Origin: Rhodoferax sp. PAMC 29310 | GTDB taxonomy: Bacteria; Pseudomonadota; Gammaproteobacteria; Burkholderiales; Burkholderiaceae_C | Length of the DNA: 64,000 bases | Direction of reading: 5' to 3' | Assembly (NCBI RefSeq): GCF_017948265.1 | Contig: NZ_CP072852.1 | Location: 1,364,001 to 1,428,000 of the forward strand | Shown: positions 1 through 64,000 of the stretch, piece after piece | Numbering within the stretch: the first letter of the stretch is position 1 | How the letters are laid out: each line of letters opens with the position of its first letter | Made by a program: the position numbers and the translations under genes | The notes under the pieces: model-generated | The model's database searches: none | What the model was told of the DNA's origin: nothing | What the model saw: the letters and a program-made list of their open reading frames with translations, nothing else

Positions 1-461
1 TGCCCGACGCGGGTCGATTTGGTGTGTCGATTTGCTATGACATGTAGTTCCCCGAAACCACACGAACCCTGGTGGCCATGGGCGCAGAGGTGATCCTTCA
101 CCCCACCATGACTGACACGATTGACCGCGACGTGGAATTGTCGATTGCTCGAGCGTCGGCCGCAACCAACCAGGTCTATTTCTTTGACATCAACGGCTCA
201 GGGGATGCCGGCACAGGTCGCTCCATCGTGATTGACCCGTCAGGCTACGTGTTGCACCAGGCCGCTGCAGGGGCTGAGGTGATCCCGATTGAAGTGGACT
301 TTGCAAAAGTGCGACGCGAACGGGAGCGCGGATTGCGCAGCAACCTGGGCCAACCGTTGAAGAGCTTTCGGGATCGCGATGTGGACTTCACCGTCTATCA
401 GAAGGATTCGGGTGTGGACGCTTACCTGAACACACTCGGCCCGCTGGTGAAACCCGAATAG
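1..461 (+). pseudogene. Nitrilase/C-N hydrolase family gene, 5'-truncated by the window, broken by an amber codon
   Basis: The frame is open from the window edge apart from one stop. It reads ...FGVSICYDM, then TAG at 45-47, then FPETTRTL and 130 further residues to a stop at 459-461. The family motif around the catalytic cysteine normally reads CYD-x-W/R-FPE, so the TAG sits where tryptophan (TGG) is usual and follows the cysteine by four codons. The rest of the protein is well preserved: GAEVILHP, IARASAATNQ and GRSIVIDPSG are typical C-terminal parts of the carbon-nitrogen hydrolase fold. A protein restarting at the ATG at 72 would lack the catalytic cysteine and probably be inactive. Family members hydrolyse nitriles or amides, and the substrate cannot be told here. 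The decay seems recent because no other damage is visible. A sequencing error or an amber suppressor is also possible. Confidence 0.75.
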
Positions 462-841
462 TGCCGCCTTGCAGGCCCGAGCGCCGCGGGCCTGTGCACC
501 GGCACAAAGATGTGGTCGTGGTTCAGGCCGGCAACCACGTTGCAGCTTATGCCGGCTTGACCTAACGCGGTGGCGAAGGCGGCGGTCAAGCCCACCGCTT
601 CCAGGTCTGAGTTCACATTCAGCGTGATCCAGGCGCAGCGCAAGGCTGGCTTGAGGCCAGCCGCTAGGGCAACCGATTCTTCCAAAACAAGCGACAAGCC
701 CTCTGGCTCTCTGATGGATGCCATGACATGCGCCGGGTCGATCGGCACCGTGCCATCGCTTTGTGTGAACACGTAAACGCCTGCATTGAGCACCGGCTCC
801 ATGTGCCGAAGACGGGTGTCTAGATCTGAGATGGGAGGCAT
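422..841 (-). CDS. ACT-domain protein, small stand-alone regulator-like protein
   Basis: This is a protein of about 139 residues starting at the ATG at 841 (MPPISDLDTRL). The frame is also open upstream, but the extra 25 residues look unlike the family. It resembles stand-alone ACT-domain proteins (the ACT_7 type, formerly DUF2241), with an N-terminal EPVLNAGVYVF segment followed by an ACT fold containing ITLNVNSDLEAVGL and the final strand HIFVPV. Such domains bind amino acids and often act allosterically, but the role of this family is unknown. The 3' end overlaps the end of the converging nitrilase pseudogene by about 40 bases, and the last 15 residues (GPARRHYSGFTSG) look less conserved. 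That may mean the reading frame was extended when an original stop was lost. Confidence 0.7.
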   Translation of the reverse strand: MPPISDLDTRLRHMEPVLNAGVYVFTQSDGTVPIDPAHVMASIREPEGLSLVLEESVALAAGLKPALRCAWITLNVNSDLEAVGLTAAFATALGQAGISCNVVAGLNHDHIFVPVHRPAALGPARRHYSGFTSGPSVFR

Positions 842-863
842 GGTTTGATGTCTTGGATTGATA

Positions 864-900
864 TTTGGCGATTGTCGACAACTGAACAATTGTCGCCAAA
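864..900. promoter_or_regulatory. Nested palindromes upstream of the ACT-domain gene
   Basis: An outer inverted repeat TTTGGCGA (864-871) / TCGCCAAA (893-900) encloses two perfect short palindromes, TTGTCGACAA (872-881) and ACAATTGT (886-893). The site is 23 bases upstream of the ACT-domain start and downstream of the acyl-CoA synthetase stop. It could be an operator for a GntR- or IclR-like dimer or a transcription-terminating stem. There is no U-run on either side, which favours an operator. Confidence 0.35.
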
Positions 901-939
901 GACGAACCCTGCGCAATCGCTGAAATAAAAGCCAAAAAA

Positions 940-2886
940 CTACGGTACGTGCAGGGCCACCTTGACCGGCAAACGTGCCAGGGCGTCCTTCACCGCCGCG
1001 TGCATTACCGCAAAACGCTCACCAGCCAGATCGGTGGGAATGCTCACCCGAACCCCATGCTGCGGATCGATCTCTACTATGACCGCAGGCTCGCCAGTGA
1101 TGCTCTGGTCGCGGTAGACCTGCTCAACCAGCGCCACCACCACTGCCTGGGTGGCGAGCTGGCGCAAATCGGGTTTGAAAATCTTTCCCACGTTGGTCAT
1201 GGGCATGGTGGCCAGAATGGTGACTGCCTTGGGGCGCGCAGGTGCTTCGTCCACTCGGGTGGCAACAAAGTCCAACAACTCGGCCTCGGTCGCCCTCGCG
1301 CCCGGCACCAGGGTGGCGAACATCACCGGCAACTCACCGGCGTAGGCGTCCGGAGCGCCCACGGCGGCGCACAGCTGCACGGCGGGGTGGGCGCTCAGCG
1401 CGTCTTCAATGGTTTTGGGGTCAATGTTGTGCCCGCCGCGAATGATCAGGTCTTTGGCCCGGCCGCTCAGGTTCAGGCGTCCTTCACTGTCCAGCCAACC
1501 CAGGTCACCGGTGGCCAGCCAGCCCTCGGGCGTGAACGCGTGCGCGGTATCCACCGGGTCCAGAAAGCCGGGGAAGACATTGGGCGACTGGAACAGCACC
1601 ATGCCCTGCTCGCCCGCGGGCATGTCGGTGTTGGTGGCACCGCCACTGGCGTCCAGCGCGACGACTCGCATGCGCACATAGGGCGGCGCAAAACCCACAC
1701 AGCCGGCCGGGCCCACCACACCGGGCGGGGTGACGGTGGAGATGCCGGCCATCTCGGTCATGCCAAAGCTTTCATGCACATGAATGCCAAACTGGCGCTC
1801 AAAGCGCAGGCCCAGCTCAGCAGGCATAGGCGCCGCTCCGGTGCGGCAGTAGCGCACCGATGAAATGTCTGCCGCACCTCGCGGCACATTGGATAAGGCG
1901 GCCAGCACCGTGGGTACGCCTGACACCGACGTCGCCCGGTACTTTTCAACCAAATGCCAGTAGTTGGCCAGCACATCGCGGTTGCGCATCAAGGCCGTGG
2001 TGGGGATGACTGTTTCAGCCCCGGCGGCCAGGGCCGTGAGCGAGCCGGGCAAAACGCCTGCTACATGAAAAAGAGGGTAGCCATTGATGCCGACATCAGT
2101 GGGTTGCACGCCTTGCATCATGACGCAGGCCCAGGCCGTGAAGACTTGGCTGCCATGGCTGTGGCGGGCCAGCTTGGGCGCGCCGGTGGTGCCACCGGTG
2201 TGAAAGTAGGCGGCAACGTCAGTGGGCAGGATATTGCGGCCGCTCACCAAGTGGTCATCGACTTGGGCGGCACGTGCCGAGCCAAAATCGAGCACGCCTT
2301 CAGGCAATGGCGGTTCGCTGTCCAATGTTTCATCATGGGGTGCCACCCGCAGCACCGTCGTCAGCGTGGCCACCTGCGTGCGCAAACGCAGCGCTTTGGA
2401 CCAGAGTGGCGTATCAGCGTCGCTGCCATAGGCGATCAATACCTTGGCGCGGGCCACAGTCATGAGCGACACCAGTTTTTCATCGCTAAGCAAGGGGTTG
2501 AGCGGCTGCACAATGCCAGCCGCCTCGCCACCCCAAAGGGCCAAGTGATATTCCAGACAACCGGGCAGCAAAACCGCCACCGCGTCCTCAGGGCCGACAC
2601 CTAGGCTGTGCAACAGGTTGGCGGTTTGGTGCACGCCGGCCAGCAGGTCGGCATAGGACCATCGAATCGGCGCATCCTCAGGATTGGCCGTGCGCAAAAA
2701 GGTCAGCGCAGGTTTGCTGCCAAAGGCTCGCGCCGAGTTACACAGCAGGGCGTAGGTGCTGGGAACGGCCACGGTTTGCGCCAGCGGCAGCGCTTCCAGC
2801 CGCCGAACGTCGTCCAGGCTGCGAATGGGTGGCGGCGCCACAAAAGGCTGGTTGGCCGCTGTAGGGGGTGTGGATGGCTTGTTCAT
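940..2886 (-). CDS. Acyl-CoA synthetase (AMP-forming, ANL superfamily)
   Basis: This 648-residue protein activates a carboxylic acid with ATP and then forms the CoA thioester. The phosphate-binding loop FHTGGTTGAPK lies at about residues 228-238. A second core motif, SFGMTEM, is in the middle, and the hinge region GRAKDLIIRGGHNIDP near residue 480 marks the start of the small C-terminal domain. The usual catalytic lysine region (NVGKIFKP) is present near residue 570. It is longer than most acetyl-CoA synthetase-like enzymes because of an extra N-terminal segment and a C-terminal tail. The substrate is unknown. It follows hutF on the same strand with a 59-base gap, so it may be the last gene of the histidine operon or have its own promoter. 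Confidence 0.85.
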   Translation of the reverse strand: MNKPSTPPTAANQPFVAPPPIRSLDDVRRLEALPLAQTVAVPSTYALLCNSARAFGSKPALTFLRTANPEDAPIRWSYADLLAGVHQTANLLHSLGVGPEDAVAVLLPGCLEYHLALWGGEAAGIVQPLNPLLSDEKLVSLMTVARAKVLIAYGSDADTPLWSKALRLRTQVATLTTVLRVAPHDETLDSEPPLPEGVLDFGSARAAQVDDHLVSGRNILPTDVAAYFHTGGTTGAPKLARHSHGSQVFTAWACVMMQGVQPTDVGINGYPLFHVAGVLPGSLTALAAGAETVIPTTALMRNRDVLANYWHLVEKYRATSVSGVPTVLAALSNVPRGAADISSVRYCRTGAAPMPAELGLRFERQFGIHVHESFGMTEMAGISTVTPPGVVGPAGCVGFAPPYVRMRVVALDASGGATNTDMPAGEQGMVLFQSPNVFPGFLDPVDTAHAFTPEGWLATGDLGWLDSEGRLNLSGRAKDLIIRGGHNIDPKTIEDALSAHPAVQLCAAVGAPDAYAGELPVMFATLVPGARATEAELLDFVATRVDEAPARPKAVTILATMPMTNVGKIFKPDLRQLATQAVVVALVEQVYRDQSITGEPAVIVEIDPQHGVRVSIPTDLAGERFAVMHAAVKDALARLPVKVALHVP

Positions 2887-2945
2887 GGTGTGATTTGGAC
2901 TTTAAGCCCAAACACCACCCTGCGAAGTCACCCGCGCGTCCTGCC

Positions 2946-4343
2946 CTACAACTCGCTCCACAAATCACGCATGACCTGGGCATAGTTCTGAGCCTGCGCG
3001 GGCCACTGTGCCAAGTTGTGCGCCTGACCAGCCAGGTAGACCGCCAAGGGCTTGGCGTCGGGACTGGAGAAAAGCTGGGCATCCAGAACGTGGTCGGCAG
3101 GCATTCCCAACAACGCTGGGGCGTTGGAGTCCAGCACCATGAAGTCGGCACGATGCCCCACCTGAATACCGCCCAGCGGCTGCGCGGTGGCGGCGTGCCC
3201 GCCGGCCAACGCCCCCTCAAACAACGCGGCAGCGGTGCTAAGGTGCTCGCCAGCCTGCGCCGCCACATTGCGCTGGCGCAGGGCGAGGCGCTGGGAATAC
3301 TCCAGCAAGCGCAACTCTTCGCTCCAACTGCGGGTGACGTGGCTGTCTGAACCAATCGACCAACGGCCACCTCGCTTGGCAAAGCCGCTGTAGTCAAACA
3401 CGCCGTCACCCAGATTGGCCTCGGTGCTGGGGCAAATGATGATGGAAGCACCTGCGTAGGCCACACCTTGCAACTCGGCAGGCGTGGTGTGGGTGGCATG
3501 CACCAAATTCCAGTTTGCATTAACCGGCATCTTCGTAAGCAACCACTCTATCGGGCGCAGACCCGTGTGGGAGATGCAGTCTTGCACCTCCTGGGTTTGT
3601 TCGGCAATGTGAATGTGCACCGGCAGGCCACTCTCGTTGGCAAAGGCCGCGATTTCCGCAATGGCGCCTTCATCAGCGGCACGCAACGAGTGCATAGCCA
3701 CACCCACGTTGACCCACGGCATGTCGCGCACCTGGGCTTGCAAGCCTTCAACCAGGCGGGCAATGGACGTTGGCGATGACGCAAAACGGCGCTGGTCGCC
3801 GCGCAAGCCCGCCGCATCAAAACCGGAGCGCATGTACAGCGTGGGCAATAGCGTCAAGCCCATGCCGGCGCGCTGCGCAGCACGCGCCAGAGCGAGCGAC
3901 ATCTCCAGCGGATCGGCATAGGGCTGACCGCTGGGCGCGTTGTGCAGGTAGTGGAACTCGCAAACCTGGGTGTAGCCACTTTGGCGCAGCTCGGTGTAGA
4001 GCAAGGTGGCAATGGTCTCCAACTGGGCTGGCGCAATACGCAGGGCGGCCGTGTACATGCGGTCGCGCCAGCTCCAGAAGTCGTCGCTGGCCGTGCCCAC
4101 TGCCCCACCCCGGCGCTCGGTGAGTCCGACGATGGCGCGCTGAAAGGCGTGGCTGTGGGCGTTGACCAGCCCCGGCAGCACCGGTCCAGGCAAGACAACA
4201 GCGCCCCTTCGCTCCACCTCGGAGGCGCCCGCTTGCACGCCGCTCCAAACTCCATTGACATTTACACCCAGCAACACGTCCCGTGCCCATGTGCCGTTGA
4301 CCCACGCTTGTTGGGCGAAAAAACTCTTCGTGGCGTCAGTCAT
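2946..4343 (-). CDS. hutF: Formimidoylglutamate deiminase
   Basis: HutF converts N-formimino-L-glutamate to N-formyl-L-glutamate plus ammonia, the fourth step of the five-step histidine pathway. The 465-residue length fits the family. It is an amidohydrolase-fold metalloenzyme: the metal-binding motif NAHSHAFQRA lies near residue 62, HIAEQ in the middle, and GSDSHVTRSWSEELR provides the conserved aspartate and histidine. The start overlaps the end of hutG by 8 bases, so the two are surely co-transcribed. Its presence together with hutG shows that this organism uses the deiminase/deformylase branch rather than direct formiminoglutamase cleavage. Confidence 0.93.
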   Translation of the reverse strand: MTDATKSFFAQQAWVNGTWARDVLLGVNVNGVWSGVQAGASEVERRGAVVLPGPVLPGLVNAHSHAFQRAIVGLTERRGGAVGTASDDFWSWRDRMYTAALRIAPAQLETIATLLYTELRQSGYTQVCEFHYLHNAPSGQPYADPLEMSLALARAAQRAGMGLTLLPTLYMRSGFDAAGLRGDQRRFASSPTSIARLVEGLQAQVRDMPWVNVGVAMHSLRAADEGAIAEIAAFANESGLPVHIHIAEQTQEVQDCISHTGLRPIEWLLTKMPVNANWNLVHATHTTPAELQGVAYAGASIIICPSTEANLGDGVFDYSGFAKRGGRWSIGSDSHVTRSWSEELRLLEYSQRLALRQRNVAAQAGEHLSTAAALFEGALAGGHAATAQPLGGIQVGHRADFMVLDSNAPALLGMPADHVLDAQLFSSPDAKPLAVYLAGQAHNLAQWPAQAQNYAQVMRDLWSEL

Positions 4344-5133
4344 ACAGCTTCCGGCAAGCGCTCATCGCGGCTTGCAGCATCGTCGTCAGCAGCGGTTGTA
4401 TGGCGGCCGCCTTGGCGGCGTCATAGGCAAACGGTGCGCTCTCTTGCATATAGAGGTATTGGCACATTTCCAGTTGCACGGCGTGCACCCGGTTGGCCGG
4501 TGCGCCGTAGTGGCGGGTGATGTAGCCGCCTTTAAAGCGGCCGTTCAGCACATGGCTGACCTTGGTTTGCGAGGCACAAGTCTGAATCACAGCCCCGGCA
4601 ACAGCTTCATGGGCGCTGTCGCCATTGGCAGTGCCCACGTTCAGCCCCGGTAGCGTGCCTTCAAACAGCCATGAAATTTGCGAGCGAATGCTGTGTGCGT
4701 CCCACAGCAGCGCATAGCCATGCTCCGCCTTGATACGCTGCAGCTCAGCCGCCAAAGCCGTGTGATACGGCTGCCAATAGAGCGCACGCCGGCGCAGGCA
4801 CTCCTGCGGCCCCGGTGCCTGGCCCGGCAGGTACAAGGCGTCGCCCGTGAAGAAATGCGTGGGGCACAATTCCGTGTTGGAGGCACCGGGGTACATGGGT
4901 GCGTCATCCGGCGGGCGGTTCAGGTCGATCACGTAGCGCGAGGTCTTTGGCATCAGCACGCTGGCCCCCAACTCGGGCAAGGTGTTGTAGAGCTGGTCCA
5001 AGTGCCAGTCGGTGTCTTCCACCTCCCAAGCGGGGGGCACATAGGCGCTGCGCAATTCCTCAGGAATATGGGTGCCAATGTGGGGCATGCTGACCAGAAG
5101 CGGCGAATTGCCATGGTGCAGGGTGTAGGTCAT
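4336..5133 (-). CDS. hutG: N-formylglutamate deformylase
   Basis: HutG hydrolyses N-formyl-L-glutamate to glutamate and formate, the last step of histidine breakdown here. The protein has 265 residues, the usual length for the N-formylglutamate amidohydrolase family. Visible conserved segments are [13 protein letters not shown] near the N-terminus (metal ligand region), [24 protein letters not shown] (second ligand region) and [13 protein letters not shown]. Its start overlaps the hutI stop by 4 bases (ATGA) and its end overlaps hutF by 8 bases, indicating translational coupling within the minus-strand hut operon. Confidence 0.93.
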
Positions 5134-6344
5134 CGAACTTGGCCTTCAAAAACAACTTCGCGGCAGGGGTTGGCGCCCAACGCGTAGCTGAGTTGGGCGG
5201 GATGCTTGACGTTCCACAGCACAAAGTCGGCGCGGTGGCCCGTGGCCAGCACGCCCCGGTCCGCCAGCCCCAATGCTTGCGCGGCATGGCGGGTAACACC
5301 GACCAGAGCCTCTTCGGGCGTCAGGCGGAACAGCGTGCACGCCATGTTGAGCATCAGCAACAGCGAGGTGCACGGAGAACTGCCGGGGTTGCAGTCGGTA
5401 GACACGGCGATCGGCACGTTCAGGCGACGCAGCAACTCAATGGGCGGCAGCCTGGTTTCACGCAGAAAGTAAAACGCGCCCGGCAGCAACACGGCCACAC
5501 TGCCCGCTTGTGCCATCGCCACGGCGCCCTCCTCGCTCAACCACTCCAGGTGGTCGCAACTCAAAGCCCCAAAACTGGCAGCCAACGCCGCGCCACCGCT
5601 GTCGCTGAGTTGTTCAGCGTGCAACTTCACCGGCAGGTTCAGCGCGCTAGCGGCTTCAAACACCCGGGCGACCTGAGCGGGGCTGAAGGCAATTCGTTCA
5701 CAAAAAGCATCCACGGCGTCAACGAGTCCCTCGCGATGCAATTCGCGCAGCATGCCAACCACCTCGTCAATGTAGGCGTCCGCCCGGCCGGCAAAGCTCG
5801 CCGGCACAGCATGGGCGCCCAGAAAGGTGGTACGCACCGACACCCGATGCTCTTGGCCCAAGTCACGCGCCACCTCCAGCATCTTGCCCTCGTCCATCAA
5901 GCTCAGGCCGTAGCCGGACTTGATCTCCAGGGTGGTCACGCCTTCTTTTAAAAGTTGTTGCAAGCGCACGCTGCTTTGTGCCTTCAATTCCTCCGCCCTG
6001 GCGTTGCGCGTTGCCAGCAACGTAGAGGCAATGCCTCCGCCTTGTGCGGCAATGTCTTCATAGCTGGCGCCCTGCAGGCGCATTTCAAACTCATGGGCAC
6101 GGTCACCGCCGTACACCAGGTGGGTGTGGCAATCGATCAAGCCGGGGGTGATCAGGGCGCCGCCCGCGTCGTGCTGGGTGGTGCAGCGCTCCAGCAAATC
6201 CGCCGGCACCTCGGTGCGGGGGCCAACCCAGCGCAGTGTCTGGCCTTCCACCACCAACGCGCCGTCGGGAATCAAACCGTAAGGCATGACGGCGCCGGCG
6301 CGCATCGTTGCAAGGTTGCAATTGTTCCAAAATGTCAGACTCAT
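5130..6344 (-). CDS. hutI: Imidazolonepropionase
   Basis: HutI hydrolyses 4-imidazolone-5-propionate to N-formimino-L-glutamate, the third step of histidine degradation. It has 404 residues, the standard length. The metal-binding motif [14 protein letters not shown] sits near residue 70. [14 protein letters not shown] residues (here [15 protein letters not shown]) and [11 protein letters not shown] supply further ligands and substrate contacts. It belongs to the amidohydrolase superfamily and acts in the cytoplasm. Its start overlaps the hutD stop by 4 bases. Confidence 0.95.
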
Positions 6345-6898
6345 AAATCAATCTCCATCCATAGCGCGTGCTCAGCATGCACCTGAAACTGGCTACCCAC
6401 CGGCAGATGCTGCCAAATTAAGGTTTGGGGCTCCAATGTCAATACTTCAGTATTAAATAGCACTCTAGCCCCCGTATTACCTGCGTAGACAGCTATTGTT
6501 TTAGGAGTATTCAGCGTTCGATCAAACGGCACGCGAAGCCGCTCCATGCGGGCGCCCACACCCTGCTTCACCATGAGGTTGAAATCTTGCGTGGGGTCGT
6601 CGAGCAGTTGGCAGTCCACTGGAACATCTCCATCAAAGTCAAACGGCGCGGTGTCATCGTGCAAGACGTGGCGACGGTTTTCGATGGTCAGCTGTACGCC
6701 TGCGCCGCTCAACACCGAAAACCAGCGATGCACACCCGGGAAGGCTGAAAACGGCCCGCCCTGTGCCACCTCCGCCACGGACATGCGCCAGACCCAGTTC
6801 TGGGTCTCCGGCCAGACCGCGAGTTCACGCGTGGTGCCGCCCCCATTGCGCCAAGGCGTTGGGGCAACGTCATTCAAGTGCAAAACATGCCAGGTCAT
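6341..6898 (-). CDS. hutD: HutD family protein
   Basis: The start is the ATG at 6898 ([11 protein letters not shown]), whose ATGA overlaps the hutC stop. The upstream extension of the frame lies inside hutC and is not real. HutD proteins (about 185 residues) are bicupin proteins found in many hut operons. In Pseudomonas the protein has been proposed to set an upper limit on hut expression. Characteristic segments are [14 protein letters not shown] at the N-terminus, [22 protein letters not shown] and [10 protein letters not shown]. Residues of roughly 125-145 ([18 protein letters not shown]) are encoded by a copy of the dispersed 47-bp element at 6455-6501, so this part of the protein may have come from the repeat. 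No enzymatic reaction is established for this family. Confidence 0.88.
6455..6501 (-). repeat. Dispersed ~47-bp element, copy inside hutD
   Basis: Read on the minus strand, the copy begins AAACAATAGCTGTCTACGCA and ends GGGCTAGAGTGCTATTT. It shares length and the two conserved blocks (ATAGCTG near the start, GGGCTAGAG near the end) with the copies at 30351, 39296, 40751, 43627 and 45902. It is translated in frame with no stop. Confidence 0.6.
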
Positions 6899-7614
6899 AA
6901 CTGAAAATTCCCACTGAAGCTGTAACGCAAACCGGGGTACACCAAGCGGGCCACGCTGGCCACATGCGCACCACTCACTGTGCGCCGGGTCATGACCAAA
7001 CAAGGCTCTCCGCGTTTCATGGCCAGGTGTTTGGCCTCCAACGGGTCCGGCAGGCAAGCTTCGATCACATAGCTGGCTTCTGTCAAGGGGGCATGGTCCA
7101 ACAGGTAATGGGTGGGCGTGGTGCGGGCGAAATCATTGCGCATGTAATCTGGCGCGGCCAACGGGTTCACATGGCGGTCTTCAAACTGAATCGGCACGTC
7201 GTTTTCAAAATGCACCAGTTGGGAATGAAACACCGTGTCGCCCACCGCCACACCCAATACCTGGGCAAGTGCGGCGTCAGCCGGCACAGCCTCTAACTTC
7301 ACCAAACGGCTGGTGTGCGTGTGGCCCCGGGCCAGCACCTCCTCATGAATGTCTCGCACTGCCAGCGTGCTGGAGATGCGGTGCAACTGCGCCACCACCG
7401 TGCCCGAACCTTGCACACGCGTCACCAGCCCCTCCACCGCCAGCTCTTTCACAGCGCGGTTCACCGTCATGCGGCTCACCCCAAACTGCAACTGCAACGC
7501 GGCTTCGCTGGGCACCGCATCGCCCGGGCGCCAAGCACCGGAGGTGATTTGCGACTTGACGAAGGCTTTGACTTGCTCGTAGGCAGGGAGTGGTTGAACA
7601 ACCATTTCACGCAC
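6895..7614 (-). CDS. hutC: Histidine utilisation repressor, GntR/HutC family
   Basis: HutC represses hut genes and is released by urocanate. The 239-residue protein has an N-terminal winged helix (residues about 8-72, with [28 protein letters not shown] and the wing [12 protein letters not shown]) and a C-terminal UTRA ligand-binding domain (from about residue 95, including [23 protein letters not shown] and [11 protein letters not shown]). A likely operator is the palindrome at 10780-10797 upstream of hutU. The gene overlaps the ABC ATPase gene by 8 bases at its 5' end and hutD by 4 bases at its 3' end, so the repressor is part of the operon it probably controls. Confidence 0.92.
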
Positions 7615-8371
7615 GCGTCAGCACAGCACGCAGAAAGTCTCTCGTGCGCTCTTCCTTTGGGGCCGTAAATATTACGTCAGGAGCGCCAGCCTCTATCACG
7701 ATTCCGCCATCCATGACGACCACAATATCCGCGACCTCTCGCGCAAAATCCATCTCATGGGTCACAACCATCATCGTCATTCCCTCACTGGCGAGTAATT
7801 TCATCACCTGAAGAACCTCGCCGACCAGCTCGGGGTCTAACGCCGACGTCGGCTCGTCAAATAACATGACTTTGGGCTGCATAGCTAACGCCCTGGCAAT
7901 GGCTACACGCTGCTTCTGTCCTCCAGACAAACTTCCGGGCATCGCGTGCGCCTTTTGAGACAAGCCAACTTTATTCAGCAGAACCATGGCCTCAACTTCA
8001 GCATTTACTTTGGACACCCCGCGGACTTTGCAAGGGCCAACCGTGATGTTCTCAATAACCGAAAGGTGCGGAAATAGATTGAAGGACTGGAACACCATGC
8101 CCACTTCTTCACGCAAATGGTTCAAGGCTTGCTCGCCCAACATCTGGCCGTTGTCGGTCAGGACGCGGCCGCATATTTTGACCAATCCACTGTTCGGTTG
8201 CTCAAGTCCATTGCAACACCGCAGAAAGGTACTCTTACCAGAGCCGCTCGGACCAATAACTACGACAACCTGTGACGGTTGAACATCAAAGTCAATTCCG
8301 CACAAGACCTCATGCTCGCCAAATGACTTGTGCAATGCACGGATGTGAATGATGGGTTCTTGGGTTTTCAT
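7607..8371 (-). CDS. Amino-acid ABC transporter ATP-binding protein (HisP/GlnQ type)
   Basis: This 254-residue ATPase powers import by the adjacent permease. It has a Walker A motif GPSGSGKST near residue 40, Q-loop [11 protein letters not shown], signature [15 protein letters not shown], Walker [15 protein letters not shown] and a switch histidine VVTHEM. This pattern is typical of polar amino-acid importers. The start overlaps the permease stop by 4 bases. Because the transporter is embedded between the IclR gene and hutC, histidine or urocanate is the most likely substrate, but this is inferred from position only. Confidence 0.9.
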
Positions 8372-9036
8372 TGCACCATGCCTCCTGCACGCAAACGCTG
8401 TTCGATCTTTCGCAAGGCAAGAGATGTCATTCCAGTCAATATGAAATAGATAGCAGCGATGGCCAGATAGACCTCCAATGAACGATACGTCACACTAATG
8501 ATCTTTTGTCCCTCATGCATCACATCGTGAATGGTGAGTAGCGACACTAGGGCTGAGTTCTTGATCAGGGCAATAAACTCGTTGCCCAGCGGGGGAATCA
8601 TCCGCACCAAGGCTTGAGGCAAGATGATGGCCCGCATGGCAGTTCCATACGACATGCCCATCGATCGCGCTGCCTCCATCTGACCTTTGTCAATCGACTG
8701 GATGGAGCCCCGAACAATTTCGGAAACATAGGCCCCTGAATAAACGCCCAGCCCCAATACGCCGCAGACAAAAGCCGGCAAAAGAATATCGAACTGAGGC
8801 AATCCAAAAAACAGCAGAAAGAGCTGTACCAGCAACGGCGTACCACGAATGACAGCCACATAGCTGGTGCACAACGCATAGACCACGCGCCGCTCAGGCT
8901 TCAGACGCCCGATCCCCACCAACAAGCCCATGACGCAACCAAGCAAGAGCGATAACGAGGTAATTTCAACCGTTACCCACGCCCCTTGCATGAGGTTGCG
9001 CCAACCATCAAAAACTGGAGAGAAATCGAGTTCCAT
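8368..9036 (-). CDS. Amino-acid ABC transporter permease (HisM/GlnP type)
   Basis: This inner-membrane protein of 222 residues has several hydrophobic segments and the typical polar amino-acid permease motifs: [17 protein letters not shown] near residue 83 and the EAA loop [22 protein letters not shown] near residue 142, which contacts the ATPase. The family usually works as homo- or heterodimers. Only one permease gene is present, so a homodimer is likely. It is 17 bases downstream of the binding-protein gene and overlaps the ATPase gene. Confidence 0.9.
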
Positions 9037-9053
9037 CAGATGCCGCCTGCGTG

Positions 9054-9797
9054 TTATTTGGACATGCCGCTAAACCATTTTTTGACAATCTGGGCATAGG
9101 TCCCATCTGCCTTGAGTTTTGCCAGTGCAGCGTTCACGGCACGAGTCAACTCAGGGGTGTCTTTGCGAATAGCCATGCCGTACTCCTCCGTGGTCAACTG
9201 CTGGTCAAGCACCCTCATGCCACCGCGAGTACGTACATATTGAAAAGCGGCCGGTTTGCCGGTAACAGCGGCATCCGCCCGGCCAATGTCAACAAGGTTG
9301 AACATTTCCTGATTTTTTTCAACCTCAACCAATTGAACTAGAGGGTGGTTGGTCCCCAAGTAGCCGACCGACTTGGTTCCGACTTGGACTGCAACTTTTT
9401 TACCATTCAGGTCAGTAAGGGTCTTGATGGCCGAATTGCCATCTTTCACCATAGCAACCAGTCCACCGGCATAGTAAGAGTCGGAAAAATCCACGACTTT
9501 CTTGCGCTCGTCCGTGATATAGATCGCCGAGACTGACATGTCAAATCGTTTGGAAATCAACCCAGGGATCAAACCCTTGAAGTCAATATCCACCCACTCA
9601 ATTCGCTTGTTCATCGCCTTTCCAAGGGCTTCAACCAGTTCAATATCAAACCCGGTTCTCACGTTGTTTTCGACAAATTCCATAGGAGGAAAGGTAGCGT
9701 CGGTGCCAACCCGAAGTGTGTCTTGCGCATGCGCATTGACGGCACTCAAGCCAACGGCTGCAGCACAGGAAAATAGAAAGGTGCGACGAAAGTTCAT
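9054..9797 (-). CDS. Periplasmic amino-acid-binding protein of an ABC importer
   Basis: The 247-residue precursor begins with a signal peptide (MNFRRTFLFSCAAAVGLSAVNAHAQ, cleavage probably after AHA). The mature part is a family 3 solute-binding protein: LRVGTDATFPPMEF at the start, FDIELVEALGK, the strand-crossing DMSVSAIYITDERKKVVDFSDSYY, and GKKVAVQVGTKSVGYL opening the second lobe. It delivers the ligand to the permease encoded downstream. The hut context suggests histidine, urocanate or a related compound. Confidence 0.88.
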   Translation of the reverse strand: MNFRRTFLFSCAAAVGLSAVNAHAQDTLRVGTDATFPPMEFVENNVRTGFDIELVEALGKAMNKRIEWVDIDFKGLIPGLISKRFDMSVSAIYITDERKKVVDFSDSYYAGGLVAMVKDGNSAIKTLTDLNGKKVAVQVGTKSVGYLGTNHPLVQLVEVEKNQEMFNLVDIGRADAAVTGKPAAFQYVRTRGGMRVLDQQLTTEEYGMAIRKDTPELTRAVNAALAKLKADGTYAQIVKKWFSGMSK

Positions 9798-9821
9798 GAT
9801 GTTGTCTCCAGGTGGTTAAAA

Positions 9822-10610
9822 CTAGCTCGGGGTATTCAAACTTCGCGTAATACGGGCGGCCGTTACGACCGTCATCTGAATCAGGGGTGAATGGTTGTTT
9901 TCTACACGCACGCTCGGCGCCATCAAAGTCAAAACGCCAACGGGTCGTCGTCCCAGGGAAAACAAGGGGGCACTCACACCCCATACGCCCGGGTCAACCT
10001 CACCATCACTAACGACAAAGCCCGCCTTTCGAATTGCGGCCAACTCTGCCAACAAACCAATATTCTCAGGAGACCCGTCGCCCATCAAAGGCTGAAGGAG
10101 AGCACTCAAATCCCTACTGGGCAAATGTGCCAAGAGGCACTTGGCCGATGCACCCTTGTGAAGTGGCACGCTTCGTCCCTTTTCAAAAGAGCAGCGCAGG
10201 GACTGTTGGCTGTCGATCATGTCGATACAAATAGCTTGACCGTTGACCGCCACGATCAATCCGACGCTTTCTTCGGTTTGCTGTGCCAATAGCAACATGT
10301 CGGCGCGCGCATGCTGAACAAGATGAGAGGCGATATCAAAGCCAAGTGCCAACTGCAGACTCAGTGGCCCTGGGGCGTAGCGGCCATCGACCTCAAGCGC
10401 GAAACCCCACTTTTTCAGCGCGGCCAATTGGCGATAGAGAGTGCTTTGACTTAAGCCGGTCTTTTTGACCAAATCCATGGCCGACAGTGCACTACCGTGC
10501 CGCGCCAGAACAGCCAGGACGGACAAAGCGCGATCAACAGTTGAGAGAGTGTTTACGTCGGTAGACATGCGTCCAGTATCTAGGTCATTCATTGGTTCGT
10601 AAATCATCAA
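9822..10610 (-). CDS. IclR-family transcriptional regulator
   Basis: The 262-residue protein has an N-terminal helix-turn-helix (LSAMDLVKKTGLSQSTLYRQLAALKKWGF) and a C-terminal IclR effector domain (VQHARADMLLLAQQTEESVGLIV, then VPLHKGASAKCLLAHLPSR). The start is uncertain: ATG codons at 10610, 10592 and 10568 are in frame, and the helix-turn-helix fits a start at any of them. It is the first gene of the minus-strand run, 24 bases before the binding-protein gene, and diverges from hutU. The presence of both IclR-type and HutC regulators in one hut locus suggests layered control, perhaps of the transporter by one and of catabolism by the other. Confidence 0.85.
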   Translation of the reverse strand: MMIYEPMNDLDTGRMSTDVNTLSTVDRALSVLAVLARHGSALSAMDLVKKTGLSQSTLYRQLAALKKWGFALEVDGRYAPGPLSLQLALGFDIASHLVQHARADMLLLAQQTEESVGLIVAVNGQAICIDMIDSQQSLRCSFEKGRSVPLHKGASAKCLLAHLPSRDLSALLQPLMGDGSPENIGLLAELAAIRKAGFVVSDGEVDPGVWGVSAPLFSLGRRPVGVLTLMAPSVRVENNHSPLIQMTVVTAARITRSLNTPS

Positions 10611-10779
10611 TTCTCAACTGGCGGGAATGCAACTCTCTTTTTTGACTTTCAAAAATCCCCATTGTTGGCCCCATCCCTTTGGTGAAAACAGCTGCAATCT
10701 CCCAATGAGAATAGAGCTGGATGCGACCAAAAATACAGTCACTCTCCTCGTTCAATTACAGGGTAAATACTTACTTTTA

Positions 10780-10797
10780 TAGTTGTATAGACAACTA
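10780..10797. promoter_or_regulatory. Candidate HutC operator upstream of hutU
   Basis: TAGTTGTATAGACAACTA is a palindrome with 7-base arms around a 4-base centre (TAGTTGT ATAG ACAACTA is symmetric except at the core). It resembles known HutC/GntR sites of the TTGTATATACAA kind. It ends 37 bases before the hutU start codon, a good place for repression. Confidence 0.6.
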
Positions 10798-10834
10798 AAC
10801 TTAATGCGAATTTACCACCACGCTGGAGTTTCCT

Positions 10835-12535
10835 ATGTCAAACCACCGTAGCCCCTTTGCCGACAGCGTCGCCCGCCCAGTGCGCGCGCCCCGCGGCAGC
10901 ACCCTGACCTGCGCCGACTGGCAAATCGAAGCCGCCTACCGCATGCTGAAAAACAACCTCGACCCGGAAGTGGCCGAGAACCCCGATGAACTGGTGGTGT
11001 ACGGCGGCATCGGCAAGGCGGCGCGCAACTGGCCGTGTTTTGACGCCATTCTGCACAGCCTGACCCAGCTCAAGGCGGACGAAACCTTGCTGGTTCAAAG
11101 CGGCAAGCCCGTGGGCGTGTTTCGCACCCACCCCGGCGCGCCCCGGGTGTTGATTGCCAACTCCAACCTCGTGCCCAAATGGTCCACATGGGAGCATTTC
11201 AATGAACTCGATCGCAAAGGTTTGATGATGTACGGCCAAATGACGGCTGGCAGCTGGATCTACATTGGCTCGCAAGGCATCGTGCAAGGCACCTATGAGA
11301 CCTTTGTGGAGGCCGGCCGTCAGCACTTCAACGGCGATCTGGCTGGGCGCTGGGTGCTGACCGCCGGTTTGGGCGGCATGGGCGGCGCGCAGCCACTGGC
11401 CGCGACTTTTGCCGGCGCCTGCTCGCTCAACATTGAGTGCCAGCAAAGCTCCATCGACTTTCGCCTGCGCACCCAATACGTGGACGAGCAAGCCACCGAC
11501 CTGGACGACGCCCTGAAGCGCATCGCCAAGTACACGGCCGAGAAAAAAGCGGTTTCCATCGCCCTGTGCGGCAACGCCGCTGAGATCGTCCCTGAGCTCG
11601 TCAAGCGCGCCCAGGCCGGCGGCATTCGCCCCGACATCGTCACCGACCAGACCTCAGCCCACGACATCATCAACGGCTACCTGCCCTCGGGCTGGAGCGT
11701 GGCGCAGTGGCAAGCCGCGCAAAAAGACCCGGCCCAACACGCCGCACTCACGCAGGCCGCCGGCGAATCTTGCGCGGTGCACGTGCAAGCCATGCTCGAC
11801 TTTCACGCCATGGGCATTCCCACGGTCGACTACGGCAACAACCTGCGCCAGGTGGCGAAAGACTTTGGCGTGGCCAATGCCTTTGACTACCCCGGTTTTG
11901 TTCCCGCCTATGTACGCCCCTTGTTTTGCCGGGGCGTGGGCCCCTTCCGCTGGGTGGCCTTGAGCGGTGACCCGGAAGACATCAAGAAGACCGACGCCAA
12001 GATGAAAGAACTCTTCCCCGACAACGCGGGCCTGCATCGCTGGCTGGACATGGCGCAAGAGCGCATTGCGTTTCAAGGCCTGCCCGCCCGCATTTGCTGG
12101 ATCGGGCTGGGCGAACGCCACCGGGCCGGCCTGGCCTTCAACGAGATGGTGAAAAGCGGCGAACTCAAAGGCCCCATCGTCATTGGCCGCGACCATCTGG
12201 ACAGCGGCTCAGTCGCCTCGCCCAACCGCGAAACCGAAGCCATGGCGGATGGCAGCGATGCAGTGAGCGACTGGCCGCTGCTGAACGCTCTGCTCAACAC
12301 TGCCAGCGGCGCCACCTGGGTCAGCCTGCACCACGGCGGCGGCGTGGGCATGGGTTACTCCCAGCACTCGGGCGTGGTGATAGTGGCCGACGGCACACCT
12401 GAGGCAGCAGACCGCCTGGGCCGCGTGCTGTGGAACGACCCCGCCACCGGCGTCATGCGCCACGCCGATGCCGGCTATGACATTGCCGAAGCCTGTGCCC
12501 GCGAGCAAGGCCTGAACCTGCCCATGAAAGCCTGA
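10835..12535 (+). CDS. hutU: Urocanate hydratase
   Basis: HutU adds water to urocanate to give 4-imidazolone-5-propionate, with tightly bound NAD+ acting as electrophile. It has 566 residues, the usual length. The glycine-rich NAD motif [19 protein letters not shown] lies near residue 178, and the active-site cysteine segment [15 protein letters not shown] near residue 365. The late segment [17 protein letters not shown] is also characteristic. The first gene of the plus-strand hut unit, it is separated from hutH by 5 bases. The intergenic space upstream (10611-10834) holds the promoter and the candidate HutC operator. Confidence 0.96.
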
Positions 12536-12540
12536 AAACC

Positions 12541-14100
12541 ATGACGACTCCAATGAACACCCTATTGATTCAACCCGGCCACTTGACGCTGGAACAACTG
12601 CAAGCCATTCACGCCGGTGGCGTGCAACTCACCTTACCCGAAGCCAGCCGCGCCGATATTCAGGCCAGCCAGTTGGTGGTGCAACGCGCCGCTGACGGCG
12701 ATGCGCCGGTGTATGGCGTCAACACCGGCTTTGGCAAGCTGGCCAACCAACGCATCAGCAAAGAGCAATTGGCCACGCTGCAACTCAATTTGATCCGCTC
12801 CCACAGCGTGGGCGTGGGCGAGCCACTGGCGCCCGCCATCATGCGCATCATGCTGGTGCTGAAAGCCGCCAGTCTGGCGCGCGGCTACTCTGGCGTGCGC
12901 CAGGTGGTGGTCGACACCCTGCTGGCGGTGTTCAACGCGGGCTTGGTGCCCTACGTGCCGTCACAAGGCTCGGTCGGCGCGTCCGGTGACTTGGCACCGC
13001 TGGCTCACATGACGCTGGCCCTGCTGGGCGAAGGCGAGATGCTGGTCAATGGCCAACGCGTACCCGCCGGCCCCGCGCTTCAAGAAGCCGGCATAACACC
13101 GCTCACCCTCGGCCCCAAAGAAGGCCTGGCGTTGATCAACGGCACACAAACCTCTACCGCGCTGGCGCTGCACGCCCTGATCAGCTTTGAGCCCGTGCTG
13201 GAATCAGCGCTGGTGATTGGCGCGTTGACGGTGGACGCAGCACGCGGCAGCGACGGCCCGTTTGACCCGCGAATTCATGAACTGCGCGGCCAACCCGGCC
13301 AGATTGACGTGGCCCAGTATTACCGCGCCCTGCTCAAAGGTAGCGCCATTCGCGACTCGCATCTGGACGGGGATGACCGGGTACAAGACCCCTACAGCCT
13401 GCGTTGCCAGCCCCAGGTAGTGGGCGCCTGTCTGGACCAACTTCGCCATGGTGCGGTGGTGCTGGTGCGCGAAGCCAATGCCGTCACCGACAACCCGCTG
13501 GTGTTTGCCGAAGACGGTGCCATGGTCTCGGGCGGCAACTTCCACGCCGAGCCGGTCGCGCTGGCGGCCGATGGCATGGCGCTGGCCATTGCCGAAGTGG
13601 GTGCCATTGCCGAGCGCCGCATTGCCATGCTGATTGACAGCGGCGTCTCGCGCCTGCAGCCGTTTTTGACCGCCGATGCGGGCCTGAACAGCGGTTTCAT
13701 GATTGCCCACGTCACGGCAGCCGCACTGGCCTCCGAGAACAAGTCCTTGGCGCACCCAGCCAGTGTGGACAGCCTGCCCACCAGCGCCAATCAAGAAGAC
13801 CATGTCTCCATGGCCACCTTTGGCGCGCGCCGCCTGCAGGCCATGATCAGCAACACAGCCACCATTCTGGGCATCGAATTGCTGGCATGCGCCCAAGGCA
13901 TTGAGTTTTTGCGTCCACTGAAAAGCTCGCCCGCATTGGAAGCCGCCCACGCCTTGCTGCGCGAAACCACGCCCGCCATGCATGTGGACCGTTACCTCGC
14001 GCCGGACATTGAACACGCCACCCAACTGGTGCGCGAGGGCCGCCTATCGCCGCTGTTTCGCGCCTTGCCGGGTTTGCCGGCACTTTGGGTGGCGGTTTAA
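12541..14100 (+). CDS. hutH: Histidine ammonia-lyase
   Basis: HutH removes ammonia from L-histidine to form urocanate, the entry step of the pathway. It has 519 residues. The MIO cofactor forms autocatalytically from the Ala-Ser-Gly in [15 protein letters not shown] near residue 145. Other family hallmarks are [15 protein letters not shown] near residue 56, [22 protein letters not shown] and the QEDHVSM segment. A second ATG at 12553 is also possible as start. It lies immediately after hutU and is co-transcribed with it. Confidence 0.96.
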
Positions 14101-14205
14101 GCAGATGGCAGTGCGCAAATTTTTGGTGATTCTGCCATTGCGAGGTCTATCGTTTGACAGGAGATGCACTGGGCTTGCCGGACAGCGTCCTCTCAATGGA
14201 GATGG

Positions 14206-14583
14206 TTAGGCGCCTGCATGCTTTACCACCAACTTTAGCGACCGAACAAGAGTGACAAAGGCGACACAAGCGCCAATCGAAAAAAGAAGGACCGAATGGT
14301 CTGGTGGAAACACCAGGACATAACCTTTGCCCTTAATAAGTGAGGAAAAGCTCGATACACAGAACGGCATCAGGAAAAGCCGGAATGTTTGCCATTTGTC
14401 GTGCTTGCTGCTGATACCGCCAACGCTCAGGATAAGTGCCAGGCCAATCACCGCGCTAATGCCGAGAGAGTTCAGCCAGATAGCGTGCGACGGATCGAAG
14501 TAGGCGAACACCGTCACGAAGTACCAGAACAAGTAGCACCACAGTACCGTTTTGCCAAGGGACAGAGAAGCGAAGTAACGCAG
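14206..14583 (-). CDS. Small hypothetical membrane protein with no standard start codon
   Basis: An open frame of about 125 codons encodes several hydrophobic segments: TVLWCYLFWYFVTVFAYF, WLNSLGISAVIGLALILSVGG, and LLFSIGACVAFVTLVRSL near the C-terminus. The protein-like part extends upstream of the TTG at 14532 (RYFASLSLGKTVLW), so a start at that TTG would cut into the first helix. The only candidate before the in-frame stop (14584-14586) is a CTG at 14583, with no clear ribosome-binding site. The normal ATG has probably been mutated or lost. The gene lies 80 bases from the inverted repeat of the IS256-type element. Function unknown; it may be a pseudogene. Confidence 0.5.
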   Translation of the reverse strand: MRYFASLSLGKTVLWCYLFWYFVTVFAYFDPSHAIWLNSLGISAVIGLALILSVGGISSKHDKWQTFRLFLMPFCVSSFSSLIKGKGYVLVFPPDHSVLLFSIGACVAFVTLVRSLKLVVKHAGA

Positions 14584-14663
14584 CTATTTCAAATAGCAGT
14601 GTTGGATTTTTGGAAGTGAAGGCTCTTCTACAGCCTCATTGCATCGCTTCAGGGCAGCAAAAA

Positions 14664-15995
14664 GAGGGTGTCCCGAATTTTGTGTAAACGGCGGTTAAGT
14701 TAGACGCGCGGCATGCGCTCGTCAAACTGAATGGTAAAGCGGTTCAGAGCAGCCTTCCAATCCCGAATCGGCATCGTCCATTTCTGGCTGATGTTGTTCA
14801 GTGCCAGATAGAACAGCTTGAACACTGCGTCCTCAGTTGGGAACGAGCCGCGGGTCTTGGTTATTTTGCGCAGGCTCATGTTCACGGACTCAATGGCGTT
14901 GGTCGTGTAAATCACTTTTCGGATGTCTGGCGGGTATTCAAAGAACGGTATCAAGTGTGTCCAGTTGCGCCGCCAGGAGCGCCCAATCGGAGCGAAGGAA
15001 TCGTCCCATTTGACCTCGAATGCCGTGAGTTGTCGCTCAGCTTCGGATTCAGTGGGCGCAGCGTAAATCAGCCGCAAATCCGCGGCGACTTCCTTGCGCT
15101 GTTTCCACCCCACGAAGTTCAGGCTGTGACGCACCATGTGAACAATGCAAAGCTGCACCGTCGCCTTGGGGAAGACTGCCTCAATGGCGTCAGGGAAACC
15201 TTTGAGCCCATCTACGCAGGCGATAAAGATGTCAGCCACGCCCCGATTCTTCAGTTCAGTCACCACCTGCAGCCAGAACTTGGCCCCTTCGGTTTGGGCC
15301 ATCCACAGGCCCAGTACCTCTTTGAGGCCGTCCAGGTTGACGCCAATGGCCAAGTACAGGGCCTTGACCCGCACAGTACCGTTGTCGCGCACCTTGACGT
15401 GAATGCAGTCCATGTAGACGATGGGGTACAGCGCCTCCAAGGGGCGCGACTGCCAGGCTTTGACCTCGTCCATGACGGCGTCGGTCACGGATGAAATCAG
15501 GGCAGGAGACACTTCGGCGCCGTACATCTCCTGCAGATGGCCTTGAATCTCGCGTACCGTCATGCCTCGGGCATACAGCGACAGTATCTTGTCGTCAAAG
15601 CCGCTCCAGCGGGTCTGGTGTTTGCCAATCAGTTGGGGCTCGAAGGTGCCGGCGCGGTCACGGGGGATTTCTATGGGTAGCTGGCCAAAATCGCCTTTGA
15701 GCGTTTTCTTGCTGCACCCGTTGCGGGTGTTGCCCGCTTCATTGGCAACCAACTGGTTCTTGCCGTGACCCAGGTGGCCGGTCAATTCGGCTTGCAAAGC
15801 TCGCTCGACCAAGGCTTTGGTGAGCTGCGTCAAGAGGCCATTCTGGCCAATCAGGTCTTCGGGCTTTTTGTAGTCGGCCAACAGGGCGTCAATCAGCTCG
15901 GCGGGTAAGGGTTTCATCTCTACGGTCATCTCGGCTCCATGCAAGACAGCAGTTTCCTGCCAAATAACCGTTTACACAAAACTTCTTACACCCTC
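14664..15995. mobile_element. IS256-family insertion sequence
   Basis: The ends are imperfect inverted repeats. The left end reads GAGGGTGTCCC then TTTTGTGTAAACGG, and the right end, read inward, is GAGGGTGTAAG then TTTTGTGTAAACGG. Between them is one transposase gene on the minus strand. The element is about 1.33 kb, normal for the family. No matching 8- or 9-base target duplication is seen at the flanks, which suggests a rearrangement after insertion or that the true ends differ by a few bases. Confidence 0.85.
14700..15944 (-). CDS. IS256-family transposase (mutator type)
   Basis: The 414-residue transposase appears intact. The DDE catalytic residues are recognisable: the first aspartate in VYMDCIHVKVRD near residue 179, the second in FIACVDGLKGFPDAI near residue 245, and the glutamate in IYTTNAIESVNMSLRK near residue 350. 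The N-terminal domain includes KKPEDLIGQNGLLTQLTKALVERALQAELTGHLGH, typical of the family. The start may be the ATG at 15944 or the in-frame ATG at 15929 (MTVEMKPLP), which fits homologues better. The right inverted repeat lies 29-51 bases upstream of the coding start, so the promoter probably overlaps it. Confidence 0.93.
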   Translation of the reverse strand: MHGAEMTVEMKPLPAELIDALLADYKKPEDLIGQNGLLTQLTKALVERALQAELTGHLGHGKNQLVANEAGNTRNGCSKKTLKGDFGQLPIEIPRDRAGTFEPQLIGKHQTRWSGFDDKILSLYARGMTVREIQGHLQEMYGAEVSPALISSVTDAVMDEVKAWQSRPLEALYPIVYMDCIHVKVRDNGTVRVKALYLAIGVNLDGLKEVLGLWMAQTEGAKFWLQVVTELKNRGVADIFIACVDGLKGFPDAIEAVFPKATVQLCIVHMVRHSLNFVGWKQRKEVAADLRLIYAAPTESEAERQLTAFEVKWDDSFAPIGRSWRRNWTHLIPFFEYPPDIRKVIYTTNAIESVNMSLRKITKTRGSFPTEDAVFKLFYLALNNISQKWTMPIRDWKAALNRFTIQFDERMPRV

Positions 15996-16184
15996 GGCGC
16001 ATGGGACCTGCGGCCAACGGCGCCCATCTGAGAATGTCCAAACCCATATGCTAATTCCATGTGTACTGAACCGCTTGGTCGTCGACCAGCGGTCATTCAT
16101 TACACGGGGCTCTTCCTATGCGCAACGCTGACCCCCATTGTTTCTATTTTCACAGCTCGGCGCTCAAAAGTTCAGGACTCTGGT

Positions 16185-16209
16185 GTAAGGATCGCTGAAC
16201 GGTAGCGAC
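16185..16209 (+). promoter_or_regulatory. Possible ECF-sigma promoter of the bufferin operon
   Basis: GTAAGG at 16185-16190 and CGAC at 16206-16209, separated by 15 bases, resemble the GTAAC-n16-CGA pattern of some extracytoplasmic-function sigma promoters that drive DUF2282/DUF692 operons. The site is 67 bases upstream of the DUF2282 start. No sigma-factor gene lies nearby. The match is partial and could be chance. The rest of 15996-16275 shows no gene. Confidence 0.25.
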
Positions 16210-16275
16210 TACCTCTATGCAAGCCGACCTTGTTGGCAAGCACCTCTCAACCCTCAATCCCTTCAGGAGATCACC

Positions 16276-16596
16276 ATGAACAACACCATCACCCGCCGCA
16301 ACGCCGCCCGCATCGCCTCGGGCGCGGCCCTCGCCTTCGCCATGGGCGCCGCCCTGACATTGGCCGCCAGTCCCGTTGCCGCCCAAAGTGCCGACAAAGA
16401 AAAATGCTTCGGCGTAGCACTGCAAGGAAAAAACGACTGCGCTGCCGGCCCCGGCACCACCTGCGCCGGCACCTCCAAGGTGGACTACCAGGGCAACGCT
16501 TGGTCGCTGGTGCCCAAAGGCAGCTGTGAGAAGACCGCATCGCCCAAGTCACCTTCAGGCATTGGTCAGCTCGCGGCGTTTAAAGAGAAGATCTGA
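16276..16596 (+). CDS. bufA: Bufferin-type precursor peptide (DUF2282)
   Basis: The 106-residue precursor has a long N-terminal signal region ([25 protein letters not shown], cleavage probably after PVAAQ near residue 37) and a mature part with four cysteines at positions 44, 55, 63 and 84. The segments [18 protein letters not shown] and VPKGSCEK are diagnostic of DUF2282. In characterised systems the cysteines are converted by the DUF692/MNIO enzyme to thiooxazole-type heterocycles, and the exported peptide buffers copper in the periplasm. The C-terminal tail (about residues 87-106, ending LAAFKEKI) seems longer than in many relatives. The start follows an AGGAG ribosome-binding site (16263-16269). 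It is the first gene of a four-gene operon. Confidence 0.88.
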
Positions 16597-16633
16597 ATTC
16601 AACCGGGAGTGCGACACCAACGGAGACAACACC

Positions 16634-17605
16634 ATGAGCCAAACCACTGTTTTTGGGCCTGTCACGCCCAGTGTCGCTACCCAGACCAGCCCTCCCCTGA
16701 ATTGGCCGCTGCCACACCGGGCTGGGCTCGGTCTCAAACCCGAACACTTTGCCCATGTCCACGCGTTTCAGCCTGATGTGGGTTTTTTTGAAGTACATGC
16801 AGAGAACTACCTGGTGGCAGGTGGGCCCATGCACCACCACCTGACCCGCATTCGAGAACAGTACCCCTTAAGCATCCACGGCGTGGGGCTGTCCATTGGC
16901 AGCGAAGAGCCGCTGGACGCCAGCCACCTGAACTCGGTGGCCCAGTTAGTGGATCGCTACCAGCCTGCCGTCTTTTCCGAACACCTGGCCTGGTCCAGCC
17001 ACGGCGGCGTTTTCCTCAACGACCTGCTGCCCCTGCCTTACAACCTGCTCACGCTCAGCCGCGTGTGCGACCACATTGATCAAGTCCAGAACTGCCTTGG
17101 CCGCGACATGCTGCTGGAAAACCCGTCCACCTATGTGGAGTTCGTCAGTTCCACCTGGAGCGAGGGCGACTTTCTGCGCGAGGTGATTCGCCGCACTGGC
17201 TGCGGCCTGCTGCTGGATGTGAACAACGTCTATGTGTCGAGCATCAATCATGGGCGCGATCCGACGCGCAGCCTGTGTAAAATGCCCTGTCATGCCACCC
17301 AGGAAATCCATCTGGCAGGTTTTGCCGAAGACTTGGATGGTGCCGGCGACCGCCTGTTGATCGACGCCCACGCTTCATCCGTGGCAGACGCGGTCTGGGC
17401 GCTGTATGACACCGCGCTGTCACTGACGGGGCAACAGCCCACGCTGATCGAACGCGACAACGACCTGCCCGAATTCGCAATCCTTTTGCGAGAAGCTCAA
17501 CTGGCCGAGCGCCACATGGGCTCGTTGGGTGTACTCGACAACCAAGCCAAGAAGCCCTGCCCGCTACGCACCCGCTACGCACCGGCGAAGGAGACTTTTG
17601 TATGA
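16634..17605 (+). CDS. bufB: MNIO-family peptide-modifying enzyme (DUF692)
   Basis: The start chosen is the ATG at 16634 ([10 protein letters not shown]), preceded by GGAGA. The 5' extension of the open frame overlaps the bufferin gene and is not protein-like. The 323-residue protein is a TIM-barrel multinuclear non-haem iron oxidase. Candidate metal ligands are His82 ([11 protein letters not shown]), Glu117/His118 (FSEHLAW), Glu162 ([11 protein letters not shown]), Asp195/Asn198 and His206 ([16 protein letters not shown]), His226 (EIHLAGF), Asp244/His246 (LIDAHAS) and Glu273 ([11 protein letters not shown]). The full set seems intact. In bufferin systems it oxidises precursor cysteines. It overlaps bufC by 4 bases (ATGA). 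Confidence 0.92.
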
Positions 17606-18372
17606 GCACGCAACACACCTGGTCACAGGCCCTGTTGGACCCGGCCCATGCCGCACCCATCGGCCTCGTCACCTGGAACCACAGCGACCCGGCGCGGCGT
17701 CTCGCCGTGTACCGCAACAACATGATGGTCTCGCTGGTGGACGCGCTGGCCAACACTTTTCCCGTCACAGAAGAACTGGTGGGGGAAGAATTTTTCCGCG
17801 CCATGGCTCAGGTTTTTGTACGCGCCCACCCGCCGCGCACCCGCGTGCTTTGCCACTACGGCCACGAACTTCCGAGCTTCATTGCACAGTTTTCTCCCGC
17901 CGCTGGCTTGCCCTATCTGGCCGATGTCGCGCATCTGGAATTCTTGCGCCTTCAGGCCTTGCATGCTGCCGACGCACAGAGCATGGACGCCCAGCGCATC
18001 GCGGCCGTGATGCAGGACACCGACGCCTTGCCCTCGGTGCGCTGGCAACTCGCCCCCAGCCTGCACCTGCTGTGCTCGCCGCACGCGGCCGTGTCCGTCT
18101 GGGCGACACACCAGGAAGGCAGCGGCATCGCGCTCGAAGACATCGATCTACAGCGGGCCGAATCGGCGTTGATTTTTCGCAGTGGGTGGGACGTCATGGT
18201 CTTGCAAATATCACCCGGAATGACCGAGCTGGTGAACCACCTTTTGAGCAAGGCCACGTTGGGCGAGGCCATCGACCAAGCCTTTGCCTGCGAACCTGAT
18301 TTCGACCTCTCACGAGCCCTGGCCGACCTGATACGCCACGGACTGCTGATCGACGTGCAACGCTCCCACTGA
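17602..18372 (+). CDS. bufC: MNIO partner protein (DUF2063)
   Basis: This is a 256-residue DUF2063 family protein. The N-terminal segment [46 protein letters not shown] is typical of the family, whose members form a complex with the DUF692 enzyme and help bind the precursor leader. It shares an ATGA overlap with bufB, so the two proteins are likely made in fixed ratio. The C-terminal part (about residues 150-256) is less conserved and may recognise the peptide. A ribosome-binding site (AAGGAG) lies within the end of bufB. Confidence 0.9.
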
Positions 18373-18417
18373 GTTAGCGCACGGCCGTTTTTAGCCCAAT
18401 CAACCCAGGAGACCTTC

Positions 18418-18951
18418 ATGAACACCTTTACCACCCCCAACGCTGGCGCTGACACCTCCGGCTTGATCCACCGGCTGGGCGTGCTGCTGCAAAACATCCA
18501 CCGCATGATGAGCCATCTGCCCAACACCCTGCTGGCTTTCATCGCCCGCTTCTCCATCGCTGCGGTGTTCTGGAAGTCGGGCCAGACCAAGATCGAAGGC
18601 TTGGCTATCGACATCGTCAGCGGCAACTTCACGCTCGGCATGCCCCGCCTATCGGACAATGCCATCTTCCTCTTCAAGGAGGAATACAAGCTGCCACTCC
18701 TGTCGCCAGAAATCGGCGCAACCATGGCCGCGCTCGGTGAACACATCCTGCCCATCTTCATCTTGTTTGGCCTAGTCACCCGGCTTTCGGCGTTGGGCCT
18801 GTTGGGCATGACGATGGTGATCCAGATCTTTGTGTACCCCGACGCTTACCCCACCCACGGCACCTGGGCCGCCGTGCTGCTCTACCTGATGGCCCACGGT
18901 CCAGGCAAGCTGTCGATCGACGCCTGGATCGCACGCCGCCACGGCGGCTGA
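18418..18951 (+). CDS. DoxX-family membrane protein of the bufferin cluster
   Basis: The 177-residue protein has about four predicted membrane segments, beginning with TLLAFIARFSIAAVFWKSGQTKIEG (the family signature) and including ILPIFILFGLVTRLSALGLLGMTMVIQIFVYP and WAAVLLYLMAHGPGKLSID. DoxX-like proteins are often the fourth gene of DUF2282-DUF692-DUF2063 operons, where a role in redox or membrane handling of the product is suspected but not shown. It lies 45 bases after bufC with its own AGGAG site, so it is probably co-transcribed. Confidence 0.88.
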   Translation: MNTFTTPNAGADTSGLIHRLGVLLQNIHRMMSHLPNTLLAFIARFSIAAVFWKSGQTKIEGLAIDIVSGNFTLGMPRLSDNAIFLFKEEYKLPLLSPEIGATMAALGEHILPIFILFGLVTRLSALGLLGMTMVIQIFVYPDAYPTHGTWAAVLLYLMAHGPGKLSIDAWIARRHGG

Positions 18952-18994
18952 GCCAACTCACTGGCGGGTACATACAAAGCAGACGGAGCACATC

Positions 18995-19840
18995 ATGGGC
19001 ATGTTCACCGGTTGGTTCGGGTCCCACCTGGCCCGTTATTTATCCAACGAAGCACACATCCACAGCAGCGCCCCGCCGACCCGGGCCGAGCGCTTGCTAG
19101 AGACGCTGCAACCGGGCGATGTGCTGCTGGTGGAAGGCCACAGCCGCTTCAGCACCGCCATCAAATACCTCACCCAATCGACCTGGTCACATGCGGCTCT
19201 GTATGTGGGGTCCCAGGCTCTGGAGGCCAGCCAAGCGCCGGCTAGGCATTGTTTTGTCGAGGCCGATGTGTCCGAGGGCATCCGAAGTGTGCCGGCGGCC
19301 CTGTTCGAGGGCTATAGCACCCGCATCTGCAGGCCCGCCGGGTTGAGCGGGGATGAGATCGCGCAGGTGATCGCTTATGCGGTTGCCCGTCTTGGTCACC
19401 GGTACGACCTGCGCAACGTGTGGGACCTAGCACGTTACCTGCTGCCCACACCACCGGTGCCGGTGCGTTTTCGGCGACGCATGTTGTCGCTCGGCAGTGG
19501 CGACCCGACCCGGGCCATCTGTTCTACCCTGATCGCGCAGGCATTCCAGTCCATCAACTACCCCATACTCCCCATCATCAACAGCACCAGTCTCGACTGC
19601 CCCGACTGCCCCCATTGCGTGCAAGAGATTCTCAAAGTGCGTCACCACAGCCTCTTTGCCCCGCGCGACTTTGACGTGTCGCCGTATTTCGCGGTGGTCA
19701 AGCCGAGCCTACAGGCCGGGTTCGATTTCCATGCGTTGAACTGGGAAACCGACCAGCTTCCCGGTTTCGCCCCCGAAGGAGGCGCTGGCGCCCCGGTCAC
19801 CGCGCCTCCGAAAATGCCAGCGAGGAACGTGTACTGCTGA
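18995..19840 (+). CDS. Permuted papain-like amidase (YiiX/YaeF type, NlpC/P60 superfamily)
   Basis: The 281-residue protein begins with a GDVLLVEGHSRFSTAIKYLTQSTWSHAALYVG block (about residues 41-73), in which the histidine is the catalytic base of circularly permuted NlpC/P60 enzymes. The catalytic cysteine is in RAICSTLIAQAFQS (about residue 173). This order (His before Cys) defines the permuted family, whose members are proposed to act on amide or acyl bonds in lipids, peptides or the cell wall. A CPDCPHC cluster near residues 202-208 and a C-terminal Cys are unusual and might bind metal. No signal peptide is obvious. It follows the DoxX gene after 43 bases on the same strand, so it may be part of the bufferin transcript. 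Confidence 0.82.
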   Translation: MGMFTGWFGSHLARYLSNEAHIHSSAPPTRAERLLETLQPGDVLLVEGHSRFSTAIKYLTQSTWSHAALYVGSQALEASQAPARHCFVEADVSEGIRSVPAALFEGYSTRICRPAGLSGDEIAQVIAYAVARLGHRYDLRNVWDLARYLLPTPPVPVRFRRRMLSLGSGDPTRAICSTLIAQAFQSINYPILPIINSTSLDCPDCPHCVQEILKVRHHSLFAPRDFDVSPYFAVVKPSLQAGFDFHALNWETDQLPGFAPEGGAGAPVTAPPKMPARNVYC

Positions 19841-20303
19841 CGCCGGCTTGACAACCCAAGTCGGAATGCGGTGATTGCCAAGCAAGGGGCAATGGACTGG
19901 ACGTTGCCCCTCGCGGCACAACGACAGGCTGCAGATGGCAGGTCGATGTCAGCTACCCGGCCTCGCCTTGAAAGGTTACTATGACCGCCATGCGTCGGGA
20001 ACCACCGCTGGCGGTCGAATCCCCAACGTCTCTTTTCAGCCTTTGTGCGTCATCTCTTCGCTGCTCTTGAGCAAACCTGAAATTGTGGCTATCAGGATGC
20101 GCTCTGAATGAGAGGTGCAACCTGTTCGCAGGCTATCAATTCGTCGGCATCACACACGTCCAGTGGCATGTTCGTTGGCGCAGGGGGAAAATTGATAGCG
20201 TTGCGCATCTACGCCAGCCGCGCTTGTTTTTGACCGGCGTCAAGCCTGGAAAAGCGGCAACATGCCACAGTCAGACTGACATGCCCTAAGTGCTTGCCCG
20301 GCC
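19841..20303. other. 463-bp gap with no convincing gene
   Basis: Short open frames here lack coding character. A hairpin with 7-bp arms GGGGCAA/TTGCCCC (19886-19910) could end transcription of the bufferin-amidase unit, although no T-run follows. A second possible stem is CCGCCA/TGGCGG (19988-20012 region). Around 20190 the sequence ATTGATAGCGTTGCGCA resembles the first half of the dispersed 47-bp element but the second half does not match. Confidence 0.4.
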
Positions 20304-21065
20304 GTGCCTACTGAATCAACCCCAATCCAACCCTCCCGCCACCCTTCCGATACCGCTGGGCGGCCTGCGGTGTTCATTGCGCGGGGGCTGACCAAGACTT
20401 ACCAAATGGGCGAGGTCAAGGTTCATGCTTTGAAGGAGGTTGACCTGAGTGTGTACCGGGGTGAATTCATTGTGTTGCTGGGCCCGTCAGGCAGTGGCAA
20501 GTCCACTCTTTTGAATATTTTGGGTGGGCTGGACCGCCCCAGCAGCGGCCAGGCCCAGTTTGATGATCATGACCTGGCCGCGGCTACCGACGCGGAATTG
20601 ACAGAATACCGGCGCGAGCATGTCGGTTTTGTGTTTCAGTTCTACAACCTGATTCCCAGCCTGACGGTGCGGGAAAACGTGCAATTGGTGACAGATATTT
20701 GTGAGAACCCCATGCCTGCCGAAGAAGCGCTGGGCATGGTAGGCCTGGCGGACCGGCTGGATCACTTTCCGTCCCAGTTATCGGGTGGAGAGCAACAGCG
20801 CGTCGCCATTGCGCGAGCAATTGTGAAACGCCCCCAGGTGCTGCTCTGCGACGAACCCACTGGTGCGCTGGACTACATCACCGGCAAACTGGTGCTGGAG
20901 GTGATTGAAAAGATCAACGCTGAGTTGGGCACCACCACCATCGTCATCACCCACAACGCGGCCATTGGCGGCATGGCAGACCGGGTGCTTTACCTGGGCG
21001 GCGGGCACATTCAGCGGGTTGAGCCGAACGCCCACAAGGTCAAACCGTCCGAGTTGGCGTGGTGA
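20304..21065 (+). CDS. ABC exporter ATP-binding protein (LolD/MacB/YbbA type)
   Basis: This 253-residue ATPase starts at GTG 20304 (an ATG start is absent in this region). It has Walker [17 protein letters not shown] near residue 60, Q-loop [17 protein letters not shown], signature [14 protein letters not shown], Walker [13 protein letters not shown] and switch histidine VITHN. This set, especially the GGLDRP-SG and PTGALD wording, marks the mechanotransmission or lipoprotein-release subfamily that pairs with FtsX-type permeases. It is followed by such a permease and a membrane-fusion protein, so the trio is an export or extraction machine. Substrate unknown. Confidence 0.92.
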
Positions 21066-21075
21066 AGGGCATGGG

Positions 21076-23439
21076 GTGAAAGCGCTCAACCGCAAACTGC
21101 TGCGCGACCTGCGCCTGATGTGGAGCCAGGCGCTCACCATCGCGCTGGTGGTGGCCAGCGGCGTGGCCGGGTTTATTGCCAGCTTCAGCGCCTACGACTC
21201 TCTGTCATGGTCACGCGATCGTTATTACGCCGATGCGCGTTTTGCCGATGTGTTTGCCACCCTGAAACGTGCGCCGTTGGCGCTGGAGCGCCAATTGGCC
21301 GCGCTGCCCGGCGCCGCGCATGTGAAAACATCCCTCAAACAAGACGTTCCCATCAGCCTTCCGAATGTGGCCGACCCCATCATTGGGCGTTTGATTGGCC
21401 TGGACGCCCAGACGCCCCAGCGACTGAACAAGGTGGCGCTGCGACGCGGAAAACTGCCAGCACCACACCAAAGTGGCGCTATCGAGGTGCTGGTCTCAGA
21501 AGGCTTTGCCATCGCCCGCCAATTGCACCCCGGGGACCGGATTCACGCCCTCATCAACGGAAAACGAGAAGAACTGCTGATCGTTGGTCTGGCTTTGTCC
21601 CCCGAGTACATCTTTGCCGGCTTGGCAGGCTCACCGGACCAACGGGGGTTTGGCGTTTTCTGGCTCGACCGCCAAGCTCTGGCAGCCGCCTACAACATGG
21701 AGGGTGCCTTTAACCAGGTCGCCGTTCGGCTGGCGCCCGGCGCCACCGAAGGCCCGATCATTGACGGATTGGATCGGCTGCTGGCGCCCTATGGCGGCGT
21801 GAGCGCGCATGGGCGTGACCAACAAATGTCGGACGTCATGCTCAGCTCCGAGATCAAGCAACAAAAGGCCATGGGCACGGTGTTGCCCAGCATATTTCTG
21901 GCGGTGGCGGGTTTCCTGCTCAACGTCGTGCTGAGTCGCCAGATCGCGACGCAGCGTGAGCAAATTGCGGCCTTGAAGGCACTGGGCTATCACAACCGCG
22001 CCATTGGCCAGCATTACCTGACCCTGGTGTTGCTCATCGTGGCGCTGGGCGTGGGCATTGGCATTGCGCTGGGGGCCTGGCTGGGGCACGGTTTTATGGG
22101 CTTGTACGCCGAGGCGTTCCGGTTTCCTACGCTGGCTTACCGGGTCAAACCGGTGCTGTTGTTGGCTGCAGTGGGCGTGGCGGTACTGGCGGCGGTGTTG
22201 GCCACCCTGTTTGCCATTCGGGACACGGTTCGACTGGCTCCGGCAGAGGCCATGCGCCCCCCTGCCCCTGGCAATTTCAAGCCCATGCTGCTGGAGCGCT
22301 GGGGCCTGCAACACTGGATGAGCCCGGCCGCCCGAATGGTGGTTCGCACGATGGAACGGCGCCCGCTGCGCACGGGCCTGACCATTTTTGGCATCGCGGC
22401 GGCCATGGCCATTGTGATCACCGGTGCCTTTTGGCGAGACGCCATTGGTGAGCTGTTTGACAACCAATTCCACCAAGTCTGGCGGGGTGACGTGTCGCTT
22501 TCATTGATTGAGGTCAGCCCGGCCCGGGTGTTGCATGACTTGGGCAGGCTGCCCCACGTCACGGCCGTCGAAGGGACGCGTACCGTGGCTGTGAAGCTGG
22601 TGAACGCGCACCACCAATGGCGCGGCGCCATTCAGGGCAAACCCGCTCAGCCCGAACTCATGCGTGTGGTGGGGCGTGGTTTTAGAGTGCTGACACCCCC
22701 AACCTCGGGGTTGTTGATCACCGACCGCCTGGCCAATCGCCTTCAAGTCGGCCCTGGCGACTGGGTGCGGGTGGAATTGCAAGAGGGGCGCCGTGAGGTG
22801 ATGTCCCTGCGGGTGAGCGGTGTGCTCACTGAAATTCTGGGCATGAACGCCTACATTGAACGCCGCACCCTGAACCGGCTGCTTCGTGAGGGCGATGTCG
22901 TCAACCAGGCCACGCTGGCGGTGCAGCGAGGGCACGAGGTTCAACTGTTGAATACGCTGAAGGACTTGCCTCGGGTGGTGGGTGCCGTCAGCAAATCAGT
23001 CATGAAACAGAACATTGAAGAGGTCACCGCTCGCAACATTCTGGTGTTCAGTGTGGTGCTTACCGCGTTTGCCACGGTGATTGCCATTGGCGTGGTTTAC
23101 AACAGTGCCCGCATTGCTCTGGCTGAGCGCGCGTGGGAACTGGCAAGCCTTCGGGTGCTGGGGTTCACCCGGGCCGAGGTGTCCACTTTTTTGCTGGGGG
23201 AGCTTGCCATTGAGATCGTGCTGGCAACGCCCTTGGGCATGGTGCTCGGCTATCTGCTGGCCTCTGGCATCGTGCAATTGATCAAAAACGAGGAGTTTGA
23301 CTTTCCCATGGTGATATTGCCCGCCACGTATGCCTACGCGGTCATTGCGGTGGTCATTGCCGGACTGGTCAGCGCCTTGGTGGTGCGTCGCAAGGTGGAT
23401 ACGCTGGATTTGGTGGCGGTCCTTAAAACCCGGGAATAA
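21076..23439 (+). CDS. ABC transporter permease with two FtsX domains
   Basis: The start chosen is the GTG at 21076 (VKALNRKLLRDLRLMWSQ), 10 bases after the ATPase stop. The open frame continues upstream but is within the ATPase gene. The 787-residue protein starts with a membrane segment (ALTIALVVASGVAGFIASF), followed by a long extracytoplasmic domain. A first FtsX block of three helices comes from about residue 270 (VLPSIFLAVAGFLLNVVLSRQIATQREQIAALKALGY). A second half repeats the layout, with its FtsX block from about residue 655 (FSVVLTAFATVIAIGVVYNSARIALAERAWELASLRVLGF). This doubled form resembles YbbP-like permeases rather than single-block MacB. It acts with the flanking ATPase and HlyD-like protein. 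Confidence 0.9.
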   Translation: MKALNRKLLRDLRLMWSQALTIALVVASGVAGFIASFSAYDSLSWSRDRYYADARFADVFATLKRAPLALERQLAALPGAAHVKTSLKQDVPISLPNVADPIIGRLIGLDAQTPQRLNKVALRRGKLPAPHQSGAIEVLVSEGFAIARQLHPGDRIHALINGKREELLIVGLALSPEYIFAGLAGSPDQRGFGVFWLDRQALAAAYNMEGAFNQVAVRLAPGATEGPIIDGLDRLLAPYGGVSAHGRDQQMSDVMLSSEIKQQKAMGTVLPSIFLAVAGFLLNVVLSRQIATQREQIAALKALGYHNRAIGQHYLTLVLLIVALGVGIGIALGAWLGHGFMGLYAEAFRFPTLAYRVKPVLLLAAVGVAVLAAVLATLFAIRDTVRLAPAEAMRPPAPGNFKPMLLERWGLQHWMSPAARMVVRTMERRPLRTGLTIFGIAAAMAIVITGAFWRDAIGELFDNQFHQVWRGDVSLSLIEVSPARVLHDLGRLPHVTAVEGTRTVAVKLVNAHHQWRGAIQGKPAQPELMRVVGRGFRVLTPPTSGLLITDRLANRLQVGPGDWVRVELQEGRREVMSLRVSGVLTEILGMNAYIERRTLNRLLREGDVVNQATLAVQRGHEVQLLNTLKDLPRVVGAVSKSVMKQNIEEVTARNILVFSVVLTAFATVIAIGVVYNSARIALAERAWELASLRVLGFTRAEVSTFLLGELAIEIVLATPLGMVLGYLLASGIVQLIKNEEFDFPMVILPATYAYAVIAVVIAGLVSALVVRRKVDTLDLVAVLKTRE

Positions 23440-23442
23440 AAA

Positions 23443-24645
23443 ATGAAGCCTTCGGAAAAGAACATGAAACAAAAACTGATCTGGGTCGTGGCCGGTCTGG
23501 CGATGCTGGCACTGCTGGTTTGGGCGTTGATGCCCGCCCCGAGGGAAGTGGAAGCCGCGTTGGTCACCCAAGGTCGGTTTGAACGCGCGGTTCAGGAGGA
23601 CGGGAAGACCCGTCTGAGGGAACGCTACCAAATATCTGCCCCACTCAGTGGCCACCTCGATCGGATCACCCTGAAACAGGGCGACGACGTCGTGCAGGAT
23701 GCTCAGGTGGCTCGCCTGTGGCCCAGCATACCGCCCTTGCTAGACGCACGCAGCCGCGCTGAACAACTGGCTGCCAACTCGGCCTTGCAGGCCGCCCTCG
23801 TCCGATCACAGACCATGGTGGAGCGGGCTGGCGCCGCACTGGCACAGGCGCAGGCCGATCTTCAGCGCAGCCAATCGCTTGAGAAACAAGGTTTCGTGGC
23901 GCCCGCCAGGCTAGAAGCGGATCGCCTCAACCTGCGCCTACGCGAGCAGGAGTTAGCCAGCGCCCGCCAGGACATTGTGGCCGCTCGCTTCACGCTGGCC
24001 CGCTCGCAGGCCACGCTGGAGCCGGTATCAAGTAACGGCCGGGCCGGCTCACCGTTTATCGTTCGCTCGCCTGTGACCGGCAAAATATTGAACGTCCTGC
24101 AGCCCAGCTCAGGCATGGTCATGGCGGGCACACCTTTATTGGAAGTGGGTGATGCCACCCGCCTTGAAGTGGTGGTCGACGTGTTGACAGAAGATGCGGC
24201 CCAAATTCGTCCTGGCACGCCCGTCCAGTTGAGCAATTGGGGGGGGCCAGACACCCTTCACGGCACGGTTCGACGGGTGGAGCCAAGCGCCTTCACCAAG
24301 GTATCGGCTCTGGGCGTGGAGGAGCAACGCGTCAATGCACTGATCGACATCCTGTCACCGGCTGCGACATGGTCGAATTTAGGCGATGGTTTCAAGCTGG
24401 ACGTGCGAATTCTGGTCCAAGTAGAAGAAGACGCCGTGCTGGTTCCCGTGAGCGCCTTGTTCCCCCTAGGCACTCGCTATGGCTTGCTGGTGCTGGACGG
24501 TGGACGTGCGAGATTGCAGGAAGTTGACGTCGAAGCGCGCAACGGCAGTAGCGCCTGGATCAAATTTGGGCTCCCCGTGGGTACCCAAGTGATTGTTTAC
24601 CCTGACAGCCAGCTTCAAGACGGCGAGCGGGTCAAGACACGCTAA
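23443..24645 (+). CDS. HlyD-like periplasmic adaptor (membrane-fusion) protein
   Basis: The 400-residue protein has one N-terminal membrane anchor (KLIWVVAGLAMLALLVWALMP). A biotinyl-lipoyl-like half follows (RERYQISAPLSGHLDRITLKQGDDV), then a coiled-coil hairpin (about residues 100-190, rich in Ala, Gln and Arg), a second lipoyl half (FIVRSPVTGKILNVLQPSSGMVMAGTPLLEVGD) and beta-barrel domains. Start is either the ATG at 23443 or the in-frame ATG at 23464, the latter directly before the anchor. It lies 3 bases after the permease stop and surely belongs to the same operon. It would link the permease to an outer-membrane channel encoded elsewhere. Confidence 0.9.
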   Translation: MKPSEKNMKQKLIWVVAGLAMLALLVWALMPAPREVEAALVTQGRFERAVQEDGKTRLRERYQISAPLSGHLDRITLKQGDDVVQDAQVARLWPSIPPLLDARSRAEQLAANSALQAALVRSQTMVERAGAALAQAQADLQRSQSLEKQGFVAPARLEADRLNLRLREQELASARQDIVAARFTLARSQATLEPVSSNGRAGSPFIVRSPVTGKILNVLQPSSGMVMAGTPLLEVGDATRLEVVVDVLTEDAAQIRPGTPVQLSNWGGPDTLHGTVRRVEPSAFTKVSALGVEEQRVNALIDILSPAATWSNLGDGFKLDVRILVQVEEDAVLVPVSALFPLGTRYGLLVLDGGRARLQEVDVEARNGSSAWIKFGLPVGTQVIVYPDSQLQDGERVKTR

Positions 24646-25751
24646 ACCAGAGCACCGGCAGCAGGCCCAACATCTTCTTCGTCGTCCAGAAAGACGACGC
24701 AATTGCGCCCGGTGCGCTTGGCTTGGTAGAGAGCACGATCGGCGCGGTCCAGCAGACCGACCCCTGTCCAGGAGTCGGTGGCGACAGCCACCCCCACACT
24801 AACGGTAATAGGGAATCGAGGCCACGCAAAGTCTTCAATGGCCAGGCGAATTCGCTCAGCAACGGCCATTCCCGCGCCCCGCCCCGTGTCCGGCAAGATC
24901 AATACCAACTCTTCACCCCCATAGCGGGCGACTTGATCGTAGGGTCGCGCCTGCGCCAACAGCACGGAGGCCACTTGCTGCAGGGCCTGATCGCCCGCAA
25001 TGTGGCCAAATTGATCGTTGAATTCCTTGAAGCGATCAACATCAACAAAAATCAGCGCCATGGGCGCACCTGTGCGTTCGGTGCGCGCAAGCTCTTCGCA
25101 CAGCGCATCGTCAAAAGCACGTCGATTATTCAAACCAGTCAAAGGGTCCAGCATTGCCTGCTGGCGAAGCAATTCATTCACGGACTCTAATTGTTTTTGG
25201 TATCCCTCCAACTGGAGTTGCCGCAACTGCTGCGTAACGGCCATAGATCGCAATTTGGCCTCGGTGTGCCGCAACTCCAGCAAGGAAACCACTTGCCGGG
25301 ACAGAGCAAGCAATGCGGCTTTGGAACGCGAATCCAGTGCTCTGGGAACCCGGTCAATGACACACACTGTGCCCAGCTTGACGCCAGAGGGGGTCACCAA
25401 AGGTGCACCGGCATAGAACCGAATGCCGGGCTCCCCGATTACAAAGGCGTGATTGGCAAAGCGAGGGTCGTTTGCCATATCCCTTACCTCCATGACTTCC
25501 ATTTCGCTGGCAATTGCATGCGAGCAAAAAGCATCTTGAATCGGTATTTGTGACACTTTCAACCCCACCCGGGCCTTGACCCACTGACGCTCTGTATCCA
25601 GCAAGGACACCATCGCAATGGGAACGTCACAAATCGCAGCGGCCAGTTTGACGACGTCGTCATAGGCTTGCTCTGCCGGTGTGTCCATGATCTGGTAAAC
25701 GTCCAAAGCTTTCATCCTTGTCGCTTCGTCAGGAGACACAGGTGACGTCAT
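24642..25751 (-). CDS. GAF-GGDEF diguanylate cyclase
   Basis: The 369-residue soluble protein makes the second messenger cyclic di-GMP from two GTP. A GAF sensor domain occupies about residues 20-160 (AICDVPIAMVSLLDTERQWVKARVG is typical of the variant found in redox or light sensors). A short coiled linker follows (about 160-200), then the GGDEF domain (LDPLTGLNNRRAFD from 201). The active-site motif is GGEEL at 278-282, a functional variant. An inhibitory I-site RPYD at 269-272 is exactly five residues before it, so product feedback is likely. Its stop overlaps the stop of the converging adaptor gene by 4 bases. The ligand of the GAF domain is unknown. Confidence 0.92.
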   Translation of the reverse strand: MTSPVSPDEATRMKALDVYQIMDTPAEQAYDDVVKLAAAICDVPIAMVSLLDTERQWVKARVGLKVSQIPIQDAFCSHAIASEMEVMEVRDMANDPRFANHAFVIGEPGIRFYAGAPLVTPSGVKLGTVCVIDRVPRALDSRSKAALLALSRQVVSLLELRHTEAKLRSMAVTQQLRQLQLEGYQKQLESVNELLRQQAMLDPLTGLNNRRAFDDALCEELARTERTGAPMALIFVDVDRFKEFNDQFGHIAGDQALQQVASVLLAQARPYDQVARYGGEELVLILPDTGRGAGMAVAERIRLAIEDFAWPRFPITVSVGVAVATDSWTGVGLLDRADRALYQAKRTGRNCVVFLDDEEDVGPAAGALV

Positions 25752-25800
25752 AGGTGGATCCTCCGCATTATTTCTTTATCATCATACCGGTTTGCCTACT

Positions 25801-26481
25801 TTACGGGGTGACACACCACGGCGCGGCATCATGCGCATACGCCATCCAAAGCGCCCAGGCTGCGCTTGCGGCCAAGGCAAATCCAGCAACTCTGACCCCC
25901 CAATCACCCGTGCTTCCCCCGCCCAATCGCAACCAAAGCCAAGGCCCCGCCAACAAGGACACACCGGACCCAAGCGCAAACAAGGCCATCACCATGGCGC
26001 CATCCACGGCTTGACCACTAAGCGAAGCAACCAACAATGCCGAGTACAACAGGCCACAGGGCAGAAACGTCCACAAAGCACCAATGACCAGCGGCGCACC
26101 TCGCCCACGCCCTTGAGCCAGGGAGCGAGCCCCCGCCCAAATTTTGCGCCCAGTTGCCTCCAGCCAGATGGGTTGCCGGGCTTTCCACATCAGCAACAAA
26201 CCTAGTACCAAGGTGGCGACGTGAAACAGTGTCCATACGGGTCGAAGTGCGGTCGACTGAACCGTCAGCCAGCCTAGCCCTTGCATGGAAGCAGCCGCCA
26301 GCGCGCCCAGTGCGGAATAGCCCACCAATCGCCCCAATTGAAATCCAAGCAAAGCAGAGTTTTTATAAGGGCCGGCTGCTTGACCAATGCCAGCGCAGGC
26401 CGCGCCACACATGGCAATGCAGTGCGGCCCACCGGCCAGTCCCATTAATAGTGCGGTTACCGCGAGAGAAGTCTGCATCAC
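25801..26481 (-). CDS. Sulfite exporter TauE/SafE-like membrane protein
   Basis: The 226-residue polytopic protein has an N-terminal GLAGGPHCIAMCGAACAG motif, in which a paired-cysteine element GPHCxxMCG resembles the membrane domain of DsbD/CcdA-like and UreH-like transporters. Six hydrophobic segments can be counted. Members next to cbb3 oxidase and fnr/hemN genes are thought to help metal or thiol supply for oxidase assembly, though this is not firmly shown. Here it precedes the hemN remnant on the same strand. No cco genes are visible, which is unlike the usual arrangement. Confidence 0.8.
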   Translation of the reverse strand: MMQTSLAVTALLMGLAGGPHCIAMCGAACAGIGQAAGPYKNSALLGFQLGRLVGYSALGALAAASMQGLGWLTVQSTALRPVWTLFHVATLVLGLLLMWKARQPIWLEATGRKIWAGARSLAQGRGRGAPLVIGALWTFLPCGLLYSALLVASLSGQAVDGAMVMALFALGSGVSLLAGPWLWLRLGGGSTGDWGVRVAGFALAASAAWALWMAYAHDAAPWCVTP

Positions 26482-26487
26482 GCAATG

Positions 26488-27885
26488 CTAGATGACTTTT
26501 GAAAACTGGGCGCGTGTGCGGTCAGTCTGTAGATACCGGTCAAAGACCGTGGCCATGGCCCGGACAAAATGCAGGCCGGGCTCAGACACATGGATGCCAG
26601 CATCATCTACTGTGGCCAGCCCCTGATCCGTGAAAGGCGCCAGTGACTACAATTCGGAGGCAAAGTAATGGCGGAAATCGATGAGATAGGCCAATTCAAC
26701 AGACTCAAACGAGACATCCCCCTGACACATTAGTGACATGATGATGGCGCGCCGAATCAGGTCATCACGGCTCAGGGCGACACCACTAACAACCGGAAAA
26801 AGATCCTGATCCAGGCGGTCAGAATATGACTCCATGGTTTTCGCGTTTTGGCTGTAACTGGGACCAACTCGCCCAATGACAGATACACCCAACTCGATCA
26901 AATCGCAGTCAGGCTGGGTGCTGAAGCCCTGAAAATTGCGATGCAGACGACCCTGTCGTTTGGCAATGGCCAACACATCGGTGGGCAAGGCGAAATGAGC
27001 CAGGCCAATGAACACATAACCAGCAGCTCGCAACGCCGCAATTGAGTTGGAATGCATGACCAGATTGGCCGCGTCGCTAGGAAGCGCAGCGGTGCTGATA
27101 TGGCGCTGCGGTTTGAAGTGCGCCGGCCGGTGGGCGTAGGCATAGAGTGCGATGCGGTCGGGCCGCCACTCGATGACTTGTGACAGCGTACGCTCGAACG
27201 ATTCCGAACTTTGTTGGGGCAGGCCATAAATCAGGTCCACGTTGATCGAATCAAAACCGCGCTGGCGGGCATCCTGAAACAGTTAGACCACTTGCTCAAC
27301 AGGTTGAATCCGGTGTATCGCCATTTGAACTGCCGGGTCAATATCCTGAACGCCAATACTCAAGCGTTTAAAACCCAGCAGCATCAGTGCGTCCAGTCGA
27401 TCGGAATCCAGGGTGCGCGGATCGATTTCGATGACGTACTCACCGGCCGGAAGCATTTTGAAATTTCGCCGCAACATGCTCATCAAATCGCCCAGCTGGG
27501 CATCGGTCAAAAAGGTAGGTGTGCCGCCTCCCACATACAGTTGACTCACCGACTGCCCCGCGCCCAACTCGGCCGTGTGAAGCTCTACCTCGCGACTCAA
27601 GTAGTTCAAATACGTGTCCGCATGTCCATGCTCACTTGTAACGACTTTGTTGCAGGAGCAGAAGTAGCACAGCGTTTCACAAAACGGAATATGCACATAA
27701 AGGGACATCGGCCGTGCGGCCACCGTCGGCCCAGAGCGGCGTTGGGCCAGCGCCTGCTTGTACTCAAGCTCGGCAAAGGCCTCGACAAATCGATCAGCGG
27801 TAGGAAAGGAGGTGTAGCGGGGACCAGAAGCATTCAACCGATTGAGCACGTCATTTAAATCAGGGGGGGCCGCATCGGCATTCAT
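26488..27885 (-). pseudogene. hemN: Oxygen-independent coproporphyrinogen III oxidase, two in-frame nonsense codons
   Basis: A single reading frame of 465 codons, ATG at 27885 (MNADAAPPDL), matches HemN from end to end, but it contains TAA at 27283-27285 (codon 201) and TAG at 26647-26649 (codon 413). There is no frameshift. The radical-SAM cluster motif is intact at Cys69, Cys73, Cys76 and Cys78 (FCETLCYFCSCNK), as are YVGGGTPTFL, INVDLIYGLPQQ and the C-terminal stretch ending FDRYLQTDRTRAQFSKVI. HemN converts coproporphyrinogen III to protoporphyrinogen IX without oxygen. The start at 27885 is preferred to the upstream start at 27975, because the latter would place a candidate Fnr box (27937-27950) in coding sequence. 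If both stops are real, the product is inactive and another coproporphyrinogen oxidase must serve the cell. Readthrough is unlikely. Confidence 0.85.
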
Positions 27886-27936
27886 AGGCAATCCTTGGCA
27901 AGGCTGGAAATATGCCTTCAACCCCACATCAAAACC

Positions 27937-27950
27937 TTGACTCAGATCAA
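27937..27950. promoter_or_regulatory. Candidate Fnr box upstream of hemN
   Basis: TTGACTCAGATCAA matches the Fnr consensus TTGAT-n4-ATCAA with one mismatch. It is centred about 58 bases upstream of the hemN start and 93 bases upstream of fnr. The fnr gene next door encodes the likely binding protein. Confidence 0.65.
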
Positions 27951-27980
27951 CCTCGAATGAAATAGGACCTGCCAATTGAT

Positions 27981-27994
27981 TTGACCTACATCAG
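27981..27994. promoter_or_regulatory. Second Fnr-like box before fnr
   Basis: TTGACCTACATCAG matches the Fnr consensus with one mismatch in each half site. It is 42 bases upstream of the fnr start, where binding could repress fnr itself (autoregulation) or help activate hemN on the other strand. Confidence 0.45.
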
Positions 27995-28036
27995 GAAGTG
28001 CGGGGTCAGACGTCAATTGGTGCCAGAATGGTCTGC

Positions 28037-28756
28037 ATGAACCCCATCACCTTAAAAGTCGCATGCTCCAGTTGCAATCTGAAGGAGCTGTGTATGCCAC
28101 TTGGATTGACGCCGGACGAATTGGACCGTGTCGACGAAGTGGTGGCGGCGCGACGCAAAGTCAAGCGAGGTACAACGCTGTTTCGAACCGGTGAGAGGTT
28201 CACCAGTCTGTACGCCATTCGCACTGGTTTTTTCAAAACCAGCGTCGTCTCTGAAGATGGCAAGGACCAAGTGACCGGGTTTCAGATGGCTGGAGAAATC
28301 ATTGGGCTGGATGGCATCGTGAATGACCAACACACTTGTGACGCTGTTGCCTTGGAAGATGCCGAGGTATGCGTCATGCCTTTTAATCGCGTTGAAGAAA
28401 TCTCGCGGGAAGTGATTTCATTACAGCGCCATGTGCACAAAATCATGAGCCGCGAAATTGTGCGTGAGCACGGCGTGATGTTGCTGCTGGGCAGCATGCG
28501 CGCAGAAGAGAGACTGGCCGCGTTTTTGCTGAATCTGGTTCAACGATTAAACGCCCGTGGGTTTTCAAAAACCGAATTGGTCCTGCGCATGACGCGCGAG
28601 GAAATTGGAAGTTACCTGGGCTTGAAACTGGAAACCGTGAGCCGCACGTTTTCGAAGTTTGTGGAAGACGGCATTGTGGAAGTCAAACAGCGCCACATTC
28701 GTATTGTGGATGCCGAGATGTTGAAAGACATCGTCAACCCCAAAGCCTGCAATTGA
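28037..28756 (+). CDS. fnr: Fnr-type anaerobic transcriptional regulator
   Basis: The chosen start, ATG 28037 (MNPITLKVAC), gives 239 residues, the family length. Four cysteines that could bind a [4Fe-4S] cluster are Cys10, Cys13, Cys19 and Cys101 (CSSCNLKELC and NDQHTC), as in oxygen-sensing Fnr. The cyclic-nucleotide-like beta domain is followed by a dimerisation helix and the helix-turn-helix TREEIGSYLGLKLETVSRTFSKF, in which E-xx-SR contacts TTGAT half-sites. It diverges from hemN with two candidate Fnr boxes between them. A strong terminator follows at 28776. Confidence 0.94.
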   Translation: MNPITLKVACSSCNLKELCMPLGLTPDELDRVDEVVAARRKVKRGTTLFRTGERFTSLYAIRTGFFKTSVVSEDGKDQVTGFQMAGEIIGLDGIVNDQHTCDAVALEDAEVCVMPFNRVEEISREVISLQRHVHKIMSREIVREHGVMLLLGSMRAEERLAAFLLNLVQRLNARGFSKTELVLRMTREEIGSYLGLKLETVSRTFSKFVEDGIVEVKQRHIRIVDAEMLKDIVNPKACN

Positions 28757-28775
28757 TCACACAGACCCATTAAAG

Positions 28776-28800
28776 AAAGCCGGATCATCCGGCTTTTTTT
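28776..28800 (+). terminator. Rho-independent terminator after fnr
   Basis: A perfect 10-bp stem AAAGCCGGAT / ATCCGGCTTT with a one-base apex, followed by a T-run, lies 20 bases after the fnr stop. Confidence 0.85.
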
Positions 28801-28852
28801 GTGGGCGCCCCGCGGTCTGTAGTTCGCAGGGAGCCCAACTTTGAGCCCGCAG

Positions 28853-29308
28853 TTACTTGGGCATGATCACGCTGTCAATCACGTGGATCACGCCATTGTC
28901 AGCCACGATGTCTGTCGCAGTGACCTTGGCGCCATCCACCATGACACCTCCCATAGTTTTGACAGTGATCTCAGAACCCTGAACAGTTTTGACTTTGCCG
29001 GCTTTGACATCGGCAGCCATCACTTTGCCGGGCACCACGTGGTAGGTCAATACCGAAGTCAGCTTGGCTTTGTCTTTCAACAGCGCATCAAGATCAGCTT
29101 TCGGAATTTTGGCGAAGGCCGCATCAGTCGGGGCAAACACGGTGAACGGGCCTGGGCCTTTCAACGTGTCAATCAAACCGGCAGCGGTCAACGCCGTGGC
29201 CAGGGTTTTGAAAGTCCCAGCAGAAACAGCGGTGTCAACAATGTCCTTCGCTTGAACAGAAAAAGCGACGCCAAAAGCCAACGCGGTTGCAAGAATGGTT
29301 TTTTTCAT
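28853..29308 (-). CDS. Secreted fasciclin-domain protein
   Basis: The 151-residue precursor has a signal peptide ([20 protein letters not shown], cleavage after VQA) and a single FAS1 domain. The two conserved FAS1 regions are visible: [17 protein letters not shown] (H1) and [11 protein letters not shown] followed by [13 protein letters not shown] (H2). Such proteins are exported and involved in adhesion or matrix contacts, although bacterial roles are poorly known. It has a good ribosome-binding site (GGAG just before the start). The upstream region is AT-rich and likely holds its promoter. Confidence 0.93.
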
Positions 29309-29632
29309 GGAGCTCTCCTAAAAATGAATGTCAGGTATGACGCGTCAAAGATGTGACGTGGCCGAATAATACAACCAATAAGTATCCATAATTTCTTTAT
29401 GGTTTAAATTATTACTAATTGGTATCTTTATGAGTTGAAAAGAACCATTGGCTGAACTAACCTCAGAAATGCCTCGCTTCAAGAGCGTATTGCCCATCTA
29501 CCGGCTTGAACATTGTTCAGCGACGACGCACCACTCGCAACAAGGTTTGACAAAAACTATACGGTTGGTTACGGCAACCTCTTCCTTGTCAAGCCTTGGA
29601 AATTGGGTCGTCCATCGCAGCAACAATGTCAC
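29309..29632. other. Intergenic region between divergent fasciclin and cation-transporter genes
   Basis: No gene was found here. The stretch 29370-29440 is strongly AT-rich and contains an imperfect inverted repeat built from CCAATAAGTATC and ctAATTGGTATC-like arms. This may serve the fasciclin promoter. Confidence 0.35.
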
Positions 29633-29658
29633 TTGACACTGGAGTGACTAAAGGGTTC
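29633..29658 (+). promoter_or_regulatory. MerR-family (CadR/PbrR-like) operator-promoter
   Basis: A TTGACA -35 element overlaps the dyad ACACT..AGTGACT..AGGGT (29636-29656), with the pattern of heavy-metal MerR regulators such as CadR and PbrR. These sit in an over-long spacer between the -35 and -10 boxes. The element starts 52 bases upstream of the transporter start. No merR-type gene is present in the window, so the regulator would act from elsewhere. Confidence 0.5.
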
Positions 29659-29684
29659 CCAATAGAGTCAATTTAAGGAGAACC

Positions 29685-30338
29685 ATGTCTGCTCACTGCT
29701 GCGAACACGAAACACCCACCGCATCGTCCTTCGAAAACATGGATCGGTACCGGCGAATCCTGTGGATTGCCTTGATCATCAACGCCTTCATGTTTTTGGT
29801 GGAGATCTTGGCGGGTTACACCTCGGGTTCGCTGTCGCTATTTGCTGATGCGATTGACTTCGCCGGCGACGCTGCCAACTACGCCGTGTCTCTTGCAGTC
29901 TTGTCGGCGGCCTTGGTTTGGCGCGCCCGCGCCGCAATGGTGAAGGCGCTCAGCATGATCGCCTTTGGACTGTTCATTCTGACGCGGGCGGCGTGGGCCG
30001 CCCTGAACGGCGCCGTGCCAGACGCGCCGACCATGGGAGCGATCGGTTTGGTAGCACTGGTAGCCAATGTGGCCGTTGCCTGGATGCTGTACGCGTTTCG
30101 TGAGGGTGACGCCAACATGCGCAGCGTCTGGCTGTGCTCACGCAACGACGCCATTGGCAACCTAGCGGTAATGGCCGCCGCCGTGGGTGTATTTGGCACC
30201 GGGCAAGCATGGCCTGACGCGGTGGTGGCTGCGATCATATCCGGTCTGGCCTTGCATGGCGGCTGGCAGGTGCTGCGCCAGGCCCGCACCGAACTGGCGG
30301 CTGGCCCAGCCAATCATGAGCACGGTGACGCGGGCTGA
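29685..30338 (+). CDS. Cation transporter, CDF-like
   Basis: The 217-residue inner-membrane protein has about six hydrophobic segments: ILWIALIINAFMFLVEILAGYTSGSLSLFADAIDFAGDAANYAVSL contains the typical cation-diffusion-facilitator motif of aspartates flanking a helix. It is shorter than standard CDF proteins and seems to lack the cytoplasmic C-terminal domain. Short N-terminal (HCCEH) and C-terminal (NHEHGDAG) motifs may bind metal. Likely role: export of a divalent heavy metal, fitting the MerR-type operator just upstream. The metal is not known. The ribosome-binding site is AAGGAG. Confidence 0.83.
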   Translation: MSAHCCEHETPTASSFENMDRYRRILWIALIINAFMFLVEILAGYTSGSLSLFADAIDFAGDAANYAVSLAVLSAALVWRARAAMVKALSMIAFGLFILTRAAWAALNGAVPDAPTMGAIGLVALVANVAVAWMLYAFREGDANMRSVWLCSRNDAIGNLAVMAAAVGVFGTGQAWPDAVVAAIISGLALHGGWQVLRQARTELAAGPANHEHGDAG

Positions 30339-30350
30339 AATAGCTACTTA

Positions 30351-30395
30351 TTTGATAGCTGCCTTCGCTTACTCCATATGCCTATAGTGCCATTT
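30351..30395 (+). repeat. Dispersed ~47-bp element, intergenic copy
   Basis: This copy begins TTTGATAGCTGCCTTCGC and ends CTATAGTGCCATTT. It lies between the cation transporter and the ferredoxin gene and supplies the DNA just upstream of the ferredoxin -10 box. It is preceded by AAATAGCTACTTA, which looks like a partial inverted start of the same element. Confidence 0.6.
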
Positions 30396-30405
30396 CTCAT
30401 CACAA

Positions 30406-30411
30406 TATAAT
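30406..30411 (+). promoter_or_regulatory. -10 box immediately before the ferredoxin start
   Basis: A perfect TATAAT lies only 6 bases before the ATG at 30418, and no ribosome-binding site is visible. Transcription from this box would begin at or next to the ATG, giving a leaderless mRNA. The matching -35 region is weak. Confidence 0.45.
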
Positions 30412-30417
30412 ACTGGC

Positions 30418-30714
30418 ATGAATGCCCCAGACGCACCACTTTTTTATACAGCGATCACCGAACCCGACCAGCAACAATTTGACGCATGGACCGAGCAACC
30501 CCTGCTAGTCTCCATGGAGCAAGGCGGCATCGATTGGCCCAGCTCTTGCCGGGGCGGCAACTGCCGAACCTGTATCGGAAAGCTCTCGAAAGGGTCGGTT
30601 CGTTACGAGATGGAATGGCCTGGCCTGAGTGCCGAAGAGAAGGCTGAGGGCTACGTCCTGCCTTGTGTGGCCTACCCTTGCTCAGACCTCACGTTGGGTC
30701 GAGAAGACCTATGA
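30418..30714 (+). CDS. Plant-type [2Fe-2S] ferredoxin
   Basis: The 98-residue electron-transfer protein has the cluster motif SCRGGNCRTC (C-x4-C-x2-C) at about residues 43-51 and a fourth cysteine in VLPCVAYP near 83. This is the standard arrangement for plant-type ferredoxins. It stands alone between unrelated genes, so its partner is unknown. Its 3' end overlaps the end of the converging rbgA gene by 6 bases. Confidence 0.9.
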   Translation: MNAPDAPLFYTAITEPDQQQFDAWTEQPLLVSMEQGGIDWPSSCRGGNCRTCIGKLSKGSVRYEMEWPGLSAEEKAEGYVLPCVAYPCSDLTLGREDL

Positions 30715-31668
30715 CGCCGACCGCGAGTCGGGCCTGGGGACTTTCTTGAACCGAATTTTTCGGTCCAGCTCAATGGCATCTTTCTTCACCTGACGCTCAG
30801 CATCCATCTTCTGCCCTGCGGCCAACCACTCTGCAAACTCCTCTGGCGTTTCCAGCGTGATGCGTCCCATTAGAGCGGCGCGGAAATCGTAGATGGCAAT
30901 TTCTGCCGCTTTCTGAAGATTTATCTTCTTGCCGCCCTGCAACGCGCCCCGCTTTCGGCCAATAGCCTCCAGCAAAACCTCATCGGTCATTTGGGCCACG
31001 CCCTCGAGCTTGAAACGGCCCTCGACATTGGCCGGGTAGTGGGCAATCAAGTAATTCAAAAGCTCGAGCGCCACCTCTTCTTCATTGAAGGCATTACGCC
31101 CAATGGCGCCGCTGGCCGCCAGGTTGTAGCCACTTTTGGCAACAATGATGCGCGGCCAAAGTACGCCCGGCGTGTCATAGAGGTAGAAGTCGTCGGCCAT
31201 CGAAATCCGCTGCTCCAACTTGGTAATACCGGCTTCATCGCCTGTCTTGGCCGCCCGCTTGCCCGCCAAAGTATTGATCAATGTGGATTTACCCACGTTG
31301 GGAATCCCGCAAATCAGCACCCGCATGGGTTTGACCATGCCACCCCGGTTTGGCGCCAGCGCGAAACACGCAGTTGCCAACGCTTTGGCAGGCGCCGTCA
31401 TGCTCGCATCCAGGCCAATGGCCTTGGTATCGGGCAGTTGGTTGTAGTGGGCCAGCCACTGATCTGTGCGCACCGGGTCGGCCAAATCTTGCTTGTTCAG
31501 CACCTTGAGCGCGGGTTTGCCCGCCGTCAACTCCGCCAGCATCGGGTTCGCACTTGAACCCGGCAAGCGCGCATCCAGAAGTTCGATCACGACATCAATA
31601 TTCTTGATGCGATCGCCGATGGCCTTTTTGGTCAAATGCATATGACCAGGGAACCATTGAATAGCCAT
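30709..31668 (-). CDS. rbgA: Ribosome biogenesis GTPase RbgA/YlqF
   Basis: The 319-residue protein is a circularly permuted GTPase: the G4 motif NKQDL (about residue 58) precedes G1 GIPNVGKSTLINTL (about residue 118) and G3 DTPGV (about residue 163). This order is diagnostic. The N-terminus MAIQWFPGHMHLTKKAI is the family signature. RbgA assists late assembly of the large ribosomal subunit. A C-terminal basic tail is present. The start at 31668 is supported by this N-terminal motif. Confidence 0.93.
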   Translation of the reverse strand: MAIQWFPGHMHLTKKAIGDRIKNIDVVIELLDARLPGSSANPMLAELTAGKPALKVLNKQDLADPVRTDQWLAHYNQLPDTKAIGLDASMTAPAKALATACFALAPNRGGMVKPMRVLICGIPNVGKSTLINTLAGKRAAKTGDEAGITKLEQRISMADDFYLYDTPGVLWPRIIVAKSGYNLAASGAIGRNAFNEEEVALELLNYLIAHYPANVEGRFKLEGVAQMTDEVLLEAIGRKRGALQGGKKINLQKAAEIAIYDFRAALMGRITLETPEEFAEWLAAGQKMDAERQVKKDAIELDRKIRFKKVPRPDSRSAS

Positions 31669-31690
31669 TATTTGTCCTTATCGTGGCAAG

Positions 31691-31731
31691 CAATGGTGCG
31701 CCACCGCACCAATAATGCCGATGGCGCATTG
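31691..31731. terminator. Hairpin between patatin and rbgA genes
   Basis: CAATGGTGCGCCA (31691-31703) pairs with TGGCGCATTG (31722-31731) with a three-base bulge. No T-run follows, so it may act as a weak terminator or an mRNA end. Confidence 0.3.
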
Positions 31732-31802
31732 TCCCCTGCTTGAGAGGCGGTCAGCGCATCCAGTCAAAACAACACGTTGACCGGGATAAAAGCGCGGCCA
31801 GC

Positions 31803-32717
31803 CTAGCGAGACTTCGCCTCTATGGCTGCTTTTAGCCGGGGCAGCATAGCCTGCATGGCCGCTCGGCCAGCCAAAATGGAGCGGCGCCGGGTACTAAAGT
31901 CGGAACTGCCCACGCCCACCAACGACGGACGCACGACAACATCAGCATCCTTCAATTCAAAGTCATTGATGCTTTTTCCCATGATGGCAAAGGTTTGCAT
32001 CAAAATCTGCAAGGTATCGGTCGCGGGATTCCCCTCTGGCGAGCTGGAAATGTCCACGGCGATGACCAACTCCGCCCCCATTTGTTGTGCGTACCTCACT
32101 GGCACGGGAGACACCAGTCCGCCATCGACATATTCACGCCCTGAAATCTTGACCGGCTGGAACAACGCGGGCACGGCACTGGACGCTCGAACAGCCGTGG
32201 CTGTGTCGCCCCGGCGAAACAACACGCCAACACCGCTATTTAAATCGGTGGCGACAATGCCCAATGGCAGAGACATCGCTTCAATGGGTCGCCCATCCAC
32301 TTGGGCGCTGACATAGCGAGCCAGCGCTGCGCCGCGCAACATGCCCCGGCTGAAAATAGGAAGCGTCCAATCCGCAAAGGTGGCCTCTTCCATGGTTTCT
32401 GCGATCTGCTGAAGTTCAGCGCCCTTTTTACCATCCGCATACAAAGCAGCCACCAGGCTCCCCGCAGAGGTGCCAACAACCAGCGACGGTTGAATGCCCG
32501 CCTCTTCCAGCACTTGAATCACGCCTACATGGGCAAACCCACGCGCGGCACCGCCGCCCAGTGCGAGTCCAATTCGAGGCGCTTTTTTAACGACGATCAG
32601 GGGCGCAGCAGCAGGGGCCGCTGGCGCAGTCGGGGCGGGAACCGTTGCGCAGCCCCAAAGTGATGCCACACACAGACCTACCAATACGGGTCGCCAAAAT
32701 GCTCTTTGAAATTTCAT
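31803..32717 (-). CDS. Patatin-like phospholipase, lipoprotein
   Basis: The 304-residue protein starts with a lipoprotein signal peptide ending LWGC (lipobox cysteine near residue 23), followed by an Ala-Pro linker. The patatin domain has the oxyanion motif GLALGGGAARGFAHVG (about residue 50), nucleophile motif GTSAGSL (about 83) and the catalytic aspartate in EYVDGGLVSPVP. It is expected at the outer membrane, facing the periplasm, and hydrolyses acyl esters. The start codon abuts the Fur-like site controlling the divergent gene. Confidence 0.92.
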   Translation of the reverse strand: MKFQRAFWRPVLVGLCVASLWGCATVPAPTAPAAPAAAPLIVVKKAPRIGLALGGGAARGFAHVGVIQVLEEAGIQPSLVVGTSAGSLVAALYADGKKGAELQQIAETMEEATFADWTLPIFSRGMLRGAALARYVSAQVDGRPIEAMSLPLGIVATDLNSGVGVLFRRGDTATAVRASSAVPALFQPVKISGREYVDGGLVSPVPVRYAQQMGAELVIAVDISSSPEGNPATDTLQILMQTFAIMGKSINDFELKDADVVVRPSLVGVGSSDFSTRRRSILAGRAAMQAMLPRLKAAIEAKSR

Positions 32718-32735
32718 TTAATGATAATGATTCGC
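32716..32735. promoter_or_regulatory. Candidate Fur box
   Basis: Adjacent hexamers TTTAAT, GATAAT and GATTCG match the GATAAT array of Fur sites in about two of three repeats. The site lies 44 bases upstream of the iron-binding-protein start and directly at the start of the divergent patatin gene. Confidence 0.5.
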
Positions 32736-32778
32736 GTTTGTGTTAGCATAATATTTTATCTTAAAGCACCTTCAAGCC

Positions 32779-33822
32779 ATGATGATCAAACACATTCCTG
32801 CGGCATGCGCTATTTTGTTCAGCTGCGTGAGCGGCTTCGCTCAAGAGCAGACTCTGAACATTTACTCGGCCCGTCACTACCCCACAGACGAAGCCCTGTA
32901 CACCAATTTCACCAATGCCACTGGCGTCAAAATCAACCGCGTCGATGCTGATGACGCAGGTATCTTGGCCCGTTTGAAAGCGGAAGGCACTTCCTCACCC
33001 GCTGATGTGATCTTGCTGGTTGACGCGTCCCGCTTGTGGCGCGGCGAGATCGAGGGACTGTTCCAGCCCATCAAATCCAAAGTTCTGGACGCCGCCATTC
33101 CCGCCCAATACCGCGGTAAGGTGAGCAGCGATGGCGGCACACCCTGGTTTGGCTTTTCCACCCGCGCTCGTGTCGTGGTTTACAACAAGGTCAAGGTCCA
33201 AAAGGAAGATGTGGACACCTACGAAGAGTTGGGCGACCCCAAGAACAAAGGCAAACTTTGCATCCGGTCTGGCTCCCACCCTTACAACCTGTCCTTGTTT
33301 GGTTCCGTCATTGAGCACATGGGCGAGCAAAACGCCGAAAACTGGCTCAAAGGCATGGTCGACAACATGGCGCGCAGCCCCAAAGGCGGCGACACGGACC
33401 AGATCAAAGGCGTGGCCTCTGGTGAGTGCGGCATTGCAGTCACGAACTCCTACTACCTTGCTCGCTTGATGCGCTCGGACAAGCCAGAAGACAAAGCGGT
33501 CGTGGATCGCATTGGCGTGGTTTTCCCCAACCAATCCAGTGGGGGAACCCACGTGAACATTGCGGGTGGAGCCGTCGCCAAAAATGCAAAGAACCCAGCC
33601 AATGCAGTGAAGTTCCTTGAGTACTTGGCCAGCGCACCGGCGCAAGACCATTTTGCCAATGGCAACAACGAGTGGCCGGTAGCCAATGGCGTGAAAATTA
33701 ACAACGCTGCACTGCAAGCCATGACAGGTGGATCTTTCAAGAGCGAAACAATCCCAATCAGCGTGGTTGGGATGAACCAAGTCAAGGTTCAGCAAATGCT
33801 TGATCGCGTGGGCTTCAAGTAA
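32779..33822 (+). CDS. Periplasmic ferric-iron-binding protein (FbpA/FutA type)
   Basis: The 347-residue precursor has a signal peptide (cleavage after SGFAQ) and a mature family 1 binding protein with LNIYSARHYPTDEALYTNFTNATGVKINRVDADDAGILARLKAEG, typical of ferric-binding proteins. The paired tyrosines of NSYYLARLM (about residue 223) and the YSARHY segment are likely iron ligands. It captures Fe3+ in the periplasm for an ABC importer, but no permease or ATPase gene is adjacent, so these must be elsewhere. The candidate Fur box upstream fits iron repression. Confidence 0.92.
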   Translation: MMIKHIPAACAILFSCVSGFAQEQTLNIYSARHYPTDEALYTNFTNATGVKINRVDADDAGILARLKAEGTSSPADVILLVDASRLWRGEIEGLFQPIKSKVLDAAIPAQYRGKVSSDGGTPWFGFSTRARVVVYNKVKVQKEDVDTYEELGDPKNKGKLCIRSGSHPYNLSLFGSVIEHMGEQNAENWLKGMVDNMARSPKGGDTDQIKGVASGECGIAVTNSYYLARLMRSDKPEDKAVVDRIGVVFPNQSSGGTHVNIAGGAVAKNAKNPANAVKFLEYLASAPAQDHFANGNNEWPVANGVKINNAALQAMTGGSFKSETIPISVVGMNQVKVQQMLDRVGFK

Positions 33823-33839
33823 GGCGCTTCTTTGCAACG

Positions 33840-33891
33840 GTTATCCTTGGTCGCTTTTTCCGATCGGGAAAAGCGACCAAATAAGGATAAC
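33840..33891 (+). promoter_or_regulatory. Long hairpin covering the DUF1499 ribosome-binding site
   Basis: Outer arms GTTATCCTT (33840-33848) and AAGGATAAC (33883-33891) pair perfectly. Inner arms GGTCGCTTTT (33849-33858) and AAAAGCGACC (33869-33878) also pair perfectly, and CCGATCGG closes the apex. Only an AAAT bulge interrupts the stem. The AAGGA ribosome-binding site of the next gene is in the 3' arm and the ATG begins two bases after it. It may end transcription of the iron-binding gene, or control translation of the next gene. Confidence 0.7.
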
Positions 33892-33892
33892 G

Positions 33893-34378
33893 ATGAAACT
33901 ATTAAGCATTGCCGCGACGCTTGTCATTGCACTAAGCGCCGGTGTTGTGATTGGCGGCCAAGTGGGCATCCTCAGTGGAAAAACCCCTGAAAACCTCGGC
34001 GTCAACGCGGGAAAACTCCACCCCCCCTCACTCAATCCCAACAGCGTCAGCAGTCAGGCTGCGCTATATCCAGAGCATCCGCAAAGAGAATACGCATCCA
34101 TTTCGCCTTTGACCTACTCAGGCGATGGAACTGCTGCAATGAGCAAATTGGCCCTGATACTGAAGAGCCAAAAGGGAACCAAGCTCATCACCTCTCAACC
34201 CGATTACCTGTATGCGCAGAGCACCACGGCGGTGCTCAAATTCACAGACGATGTGGAGTTTTGGCTCGACGGCCAGAATTCGGTGATTCAGGTACGCTCT
34301 GCGAGCCGATTGGGCCGCAAAGACTTTGGCGTGAACCGAGCCCGGATTGAAGCTATCCGGGCTCAATTCTCCTCTTAG
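33893..34378 (+). CDS. DUF1499 family exported or anchored protein
   Basis: The start chosen is the ATG at 33893 (MKLLSIAATLVIALSAGVVIGGQ), right after the hairpin; the frame is open further upstream but not protein-like. The 161-residue protein has one N-terminal hydrophobic segment (signal or anchor) and a C-terminal domain with TKLITSQPDYLYAQSTTAVLKFTDDVEFWLD and RSASRLGRKDFGVNRARIEAIRAQF, the hallmark of DUF1499. The family function is unknown. The stop overlaps the converging clpA stop. Confidence 0.85.
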   Translation: MKLLSIAATLVIALSAGVVIGGQVGILSGKTPENLGVNAGKLHPPSLNPNSVSSQAALYPEHPQREYASISPLTYSGDGTAAMSKLALILKSQKGTKLITSQPDYLYAQSTTAVLKFTDDVEFWLDGQNSVIQVRSASRLGRKDFGVNRARIEAIRAQFSS

Positions 34379-36702
34379 CCTGCGGTCGCCTCGCGGGCTT
34401 CGGGCTTGGACTTGCCCTCTTTCTTGGGCAGCGGCTGAATGTCCAGCAAGACTTCTGTCTTGCTTTCATCCTTATCATCCAAGTCAACCGTCAAGCGCCC
34501 GCCATCCGTCAAGCGGCCAAACAGCAACTCATCTGCCAAAGCACGGCGAATCAAATCCTGAATCAGCCGTTGCATAGGCCGTGCACCCATCAGGGGGTCA
34601 AAACCTTTCTTGGCCAAATGTTTGCGCAACTTGTCAGTGAAGGTGACCTCCACCTTTTTGTCAGCCAATTGCGCCTCCAGTTGCAGCAAGAACTTGTCAA
34701 CCACCCGCAGAATGACAGTTTCATCCAGTGCCTTGAAGCTCACCACCGCGTCCAAGCGATTGCGGAACTCAGGCGTAAACAGACGCTTGATGTCCGCCAT
34801 CTCATCACCCGACTCCCGTGGGTTCGTGAAGCCAATGGTGGCTTTGTTCATCGTCTCGGCACCCGCATTGGTGGTCATGACGATGATCACATTGCGGAAA
34901 TCTGCCTTGCGCCCGTTGTTGTCCGTCAGGGTGCCGTGGTCCATGACCTGTAGCAGCACGTTGAAGATCGCAGGGTGCGCTTTCTCGATCTCGTCGAGCA
35001 ACAACACACAGTGCGGCTTCTTGGTAACGGCCTCAGTCAGCAAACCACCTTGGTCAAAGCCTACATAGCCAGGAGGCGCGCCAATCAGGCGGCTCACAGC
35101 ATGCTGCTCCATGTACTCACTCATGTCAAAGCGAATGAGGTCAATGCCCATGATGTAGGCCAGCTGCTTCGCGGCTTCGGTTTTACCGACACCGGTGGGA
35201 CCGCTGAACAGGAAAGAACCAATCGGTTTGTCGCCTTTACCCAGACCCGAGCGGGCCATCTTCACGGCGGAGCTCAGCATGTCCAGGGCTTTATCCTGAC
35301 CGAAGACGACGTTGCGCAGATCGCGCTCAAGCGTTTTCAGCTTGCCACGGTCATCGTTGGAGACGTTGGCTGGCGGAATGCGCGCAATTTTGGCGACGAT
35401 TTCCTCAACCTCAGACTTGCCAATGACTTTCTTGCGTTTTGACGGCGCCAAAATTCGTTGCGCAGCGCCGGCCTCATCGATCACGTCAATCGCTTTGTCT
35501 GGCAAATGGCGGTCATTAATGTATTTGGCACTCAACTCCGCAGCAGCCTGCAGGGCAGCCACGGCGTACTTGACGTTGTGGTGCTCTTCAAAGCGGGACT
35601 TCAACCCTTTCAGAATATCAACCGTCTGGTCAATGGTGGGCTCTACCACATCGATTTTTTGGAACCGACGGGACAAAGCCGCATCCTTTTCGAAAATACC
35701 GCGGTACTCGGTGAAGGTGGTCGCGCCAATGCACTTGAGCTGGCCCGAACTCAAACCGGGCTTCAACAAGTTAGAGGCGTCCAGGGTGCCGCCTGACGCG
35801 GCGCCAGCACCAATCAGCGTATGAATCTCGTCAATGAACAGCACCGCATGGGGCTTTTCTTTGAGCGATTTCAAAACGCCTTTTAAACGCTGCTCGAAAT
35901 CACCTCGGTACTTGGTTCCAGCCAGCAAAGCACCCATGTCCAGCGAGTAAACAATGGCTTCGGCCAAAATTTCAGGCACGTCCTTTTGCGTGATGCGCCA
36001 AGCCAAACCTTCCGCAATAGCGGTCTTTCCAACGCCAGCTTCACCGACCAGAAGCGGGTTGTTTTTGCGGCGGCGGCAAAGAATCTGAATGACGCGCTCA
36101 ACTTCGTATTCGCGACCAATCAGCGGATCGATCTTGCCGTCCTTGGCCAACTGGTTGAGATTGACCGTGTACTGCTCCAGCGGCGAGGACTTCTCGTTCT
36201 TCTCAGACCCGCCCTCCTCCCCTTCAACCTGGCTTTCGCCGGCTTTTGATGGCTCTGGGGGATCGCTCTTCTTGATGCCGTGTGCAATGAAATTCACCAC
36301 ATCCAGGCGGGTAACACCCTGCTGGTGCAGGTAATACACGGCGTGGGAGTCTTTTTCACCGAAGATGGCGACCAACACGTTGGCGCCAGTCACCTCTTTT
36401 TTGCCACTGCCCGTGGATTGCACGTGCATGATGGCGCGTTGAATCACGCGCTGAAAACCCAGGGTCGGCTGAGTGTCAACGTCATCAGACCCCGCCACTT
36501 GGGGCGTGTTGTCCTTGATGAAGTTGGTCAGCGATTTGCGCAGGTCATCAATGTTGGCTGAACACGCCCGAAGCACCTCCGCGGCACTGGGGTTGTCCAG
36601 CAGGGCCAGCAGCAGGTGCTCCACCGTGATGAATTCATGGCGCTGTTGACGGGCTTCAACAAACGCCATATGAAGGCTGACTTCCAATTCTTGGGCAATC
36701 AT
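34375..36702 (-). CDS. clpA: ATP-dependent Clp protease ATP-binding subunit ClpA
   Basis: The 775-residue AAA+ unfoldase feeds substrates to ClpP. The N-domain (residues 1-145, LEVSLHMAFVEARQQRHEFITVEHLLLALLDNPSAAEVLRAC) binds ClpS. The first AAA domain has Walker A GEAGVGKTAIAEGL (about 225) and Walker B VLFIDEIHTLIGAG. The second has GPTGVGKTEAAKQL (about 510) and VLLLDEIEKAH. The loop that contacts ClpP (an IGF/IGL-type motif, here ATIGFTN) is near residue 630. It forms an operon-like pair with clpS upstream on the same strand. Confidence 0.96.
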   Translation of the reverse strand: MIAQELEVSLHMAFVEARQQRHEFITVEHLLLALLDNPSAAEVLRACSANIDDLRKSLTNFIKDNTPQVAGSDDVDTQPTLGFQRVIQRAIMHVQSTGSGKKEVTGANVLVAIFGEKDSHAVYYLHQQGVTRLDVVNFIAHGIKKSDPPEPSKAGESQVEGEEGGSEKNEKSSPLEQYTVNLNQLAKDGKIDPLIGREYEVERVIQILCRRRKNNPLLVGEAGVGKTAIAEGLAWRITQKDVPEILAEAIVYSLDMGALLAGTKYRGDFEQRLKGVLKSLKEKPHAVLFIDEIHTLIGAGAASGGTLDASNLLKPGLSSGQLKCIGATTFTEYRGIFEKDAALSRRFQKIDVVEPTIDQTVDILKGLKSRFEEHHNVKYAVAALQAAAELSAKYINDRHLPDKAIDVIDEAGAAQRILAPSKRKKVIGKSEVEEIVAKIARIPPANVSNDDRGKLKTLERDLRNVVFGQDKALDMLSSAVKMARSGLGKGDKPIGSFLFSGPTGVGKTEAAKQLAYIMGIDLIRFDMSEYMEQHAVSRLIGAPPGYVGFDQGGLLTEAVTKKPHCVLLLDEIEKAHPAIFNVLLQVMDHGTLTDNNGRKADFRNVIIVMTTNAGAETMNKATIGFTNPRESGDEMADIKRLFTPEFRNRLDAVVSFKALDETVILRVVDKFLLQLEAQLADKKVEVTFTDKLRKHLAKKGFDPLMGARPMQRLIQDLIRRALADELLFGRLTDGGRLTVDLDDKDESKTEVLLDIQPLPKKEGKSKPEAREATAG

Positions 36703-36779
36703 GTTTTTCCTTTAATAGCTTTGTTTCGATCTAACTGTAATCCGATTTGGGCATCAATACCTTGCATTCAACCCCAGCC

Positions 36780-37142
36780 CTAAAAATCGACTGGTTCACT
36801 AATGCATTTCAGGGGATGACCGGCCTGCGCAGCGGCGTCGAGCACCTGATCCACCTTGGTGGCGGCAACGTCTCTTGAATAGACGCCGCAAACCCCTCTG
36901 CCATCCAAGTGAATTTTCAACATGATTTGTGTTGCTGCTTCCAAATCCTTCGCAAAGAACTCCTGAATGACAACGACCACAAACTCCATAGGGGTGTAAT
37001 CGTCGTTGAGCATGACCACTTGGTACATCTGGGGCGGCTTGGCTTTCAGCGTGCGCCGCTCCAGCACTACCGCCTCGCCTTCATCACGCTCAGGCAGTTG
37101 GACCAGTGGCGTCTTGGGTATTGTGGGTTTTTTGGTTGCCAT
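36780..37142 (-). CDS. clpS: ATP-dependent Clp protease adaptor ClpS
   Basis: The 120-residue adaptor delivers N-end-rule substrates to ClpA. The core motif [25 protein letters not shown] (about residues 39-63) holds the N-degron-binding residues (the NDD loop), and [23 protein letters not shown] follows. The N-terminal 35 residues are a flexible tail with many charges. It lies 77 bases upstream of clpA on the same strand. Confidence 0.96.
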
Positions 37143-37221
37143 GATTTCATTCTATCGAGCGCGCCATCGCACCGCCCCAAGGAGGTGAAATGGTGGCAAT
37201 TTGAGGCGTTTCAAGCCTAAA

Positions 37222-37260
37222 AAACAAAAAACCGCCCGCGGCTGAAGAGCCCGGACGGTC
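37222..37260 (-). terminator. Rho-independent terminator after icd
   Basis: On the minus strand, ACCGTCCGGGCTC pairs with GCCGCGGGCGGT (imperfect), and a run of six Ts follows. It lies just after the icd stop. Confidence 0.75.
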
Positions 37261-37305
37261 CTTTATCGTACGAGGCAGCTCCGCGCCCCTCTCATTCAAC
37301 AACGC

Positions 37306-38559
<1,254 letters not shown>

Positions 38560-38824
38560 ATAGCAAAGTCTCCGTGATGTGATTCAGTCTGCGCGTTGTC
38601 AAAGCCGAAGGTGACCGAAATAAGTAAGTCGGACCAGGCTACTTGACGCAAAAAATATTTTAGAGCCAAAAGACCACCCGGGACTGTCACTTTGGCGAGG
38701 CCGCACCACAGATGGCCCCACCGCATGATGTGCCACAACCTTTCCCAATTGGCTCGGGGCGGCAAAGTCTCAGCCAAATTGCCCCGCAAGCACTTGGACC
38801 GGCCTTTTGCGCCAAAATCGGGGA

Positions 38825-39277
38825 ATGAAACTCCTCGCCATTGCCCTGCTCGGTTTGAGCGCTTCTTTGAGCGCCTTCAGCCAGACCTCCGACGCCCCCC
38901 AATTGGATTTGCCGCGTATCAAGCTCGCAGCGGGCATGTACCTGATCGACACGCAGGTCGCGCACACCAACGAGCAACGCCAGATTGGACTGATGCACCG
39001 GCCCACCATGCCCCAAACGGAAGGCATGTTGTTCGTCTTTGACGAACCGGCAACCCAATGCTTCTGGATGAAGAACACCCTGTTGCCGCTGACGGCCGCG
39101 TTTGTCGCCGACGACGGCCGCATCGTGAACCTGGCCGACATGAAGCCCAGGACCACTGACTCGCATTGCTCAACCCAACCGGTTCGCTTTGTTTTGGAAA
39201 TGAACCAAGGCTGGTTCGCCAAGAAGGGGCTCAAAGCCGGATCCAAACTCGGCGGCACCCCGTTCAGTGCCAAATAA
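38825..39277 (+). CDS. DUF192 family secreted protein
   Basis: The start chosen is ATG 38825 (MKLLAIALLG), giving a 150-residue precursor with a signal peptide ending about LSAFSQ. The DUF192 domain is clear: VAHTNEQRQIGLMHRPTMPQTEGMLFVFDEPATQCFWMKNTLLPLTAAFVADDGRIVNLADM. A single conserved cysteine in TQCFWMKNT and another in DSHCSTQP are present. The family function is not established. Confidence 0.88.
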   Translation: MKLLAIALLGLSASLSAFSQTSDAPQLDLPRIKLAAGMYLIDTQVAHTNEQRQIGLMHRPTMPQTEGMLFVFDEPATQCFWMKNTLLPLTAAFVADDGRIVNLADMKPRTTDSHCSTQPVRFVLEMNQGWFAKKGLKAGSKLGGTPFSAK

Positions 39278-39295
39278 AGCTTCTCAGAAAATCCA

Positions 39296-39342
39296 TTTTT
39301 CATAGCGGCCAGCGACCATCCGACGAGCGCTAGAGCCGCAAT
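39296..39342 (+). repeat. Dispersed ~47-bp element, copy after the DUF192 gene
   Basis: This copy begins TTTTTCATAGCGGCCAGCG and ends GACGAGCGCTAGAGCCGCAAT. It lies between the DUF192 stop and the sodB terminator. Confidence 0.55.
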
Positions 39343-39348
39343 CGGCAT

Positions 39349-39381
39349 AAAAAAAGCCACCGAAGCTCGGTGGCTTTTTTC
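39349..39381. terminator. Bidirectional terminator between DUF192 gene and sodB
   Basis: The stem AAAAGCCACCG / CGGTGGCTTTT with a four-base loop, flanked by an A-run and a T-run, can end transcripts from both sides. Confidence 0.85.
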
Positions 39382-39401
39382 ACGCCTTAGGCGCAGATCG
39401 C

Positions 39402-39983
39402 TCAGGCGAAATTGGCTTCAGCAAAACCCCAGTTCACGAGTTTGTCGAGGTAAGCCTCAACAAACTTGGGGCGGGCGTTGCGGTAGTCGATGTAGTAGGC
39501 ATGCTCCCACACGTCCACGGTCAACAAGGCTTTGTCAGCGCTGGTCAACGGTGTGCCGGCCGCGCCGGTGTTGACGATGTCCACCGAACCGTCGGGCTTC
39601 TTGACCAACCAGGTCCAGCCAGAGCCAAAGTTGCCCACAGCGGACTTGACGAAGGCTTCCTTGAAAGCCGCGTAAGAACCCCACTTGGCGTTGATCGCTG
39701 TGGCCAACGCGCCGGCAGGCTCGCCGCCGCCGCTTGGTTTCATGCAATTCCAGAAAAAGGTATGGTTCCAGATTTGTGCGGAGTTGTTGTAGATGCCGCC
39801 GCTGGATTTTTTGACGATCTCTTCCAGAGACATCGACTCGAACTCGGTGCCTTTTTGCAGGTTGTTCAGGTTGACCACGTACGCGTTGTGGTGCTTGCCG
39901 TGGTGAAACTCCAGGGCTTCCTGGGAGTAATGAGGCGCCAAAGCGTCAATAGCGAAAGGCAGAGCTGGCAGGGTATGTTCCAT
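39402..39983 (-). CDS. sodB: Superoxide dismutase (Fe type)
   Basis: This 193-residue cytoplasmic enzyme dismutates superoxide. Metal ligands fit the Fe/Mn family: His in [13 protein letters not shown] (about 27), His in [13 protein letters not shown] (about 74), Asp and His in [19 protein letters not shown] (about 157-161). The Gly-rich [11 protein letters not shown] segment and MKPSGGG-type wording favour iron over manganese. The ribosome-binding site is GAGGA just before the start. Confidence 0.94.
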
Positions 39984-40032
39984 GGGGTCCTCTTGAGTTT
40001 GTTGTGTTGAACAACGATTGTAGAAACTTTAG

Positions 40033-41379
40033 TTAATTGGGTCCGGTCACCCGCAAATCAACCGCGCCGTCGGAAAGGGTGGCACGCACGGCCTGACCCG
40101 GCGCAGTTTGCGACACGCTGCTAATGGTGTCGCCCTGAGCCGTAGTGAGCCACGCATAGCCTCGTTGCAGCACCAGACTGGGGTCAAGCAACCCCAAGCG
40201 CAGCGCCGCGCGTTGCAAGCGATCATCCTGTCGCTGCTGCCCTCGACTTAGCGCCGTGGGCAGGGCCGACTGCACCCCGTCCAGCGTCTGCCGTTCCTGG
40301 CGCAGAACTTGACGGGCCGACAACTGCAGGCGCTGGGCAGCAGATGCCAAGCGACCGTGCTGACGGGCCATCAAGGCCGACGGGCGGCCGATGCGGGCGG
40401 CCGCCACATCCAGTCGCTGGCTTTGCTGGTCCAGATGGCGCAGCACCGTGTCATCCAGGCGCTGGGCGGCGCGGTCCAGCGCGTTGAGCCAGACATCGCG
40501 TGGTTGGGACACCAGTTCGGCGGCAGCCGTTGGCGTGGGGGCTCGGAGATCGGCGACAAAGTCGGCGATGGTGAAGTCGGTCTCATGACCCACACCGCAC
40601 ACCAGCGGCACCGGGCTGAGCGCCACGGTGCGTGCCAACTGCTCGTCGTTGAAAGCCCACAGATCTTCCATCGACCCACCACCCCGCACCAAAATAATCA
40701 CATCAATGATCGGCTTTTCTGCGCTTTTGTCCCGCAATTTCTTTGGCGTCAAATCAGGCTCCAGCGCTCGTCCATCCTGCGCAAGACGGTATAAATTTGA
40801 TAGCGCCGAGATAAGTTCACGGGGTGCCTGAGAACCTTGCACCGAAGCCGGCGCGACCACCACAGGAATGTGCGGCACCCGCCGTTGCAAAGCGGTCATC
40901 ACATCGTGCAAGGCAGCCGCTCCCAAAGACGTGACGACGCCAATGCCACGCGGCATCACGGGCAACGGGCGTTTTCGCGCCGGATCGAACAAGCCCTCAC
41001 CTTCCAGCTTGGCTTTGAGTTTGAGGAACTGCTCGAACAAGGCGCCCTGGCCGGCCCGACTCATGCTCTCGACAATCAACTGCAAATCGCCCCTGGGCTC
41101 GTAAACACCCAGGCGACCCCGCACCTCGACCAGTTCACCATCACGCGGCGCAAAGTCAAGGCTGACCGCAGCGCGGCGGAACATGGCACAACGCAGTTGG
41201 CCACTTTCATCCTTCAGCGAGAAGTAACAGTGGCCGCTAGCCGCTCTTGAAAACCCGGAAACTTCCCCCTTCACCGTGACAGGGTTGAAGCGAGCCTCCA
41301 GCGCATCGGCAATGGCGCGGCACAGCGCGCCAACGGGCCAAACCCTGGTTTCTGGCACCGGCGATGATCGATCAAACAT
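40033..41379 (-). CDS. xseA: Exodeoxyribonuclease VII large subunit
   Basis: The 448-residue subunit degrades single-stranded DNA with XseB. An N-terminal OB-fold (about residues 10-110, VTVKGEVSGFSRAASGHCYFSLKDESGQLRCAMFR) is followed by the catalytic domain (about 125-330, GIGVVTSLGAAALHDVMTALQRRVPHIPVVVAPASVQG and IILVRGGGSMEDLWAFNDEQLARTVALSPVPLVCGVGHETD) and a coiled C-terminal region rich in Gln, Arg and Leu. Around residues 194-216 the stretch ALSNLYRLAQDGRALEPDL is encoded by a copy of the dispersed element. Confidence 0.94.
   Translation of the reverse strand: MFDRSSPVPETRVWPVGALCRAIADALEARFNPVTVKGEVSGFSRAASGHCYFSLKDESGQLRCAMFRRAAVSLDFAPRDGELVEVRGRLGVYEPRGDLQLIVESMSRAGQGALFEQFLKLKAKLEGEGLFDPARKRPLPVMPRGIGVVTSLGAAALHDVMTALQRRVPHIPVVVAPASVQGSQAPRELISALSNLYRLAQDGRALEPDLTPKKLRDKSAEKPIIDVIILVRGGGSMEDLWAFNDEQLARTVALSPVPLVCGVGHETDFTIADFVADLRAPTPTAAAELVSQPRDVWLNALDRAAQRLDDTVLRHLDQQSQRLDVAAARIGRPSALMARQHGRLASAAQRLQLSARQVLRQERQTLDGVQSALPTALSRGQQRQDDRLQRAALRLGLLDPSLVLQRGYAWLTTAQGDTISSVSQTAPGQAVRATLSDGAVDLRVTGPN
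40751..40798 (-). repeat. Dispersed ~47-bp element, copy inside xseA
   Basis: On the minus strand the second half matches the other copies well (CTTGCGCAGGATGGACGAGC then GCTGGAGCCTGATTT), while the first half (AAATTTATACCG) is diverged. On the plus strand ATTTGATAGCGCCGAG begins at 40793, so an inverted partial copy may overlap it. Confidence 0.5.
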
Positions 41380-41728
41380 TGGGAAGACATCTAGACAGGT
41401 GACGCACGTCCGTCACCATGCCAGCGAGTGGGTACGCGCCGTTGGGCATTGGCGGGTGGGCTTGACGGGGCGATGACATCGAGCATGCTGTTGATTTCAT
41501 TGTGTTTTCTGCTGCCTAATTTGTAATCGATCTGTCACAAGCCCCAATTGACGCGGCTTGGCGGCACTTGCCCACTTGGTTCTTCGCAAAGTTATCCACA
41601 GTTTTTGTGGGCGAATCGGTCAACTTCTGGCATCTGCCGGCCTGGCCAACGGTTCAACCGGAGCGACGTCAAAACGAAAAACTTGGTAGTCCATAATTGC
41701 AGGGCTTTCATCTGCGCGGAGATTCACT
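41380..41728. other. Intergenic region between divergent xseA and exbB-like genes
   Basis: No gene was found. A perfect DnaA-box sequence TTATCCACA lies at 41593-41601, overlapped by the small hairpin CCACA/TGTGG (41597-41611). The remainder probably contains promoters for both flanking genes. Confidence 0.4.
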
Positions 41729-42352
41729 TTGTTTTCAATCATACAAGCGGCGGGTTGGCCGATCTGGCCGCTGATTGCCTGCTCCATTCTGGGCCTGGCA
41801 CTCGTTATCGAGCGCTTCGTCAGCCTCAAGACCGTCAAAATTGCGCCACCTCAGTTGCTCGACGAGGTGCTGACCGTCTCTCGCACCGCCGTACCGGCGC
41901 CGGATGTGGTGACACAGTTAGAAAAAAACTCAATGATGGGTGAAGTTCTGGCGAGCGGTTTGAGAACCTTGAACCACAACCCACGCTGCAGTGAAGAAGA
42001 GCTGCGCTCCGCCATGGAAAGCGCGGGCCGTCTGGTGGCGCACCGCCTGGAGCGATACCTGAGCACGCTGGCGACCATCGCCTCTGCCGCGCCACTCATG
42101 GGATTGTTTGGCACCGTGGTCGGCATGATCGAAATTTTTGGCTCTCAAGCCCCTACGGGCGGCGGCGGCAACCCGGCCCAGTTGGCTCATGGCATTTCGA
42201 TTGCGCTATACAACACGGCCTTTGGCCTGATGGTGGCCATTCCTGCCTTGATTTTCTGGCGTTACTTTCGCGGTCGGGTGGACGCTTATCTGCTCACGCT
42301 GGAGTTGGCCTCCGAGCGCTTGGCTCGTCACCTGAACACACTGAGAAAGTAA
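41729..42352 (+). CDS. exbB: ExbB/TolQ-type proton channel protein
   Basis: The 207-residue inner-membrane protein starts at TTG 41729 (FSIIQAAGWPIWPLIACSILGLALVIERF), with GCGGAGA upstream as ribosome-binding site. It has three membrane segments and the conserved TM2-TM3 pattern ATIASAAPLMGLFGTVVGMIEIF and ISIALYNTAFGLMVAIPALIFW. With ExbD it forms a proton-driven motor that energises TonB-type or Tol-type envelope processes. It overlaps the next gene by one base (TAATG). Which motor it serves (TonB or Tol) cannot be settled, but this gene order with lpxK is common in the family. Confidence 0.9.
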   Translation: MFSIIQAAGWPIWPLIACSILGLALVIERFVSLKTVKIAPPQLLDEVLTVSRTAVPAPDVVTQLEKNSMMGEVLASGLRTLNHNPRCSEEELRSAMESAGRLVAHRLERYLSTLATIASAAPLMGLFGTVVGMIEIFGSQAPTGGGGNPAQLAHGISIALYNTAFGLMVAIPALIFWRYFRGRVDAYLLTLELASERLARHLNTLRK

Positions 42353-42786
42353 TGCAATTCCGGACCCGCTCCCGTTCGGGCGATGAGCCTGAAATCAACC
42401 TGATTCCCTTTATTGACGTGTTGTTGGTGGTCCTCATCTTTTTAATGCTGTCCACCACCTACAGCAAATTCACCGAGCTTCAGCTGAAACTGCCCGTGGC
42501 CGACGCTGACGCGCAGCGCGATTATCCCAAAGAAGTGATCGTGACGGTCACCAGCGAAGGCAGCTACGCCATTAACAAGGTCCCCGTCGAAGGACGCGGC
42601 CCGGACGCGCTGGCCATCGCGCTGAGCGCCGGCGCCAAAGCGGGCAAGGATTCTGTGGTGATCATCAATGCGGACGCCAATGCCAAGCACCAGGCCGTCA
42701 TCACTGTGATGGAGGCGGCTCGCCGTGCCGGCATGAACCAAATCACCTTCGCCACCCAGTCGTCGACCCAAGCCGGGTCGAAGTAA
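42352..42786 (+). CDS. exbD: ExbD/TolR-type biopolymer transport protein
   Basis: The 144-residue protein has a short cytoplasmic N-terminus, one membrane segment ([19 protein letters not shown]) with the conserved aspartate that conducts protons (FIDVLLV), and a periplasmic domain. It pairs with the upstream ExbB-like protein, translationally coupled by the TAATG overlap. Next downstream is lpxK after 4 bases, so the motor and lipid A genes are in one operon. Confidence 0.92.
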
Positions 42787-42790
42787 GGCC

Positions 42791-43807
42791 ATGGCGCTCG
42801 CCCAGCCCAAGGCATGGCAACAGGTCTTGACGCAGGCCTGGCTTCACAAAGGGGCGCTGGCCTGGAGCCTCTGGCCGATTTCACGGCTCTATGGCGCACT
42901 CACCCAGCTTCGCCAGTATTTCTACAAAATAGGCTGGAGCCGCACTGAGCGCATGCCGGTGCCAGTGATTGTGGTCGGCAACGTGATTGCGGGCGGATCG
43001 GGCAAAACGCCTGTCGTGATGGCCCTGGTTCGTCATCTCCAATCCCGCGGCATCCGGGTGGGCGTCATTTCACGCGGTCATGGACGCATCGCCCAAGATT
43101 GCCGGGAAGTGACGCCGGACAGCGCGGTCGGTGACGTGGGCGATGAACCCGCATTGATCCAACGCACCACCCTTGCCCCGGTCTTTGTCGCTGCACGTCG
43201 CGTAGAAGCGGCTCTGCGTCTGTTGGCCAGCTACCCGGACACCCAGGTACTAGTGTGTGACGACGGCCTGCAGCACTTGGCCTTGCACCGGGATCTTGAA
43301 ATTTGCGTGTTTGACGACCGGGGCGTGGGCAACGGCTTTTTGCTGCCGGCCGGGCCCTTGCGTGAATCCTGGCCACGCCCGGTTGACTGGGTTCTTCACA
43401 CAGGCACCCAACCCGCATTTGCCGGCTTCACGGCCCAGCGCACCTTGAGCGCACGGGCCATCAGTGAGGACGGCCACACCACCGAACTGGCTGATTTGCA
43501 AGGCAACGTCAGTCAAAAGCCCCTGCTGGCGGTGGCTGCCATCGCCAAGCCAGATGACTTCTTTGCCATGCTGAGAGCCCAGGGCTTGCAGTTCACACAA
43601 ACCCTGGCCTTACCAGACCACTATTCTTTTGATAGCTGGATTCGCAATGATTACGAGGGCTACCAAGTGATTTGCACCGAAAAAGATGCCACCAAACTGT
43701 GGCAACACCAACCCGACGCGCTGGCTGTTCCACTGGTGCTGACGCTGCAACCCGAGTTGCTGTGCCAGCTCGATGCCCGCCTGTCCGGTCTTCTTCCGCC
43801 CCTCTGA
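42791..43807 (+). CDS. lpxK: Tetraacyldisaccharide 4'-kinase
   Basis: The 338-residue membrane-associated kinase phosphorylates the lipid A precursor DS-1-P at the 4' position. The Walker A motif [21 protein letters not shown] is near residue 60, the conserved GVISRGHGR about 90, and the catalytic DDGLQH segment about 155. The C-terminal part near residues 279-295 ([17 protein letters not shown]) is encoded by a copy of the dispersed element but fits normal LpxK sequence, which complicates the question of whether the repeat inserted here. Confidence 0.93.
43627..43673 (+). repeat. Dispersed ~47-bp element, copy inside lpxK
   Basis: The copy begins TTTTGATAGCTGGATTCGCA and ends ACGAGGGCTACCAAGTGATTT. 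It is translated in frame. Confidence 0.5.
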
Positions 43808-43828
43808 ACCCACCGCTATCATTGCGCC

Positions 43829-44011
43829 ATGGATACACGCCTACTTGAACTACTGGTCTGCCCCGTTACCAAAGGGCCACTCACTTTTGACCGCGCAAAG
43901 CAGGAGTTGATCTCCCGCAGCGCCCGCCTCGCCTACCCGGTGCGCGACGGGATTCCTGTGCTGCTGGAAAACGAAGCCCGCACCCTCAGCGACGAGGAAC
44001 TCGGACTTTGA
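43829..44011 (+). CDS. Trm112 family protein
   Basis: The 60-residue protein belongs to the Trm112 (YcaR-like) family: [51 protein letters not shown] is the conserved layout. The single CP motif ([10 protein letters not shown]) remains of a zinc ribbon that is fuller in eukaryotic relatives. Eukaryotic Trm112 activates methyltransferases; the bacterial role is unclear. It stands between lpxK and kdsB as in many proteobacteria, and its stop overlaps the kdsB start. Confidence 0.9.
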
Positions 44012-44763
44012 GCATCGTCATTCTGATTCCGGCACGCCTGGCCTCCACCCGCCTGCCCAACAAGCCGCTTGCCGACATCGCGGGTGTGCCCATGGTGGTG
44101 CGCGTAGCGCAGCGTGTGCAGGGCTTGAACATTCAAGCCAAGACAGTTCGCGTCGTGGTGGCGGCCGATAGCCTGGGAATCATCCATGCCTGTGGCGACT
44201 ACGGGGTAGCTGCTGTATTGACCCGGTCGGATCACCCATCCGGCAGTGACCGTCTGGCCGAGGCCTGCCAGTTGCTCGGCCTGGACGACGACGATATCGT
44301 GGTGAACGTGCAAGGCGATGAGCCCTTGATCGATCCTGAGCTGGTGCTCGCGGTGGCCGAATTATTGGCCCAAACCCCTGGCGCCAGCATGAGCACGGCG
44401 GCCCACGCCATCGACAGTTACGCCGATTACGCCAATCCAAACGTGGTCAAAGTGGTGCTCGACGCCCAAGGCATCGCGCTCTATTTCAGTCGCGCCATGA
44501 TCCCGTTTGAGCGCGACCGGGCGAACACCTTGCCCAAACCACCTCCGCTGCGGCACATTGGTATTTACGGGTACCGCGTCGGCTTTTTGCGTCAATTTCC
44601 CCAATTGCCCCAAGCACCGCACGAAGTCTCTGAATCACTGGAGCAACTGCGCGCCATGTGGCATGGCCACCGCATCGCGGTGCACACCGCCAGTCAGGCG
44701 CCAGGCCCCGGCGTAGACACCCCGGAAGACCTTGAGCGAGTACGTCTGCTTTTCCTACCATAA
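44008..44763 (+). CDS. kdsB: 3-deoxy-manno-octulosonate cytidylyltransferase
   Basis: The 251-residue enzyme makes CMP-Kdo for lipopolysaccharide synthesis. It starts at TTG 44008, where TTGA overlaps the stop of the Trm112 gene. The nucleotide-binding motif [20 protein letters not shown] is at residues 7-26. [12 protein letters not shown] (about 97) and [16 protein letters not shown] are further signatures, and the C-terminal [12 protein letters not shown] is complete. Confidence 0.94.
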
Positions 44764-44788
44764 AAGACAGGGCATGTAAGCTGGCTAG

Positions 44789-45547
<759 letters not shown>

Positions 45548-45552
45548 ACCCT

Positions 45553-45575
45553 GTTGAGCCCCGGGCGGGCTCAAC
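45553..45575. terminator. Hairpin between adk and the asparaginase gene
   Basis: GTTGAGCCC (45553-45561) and GGGCTCAAC (45567-45575) form a perfect 9-bp stem with a five-base loop, between converging genes. It includes the asparaginase stop codon. It lacks a T-run. Confidence 0.5.
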
Positions 45576-46563
45576 CCATCAAGGCCAGCATCAGCGCCAC
45601 CCGGGCTTTCACAGGCGACAAGCCTTTGGAGTCCTCAAACTGGCTGGCCGATGTCGGCAACACCCGGCCCCGCGTACATCGACTGGCCCGCACCACCGAC
45701 ACCCCAGCACGCTGCGCCCGCACCAACGCGGTCTCCAGATCTTGGTGCAAGGTGCCATTTCCGGTTCCTGCCACCACTAACCCACGCAGAACACCTAGAC
45801 CCGAGTGCTCGGTTGATACCAGGGCATCCACTACAGCTCCGCTGGCTCCGGCATAGTTCATCACAATCTCAACTCTGGGCCAAATCAGATTGGAAACTCC
45901 GTTTTTGATAGCCCCTTGCGTAGTTTCGACGGAGGCCAGAGGCCAATTTCTTACCAAACGGATCAAACCCTCCTCGATATAGCCCACGGGACCAGAATCT
46001 CCTGAGTCAAATGCATCGACCCGATATGTGTGGACCTTTTGCACGTCCAGAGCACCATGCACCACACCGGCGCAAACCGCCACCACCCCCGTGGCTCCGG
46101 GCGTGCATGCCACCGCTACAGCATCCATCACGTTCTGGGGTCCGTCCGGGGTCAGGGCGGATGCTGGTCGCATCGCGCAGGTCAGCACCACCGGTTTGCC
46201 CTGAAGGTAGGCACTAGATAGCGCGCTGTGCAGGAAATAGGCTGTTTCCTCCAACGTGTCCGTGCCATGAGTGATCACCACCCCCACCACATCAGGTTGA
46301 GCCAGATGGTGGGTTACACGCGCCAGCAACTGTCGCCAGACCTCAAAACTCATGTCCTTGCTGTCGATTTGAGCCACCTGCTCGACCACCAGGCTTCGGC
46401 CCGCCAGAACCCGGTCCAGCCCTGGCACGGCCAACAACAACTGCTCAACACCGACCTGTGCCGCCGTGTAGCCAACGTTGTCAGCGGCCGAACTGGCGGT
46501 ACCGGCAATAGTGCCACCTGTGCCTAAAACCACAACTTTTTGAGCATGAGAAGAAATAGTCAC
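45571..46563 (-). CDS. L-asparaginase
   Basis: The 330-residue enzyme hydrolyses asparagine to aspartate. The two catalytic threonine motifs are [12 protein letters not shown] at about residues 14-25 and [16 protein letters not shown] at about residues 98-113. No signal peptide is seen, suggesting a cytoplasmic enzyme. Near residues 205-221 ([16 protein letters not shown]) the coding sequence is a copy of the dispersed element, in a region that is variable among asparaginases. A type I/II assignment is not attempted. Confidence 0.9.
45902..45949 (+). repeat. Dispersed ~47-bp element, copy inside the asparaginase gene
   Basis: On the plus strand (opposite to the gene) it begins TTTTTGATAGCCCCTTGCG and ends CGGAGGCCAGAGGCCAATTT. 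It is the copy closest to the inferred consensus, along with the one at 43627. Confidence 0.6.
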
Positions 46564-46597
46564 TTGCGAACTTTCGAAAACTGATTAAAAATACAGC

Positions 46598-46617
46598 TAC
46601 TGGATATCAACACAGTG
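46598..46617. promoter_or_regulatory. lexA: LexA (SOS) box upstream of lexA
   Basis: TACTGGATATCAACACAGTG matches the CTG-n10-CAG SOS consensus. It lies 45 bases upstream of the lexA start, where LexA would repress its own gene. Confidence 0.75.
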
Positions 46618-46661
46618 TGTATAAACCCACAGCAAGACCACCGCATATCAAAGGAGTCGCC

Positions 46662-47336
46662 ATGCTTGAAAGCCCCAAACTCACCGCCCGCCAGCAACAA
46701 ATCCTGGATCTCATCAAAAGCGCCATCACGCGCACTGGTGCCCCTCCTACTCGCGCCGAGATTGCCAATGAACTTGGCTTCAAGTCTGCCAATGCGGCCG
46801 AAGAGCACCTGCAAGCATTGGCACGCAAAGGCGTGATCGAACTGCTCAGCGGAACCTCACGCGGCATTCGTTTGAAAAGTGAAGCGCTTCGCTCTCTCAA
46901 TGAGTCGCGTAGCAAAAACCTCACCCTCTCGTTGCCGGGCATGGCCCAATTAATGCTGCCACTGATTGGCCGGGTTTCCGCTGGTTCCCCCATTCTCGCC
47001 CAAGAACACGTCGACAAAACCTACTACCTGGAAGACAGCCTGTTTCAGCACAAGCCGGACTACCTGCTCAAAGTGCGCGGCATGTCCATGCGAGACGCGG
47101 GCATCATGGACGGCGACTTGCTGGCGGTGCAAGCCAGCAAAGAAGCTAAAAACGGTCAAATTGTCGTTGCTCGCCTGGGCGACGACGTCACCGTCAAGCG
47201 TTTTCGCCGGAACAAGCATCTGATCGAGTTGCACGCAGAAAACCCGGACTACCAAACCATCGTGGTCGAACCCGGCGAGGCCTTTGAGATTGAGGGCTTG
47301 GCGGTCGGCTTGATTCGCAACACCATGCTGATGTAA
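46662..47336 (+). CDS. lexA: SOS repressor LexA
   Basis: The start chosen is ATG 46662 ([18 protein letters not shown]) after an AAAGGAG site, giving 224 residues. The N-terminal winged helix-turn-helix includes [23 protein letters not shown] (residues 28-50). Autocleavage occurs at Ala107-Gly108 (RVSAGSP). The catalytic serine is Ser142 (GMSMRDAG) and the lysine Lys179 (VTVKRF). All the catalytic elements are intact. Confidence 0.96.
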
Positions 47337-47358
47337 ACGGCCCGCTGAAAGATTCACC

Positions 47359-47676
47359 ATGAAAAAACTACACAACGACTCCCCCAGTTTGCTGGCACCC
47401 CTTCAAGGGTTTTGGCGCTGGCTAATGCCTGCAGCGCTTCCACGTGCTGCAACTGTCGACGAAATTGGATTGGGGTTTTCCGTCCAAGGACTCGAGGCAC
47501 CTCGTCAATGCGTGGCGCGCCCAACTCGGGCTGTGGTCCGCCCGCTGCGAATTATTCGTGTCCTCGACCACGATAGCGGCCCTGCCAATGTCGGTCGCAT
47601 GGTGATATCCGGTCGCATGGCCGACGTCTGCGCCGAACTTGATCGCCTGGTCGCACGCGAGCAAACCTTGCATTGA
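47359..47676 (+). CDS. Hypothetical protein downstream of lexA
   Basis: The 105-residue protein has no recognised domain. The C-terminal part RPLRIIRVLDHDSGPANVGRMVISGRMADVCAELDRLVARE is well formed and similar segments occur after lexA in relatives, as far as I recall. The N-terminal 40 residues include a hydrophobic stretch (FWRWLMPAALP). It lies 22 bases after lexA and may be read with it under SOS control. Function unknown. Confidence 0.6.
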   Translation: MKKLHNDSPSLLAPLQGFWRWLMPAALPRAATVDEIGLGFSVQGLEAPRQCVARPTRAVVRPLRIIRVLDHDSGPANVGRMVISGRMADVCAELDRLVAREQTLH

Positions 47677-47770
47677 GAGCGACGTCAGCAGGCCCGGCCA
47701 CTTGACTGCTGGCGCCAATTCTGGGCTCTGACTGACGAACAAGTTCATTGCCGAGGCACAATGTCACGCT

Positions 47771-48778
47771 ATGAATATAGTGATTCTTGACGATTACCAA
47801 GACGCCGTCCGAAAACTGGAGTGCGCCAGCCGACTTGAGCCCTACCAAGCCAAGGTCTACACCAACACCGTCAAAGGACTGGGACAGTTGTCGGTCCGAC
47901 TCAAAGACGCCGACATTGTGATTCTCAATCGAGACCGCACGCAACTGACTCGGTCACTGATTGATAAGCTCCCCAAGCTGAAACTCATTGTTCAAACCGG
48001 CCGAATCGGGCCACATGTGGATGTGGCCGCTTGCACAGAGCGAGGGATCGCTGTCGCCGACGGCGTAGGCTCCCCATTTGCAACCGCCGAGCTCACATGG
48101 GCACTCATCATGGCCGCGGCTCGCAGATTACCCCAGTACATCGGGAACTTGAAACATGGGGCGTGGCAACAATCCGGATTGAAAACGAGCTCAATGCCGG
48201 CCAATTTCGGTCTGGGAACTCTCCTGCGCGGAAAGACACTTGGTATCTGGGGCTATGGAAAAATTGGCCAACTGGTGGCGCAGTATGGCAAGGCCTTCGG
48301 CATGAGCGTGGTGATTTGGGGCCGCCCCCCCTCTAGGGAGCGTGCCATTCTCGACGGTTACGACACGGCCATTGGCCGCGAAGAGTTCTTTGAACAGTGC
48401 GATGTCATCACCCTGCACCTCCGCTTGAATGAAGAAACCCAGGGCATCGTTCGTGCCGACGACTTGGCCCGCATGAAGCCGACATCCCTTTTGGTCAACA
48501 CCTCACGGGCCGAACTGGTTGAATCCGACGCTTTGATCAGTTCACTGAACCGCGGTCGCCCAGGCATGGCGGCCGTCGACGTGTTTGAGACCGAGCCAAT
48601 TCTGCAGGGGCACGCCTTGCTGAGACTGGAAAACTGCATTTGCACGCCTCACATCGGCTACGTTGAGCAAGACAGCTATGAGCGTTATTTTGGCGCCGCG
48701 TTTGACAACGTCATCAACTTCATCAAGGGTACGCCGACCAATATCGTCAATCCTGGTGCCCTGCAGGTGCGCCGATAG
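47771..48778 (+). CDS. D-2-hydroxyacid dehydrogenase family protein
   Basis: The 335-residue NAD(P)-dependent oxidoreductase reduces 2-keto acids or oxidises D-2-hydroxy acids. The dinucleotide-binding motif GIWGYGKIGQLVAQYGKAFGM is near residue 159. The catalytic triad is visible: Arg in LLVNTSRAELVE (about 245), Glu in VDVFETEPI (about 274) and His in CTPHIGYVE (about 297). The substrate is not known. It is the first of several genes on the plus strand linked to acid and acyl-CoA metabolism. Confidence 0.9.
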   Translation: MNIVILDDYQDAVRKLECASRLEPYQAKVYTNTVKGLGQLSVRLKDADIVILNRDRTQLTRSLIDKLPKLKLIVQTGRIGPHVDVAACTERGIAVADGVGSPFATAELTWALIMAAARRLPQYIGNLKHGAWQQSGLKTSSMPANFGLGTLLRGKTLGIWGYGKIGQLVAQYGKAFGMSVVIWGRPPSRERAILDGYDTAIGREEFFEQCDVITLHLRLNEETQGIVRADDLARMKPTSLLVNTSRAELVESDALISSLNRGRPGMAAVDVFETEPILQGHALLRLENCICTPHIGYVEQDSYERYFGAAFDNVINFIKGTPTNIVNPGALQVRR

Positions 48779-48883
48779 GCCCACTAACGGCGAACCAAGA
48801 ATGGCCTTGGGCCCCTCTAACGAACCCGAGCGAAATCAAAGTCGACACAAGCCAGCGACACGCATACAGAGAACACCTCACCC

Positions 48884-50404
48884 ATGAATCCAGTTTTCAA
48901 ACAGGTCGGCATTGTCGGCGCCGGGGCCATGGGCCGTGGCATTGCTCAAATTGCCGCTCAGGCCGGCAGTCATGTTGTGATGGTTGACATGCAAAACGGG
49001 GCCGCTGAATCCGCTCAAGTCGCCATACACGCGCAATGGGAGCGAATGTGTGAAAGAGGGAAAGTGGATGCTATTCAGCTTGCGTCCTTCAAGACCCGAC
49101 TGCGGTGCGCAGAATCTTTGGGTGGTTTAGCCCATTGCGACCTCATTGTCGAAGCTGTTGTGGAGCGGTTGGACGTCAAGGCCCACTTGATGTCGGAACT
49201 GGAGTCACTGGTTCAAGCCGGCACCGTGCTGGCCAGCAACACGTCATCCCTGTCCGTGACCGCTATCGCCGCCGGACTCAAACGACCAGAGCAGGTGGCG
49301 GGATTCCATTTTTTCAACCCCGTCCCATTGATGAAGGTCGTGGAGGTTATCGCAGGGTTGAAGACTGCCACAAGCGTTTGTGCGGCCTTGGCCGATTACG
49401 CCCGCCAAATGGGGCACACACCCGTCAAGGCGATGGACACGCCTGGCTTCATCGTGAATCATGCTGGTCGAGCTTACGGAACAGAAGCCTTGCGCATCGT
49501 GAATGAAGGCGTGGCCGATTTCGCCACCGTTGATCGCATCCTGAAAGATCAAATCGGCTTCAAGCTCGGGCCCTTTGAACTGATGGACCTGACCGGCCTG
49601 GACGTGTCGCATCCGGTGATGGAGGCCATCTATCACCAATATTTCGAAGAACCACGCTATCGACCCAGTGCCATCACGGCACAGCGGCTCGCTGGAGGTT
49701 TACTCGGCAAAAAGTCAGGCGCCGGCTTTTATGCCTATGACGCCGGAGTGGCACAACTCAGCTCCGAGCCGTCAGTCCCTCACGTTGACGAGATACCTCC
49801 CGTGTGGGTGTCACCGCGAGCCGCCCGCCGGGTGGAACTGTTGGGATTGCTCAGGGACTTGGGTGCAAAAATTGAAACAGGCGCGTCACCGTCCACCCTC
49901 GCTTTGACCCTGGTCGCCCCATTGGGCTTCGATATCACAACAGTGGCGGTTGTCGAGCGCCTTGATCCCGCCCGCACCATCGGCATCGACATGATGGTTG
50001 ACGACGCGAGCAGTAAACGACGTGTGCTCGCAACCAACCCTGCCACACGGCAAGACATGCGCCATGCTGCGCATGCCCTCATGGCCCGTGACGGAAAATC
50101 GGTCAGTGTGATCAAGGACAGCGGTGGCTTTGTGTCTCAACGGGTCGTGGCCGGCATCGTGAACATTGGGTCGGATATTTGTCAGCAAGGCATCTGCACG
50201 CCGGCGGACCTTGAAACTGCGGTCACACTCGGTCTTGGCTACCCGCTCGGCCCACTGGCGTTGGGCAATGCCTATGGACCGACCAACATGCTTGAGATTC
50301 TGTTCAATATGCAAACCGTTTACGGTGATCCGCGCTATCGACCCAGCCCATGGCTGCGTCGCCGTGGGGCGATCGGCTTGAGCCTTTTGCATCAAGAAGA
50401 CTAA
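48884..50404 (+). CDS. paaH: 3-hydroxyacyl-CoA dehydrogenase (PaaH/PaaC type)
   Basis: The 506-residue enzyme oxidises 3-hydroxyacyl-CoA with NAD+. The N-terminal Rossmann motif VGIVGAGAMGRGIAQIAAQAG (residues 7-27), the catalytic segment GFHFFNPVPLMKVVEVI (about 138), and the NHAGRAYGTEALRIV helix are typical. A second C-terminal 3HCDH domain (about residues 400-506, ending ALGNAYGPTNMLEILFNMQTVYGDPRYRPSPWLRR) is characteristic of the longer PaaH/PaaC subgroup (3-hydroxyadipyl-CoA dehydrogenase of phenylacetate degradation). No other paa genes are here, so the exact substrate is uncertain. Confidence 0.87.
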   Translation: MNPVFKQVGIVGAGAMGRGIAQIAAQAGSHVVMVDMQNGAAESAQVAIHAQWERMCERGKVDAIQLASFKTRLRCAESLGGLAHCDLIVEAVVERLDVKAHLMSELESLVQAGTVLASNTSSLSVTAIAAGLKRPEQVAGFHFFNPVPLMKVVEVIAGLKTATSVCAALADYARQMGHTPVKAMDTPGFIVNHAGRAYGTEALRIVNEGVADFATVDRILKDQIGFKLGPFELMDLTGLDVSHPVMEAIYHQYFEEPRYRPSAITAQRLAGGLLGKKSGAGFYAYDAGVAQLSSEPSVPHVDEIPPVWVSPRAARRVELLGLLRDLGAKIETGASPSTLALTLVAPLGFDITTVAVVERLDPARTIGIDMMVDDASSKRRVLATNPATRQDMRHAAHALMARDGKSVSVIKDSGGFVSQRVVAGIVNIGSDICQQGICTPADLETAVTLGLGYPLGPLALGNAYGPTNMLEILFNMQTVYGDPRYRPSPWLRRRGAIGLSLLHQED

Positions 50405-50720
50405 GTCCCGCCACCTCTAGGGACCCGGGAAAGGGTCCAGCACGCCCCCACTACCCAGCGACGGGCGTCCGACGGACATTGACTTGGGTCAAGCTGGCCC
50501 AGCGGCAAGTCAAAACTGGCTCAAGGCGCACTTCAAGGGCCGGCACCTCCCTTGCATCAGCCAGCGATACCTCTGGCGCCAGTCTCACAGAGGGCTGTCC
50601 GTCAGCGGGCCAGTTGCGCCCCTGTTGTGCCTGTGCAGACACTCAGGTGACAACCCTGATACGTCAAGATCGTCTCGCGCGTGACAATGGTCTGGTTATC
50701 AGTCACCGAAAAGACAGGCC
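50405..50720. promoter_or_regulatory. 316-bp intergenic region with a symmetric Crp/Fnr-type site
   Basis: No gene was found. TTGAC-TTGG-GTCAA at 50479-50492 is a perfect inverted repeat of the type bound by Crp/Fnr-superfamily regulators, 229 bases upstream of the regulator gene that begins at 50721. It could control that gene or belong to a separate promoter. Confidence 0.4.
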
Positions 50721-51443
50721 ATGGACGATCCAATTCTTACTATTGAAGAACGCGAGTCAATCAACGCCGGGCGTTGGTTTTCAACTTTATCACCCTCACT
50801 CCGACACGACATACTTCGATGTGCTTATGTAAAACGCTTCAAAGACGGCGAATTGATTGCCGCCAGAGGGGAGTCCCCCGAGGAGTGGATCGCCTGCGCG
50901 CGAGGTGCAGTCAGGGTGAGTTCAACCTCGATTACTGGCAAGCAAATTACCCTGACCTATGTAGAACCGGGCATCTGGTTTGGCGATGTGGCCATCTTCG
51001 ATGGCGACCGACGAACCCACGACGCTTGCGCTCACGGCGAGACGACGATTTTGTGCGTTGCGAGAGCGGATTTCAAAAAAATTCTGGCTCTCCATGTCGA
51101 GCTGTACGAAGCACTTTTGCGCCTGCATGCGCGGCGAATTCGTCAACTATTTGGCTTGGTAGAAGACCTCAACACCTTGCCTTTACGGGCCAGGCTAGCC
51201 AAGCAGTTATTGCACCTGGCGCGGAGTTATGGCGTGCCATCACTCAGCAATGCGGCCGAACTTCGGATTGGACTGCAATTGGCGCAAGAGGAACTGGCAC
51301 AGTTGCTCGGCGCCTCTCGCCAGCGTGTGAACCAGGAGCTCAAATCCATGGAGCGTGACGAGGTGATACGTATTGAGCCGGGCGGCCTCGTTATTTGCGA
51401 CCGAGACGCGCTTTTGCGCATCACCGAAGCCGACAACTGCTAA
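50721..51443 (+). CDS. Crp/Fnr-family transcriptional regulator without an Fe-S cluster motif
   Basis: The 240-residue protein has an N-terminal cyclic-nucleotide-binding-like domain (about residues 20-135, including YVEPGIWFGDVAIFDGDRRTHDACAHGETTILCV) and a C-terminal helix-turn-helix (LQLAQEELAQLLGASRQRVNQELKSMERDEVI). The N-terminal cysteine pattern of Fnr is missing, so oxygen sensing by a 4Fe-4S cluster is unlikely. It is followed after 26 bases by the phosphotransferase and acyl-CoA dehydrogenase genes, suggesting that it controls them. The effector is unknown. Confidence 0.88.
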   Translation: MDDPILTIEERESINAGRWFSTLSPSLRHDILRCAYVKRFKDGELIAARGESPEEWIACARGAVRVSSTSITGKQITLTYVEPGIWFGDVAIFDGDRRTHDACAHGETTILCVARADFKKILALHVELYEALLRLHARRIRQLFGLVEDLNTLPLRARLAKQLLHLARSYGVPSLSNAAELRIGLQLAQEELAQLLGASRQRVNQELKSMERDEVIRIEPGGLVICDRDALLRITEADNC

Positions 51444-51469
51444 CCCCACACTTCCCTTAATGGAGAACC

Positions 51470-52579
51470 ATGAGCGATTTTGACCACTTCACTGGCACAC
51501 GGGCGGTGTCCGAAAAACAAGCGTTCGACATAGACGCCCTCACCTCTTGGCTAAAGACCAATCTGCCAGGCTTTGAGGCCCCCCTTGCCGTGGAGTCGTT
51601 CAAAGGTGGTCAATCCAACCCAACCTACAAGCTGACGACGCCGACCAAAACCTATGTCATGCGAGCCAAACCCGGCCCAGTTGCAAAACTACTGCCGTCG
51701 GCTCATGCGATTGAACGTGAGTTTGCGGTCATGAGTGGACTCAAGGGCACGGAGGTTCCCGTGCCTCAAATGCTGTGTCTGTGTGAAGACGAGTCAATCA
51801 TCGGGCGCGCCTTCTACATCATGGAGTTCATGGAAGGCCGGATTCTGTGGGATCAAACCTTGCCGGGAATGAGCAACTCAGAGCGCGGCGCAATTTATCT
51901 TGAAATGAATCGGGTTATCTCCGCACTTCATTCTGTGGACTATGTAGGACGCGGATTAGCCACTTATGGCAAAGCAGGCAACTATTTCGAACGCCAGATC
52001 GCTCGGTGGAGCAAGCAATACCTCGCGTCGGCCGATGGCACTGGCCCGATGAGTCAACCCATTGCGGAAATGGAGCAACTCATGGAGTGGCTCCCCAAAA
52101 ATATTCCGGCCATGGCGCGCTCAGAGCAAATGATCAGCGTCGTTCATGGGGACTACCGCCTGGACAACCTCATGTTTCACCCCTCTGAACCCAGAATCAT
52201 CGCGGTGCTGGACTGGGAGCTATCGACATTGGGCCATCCGTTGGCAGATTTCAGCTACCACTGCATGGCTTGGCACATTCCACCTGGCGCATTTCGGGGC
52301 ATCGGGGGCCTGGATGTCAGCAGCATGGGCATTCCAACCGAAGAAGAATATATCCGCCTGTATTGTGAAAGAACCCGATTGGTCAAGCCAGAGCAACTCA
52401 AGGCCGACTGGAATTTCTACATGGCATACAACTTGTTTCGCATAGCCGCCATCTTGCAAGGAATCGCAAAACGCGTTGAAGCGGGAACGGCCGCCAGCGC
52501 ACAAGCCGTCAGTTCAGCAGCCGGCGCCAGGCCACTGGCTCAAATGGCCTGGAAATTTGCCCGGCAATCCGGAACCTGA
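51470..52579 (+). CDS. Phosphotransferase (APH family, LvaA/ACAD11-N type)
   Basis: The 369-residue kinase-like protein has the small-molecule APH fold: ESFKGGQSNPTYKL (glycine-rich loop, about residue 43), VMRAKPGPVAKLLPSAHAIEREFAVM (lysine and glutamate of the ATP site), catalytic loop VVHGDYRLDNLMFHP (about 224) and AVLDWELSTLGHPLADFSYHC (metal-binding aspartate, about 246). This wording matches the kinase domain fused to acyl-CoA dehydrogenase in ACAD10/11, and LvaA of levulinate catabolism, which phosphorylates 4-hydroxyacyl-CoA. It precedes an acyl-CoA dehydrogenase by 65 bases. Confidence 0.9.
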   Translation: MSDFDHFTGTRAVSEKQAFDIDALTSWLKTNLPGFEAPLAVESFKGGQSNPTYKLTTPTKTYVMRAKPGPVAKLLPSAHAIEREFAVMSGLKGTEVPVPQMLCLCEDESIIGRAFYIMEFMEGRILWDQTLPGMSNSERGAIYLEMNRVISALHSVDYVGRGLATYGKAGNYFERQIARWSKQYLASADGTGPMSQPIAEMEQLMEWLPKNIPAMARSEQMISVVHGDYRLDNLMFHPSEPRIIAVLDWELSTLGHPLADFSYHCMAWHIPPGAFRGIGGLDVSSMGIPTEEEYIRLYCERTRLVKPEQLKADWNFYMAYNLFRIAAILQGIAKRVEAGTAASAQAVSSAAGARPLAQMAWKFARQSGT

Positions 52580-52644
52580 CTCAAGTCGCCTGACCAATCT
52601 GGCGGGCGACTCCCCTCAACCCCACCTTCATCGAAAGCACACTC

Positions 52645-53919
52645 ATGGATTTTGACTACTCCCCCAAGACCAAGGAACTCCAAGCGCGTTTGCAGGCGTT
52701 CATGGATGAACATATCTATCCAAACGAGAGCACTTACCAATCCGAGATTTCAGCCAATACCGCTGCCGGAAAGCGTTGGACGCCACTGCAGACCATTGAG
52801 AATCTCAAGCCAAAGTCACAAGCCGCAGGCCTTTGGAACCTGTTTCTGCCAGTGGATAGTGCTGCCGCGTCCGGCTATGCAGGAGCAGGATTGACCAACC
52901 AGGAATATGCCCCGTTGGCGGAAATCATGGGGCGCGTGATGTGGTCCAGCGAAGTATTCAATTGCTCAGCACCAGATACCGGCAATATGGAAACTATTGC
53001 ACGTTACGGTTCGGCTGAAAACAAGGCACGCTGGCTCAAACCTTTGCTTGAGGGAAAAATTCGCTCAGCGTTTGCGATGACTGAACCCGATGTGGCCTCC
53101 AGTGACGCCACCAACATCGAAACCAGGATTGAGCGTGACGGTGACAACTACGTTATTAATGGTCGCAAGTGGTGGACTTCCGGCGCTGGCGACCCCCGTT
53201 GTTCTGTCTACATCACCATGGGAAAGACTGATCCAGAAGCAGCACGCCACTCCCAGCAAAGCATGGTGCTTGTGCCCGCAGACACCACTGGTATCACTGT
53301 TGTGCGGCCACTCAATGTCATGGGCTACGACGATGCACCGCACGGCCACATGGAGGTCCTGTTTGAAGACGTGCGAGTGCCAGTGGACAATATTCTGCTG
53401 GGTGAAGGTCGAGGATTCGAAATCGCCCAAGGGCGCCTTGGCCCAGGTCGCATCCACCATTGCATGCGTCTGATTGGTCTGGCTGAACGAGCATTGGAGC
53501 TCATGTGCAAACGAGCCTCAGTCAGAATTGCCTTTGGTAAAAGCGTTGCTGCGCAAACGGTGACGCAGGAACGCATTGCGGAAGCACGCTGCAAAATTGA
53601 TATGGCCCGCTTGTTGACGCTGAAGGCCGCCTGGATGATGGATGTCGCCGGGAACAAATTCGCCAAAAACGAGATCGCCATGATCAAGGTCGTTGCGCCG
53701 AGCATGGCCTGCCAAGTCATCGACTGGGCAATGCAAGTCCATGGCGGCGCGGGGATGTGTGACGACTTTCCATTGGCCTATAGCTACGCCAATGCCCGCA
53801 CCTTGCGCTTCGCGGACGGTCCGGACGAGGTCCACCGCAACGCCATTGCAAAACAAGAGTTGGGAAAATACACACTCAATGCCAAACCGGTGGAGATGCC
53901 GGTGACACGAGGCTGTTAA
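52645..53919 (+). CDS. Acyl-CoA dehydrogenase (ACAD11/LvaC-like)
   Basis: The 424-residue FAD enzyme shows [41 protein letters not shown] (about residues 139-180, substrate and FAD contacts), [20 protein letters not shown] and [39 protein letters not shown] (C-terminal helices). Members of this subgroup (LvaC, ACAD10/11) use the 4-phosphoacyl-CoA made by the partner kinase, removing phosphate to isomerise a 4-hydroxy to a 3-hydroxy acid, rather than performing ordinary dehydrogenation. Whether that applies here is inferred from the neighbour. The 3-hydroxyacyl-CoA dehydrogenase at 48884 could act on the product. Confidence 0.9.
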
Positions 53920-54023
53920 CAAGTCTAATCGGCCCCTGCTCCTGGGGTCGATTGAGTATCAAGACATTCAGTCTGTTGCTGTTAAATTTTTTCCGCGTGG
54001 CATGGCGTTAAGAGATTGGATCT

Positions 54024-55277
54024 CTAAGCGCCCGGAATCTCGGACCACAATTCATTGAGATCAGGGAATCGCCACACAGCCGGGTCTTCTCTTCCTTGAA
54101 TTTTTTCATTGCAGCTAGGGTGGGAAAGATCAACGATATGCGGAGCGATCCTCATATTGGATTTGGTTGAAAAGAAAACCTTCACACTGGGCATCGTCAG
54201 AGACTTTCCCGTTTGCTCAATCACCACTCCAATTCGACCAGAGGTCAAGCGCACCAGCGACCCCACTGGATAAATTCCCATCGTTTTAACAAATGCTTGA
54301 AACACCACTGGGTCAAAATGGCCATTGGCCCACTCAGCCATTTTCCGCACAGACTCAGCCGGGTCCCAGCCCGATTTGTAGGGACGATTTGAGGTGATGG
54401 CATCGTAGACATCGCACACCGCCCCCATCTTGGCGAATATGCTGATCTTGTCTCCGGAAAGACCACGAGGGTATCCTGAACCGTCCATTTTTTCGTGATG
54501 GTGCAGACAGACATCCAGCACAATCTCATCGACGCTATCGCCCGTCAACAACAACTTGTGGCCCTCCACCGGATGGCTTTTGATGATCTTGAACTCTGCA
54601 TCGGTGAGCTTGCCCGGCTTGTTCAACACAGCCATGGGCATCACAGCCTTGCCCAAATCATGCATCAAACCGGCCAGCCCTGCGAGTCGTATGTCTGACT
54701 CACTCATGCCTAACTGTTTTGCCAAAGCCACCATCATCGCGCAAACTGCAACCGAATGAAGATAGGTGTAATCATCCACAGTTTTGAGTCGAGCAAGACT
54801 AATTAGCGCCCCCGGATTCCGGGCAACAGAGTCCGAGATTTCGTCAACCAGTTGGCCAGCGCCCCCTACGTCAACGCTTTTCCCCATCCGCGCTTCCTCA
54901 AACATTGACACCACCGCATGCTTGGCGCGTTCGCAAGTTTTGGCCGCTCTGGCCATCTCCTGGGTAGCGGGTACTCGCGCAATTTCCCTCGTCTTCGGCA
55001 GATCGTTGGCAACTGGGGTCGCCGCCTGCAGCAACTCACTGTCTACTTGCGCGTCAGACTGCGCGGTAAGAACTGCATTGGCTCCCGGCGGGACATCCAA
55101 GCCCTTGCTACTGTCAATCCACACCTCCTTGATGCTGCTCCCGTGAATAGCCGAGAGGTCTTTTGGATCATTCAGCAACAATTTACCGCGCCAAAACGGA
55201 TGCTCCATCCAAGAGCCACAAAACTCGTGAACATGCATCCCAATAGTCAGTTGATCAACATCAATTCGCTTCAGCAT
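54024..55277 (-). CDS. HD-GYP domain cyclic di-GMP phosphodiesterase with DUF3391
   Basis: The 417-residue cytoplasmic protein begins with a DUF3391 domain (residues 1-130, MLKRIDVDQLTIGMHVHEFCGSWMEHPF). The HD-GYP domain (about 150-340) contains the metal ligands LMHDLGKAVMP (HD), KSHPVEGHKLL, VCLHHHEKMDGSGYPRGLSGDKIS (HHE...GYP) and AVCDVYDAITSNRPYKSG. Such proteins hydrolyse c-di-GMP to pGpG or GMP and often affect motility. The HD-GYP signature is intact. It faces away from the acyl-CoA genes. Confidence 0.93.
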   Translation of the reverse strand: MLKRIDVDQLTIGMHVHEFCGSWMEHPFWRGKLLLNDPKDLSAIHGSSIKEVWIDSSKGLDVPPGANAVLTAQSDAQVDSELLQAATPVANDLPKTREIARVPATQEMARAAKTCERAKHAVVSMFEEARMGKSVDVGGAGQLVDEISDSVARNPGALISLARLKTVDDYTYLHSVAVCAMMVALAKQLGMSESDIRLAGLAGLMHDLGKAVMPMAVLNKPGKLTDAEFKIIKSHPVEGHKLLLTGDSVDEIVLDVCLHHHEKMDGSGYPRGLSGDKISIFAKMGAVCDVYDAITSNRPYKSGWDPAESVRKMAEWANGHFDPVVFQAFVKTMGIYPVGSLVRLTSGRIGVVIEQTGKSLTMPSVKVFFSTKSNMRIAPHIVDLSHPSCNEKIQGREDPAVWRFPDLNELWSEIPGA

Positions 55278-55396
55278 GACAGGAGTACTCGTAATTTCAA
55301 AATATATGGTTCAACCTAATCGCGGTCAAACAAGTGGCCAATTCAAAGACACAATACCACCGTAGCTTATGTTTAAAACTTGCTACCTTGCCGAAC

Positions 55397-56026
55397 TCAA
55401 TGCAGATGGCGGGGTTTTCTACCGCCTCCGTGCCCGCCTCCGTGTCCACCTCCTGAGCCTCTAGGCGGGCGTCCGAGTTGAAGTGAGCTAACCAAGTCAT
55501 CAAATCGTTGTGCGAACAGCTTGTCGACTTCAGCAACTACGCCGCCAAGCTCAGCGCCATCGAAATGACGCTCCATCAAGTTAATGACGTCTTGAACCAG
55601 CAAATCACGCTGCACCTGCATGATTGCGGCTGGATCTGGCCCTACAAATAGCACCAAGAAGTCATCACGAGACTCGCTAGATGAGCGCTCGTCGTCTTCG
55701 TCAAATTCGACGTCATAAAAAGTAACCTCAACAGACGCGCCAGTGAGCGCCAAATCATTGAGATTCATGCACATTTCGTCTAATACCTGGCGGAAATCGT
55801 CGTCACCAGGCACCGTCCAGCACATTTGCAGAAGGTGCTCTTGAGCATCGAACCTGATGCCCGGCTCGTCCTCGTAGGAGCTTCCTGAACCGTCCGCTAA
55901 CGACTTGGCTCCAGCGTATCGCCACAAGGGTTTTAGAGCATCATGCAGCTGTTCAAAAACGACATTGGGCCGAAGGGAAACTTGCCCATGAACATGGATT
56001 TCAAACGGTGTATTAAAGCGTGACAT
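55397..56026 (-). CDS. Hypothetical acidic protein with a Gly-His-rich tail
   Basis: The 209-residue protein is not assigned to a family here. The N-terminus (FNTPFEIHVHGQVSLRPNVVFEQLHDALKPLWRYAG) and the middle (FDEDDERSSSESRDDFLVLFVGPDPAAIMQVQRDLLVQDVINLMERHF) look like a folded cytoplasmic protein. The last 25 residues contain GGGHGGGHGGGRKPRHLH, a repetitive histidine tail that could bind metal ions or come from a slipped DNA repeat. No neighbours suggest a function. Confidence 0.75.
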   Translation of the reverse strand: MSRFNTPFEIHVHGQVSLRPNVVFEQLHDALKPLWRYAGAKSLADGSGSSYEDEPGIRFDAQEHLLQMCWTVPGDDDFRQVLDEMCMNLNDLALTGASVEVTFYDVEFDEDDERSSSESRDDFLVLFVGPDPAAIMQVQRDLLVQDVINLMERHFDGAELGGVVAEVDKLFAQRFDDLVSSLQLGRPPRGSGGGHGGGHGGGRKPRHLH

Positions 56027-56465
56027 GTGTTATCTGTTCGGAGTGAAGGTCGGGGTCCGTTTTCATTTAATTGCAGTATGACCTCCAACCTCTCACTTTT
56101 GAGTTTCTTCGACACTGCTTCAGTGCCGCCTGGTAGGCTGCGCCCCAGTTACAGGGCTATCGATAGGTGTAAATTCATTGTGCCATGTTGTCAACAACAT
56201 CTGTCATCACTCTCCCGAATCAAGATACGACTGACCCGCACCGCCACTGGTCGGTGCCAACAGCCGCGCCTCACTCCGCCATTGAATCCTGAGTTCTATA
56301 CCGCATTGCCGATGCAAAGGTTAACCTTGAATCCAAAGGGTACGACAGCGATGTTCGATCAAGGGTGGGTGCAGACATCACCGACAGATCTGCTTTGAAT
56401 CAGCCGCCAATCATTGCTGGCTTGAGGACCTGACAGCGAACTCGGAAACAAATGACGCCAACATC
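56027..56465. other. Gene-poor stretch before the tRNA cluster
   Basis: No convincing gene was found. A short open frame of about 46 codons near 56298-56440 (YRIADAKVNLESKGYDSDV and on) has a protein-like look but no start codon or ribosome-binding site. It may be the remains of a gene. Confidence 0.3.
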
Positions 56466-56502
56466 AAAAAACCCGACGAGGCAGCTTGCCGAGCGAGTCA
56501 GG
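56466..56502 (-). terminator. Terminator of the tRNA cluster
   Basis: On the minus strand CCTGAC and GTCGGG pair (one G-U) around an inner GGCA/TGCC stem, followed by six Ts. It lies 30 bases after the last tRNA (Leu). Confidence 0.55.
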
Positions 56503-56532
56503 TCATAAAAGACTTGACAAGGTGAAGCGCAT

Positions 56533-56625
56533 TGGTGCCCGAGACCGGAATCGAACCGGTACGCCCGTTATTCACGAAGCGGCGGATTTTAAGTCCGATG
56601 TGTCTACCTATTTCACCACTCGGGC
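56533..56625 (-). tRNA. tRNA-Leu (UAA)
   Basis: The 93-base cloverleaf, including the encoded CCA, begins GCCCGAGTGG and ends CTCGGGCACCA. The anticodon loop ACTTAAAATC reads UAA. The long variable arm is typical of leucine tRNAs, and the T-arm has GGTTCGATTCC. Confidence 0.93.
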
Positions 56626-56701
56626 ATCATGACCAAATCGAAACAAAACGGCCCCGCTGAATAAAGCAACGAGGCCACATGTCCAGCTTTTGTCAATATT
56701 C

Positions 56702-56775
56702 TGGAGGCGCGACCCAGAGTCGAACTGGGCTACACGGATTTGCAATCCGTTGCATAACCGATTTGCTATCGCGCC
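56702..56775 (-). tRNA. tRNA-Cys (GCA)
   Basis: The 74-base cloverleaf with encoded CCA begins GGCGCGATAGC and ends GTCGCGCCTCCA. The anticodon loop TTGCAAA reads GCA. Confidence 0.94.
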
Positions 56776-56819
56776 TTAATTTCTAAAAAAATAGGAAGCC
56801 ATGCTTCCCATTTTTACCC

Positions 56820-56895
56820 TGGAGCGGGAGAAGAGTCTCGAACTCTCGACCTCAACCTTGGCAAGGTTGCGCTCTACCAACTGAGCTACTCCCGC
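56820..56895 (-). tRNA. tRNA-Gly (GCC), copy 1
   Basis: The 76-base cloverleaf begins GCGGGAGTAGCTCAG and ends CTCCCGCTCCA with encoded CCA. The anticodon loop TTGCCAA reads GCC. The acceptor stem has a G-C pair at its seventh position where copy 2 has A-T. Confidence 0.95.
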
Positions 56896-56928
56896 ATAAA
56901 CCCAGAAAAATATAGGGTTAAAAACACT

Positions 56929-57004
56929 TGGAGCGGGAAAAGAGTCTCGAACTCTCGACCTCAACCTTGGCAAGGTTGCGCTCTACCAACTGAGCTATTC
57001 CCGC
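56929..57004 (-). tRNA. tRNA-Gly (GCC), copy 2
   Basis: The 76-base cloverleaf begins GCGGGAATAGCTCAG and ends TTCCCGCTCCA. It is identical to copy 1 except for the paired change in the acceptor stem (G-C in copy 1, A-T here). It is the first tRNA of the minus-strand cluster Gly-Gly-Cys-Leu. Confidence 0.95.
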
Positions 57005-57065
57005 GTTTCCAGACTTTAAATTATAGCGTGATAAAAGATTGATTGTTAAAAATCAAATAATTTCA

Positions 57066-59510
57066 TTAATGCTTAATGGACGCACTTAACCCTCCAGTCG
57101 CTGGAGATGCCTCAGTAACTGCTGGCGCAACGGCGAGCTCCTCATCGGGCAACGGCGTTGGCATTTTCTCCAGTGCAATTTCAAGCACTTTATCGATCCA
57201 TCGCACTGGCACGATTTCCAGACCATCTTTCACATTCGCCGGGATGTCTTGCAAGTCTTTTGCATTCTCTTCAGGAATAATGACCGTCTTGATGCCACCT
57301 CTCAAAGCGGCGAGCAATTTTTCCTTCAGGCCGCCAATGGCGGTCACCTCGCCACGCAAGGTGATCTCACCCGTCATAGCCACATCACCCCGGACCGGTA
57401 TCCCAGTCATTGCCGACACAAATGCGGTCGTCATCGCCGCACCTGCACTGGGGCCGTCTTTGGGAGTAGCACCGTCCGGCACGTGGATGTGAATATCCTT
57501 TTTCTCGAAAAATTCATCTTTAATGCCCAAGCGACGTGAGCGACTCCGCACAACTGTTCGTGCAGCCTCAACCGATTCCTTCATGACATCGCCCAACGAA
57601 CCAGTGCGGGTAATCACTCCCTTACCCGGCATCATGGCCGCCTCAATGGTCAGCAAATCACCGCCCACTTCAGTCCAGGCCAGGCCGACCACTTGACCGA
57701 CTTGATTCTGTTGCTCAGCGCGTCCGTAGTTGTATTTCCTGACCCCGAGGAAGTCATTCAAGTTTTCCGAATTCACGGTAACCAGAGGCTTAAGTTGTTT
57801 CAACTGCAAGCCTTTGACCACCTTTCGGCAAATCTTTGACAGTTCCCGCTCCAACGAACGCACACCAGCTTCGCGAGTGTAATAACGCACGATGTCACGC
57901 ACAGCCTCCTCAGCAACAAGTAACTCCGTCACCTTGACGCCGTTGTTCTTGAGTTGTTTTGGCAGCAAGTACTTGATCGCAATACTGACCTTCTCATCCT
58001 CTGTGTAGCCAGATAGACGAATCACCTCCATGCGGTCGAGGAGTGCTGAAGGGATGTTCATTGAGTTGGACGTTGCAACGAACATCACGTCACTCAAATC
58101 GAAATCAACTTCGACATAGTGATCACCGAACTTGTGGTTTTGCTCAGGGTCTAGTACTTCAAGCAAGGCACTGGACGGGTCACCCCTGAAATCGGCGCCT
58201 AATTTATCAATTTCATCAAGCAAAAAGAGTGGATTGCGCGTGCCGACCTTGGACAAGCTCTGCAGAACCTTGCCTGGCATCGCACCAATGTAGGTGCGGC
58301 GATGCCCCCTGATTTCGGCCTCATCCCGCATACCGCCCAGAGCCATTCGAACGTACTTACGTCCCGTCGCCTTGGCAATTGACTCTCCCAAAGAGGTTTT
58401 ACCAACGCCAGGTGGGCCGACCAAACACAGGATCGGTGCCTTTACTTTGTCGACACGTTGTTGAACCGCCAGGTACTCAAGAATACGGTCTTTGACTTTG
58501 TCAAGCCCGTAGTGATCTTCATTGAGAACCAACTCGGCGGCACCTAAATCGTGCTTGATTTTTGTTTTCCCGGCCCAGGGCAATCCTGTGAGCACGTCAA
58601 TGTAGGTACGGACAACAGTCGCCTCAGCTGACATTGGCGACATCAGCTTGAGCTTTTTCAGCTCCGCCTCGGCCTTTTTCAACGCTTCCTTCGGCATTCT
58701 GGCCGCTTTTATCTTTTTCTCAACCTCGTCGATGTCAGCGCCATCTTCGCCTTCACCCAACTCTTTCTGAATGGCTTTGACCTGCTCGTTCAGATAAAAG
58801 TCGCGTTGATTTTTCTCCATTTGGCGTTTGACGCGGCCGCGAATTTTCTTGTCGACGTTCAGAATATCAACTTCACGCTCTATTTGCTCGTAAAGGTTTT
58901 CAAGACGCTCCTTGACACTGGCCAAGTCGAGAACGGCTTGCTTGCTGTCAAGCTTCAACGGCAGGTGGGCCGCAATCGTGTCCGCCAGTCGACCAGCGTC
59001 GTCAATCCCGGAAATTGACGTCAAAATTTCCGGTGGAATTTTTTTGTTCAGTTTGACGTACTGATCAAACTGCTGCATTACGGCGCGGCGCAATGCCTCA
59101 ACTTCACTTGCCTTGCCACGGGGCTTAGCCTCCGGCTCGGTCACAACTTCAAGTGGTGTGACATTGGCGGAAAAGTGTGACTCACCCTCGTCGATCTTGT
59201 TCACCCGAGCGCGTTGCTGACCTTCAACTAGGACTTTAACGGTGCCATCCGGCAACTTCAACATCTGCAGAATGGTTGAGACGCAACCGACGTCAAACAT
59301 GTCAGTGACCAGAGGGTCATCTTTGGCTGCAGCTTTTTGCGCGACCAGCATGATGCGACGCTCAGCATCCATGGCAGCTTCAAGTGCCTTGATGCTTTTT
59401 GGGCGACCGACGAACAACGGAATCACCATGTGCGGAAAGACGACAACGTCGCGCAATGGCAAGAGAGGCAAATCTATAGCGACAGCAGGTAGTGGGGTGT
59501 GACCAGACAT
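57066..59510 (-). CDS. lon: ATP-dependent protease Lon
   Basis: The 814-residue protease degrades misfolded and regulatory proteins. It has an N-terminal substrate domain (LPLLPLRDVVVFPHMVIPLFVGRPKSI), a central AAA+ domain with Walker A GPPGVGKTSLGESIA (about 365) and Walker B FLLDEIDKLG, and the C-terminal Ser-Lys protease domain with the catalytic serine in DGPSAGAAMTTA (about 693) and the lysine shortly after in GLKEKLLAALRGG. Length and motifs are standard. It is the last gene of the tig-clpP-clpX-lon series. Confidence 0.97.
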   Translation of the reverse strand: MSGHTPLPAVAIDLPLLPLRDVVVFPHMVIPLFVGRPKSIKALEAAMDAERRIMLVAQKAAAKDDPLVTDMFDVGCVSTILQMLKLPDGTVKVLVEGQQRARVNKIDEGESHFSANVTPLEVVTEPEAKPRGKASEVEALRRAVMQQFDQYVKLNKKIPPEILTSISGIDDAGRLADTIAAHLPLKLDSKQAVLDLASVKERLENLYEQIEREVDILNVDKKIRGRVKRQMEKNQRDFYLNEQVKAIQKELGEGEDGADIDEVEKKIKAARMPKEALKKAEAELKKLKLMSPMSAEATVVRTYIDVLTGLPWAGKTKIKHDLGAAELVLNEDHYGLDKVKDRILEYLAVQQRVDKVKAPILCLVGPPGVGKTSLGESIAKATGRKYVRMALGGMRDEAEIRGHRRTYIGAMPGKVLQSLSKVGTRNPLFLLDEIDKLGADFRGDPSSALLEVLDPEQNHKFGDHYVEVDFDLSDVMFVATSNSMNIPSALLDRMEVIRLSGYTEDEKVSIAIKYLLPKQLKNNGVKVTELLVAEEAVRDIVRYYTREAGVRSLERELSKICRKVVKGLQLKQLKPLVTVNSENLNDFLGVRKYNYGRAEQQNQVGQVVGLAWTEVGGDLLTIEAAMMPGKGVITRTGSLGDVMKESVEAARTVVRSRSRRLGIKDEFFEKKDIHIHVPDGATPKDGPSAGAAMTTAFVSAMTGIPVRGDVAMTGEITLRGEVTAIGGLKEKLLAALRGGIKTVIIPEENAKDLQDIPANVKDGLEIVPVRWIDKVLEIALEKMPTPLPDEELAVAPAVTEASPATGGLSASIKH

Positions 59511-59630
59511 TGGGAACCTTTTAGTTACCTGTTAAAAATAGGGGGTAAATGAGAAATTTCAACCCGTAGAGCATTGTCAGCCCGCGGGTTTCGTATCAAT
59601 CAAAAGTAAACAACCCTAAAAGGGAGTTGT

Positions 59631-60896
59631 TCAAGCCTTTTTGGCCAACTCGCGGTAAACCAACAGAGGTGGCTTGTTCTCTTCAATGGTCGCTTCGTCA
59701 ACGACGACCTTTTCGACGTTGCTGGCATTGGGCAACTCATACATGGTGTCAATCAAAGACTGCTCCAGGATAGAGCGTAAGCCTCGCGCGCCAGTTTTCC
59801 GGGCCAACGCCTTTTTGGCAATTGCTTTCAATCCTGCAGGGCGAATCTCCAGCTCAACACCCTCCATCAGCAACAATTTGGCATATTGCTTCACAAGCGC
59901 ATTTTTGGGCTCAGTCAGAATTTGAACCAAGGCGTCCTCGGTCAATTCAGCCAGTGTTGCAACGACGGGCATCCGACCCACCAACTCGGGAATCAGGCCA
60001 AACTTGATCAAATCCTCGGGCTCAACGTCTTTGAACACCTCGGTCAAGCTGCGTTGCTCCTTGCTCTTGACGGACGCCCCAAACCCTATGCCGGACGACG
60101 CGGTACGGTTTTCAATGACTTTCTCGAGTCCGGAAAACGCACCGCCGCAGATGAACAGGATGTTGGTCGTGTCAACCTGAACGAAGTCTTGATTCGGATG
60201 TTTTCGCCCACCTTGTGGCGGAACGCTGGCCATCGTGCCCTCAATCAGTTTGAGCAAGGCCTGTTGCACGCCTTCGCCGGAGACATCGCGTGTGATTGAA
60301 GGGTTGTCCGACTTTCGAGTGATCTTGTCAATTTCGTCGATATAGACAATCCCCCGCTGCGCCCGCTCCACCTCGTAGTTGCAACTCTGAAGCAATTTGA
60401 GAACAATGTTTTCCACGTCTTCGCCGACGTAGCCCGCTTCGGTCAACGTGGTGGCGTCGGCCATAACAAAGGGCACATCCAACATCCGCGCCATAGTCTG
60501 TGCCAGCAGCGTTTTGCCAGATCCAGTTGGGCCAATCAGCAAAATATTGCTTTTGGCCAACTCCACATCGTCCTTTTTGGCCTTCTCTTTGTGGCGAAGG
60601 CGTTTGTAGTGGTTGTAAACGGCAACGGCCAAGGTCCGTTTTGCGGGCTCTTGACCGATCACGTAGTTGTCAAGATTACCCTTGATCTCCGCAGGCGTTG
60701 GCAATTCACTGCCGGCACCATTCACTTCGGTTGTGGCGGGGAGTTCATCGCGAATAATCTCATTGCACAGATCTATGCACTCATCGCAGACAAAAACAGA
60801 GGGGCCAGCAATGAGTTTTTTAACCTCATCCTGGCTTTTGCCGCAAAAAGAACAATAGAGAGTTTTTTCGCCCGAGGTGCCTTTTTTTTCGGCCAT
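59631..60896 (-). CDS. clpX: ATP-dependent Clp protease ATP-binding subunit ClpX
   Basis: The 421-residue AAA+ unfoldase partners with ClpP. The N-terminal zinc-binding domain carries four cysteines ([14 protein letters not shown] and [11 protein letters not shown], residues 14-43). Walker A is [15 protein letters not shown] (about 119), Walker [11 protein letters not shown], and the IGF loop that docks onto ClpP is in [11 protein letters not shown]. All parts are complete. It lies 132 bases after clpP. Confidence 0.97.
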
Positions 60897-61028
60897 GTGA
60901 ACTACGCCTTTTTCGGAAAATTACCGAATAATACCCAAAGAGAAACGGCGCCCGCTGAAACCAGAAGACACCGTCTGTGCGCATTGGAGGCCATCAAACA
61001 AGTCGTGGACCTCGGCGCCGCTACGAGA

Positions 61029-61661
61029 TTAAGTCCGCTTCGAAATGACCTGATCGATCAAACCATAATCTTTGGACTCATCAGCGGACATGTAATAGTC
61101 ACGCTCTGTATCTTTTGCAATGCGCTCCAATGGCTGACCAGTGCGCTCCGCCAAAATTTTGTTCAGTTGCTCGCGTGTTTTCAGAATTTCGCGCGCCTGA
61201 ATTTCAATTTCGGTGGCCTGACCCTGGCTACCCCCGGATGGCTGGTGAATCATGATCTTGGAGTTGGGCAAGGAGAAGCGCTTGCCTTTCTCACCAGCTG
61301 CCAACAGGAACGCGCCCATACTGGCCGCAAAACCGATACACAGGGTTGAAACCGCTGGTTTGATGAAATTCATGGTGTCGAAAATCGCCATGCCAGCGCT
61401 CACGGACCCGCCTGGTGAGTTGATATAGAAGGAAATATCCTTGTCAGGATTTTCACTCTCCAGGAACAACAATTGAGCGACAACCAAATTGGCTGTCTGA
61501 TCGTTTACTGGACCGACCAGAAAAATCACGCGCTCTTTGAGCAGGCGCGAGTAAATGTCATACGAACGCTCACCCCGGCCCGATTGCTCGATCACCATAG
61601 GAACCATACCCAGTCCCTGTGTTTCCATTGACCCATTTCGCACGTTCATCTTGACTCCCAA
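61029..61661 (-). CDS. clpP: ATP-dependent Clp protease proteolytic subunit
   Basis: The 210-residue serine protease has the catalytic triad: Ser in [15 protein letters not shown] (about 109), His in [14 protein letters not shown] (about 134), Asp in [21 protein letters not shown] (about 183). The start is uncertain (in-frame ATGs at 61661, 61649 and 61631). The mature enzyme normally begins after a short propeptide near MVPMVIEQ. It assembles as two heptamer rings with ClpX or ClpA. Confidence 0.96.
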
Positions 61662-61700
61662 AATAGACAGACACTGTACCGAAAAATTGGCACCCTAATG

Positions 61701-61749
61701 AAAATGGGGCTTACCGACAAGACTACAAGTCCGGCAGAAGCCCCATTTT
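61701..61749 (-). terminator. Hairpin between tig and clpP
   Basis: AAAATGGGGCTT (61701-61712) and AAGCCCCATTTT (61738-61749) form a perfect 12-bp stem. It lies 24 bases after the tig stop and 40 bases before clpP, and the 3' arm ends in Ts on the minus strand, so it may partly end tig transcripts. Confidence 0.7.
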
Positions 61750-61773
61750 GGCCGCTTTGATGCGGCGAAACGA

Positions 61774-63084
61774 TTAGTTTTGAGCCATCAACTCATCAAA
61801 CGTAACTGTCTTCTCGTTGATTTTGGCCTGCGCCAAAACAAAATCAGTCACATTGTTTTCAATCACGATGGCTTCAACTTCCGCCAAGCGGTTGTTGTCG
61901 CTGTAGTACCAACGCATCACATCAGCGGGCTTCTCGTAGCTGGCAGCCAACTCTTCGATGTGAGCCTTGATTTGTTCAGTCTTGGCTTGCAAGCTATTCG
62001 CGCGAACCAAATCAGCCACCACCAAGCCCAAACGCACACGACGCTCAGCTTGTGGACGGAACACGTCATCAGGAATAGGTGCCTTGTCAGCGTCCTTGAT
62101 GCCGCGTTGCTTCAGGTCAGCGCGGGCGCCTTCCAGCAGACGGGCAATTTCAGCCTGAACACTGGCGTTCGGCAGATCCAACTCGGCCTTGGACACCAAT
62201 GCGTCCATAACAGCTTGTTTGTTGCGGGCCAGCAAGCGGAACTTCACTTCGCGCTCCAGGTTTTTCTTGATGTCAGCGCGCAAACCGTCGATGGTGGCGT
62301 CAGCAATACCCAAGGACTTGGCCAATGCCTCGTTCACTTCTGGCAGATTGGCGGCTTCGATTTTCTTCAACGTAACCATGAAGTCGGCAGTTTTACCAGC
62401 GACGTCTTTGCCATGATAGTCAGCCGGGAAGGCCAACTGGAAGGTCTTGCTTTCGCCGGTTTTCATACCGCGGGTCGCATCTTCAAATTCTTTCAACATC
62501 TGGCCATCGCCAACGATGAACTGGAAGTCTTCAGCTTTGCCGCCAGCGAACACTTCACCGTCGATTTTGCCTTCAAAGTCAACCGTCACGCGGTCGCCGT
62601 CAACGGTGGCAGCATCTTGAGCGCGCTGAGCGAAGGTACGCCGTTGCTTGCGCAGAATGTCGATGGTCTTGTCGATGGCGCCTGCGTCCACTTCAGCCGA
62701 GACTTTCTCGACTTCTGCGGTGGTCAGGTCGCCCATTTTGACTTCTGGGTAGACTTCGAAAATAGCGTCAAAAGCCATTTGACCTTCTGGAGCGCCTTCG
62801 CTTTCGGTGATGCGGGGCTGACCAGCCACACGCAACTTGGCTTCATTGGCAGCCACGGAAAAAGCTTCGCCGACTTTGTCATTCATGACTTCGTAGTGCA
62901 CGGAATACCCATAGCGTTGGGAAACCACCGTCATTGGGACTTTGCCTGGACGGAAACCGTCCATCTTGACCGTACGGGCCAGCTTTTTCAGGCGGGTCTC
63001 GACTTCTGACTGGATCGTCCCGACGGGCAGTGTCAGCGTGATTTTTCGTTCCAGCTTTTCCAGTGTTTCAACGGTAACAGCCAT
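61774..63084 (-). CDS. tig: Trigger factor chaperone/peptidyl-prolyl isomerase
   Basis: The 436-residue chaperone meets nascent chains at the ribosome. The N-terminal ribosome-binding motif (GFRPGKVPMTVVSQRYG, about residues 43-59), the FKBP-like PPIase domain (about 150-240, VDGDRVTVDFEGKIDGEVFAGGKAEDFQFIVGDGQMLKEFEDATRGMKTGESKTFQLAFPADYHGKDVAGKTADFMV) and the helical C-terminal domain are all present. It is the first gene of the series tig-clpP-clpX-lon on the minus strand. Confidence 0.97.
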   Translation of the reverse strand: MAVTVETLEKLERKITLTLPVGTIQSEVETRLKKLARTVKMDGFRPGKVPMTVVSQRYGYSVHYEVMNDKVGEAFSVAANEAKLRVAGQPRITESEGAPEGQMAFDAIFEVYPEVKMGDLTTAEVEKVSAEVDAGAIDKTIDILRKQRRTFAQRAQDAATVDGDRVTVDFEGKIDGEVFAGGKAEDFQFIVGDGQMLKEFEDATRGMKTGESKTFQLAFPADYHGKDVAGKTADFMVTLKKIEAANLPEVNEALAKSLGIADATIDGLRADIKKNLEREVKFRLLARNKQAVMDALVSKAELDLPNASVQAEIARLLEGARADLKQRGIKDADKAPIPDDVFRPQAERRVRLGLVVADLVRANSLQAKTEQIKAHIEELAASYEKPADVMRWYYSDNNRLAEVEAIVIENNVTDFVLAQAKINEKTVTFDELMAQN

Positions 63085-63162
63085 TGCAATGCTCCTAATT
63101 GTGATGAGATCAACAAAGGCGGCCGTCCTGCGGCTGCTCTCTGCCCCTCAAGTTATCAAAGG

Positions 63163-63249
63163 TGGTGCGCGGGGGGGGACTCGAACCCCCACACTGTTTC
63201 CAGCGTCAGGACCTAAACCTGGTGCGTCTACCAATTTCGCCACCCGCGC
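63163..63249 (-). tRNA. tRNA-Leu (UAG)
   Basis: The 87-base cloverleaf begins GCGCGGGTGGCG and ends CCCGCGCACCA with encoded CCA. The anticodon loop TTTAGGT reads UAG. A long variable arm (leucine type) and the T-arm GGTTCGAGTCC are visible. It lies just upstream of tig on the same strand. Confidence 0.94.
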
Positions 63250-63310
63250 ACTTAAAAATTAAGGGGACGGTTTAATTAACCATCCCCAAGAAATCGGTAA
63301 TCCAGTTATT

Positions 63311-64000
63311 TTAACCTGCTCCGGGGACCTCTTTCCTGACCCTGAACCAAGCCGCGTACATGGCGGGTAGCGCTAGCAGGGTCAAAATGGTCGCCACGAT
63401 CAATCCGCCCATGATCGCCACGGCCATCGGGCCCCAGAAAACCGAGCGAGACAGCGGGATCATGGCCAGCACGGCCGCAGCCGCGGTCAAAACAATCGGT
63501 CGGGCGCGGCGCACGGTGGACTCCACAATGGCATCCCATGCAGGCACGCCGTTGCTGCGATCAGTCTCAATCTGGTCAATCAAAATGACGGAGTTGCGTT
63601 GAATCATGCCCATGAGCGCAATCACACCCAGCAGCGCCACAAAGCCAAAGGGGCGATCCAGCACGAGCAACGCCCCCGCCACACCGGCAATTCCCATGGG
63701 GCCCGTCAGGAAGACCAGCATGGCCCGGCTGAAGCTGTGCAGCTGCAACATCAGCAAGGTAAAGGTGATGAACAGCATGATGGGTATGCCGGCGGCGATG
63801 GAGGCAGAGCCTTTGGAGCTCTCCTCCACAGCGCCAGCCACCTCGATGCGGTAGCCCGCATGACCCTCGGTGGACCACTTGGCCTCGATCGCTTTCAGCG
63901 CGGGGAGTACCTCTTTGCTGACGGTGGCGCCCTGCAAGCCCTCCACGATGTCACTTTGCACCGTGATCGCATAGTTGCGGTTCTCGCGCCACATCACGCC
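63311..64000 (-). CDS. RND efflux permease, C-terminal part (continues beyond the window)
   Basis: About 230 residues of the C-terminus of an AcrB-like inner-membrane pump are seen, and the frame stays open to the window edge. The membrane-helix block IPIMLFITFTLLMLQLHSFSRAMLVFLTGPMGIAGVAGALLVLDRPFGFVALLGVIALMGMIQRNSVILIDQI contains the conserved GxxxxNxxxxID region at its end, and the last helices (RARPIVLTAAAAVLAMIPLSRSVFWGPMAVAIMGGLIVATILTLLALPAMYAAWF) are complete. The substrate cannot be told from this part. A proton-driven drug or metal exporter is expected. Confidence 0.9.
   Translation of the reverse strand, partial: GVMWRENRNYAITVQSDIVEGLQGATVSKEVLPALKAIEAKWSTEGHAGYRIEVAGAVEESSKGSASIAAGIPIMLFITFTLLMLQLHSFSRAMLVFLTGPMGIAGVAGALLVLDRPFGFVALLGVIALMGMIQRNSVILIDQIETDRSNGVPAWDAIVESTVRRARPIVLTAAAAVLAMIPLSRSVFWGPMAVAIMGGLIVATILTLLALPAMYAAWFRVRKEVPGAG

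Follow-up and report, generated by a model that had tools for sequence, protein, structure and literature searches.

A Buf1 bufferin operon in Rhodoferax that seems to have been split from its own ECF sigma gene by an insertion sequence and a large inversion

Buf1 clusters are described in the main text of PMC12452194 by their core genes, a precursor with four cysteines, and sigma and NrsF genes, and the bufferins characterised in that text carry thiooxazoles on the central cysteines and a disulfide between the outer ones, and bind Cu(I). The class is also named captophorins in the available part of PMC13097082. Control of such operons has been followed in Caulobacter, where sigma-F runs two DUF2282 operons via GTAACC-N16-CGAA (PMC3511200, as far as its text was available), and in Cupriavidus, where the available text of PMC10304878 does not show an RpoQ-dependent gig start and reports that removal of rpoQ raised gig expression, which its authors ascribe to compensation among sigmas.

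The operon described here is one more member of this large known family, with an uncommon regulatory history. We consider it probable that our account holds as a whole, namely that a Buf1 operon with an ECF promoter lost its sigma gene through an insertion sequence (IS) and an inversion and came under control in trans. The account builds on the genes, the ligand positions, the promoter motif, the exchanged IS flanks, the collinearity with relatives on both sides and the stop in the sigma gene, all of which were observed directly. The main texts of the bufferin papers, in the parts available, gave no sign of the inversion or of the stop in the sigma gene, nor of the C92 gene or the zf-HC2 partner.

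The operon and its modifying enzymes

The window, by which we mean the whole 64,000-nucleotide stretch analysed (NZ_CP072852.1, positions 1,364,001 to 1,428,000), carries the bufferin operon bufA-bufB-bufC-DoxX on its plus strand at 16276-18951, as read from the list of open reading frames and the Pfam profiles. The features are as follows.

14664..15995, minus strand: IS256-family insertion sequence between hutH and bufA (PF00872 396 bits, NF033543 410 bits, 28-nt inverted repeats)
16184..16211, plus strand: ECF-type promoter motif TGTAAG-N16-CGACTA (relatives' upstream regions, genome match)
16276..16596, plus strand: bufA, Buf1 (DUF2282) precursor (PF10048 85.3 bits, homologue alignment, cysteine spacing)
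16634..17605, plus strand: bufB, MNIO (DUF692) bufferin maturase (PF05114 341.2 bits, NF050167, ligand positions)
17602..18372, plus strand: bufC, DUF2063 partner, PME type 1 (PF09836 90.9 bits, predicted fold)
18418..18951, plus strand: DoxX-family membrane protein (PF07681 54.1 bits)
18995..19840, plus strand: C92-family (YaeF/YiiX-like permuted papain-like) protein (PF05708 35.7 bits, cut-off 27)

The DUF2282, MbnB_TglH_ChrH (PF05114), DUF2063 and DoxX matches all exceed the curated Pfam cut-offs. The four adjacent plus-strand genes of the preliminary description, including its DUF2063 partner with an ATGA overlap onto bufB and its DoxX gene, are confirmed at these positions. The mechanical open reading frame of bufB begins at GTG 16526, and ATG 16634 is preceded by a GGAG site. 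From bufA to the C92 gene the intergenic gaps are 37, -4, 45 and 43 nt, all five genes are open reading frames, and each is preceded by a purine-rich site. Among 80 related loci bufA adjoins the MNIO gene in 79, DUF2063 is found in 80 and a DoxX match in 69; these loci are the best 80 of 174 confirmed, ranked by similarity to the operon's MNIO, and some of the stretches are short, so the fractions of 80 describe close relatives.

BufB passes the NCBIfam profile for an "MNIO family bufferin maturase" (NF050167, 376.1 bits, cut-off 310). The available text of PMC10880893 gives the iron ligands of TglH as His71, His107, Glu151, Asp184, Asn187, His216, Asp229, His231 and Glu258. In the alignment with 8hci, BufB E162, D195, N198, H226, D244, H246 and E273 fall directly on seven of these, whilst H82 and H117 lie outside that alignment and were assigned by motifs aligned with 3bww and MbnB and by spacing. 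All nine iron-ligand positions are thus kept, and the apparently full ligand set claimed earlier stands. BufC falls below the NCBIfam cut-off for HvfC (48.2 of 142), and the DoxX protein below that for HvfX (43.8 of 80). A PDB sequence search with BufC gave no match; its predicted model (mean pLDDT 93.8) gave three Foldseek matches at E <= 0.001, 8hci_A, 8hi7_A and 3dee, with TM-scores of 0.49-0.62. We infer that 8hci chain A is the partner TglI, since chain D is named as the DUF692 protein. The protein families, the order of the genes, the ligand positions and the fold of the partner bear out the reading of the locus as a bufferin-type operon.

By analogy with the characterised bufferins, BufA would have its cysteines modified and would bind copper: BufB and BufC would oxidise the central Cys 55 and 63 of the precursor to thiooxazoles ahead of Sec export, Cys 44 and 84 would pair as a disulfide, and the periplasmic product would hold excess Cu(I).

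With the MNIOs of L035-L043, loci mostly from Hydrogenophaga, the operon's MNIO shows 72-79% identity, and with those of the 35 congeners searched at most 67%; a transfer of the operon from a Hydrogenophaga-like donor is possible. Further 3' on the same strand (20304-24645) lie an ABC-transporter ATPase, a permease-like open reading frame and an HlyD-type protein, which we do not count as operon members.

The precursor tail and the C92 gene

BufA has 106 residues, with cysteines at 44, 55, 63 and 84, as previously noted and now confirmed by the PF10048 match and the homologue alignment, and with 22 residues beyond the last of them. Its N-terminus, read by eye, is signal-peptide-like, with positive charges, a hydrophobic stretch and AAQ ahead of residue 38. 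The NCBIfam profiles gave no match for the precursor, a PDB sequence search gave a single match at E 0.19, and the AlphaFold model (mean pLDDT 45) is too poor for use.

The preliminary description had proposed that the tail and the cysteine spacing might define a different product type. This found no support: the spacing of 11-8-21 recurs in 117 of 120 listed homologues (the window protein counted), which were scored among the 7999 candidates that had most words in common with it, and in 115 of the 120 the last cysteine is followed by 22 or 23 residues. As both traits are common to nearly all listed homologues, we reject a new product type drawn from either. A GxGQ tail is present in 56 of 82 precursors, which come from 79 of the 80 related loci (L075 is without a precursor); judged from the record titles, the 26 precursors that lack it are alphaproteobacterial, with tails such as GSLEALDRDLP and GSLTPA, and the 56 that have it are from beta- and gammaproteobacteria, one record aside. 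Because tail type splits alphaproteobacteria from beta- and gammaproteobacteria, the tail is the mark of a clade and not of a new product. Several of its positions are at least 90% conserved in the BufA alignment, and this conservation suggests some role.

Two further observations concern the precursor family. Three Rhizobium loci (L095, L096, L105) carry two tandem bufA genes with differing tails. On plasmids, DUF2282 genes 60-80% identical to the matched part of BufA occur in 247 records, of which 60 are from Escherichia, 17 from Klebsiella and 8 from Salmonella, and 106 of the 247 are predicted to be conjugative.

The C92 gene, on the same strand directly after the DoxX gene, probably belongs to the operon as its fifth member, one beyond the limit set in the preliminary description, and we regard it as accessory. 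Of the 80 related loci, 13 have it immediately after DoxX in the same orientation, 16 carry it anywhere in the stretch, and in 64 it was not seen. Matches to PF05708 occur in 8 of 60 relatives' genomes examined, the own genome included, where this gene is the sole match; in the own genome, G003 and G031 the C92 gene and an MNIO match are about 1.4 kb apart, and in G055 the distance is 4.5 kb. The other four of the eight have C92 away from any MNIO match, one of them (G021) having no MNIO match and its C92 at a contig end. Across 17 aligned rows the permuted pair is kept, the His of SHA(A/S/M) and the Cys of ICS(T/S)LIAQAF, which we take to be the catalytic residues. The main texts of PMC12452194 and PMC13097082, in the parts available, contain no occurrence of C92, YiiX, papain or peptidase, and a literature search found no paper joining Peptidase_C92, YiiX or permuted papain with DUF692.

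A trimmed, acylated or membrane-bound product, made through the tail or the C92 enzyme, is very improbable. It would draw on the conserved and clade-dependent tail positions, on the C92 gene's place after DoxX in those 13 loci and on YiiX, a C92-family member in whose pocket a fatty acid was found (PMC3142127, available text), but tail and spacing belong to nearly all the listed homologues, most of the related loci have no C92 gene in the stretch, and half of the C92-bearing relatives have it away from the MNIO.

The insertion sequence, the inversion and the displaced sigma gene

In four related loci (L035-L038; two Hydrogenophaga genomes and two betaproteobacterial MAGs) a pair of genes for an ECF sigma and a zf-HC2-like protein stands divergent and directly upstream of bufA, with open copies of the sigma gene. 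Such a local sigma/anti-sigma pair, common in Buf1 operons and not required, is absent beside the window's bufA, where the IS256-family element lies with its transposase at 14700-15944 on the minus strand. The genome holds at least 23 full-length, near-identical 1.3-kb copies of this element, a lower bound because 40 of 51 candidates were scored. Exact 8-bp target duplications flank 14 of the 23 copies; another copy has a 6-bp duplication, and the remaining eight, which include the window copy, lack one. The 8 bp to the left of the window copy recur to the right of a far copy at C1:498364-499694, and the 8 bp to the right of the window copy recur to the left of the far one; the two stand in opposite orientation, 878,970 bp apart. 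This reciprocal exchange of flanks between two inverted copies points to recombination between them, that is, to an inversion of about 879 kb.

Comparison with relatives agrees on both sides. A related sigma/zf-HC2 pair adjoins the far copy at about C1:500 kb, and there 5774-6983 of L150, a stretch of the own genome, matches L035 at 5254-4035 with 79.6% identity; on the window side the similarity resumes at L035 5325 (69% over 110 nt), with a good match from 5500. At the other junction, a search of 60 genomes located the oxidoreductase beside the far copy in one, its own. Sampled coarsely with 20 stretches, GC skew reverses its sign at some point from 0.71 to 0.85 Mb. As this lies within the segment inverted (499.7-1378.7 kb), a replication turning point seems to fall inside the inversion.

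An in-frame stop interrupts the displaced sigma gene where region 4 begins; in the part ahead of the stop region 2 passes (52.2 bits) and region 4 fails (12.9 of 25.7). Its zf-HC2 neighbour keeps an open reading frame (24.1 bits, cut-off 22.2). The sigma-adjacent proteins of the own genome at L150 6620-6862, L002 3451-3720 and L150 7252-7479 all belong to zf-HC2 (PF13490), and from their place and family we take them to be anti-sigmas. The main text of PMC12452194, in the part available, has no occurrence of zinc finger or zf-HC2. From these comparisons it seems that an IS insertion and a large inversion split the operon from its own sigma gene: the pair would formerly have stood divergent beside bufA, an IS256-family element would have inserted, and the inversion between two IS copies would then have carried the pair away. 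A literature search did not find bufferin or DUF692 joined with sigma, inversion or insertion sequence.

Two of the 23 copies could instead have been joined to the wrong sides in assembly, with the sigma pair still near bufA. With so many near-identical full-length copies of 1.3 kb, a swap at two of them would give exactly these exchanged flanks, but we consider this improbable: the contig is one closed sequence (completeness 100, contamination 0.31), the exact duplications at 14 copies and the 6-bp one at another indicate that the copies are mostly well placed, and the two copies concerned can be told apart by four internal positions and apparently by the last base. The coarse GC skew is also undisturbed, although it would not reveal an inversion that spans the sign change, and the stop in the sigma gene holds either way.

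Some observations lie beside this reading, in which the IS and the inversion removed the sigma pair. Copies L133 (C1:3265383) and L138 (C1:4414955) have an identical 12-bp left flank, and six further copies besides the exchanged pair are without an exact target duplication; together these may reflect more rearrangement or duplication at this IS. A further ECF sigma/zf-HC2 pair adjoins the interrupted sigma gene (L150 7252-8432, C1:501-502 kb), and pairs similar to this third one lie upstream in L035, L036, L038 and L041. The sigma gene is downstream and convergent in some congeners (L047, L048, L052).

Promoter, present control and described systems

The ECF-type motif ends 64 nt ahead of bufA. 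Allowing at most one mismatch and a spacer of 15-17, it occurs in 34 of 78 related loci, as against 2 of 1560 shuffled regions that preserve base composition only; at two mismatches or fewer the counts are 39 of 78 and 38 of 1560. For this count L075 (no precursor match) and L089 (precursor on the other strand) were left out, the bufA starts were guessed by script, and the first bufA was used where there were two. With the first form of the pattern the window site is the sole match in its own genome, and a backwards control also has one. With C or T (Y) admitted at the first -10 base, after the second bufA upstream region had been viewed, there are two exact genome matches, each of which precedes a bufA gene, at 64 and 85 nt from the start codon; the backwards control of this form has 3 matches against the 2 true ones, and the argument is therefore carried by the place of the matches and not by their number. 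No sigma-70 consensus site was found in 15900-20400 (mean in shuffles 1.2), and sigma-70 control of the operon was set aside.

PF05114, PF10048 and PF09836 each match twice in the genome. The second Buf1 set, at C1:3311.3-3312.9 kb (L002), adjoins genes on the other strand for an ECF sigma, with regions 2 and 4 above cut-off, and a zf-HC2 protein. The two precursors are 54% identical over 54 residues, the second having a shorter and different tail, and the two MNIOs 36% identical over 296 alignment columns. The second operon's sigma gene (C1:3313061-3313642) is intact, and its product is about 40-46% identical to the sigmas of related loci; read by eye, its region 4 helix is nearer to the sigmas of the motif-bearing loci than is that of the third sigma (C1:501502-502014). 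Transcription of the window operon would start from the motif at 16184-16211 and, as its own sigma gene has been moved away and interrupted, would most likely be run in trans by this intact sigma. The Caulobacter sigma-F case is a precedent for such trans-control of bufA, and the Cupriavidus rpoQ results speak against it; it is our best guess from the sequences compared.

The operon might otherwise be silent or decaying, untranscribed under copper stress whilst the second operon alone works. The interrupted sigma gene and the want of a sigma-70 consensus site would fit this, but none of the five reading frames is interrupted, BufB retains its ligand positions and the promoter motif matches exactly (which a recent loss would allow too). 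Moreover, four relatives (L039, L040, L042, L043) retain the motif with 0-1 mismatch and have no sigma gene in the stretch examined, L042 being from the same genome as L035, which has the sigma pair. We therefore regard silence as unlikely and prefer control in trans. An extension to which we give a similarly low probability is a natural rewiring, in which a paralogous sigma took over via an already common promoter, the old sigma gene decays and its zf-HC2 partner stays, together with a C92 enzyme as a fifth component of the operon, whose target would be the product or membrane lipids.

The locus offers a metal-stress operon that has seemingly been cut from its own sigma with the promoter kept, in which cross-talk of paralogous ECF sigmas is directly testable. 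It also brings a promoter signature common to many related Buf1 operons, zf-HC2 instead of NrsF as the sigma partner in these loci, and the C92 protein as a candidate accessory part.

Among described systems, as far as the available texts go, the operon shares the order DUF2282-DUF692-DUF2063(-DoxX) with Caulobacter CC3254-CC3257 and CC2907-CC2905 (sigma-F/NrsF), and with Caulobacter Buf1 an ECF promoter with a 16-nt spacer and two operons per genome (PMC3511200). The hexamers differ, TGTAAG/CGACTA here and GTAACC/CGAA there, as do the anti-sigmas, zf-HC2 here and NrsF (DUF1109) in Caulobacter, and the window operon, unlike those of Caulobacter, has no local sigma and has a C92 gene after DoxX. 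The copper-induced gigPABT of Cupriavidus metallidurans, with its divergent rpoQ-rsqA, is of the same operon type and shares a divergon with an ECF sigma gene (PMC10304878, available text), an arrangement also present in L035-L038; RsqA is predicted to be membrane-bound in Cupriavidus, and the divergon of the window, in contrast to that of gigPABT, is broken by the IS. The captophorins fontiphorin, oxazolin and gonophorin likewise have an MNIO and a DUF2063 partner, which in their case install 5-thiooxazoles, but their precursors are repeat precursors with EGKCG, whereas DUF2282 forms a separate precursor group in the available text of PMC13097082.
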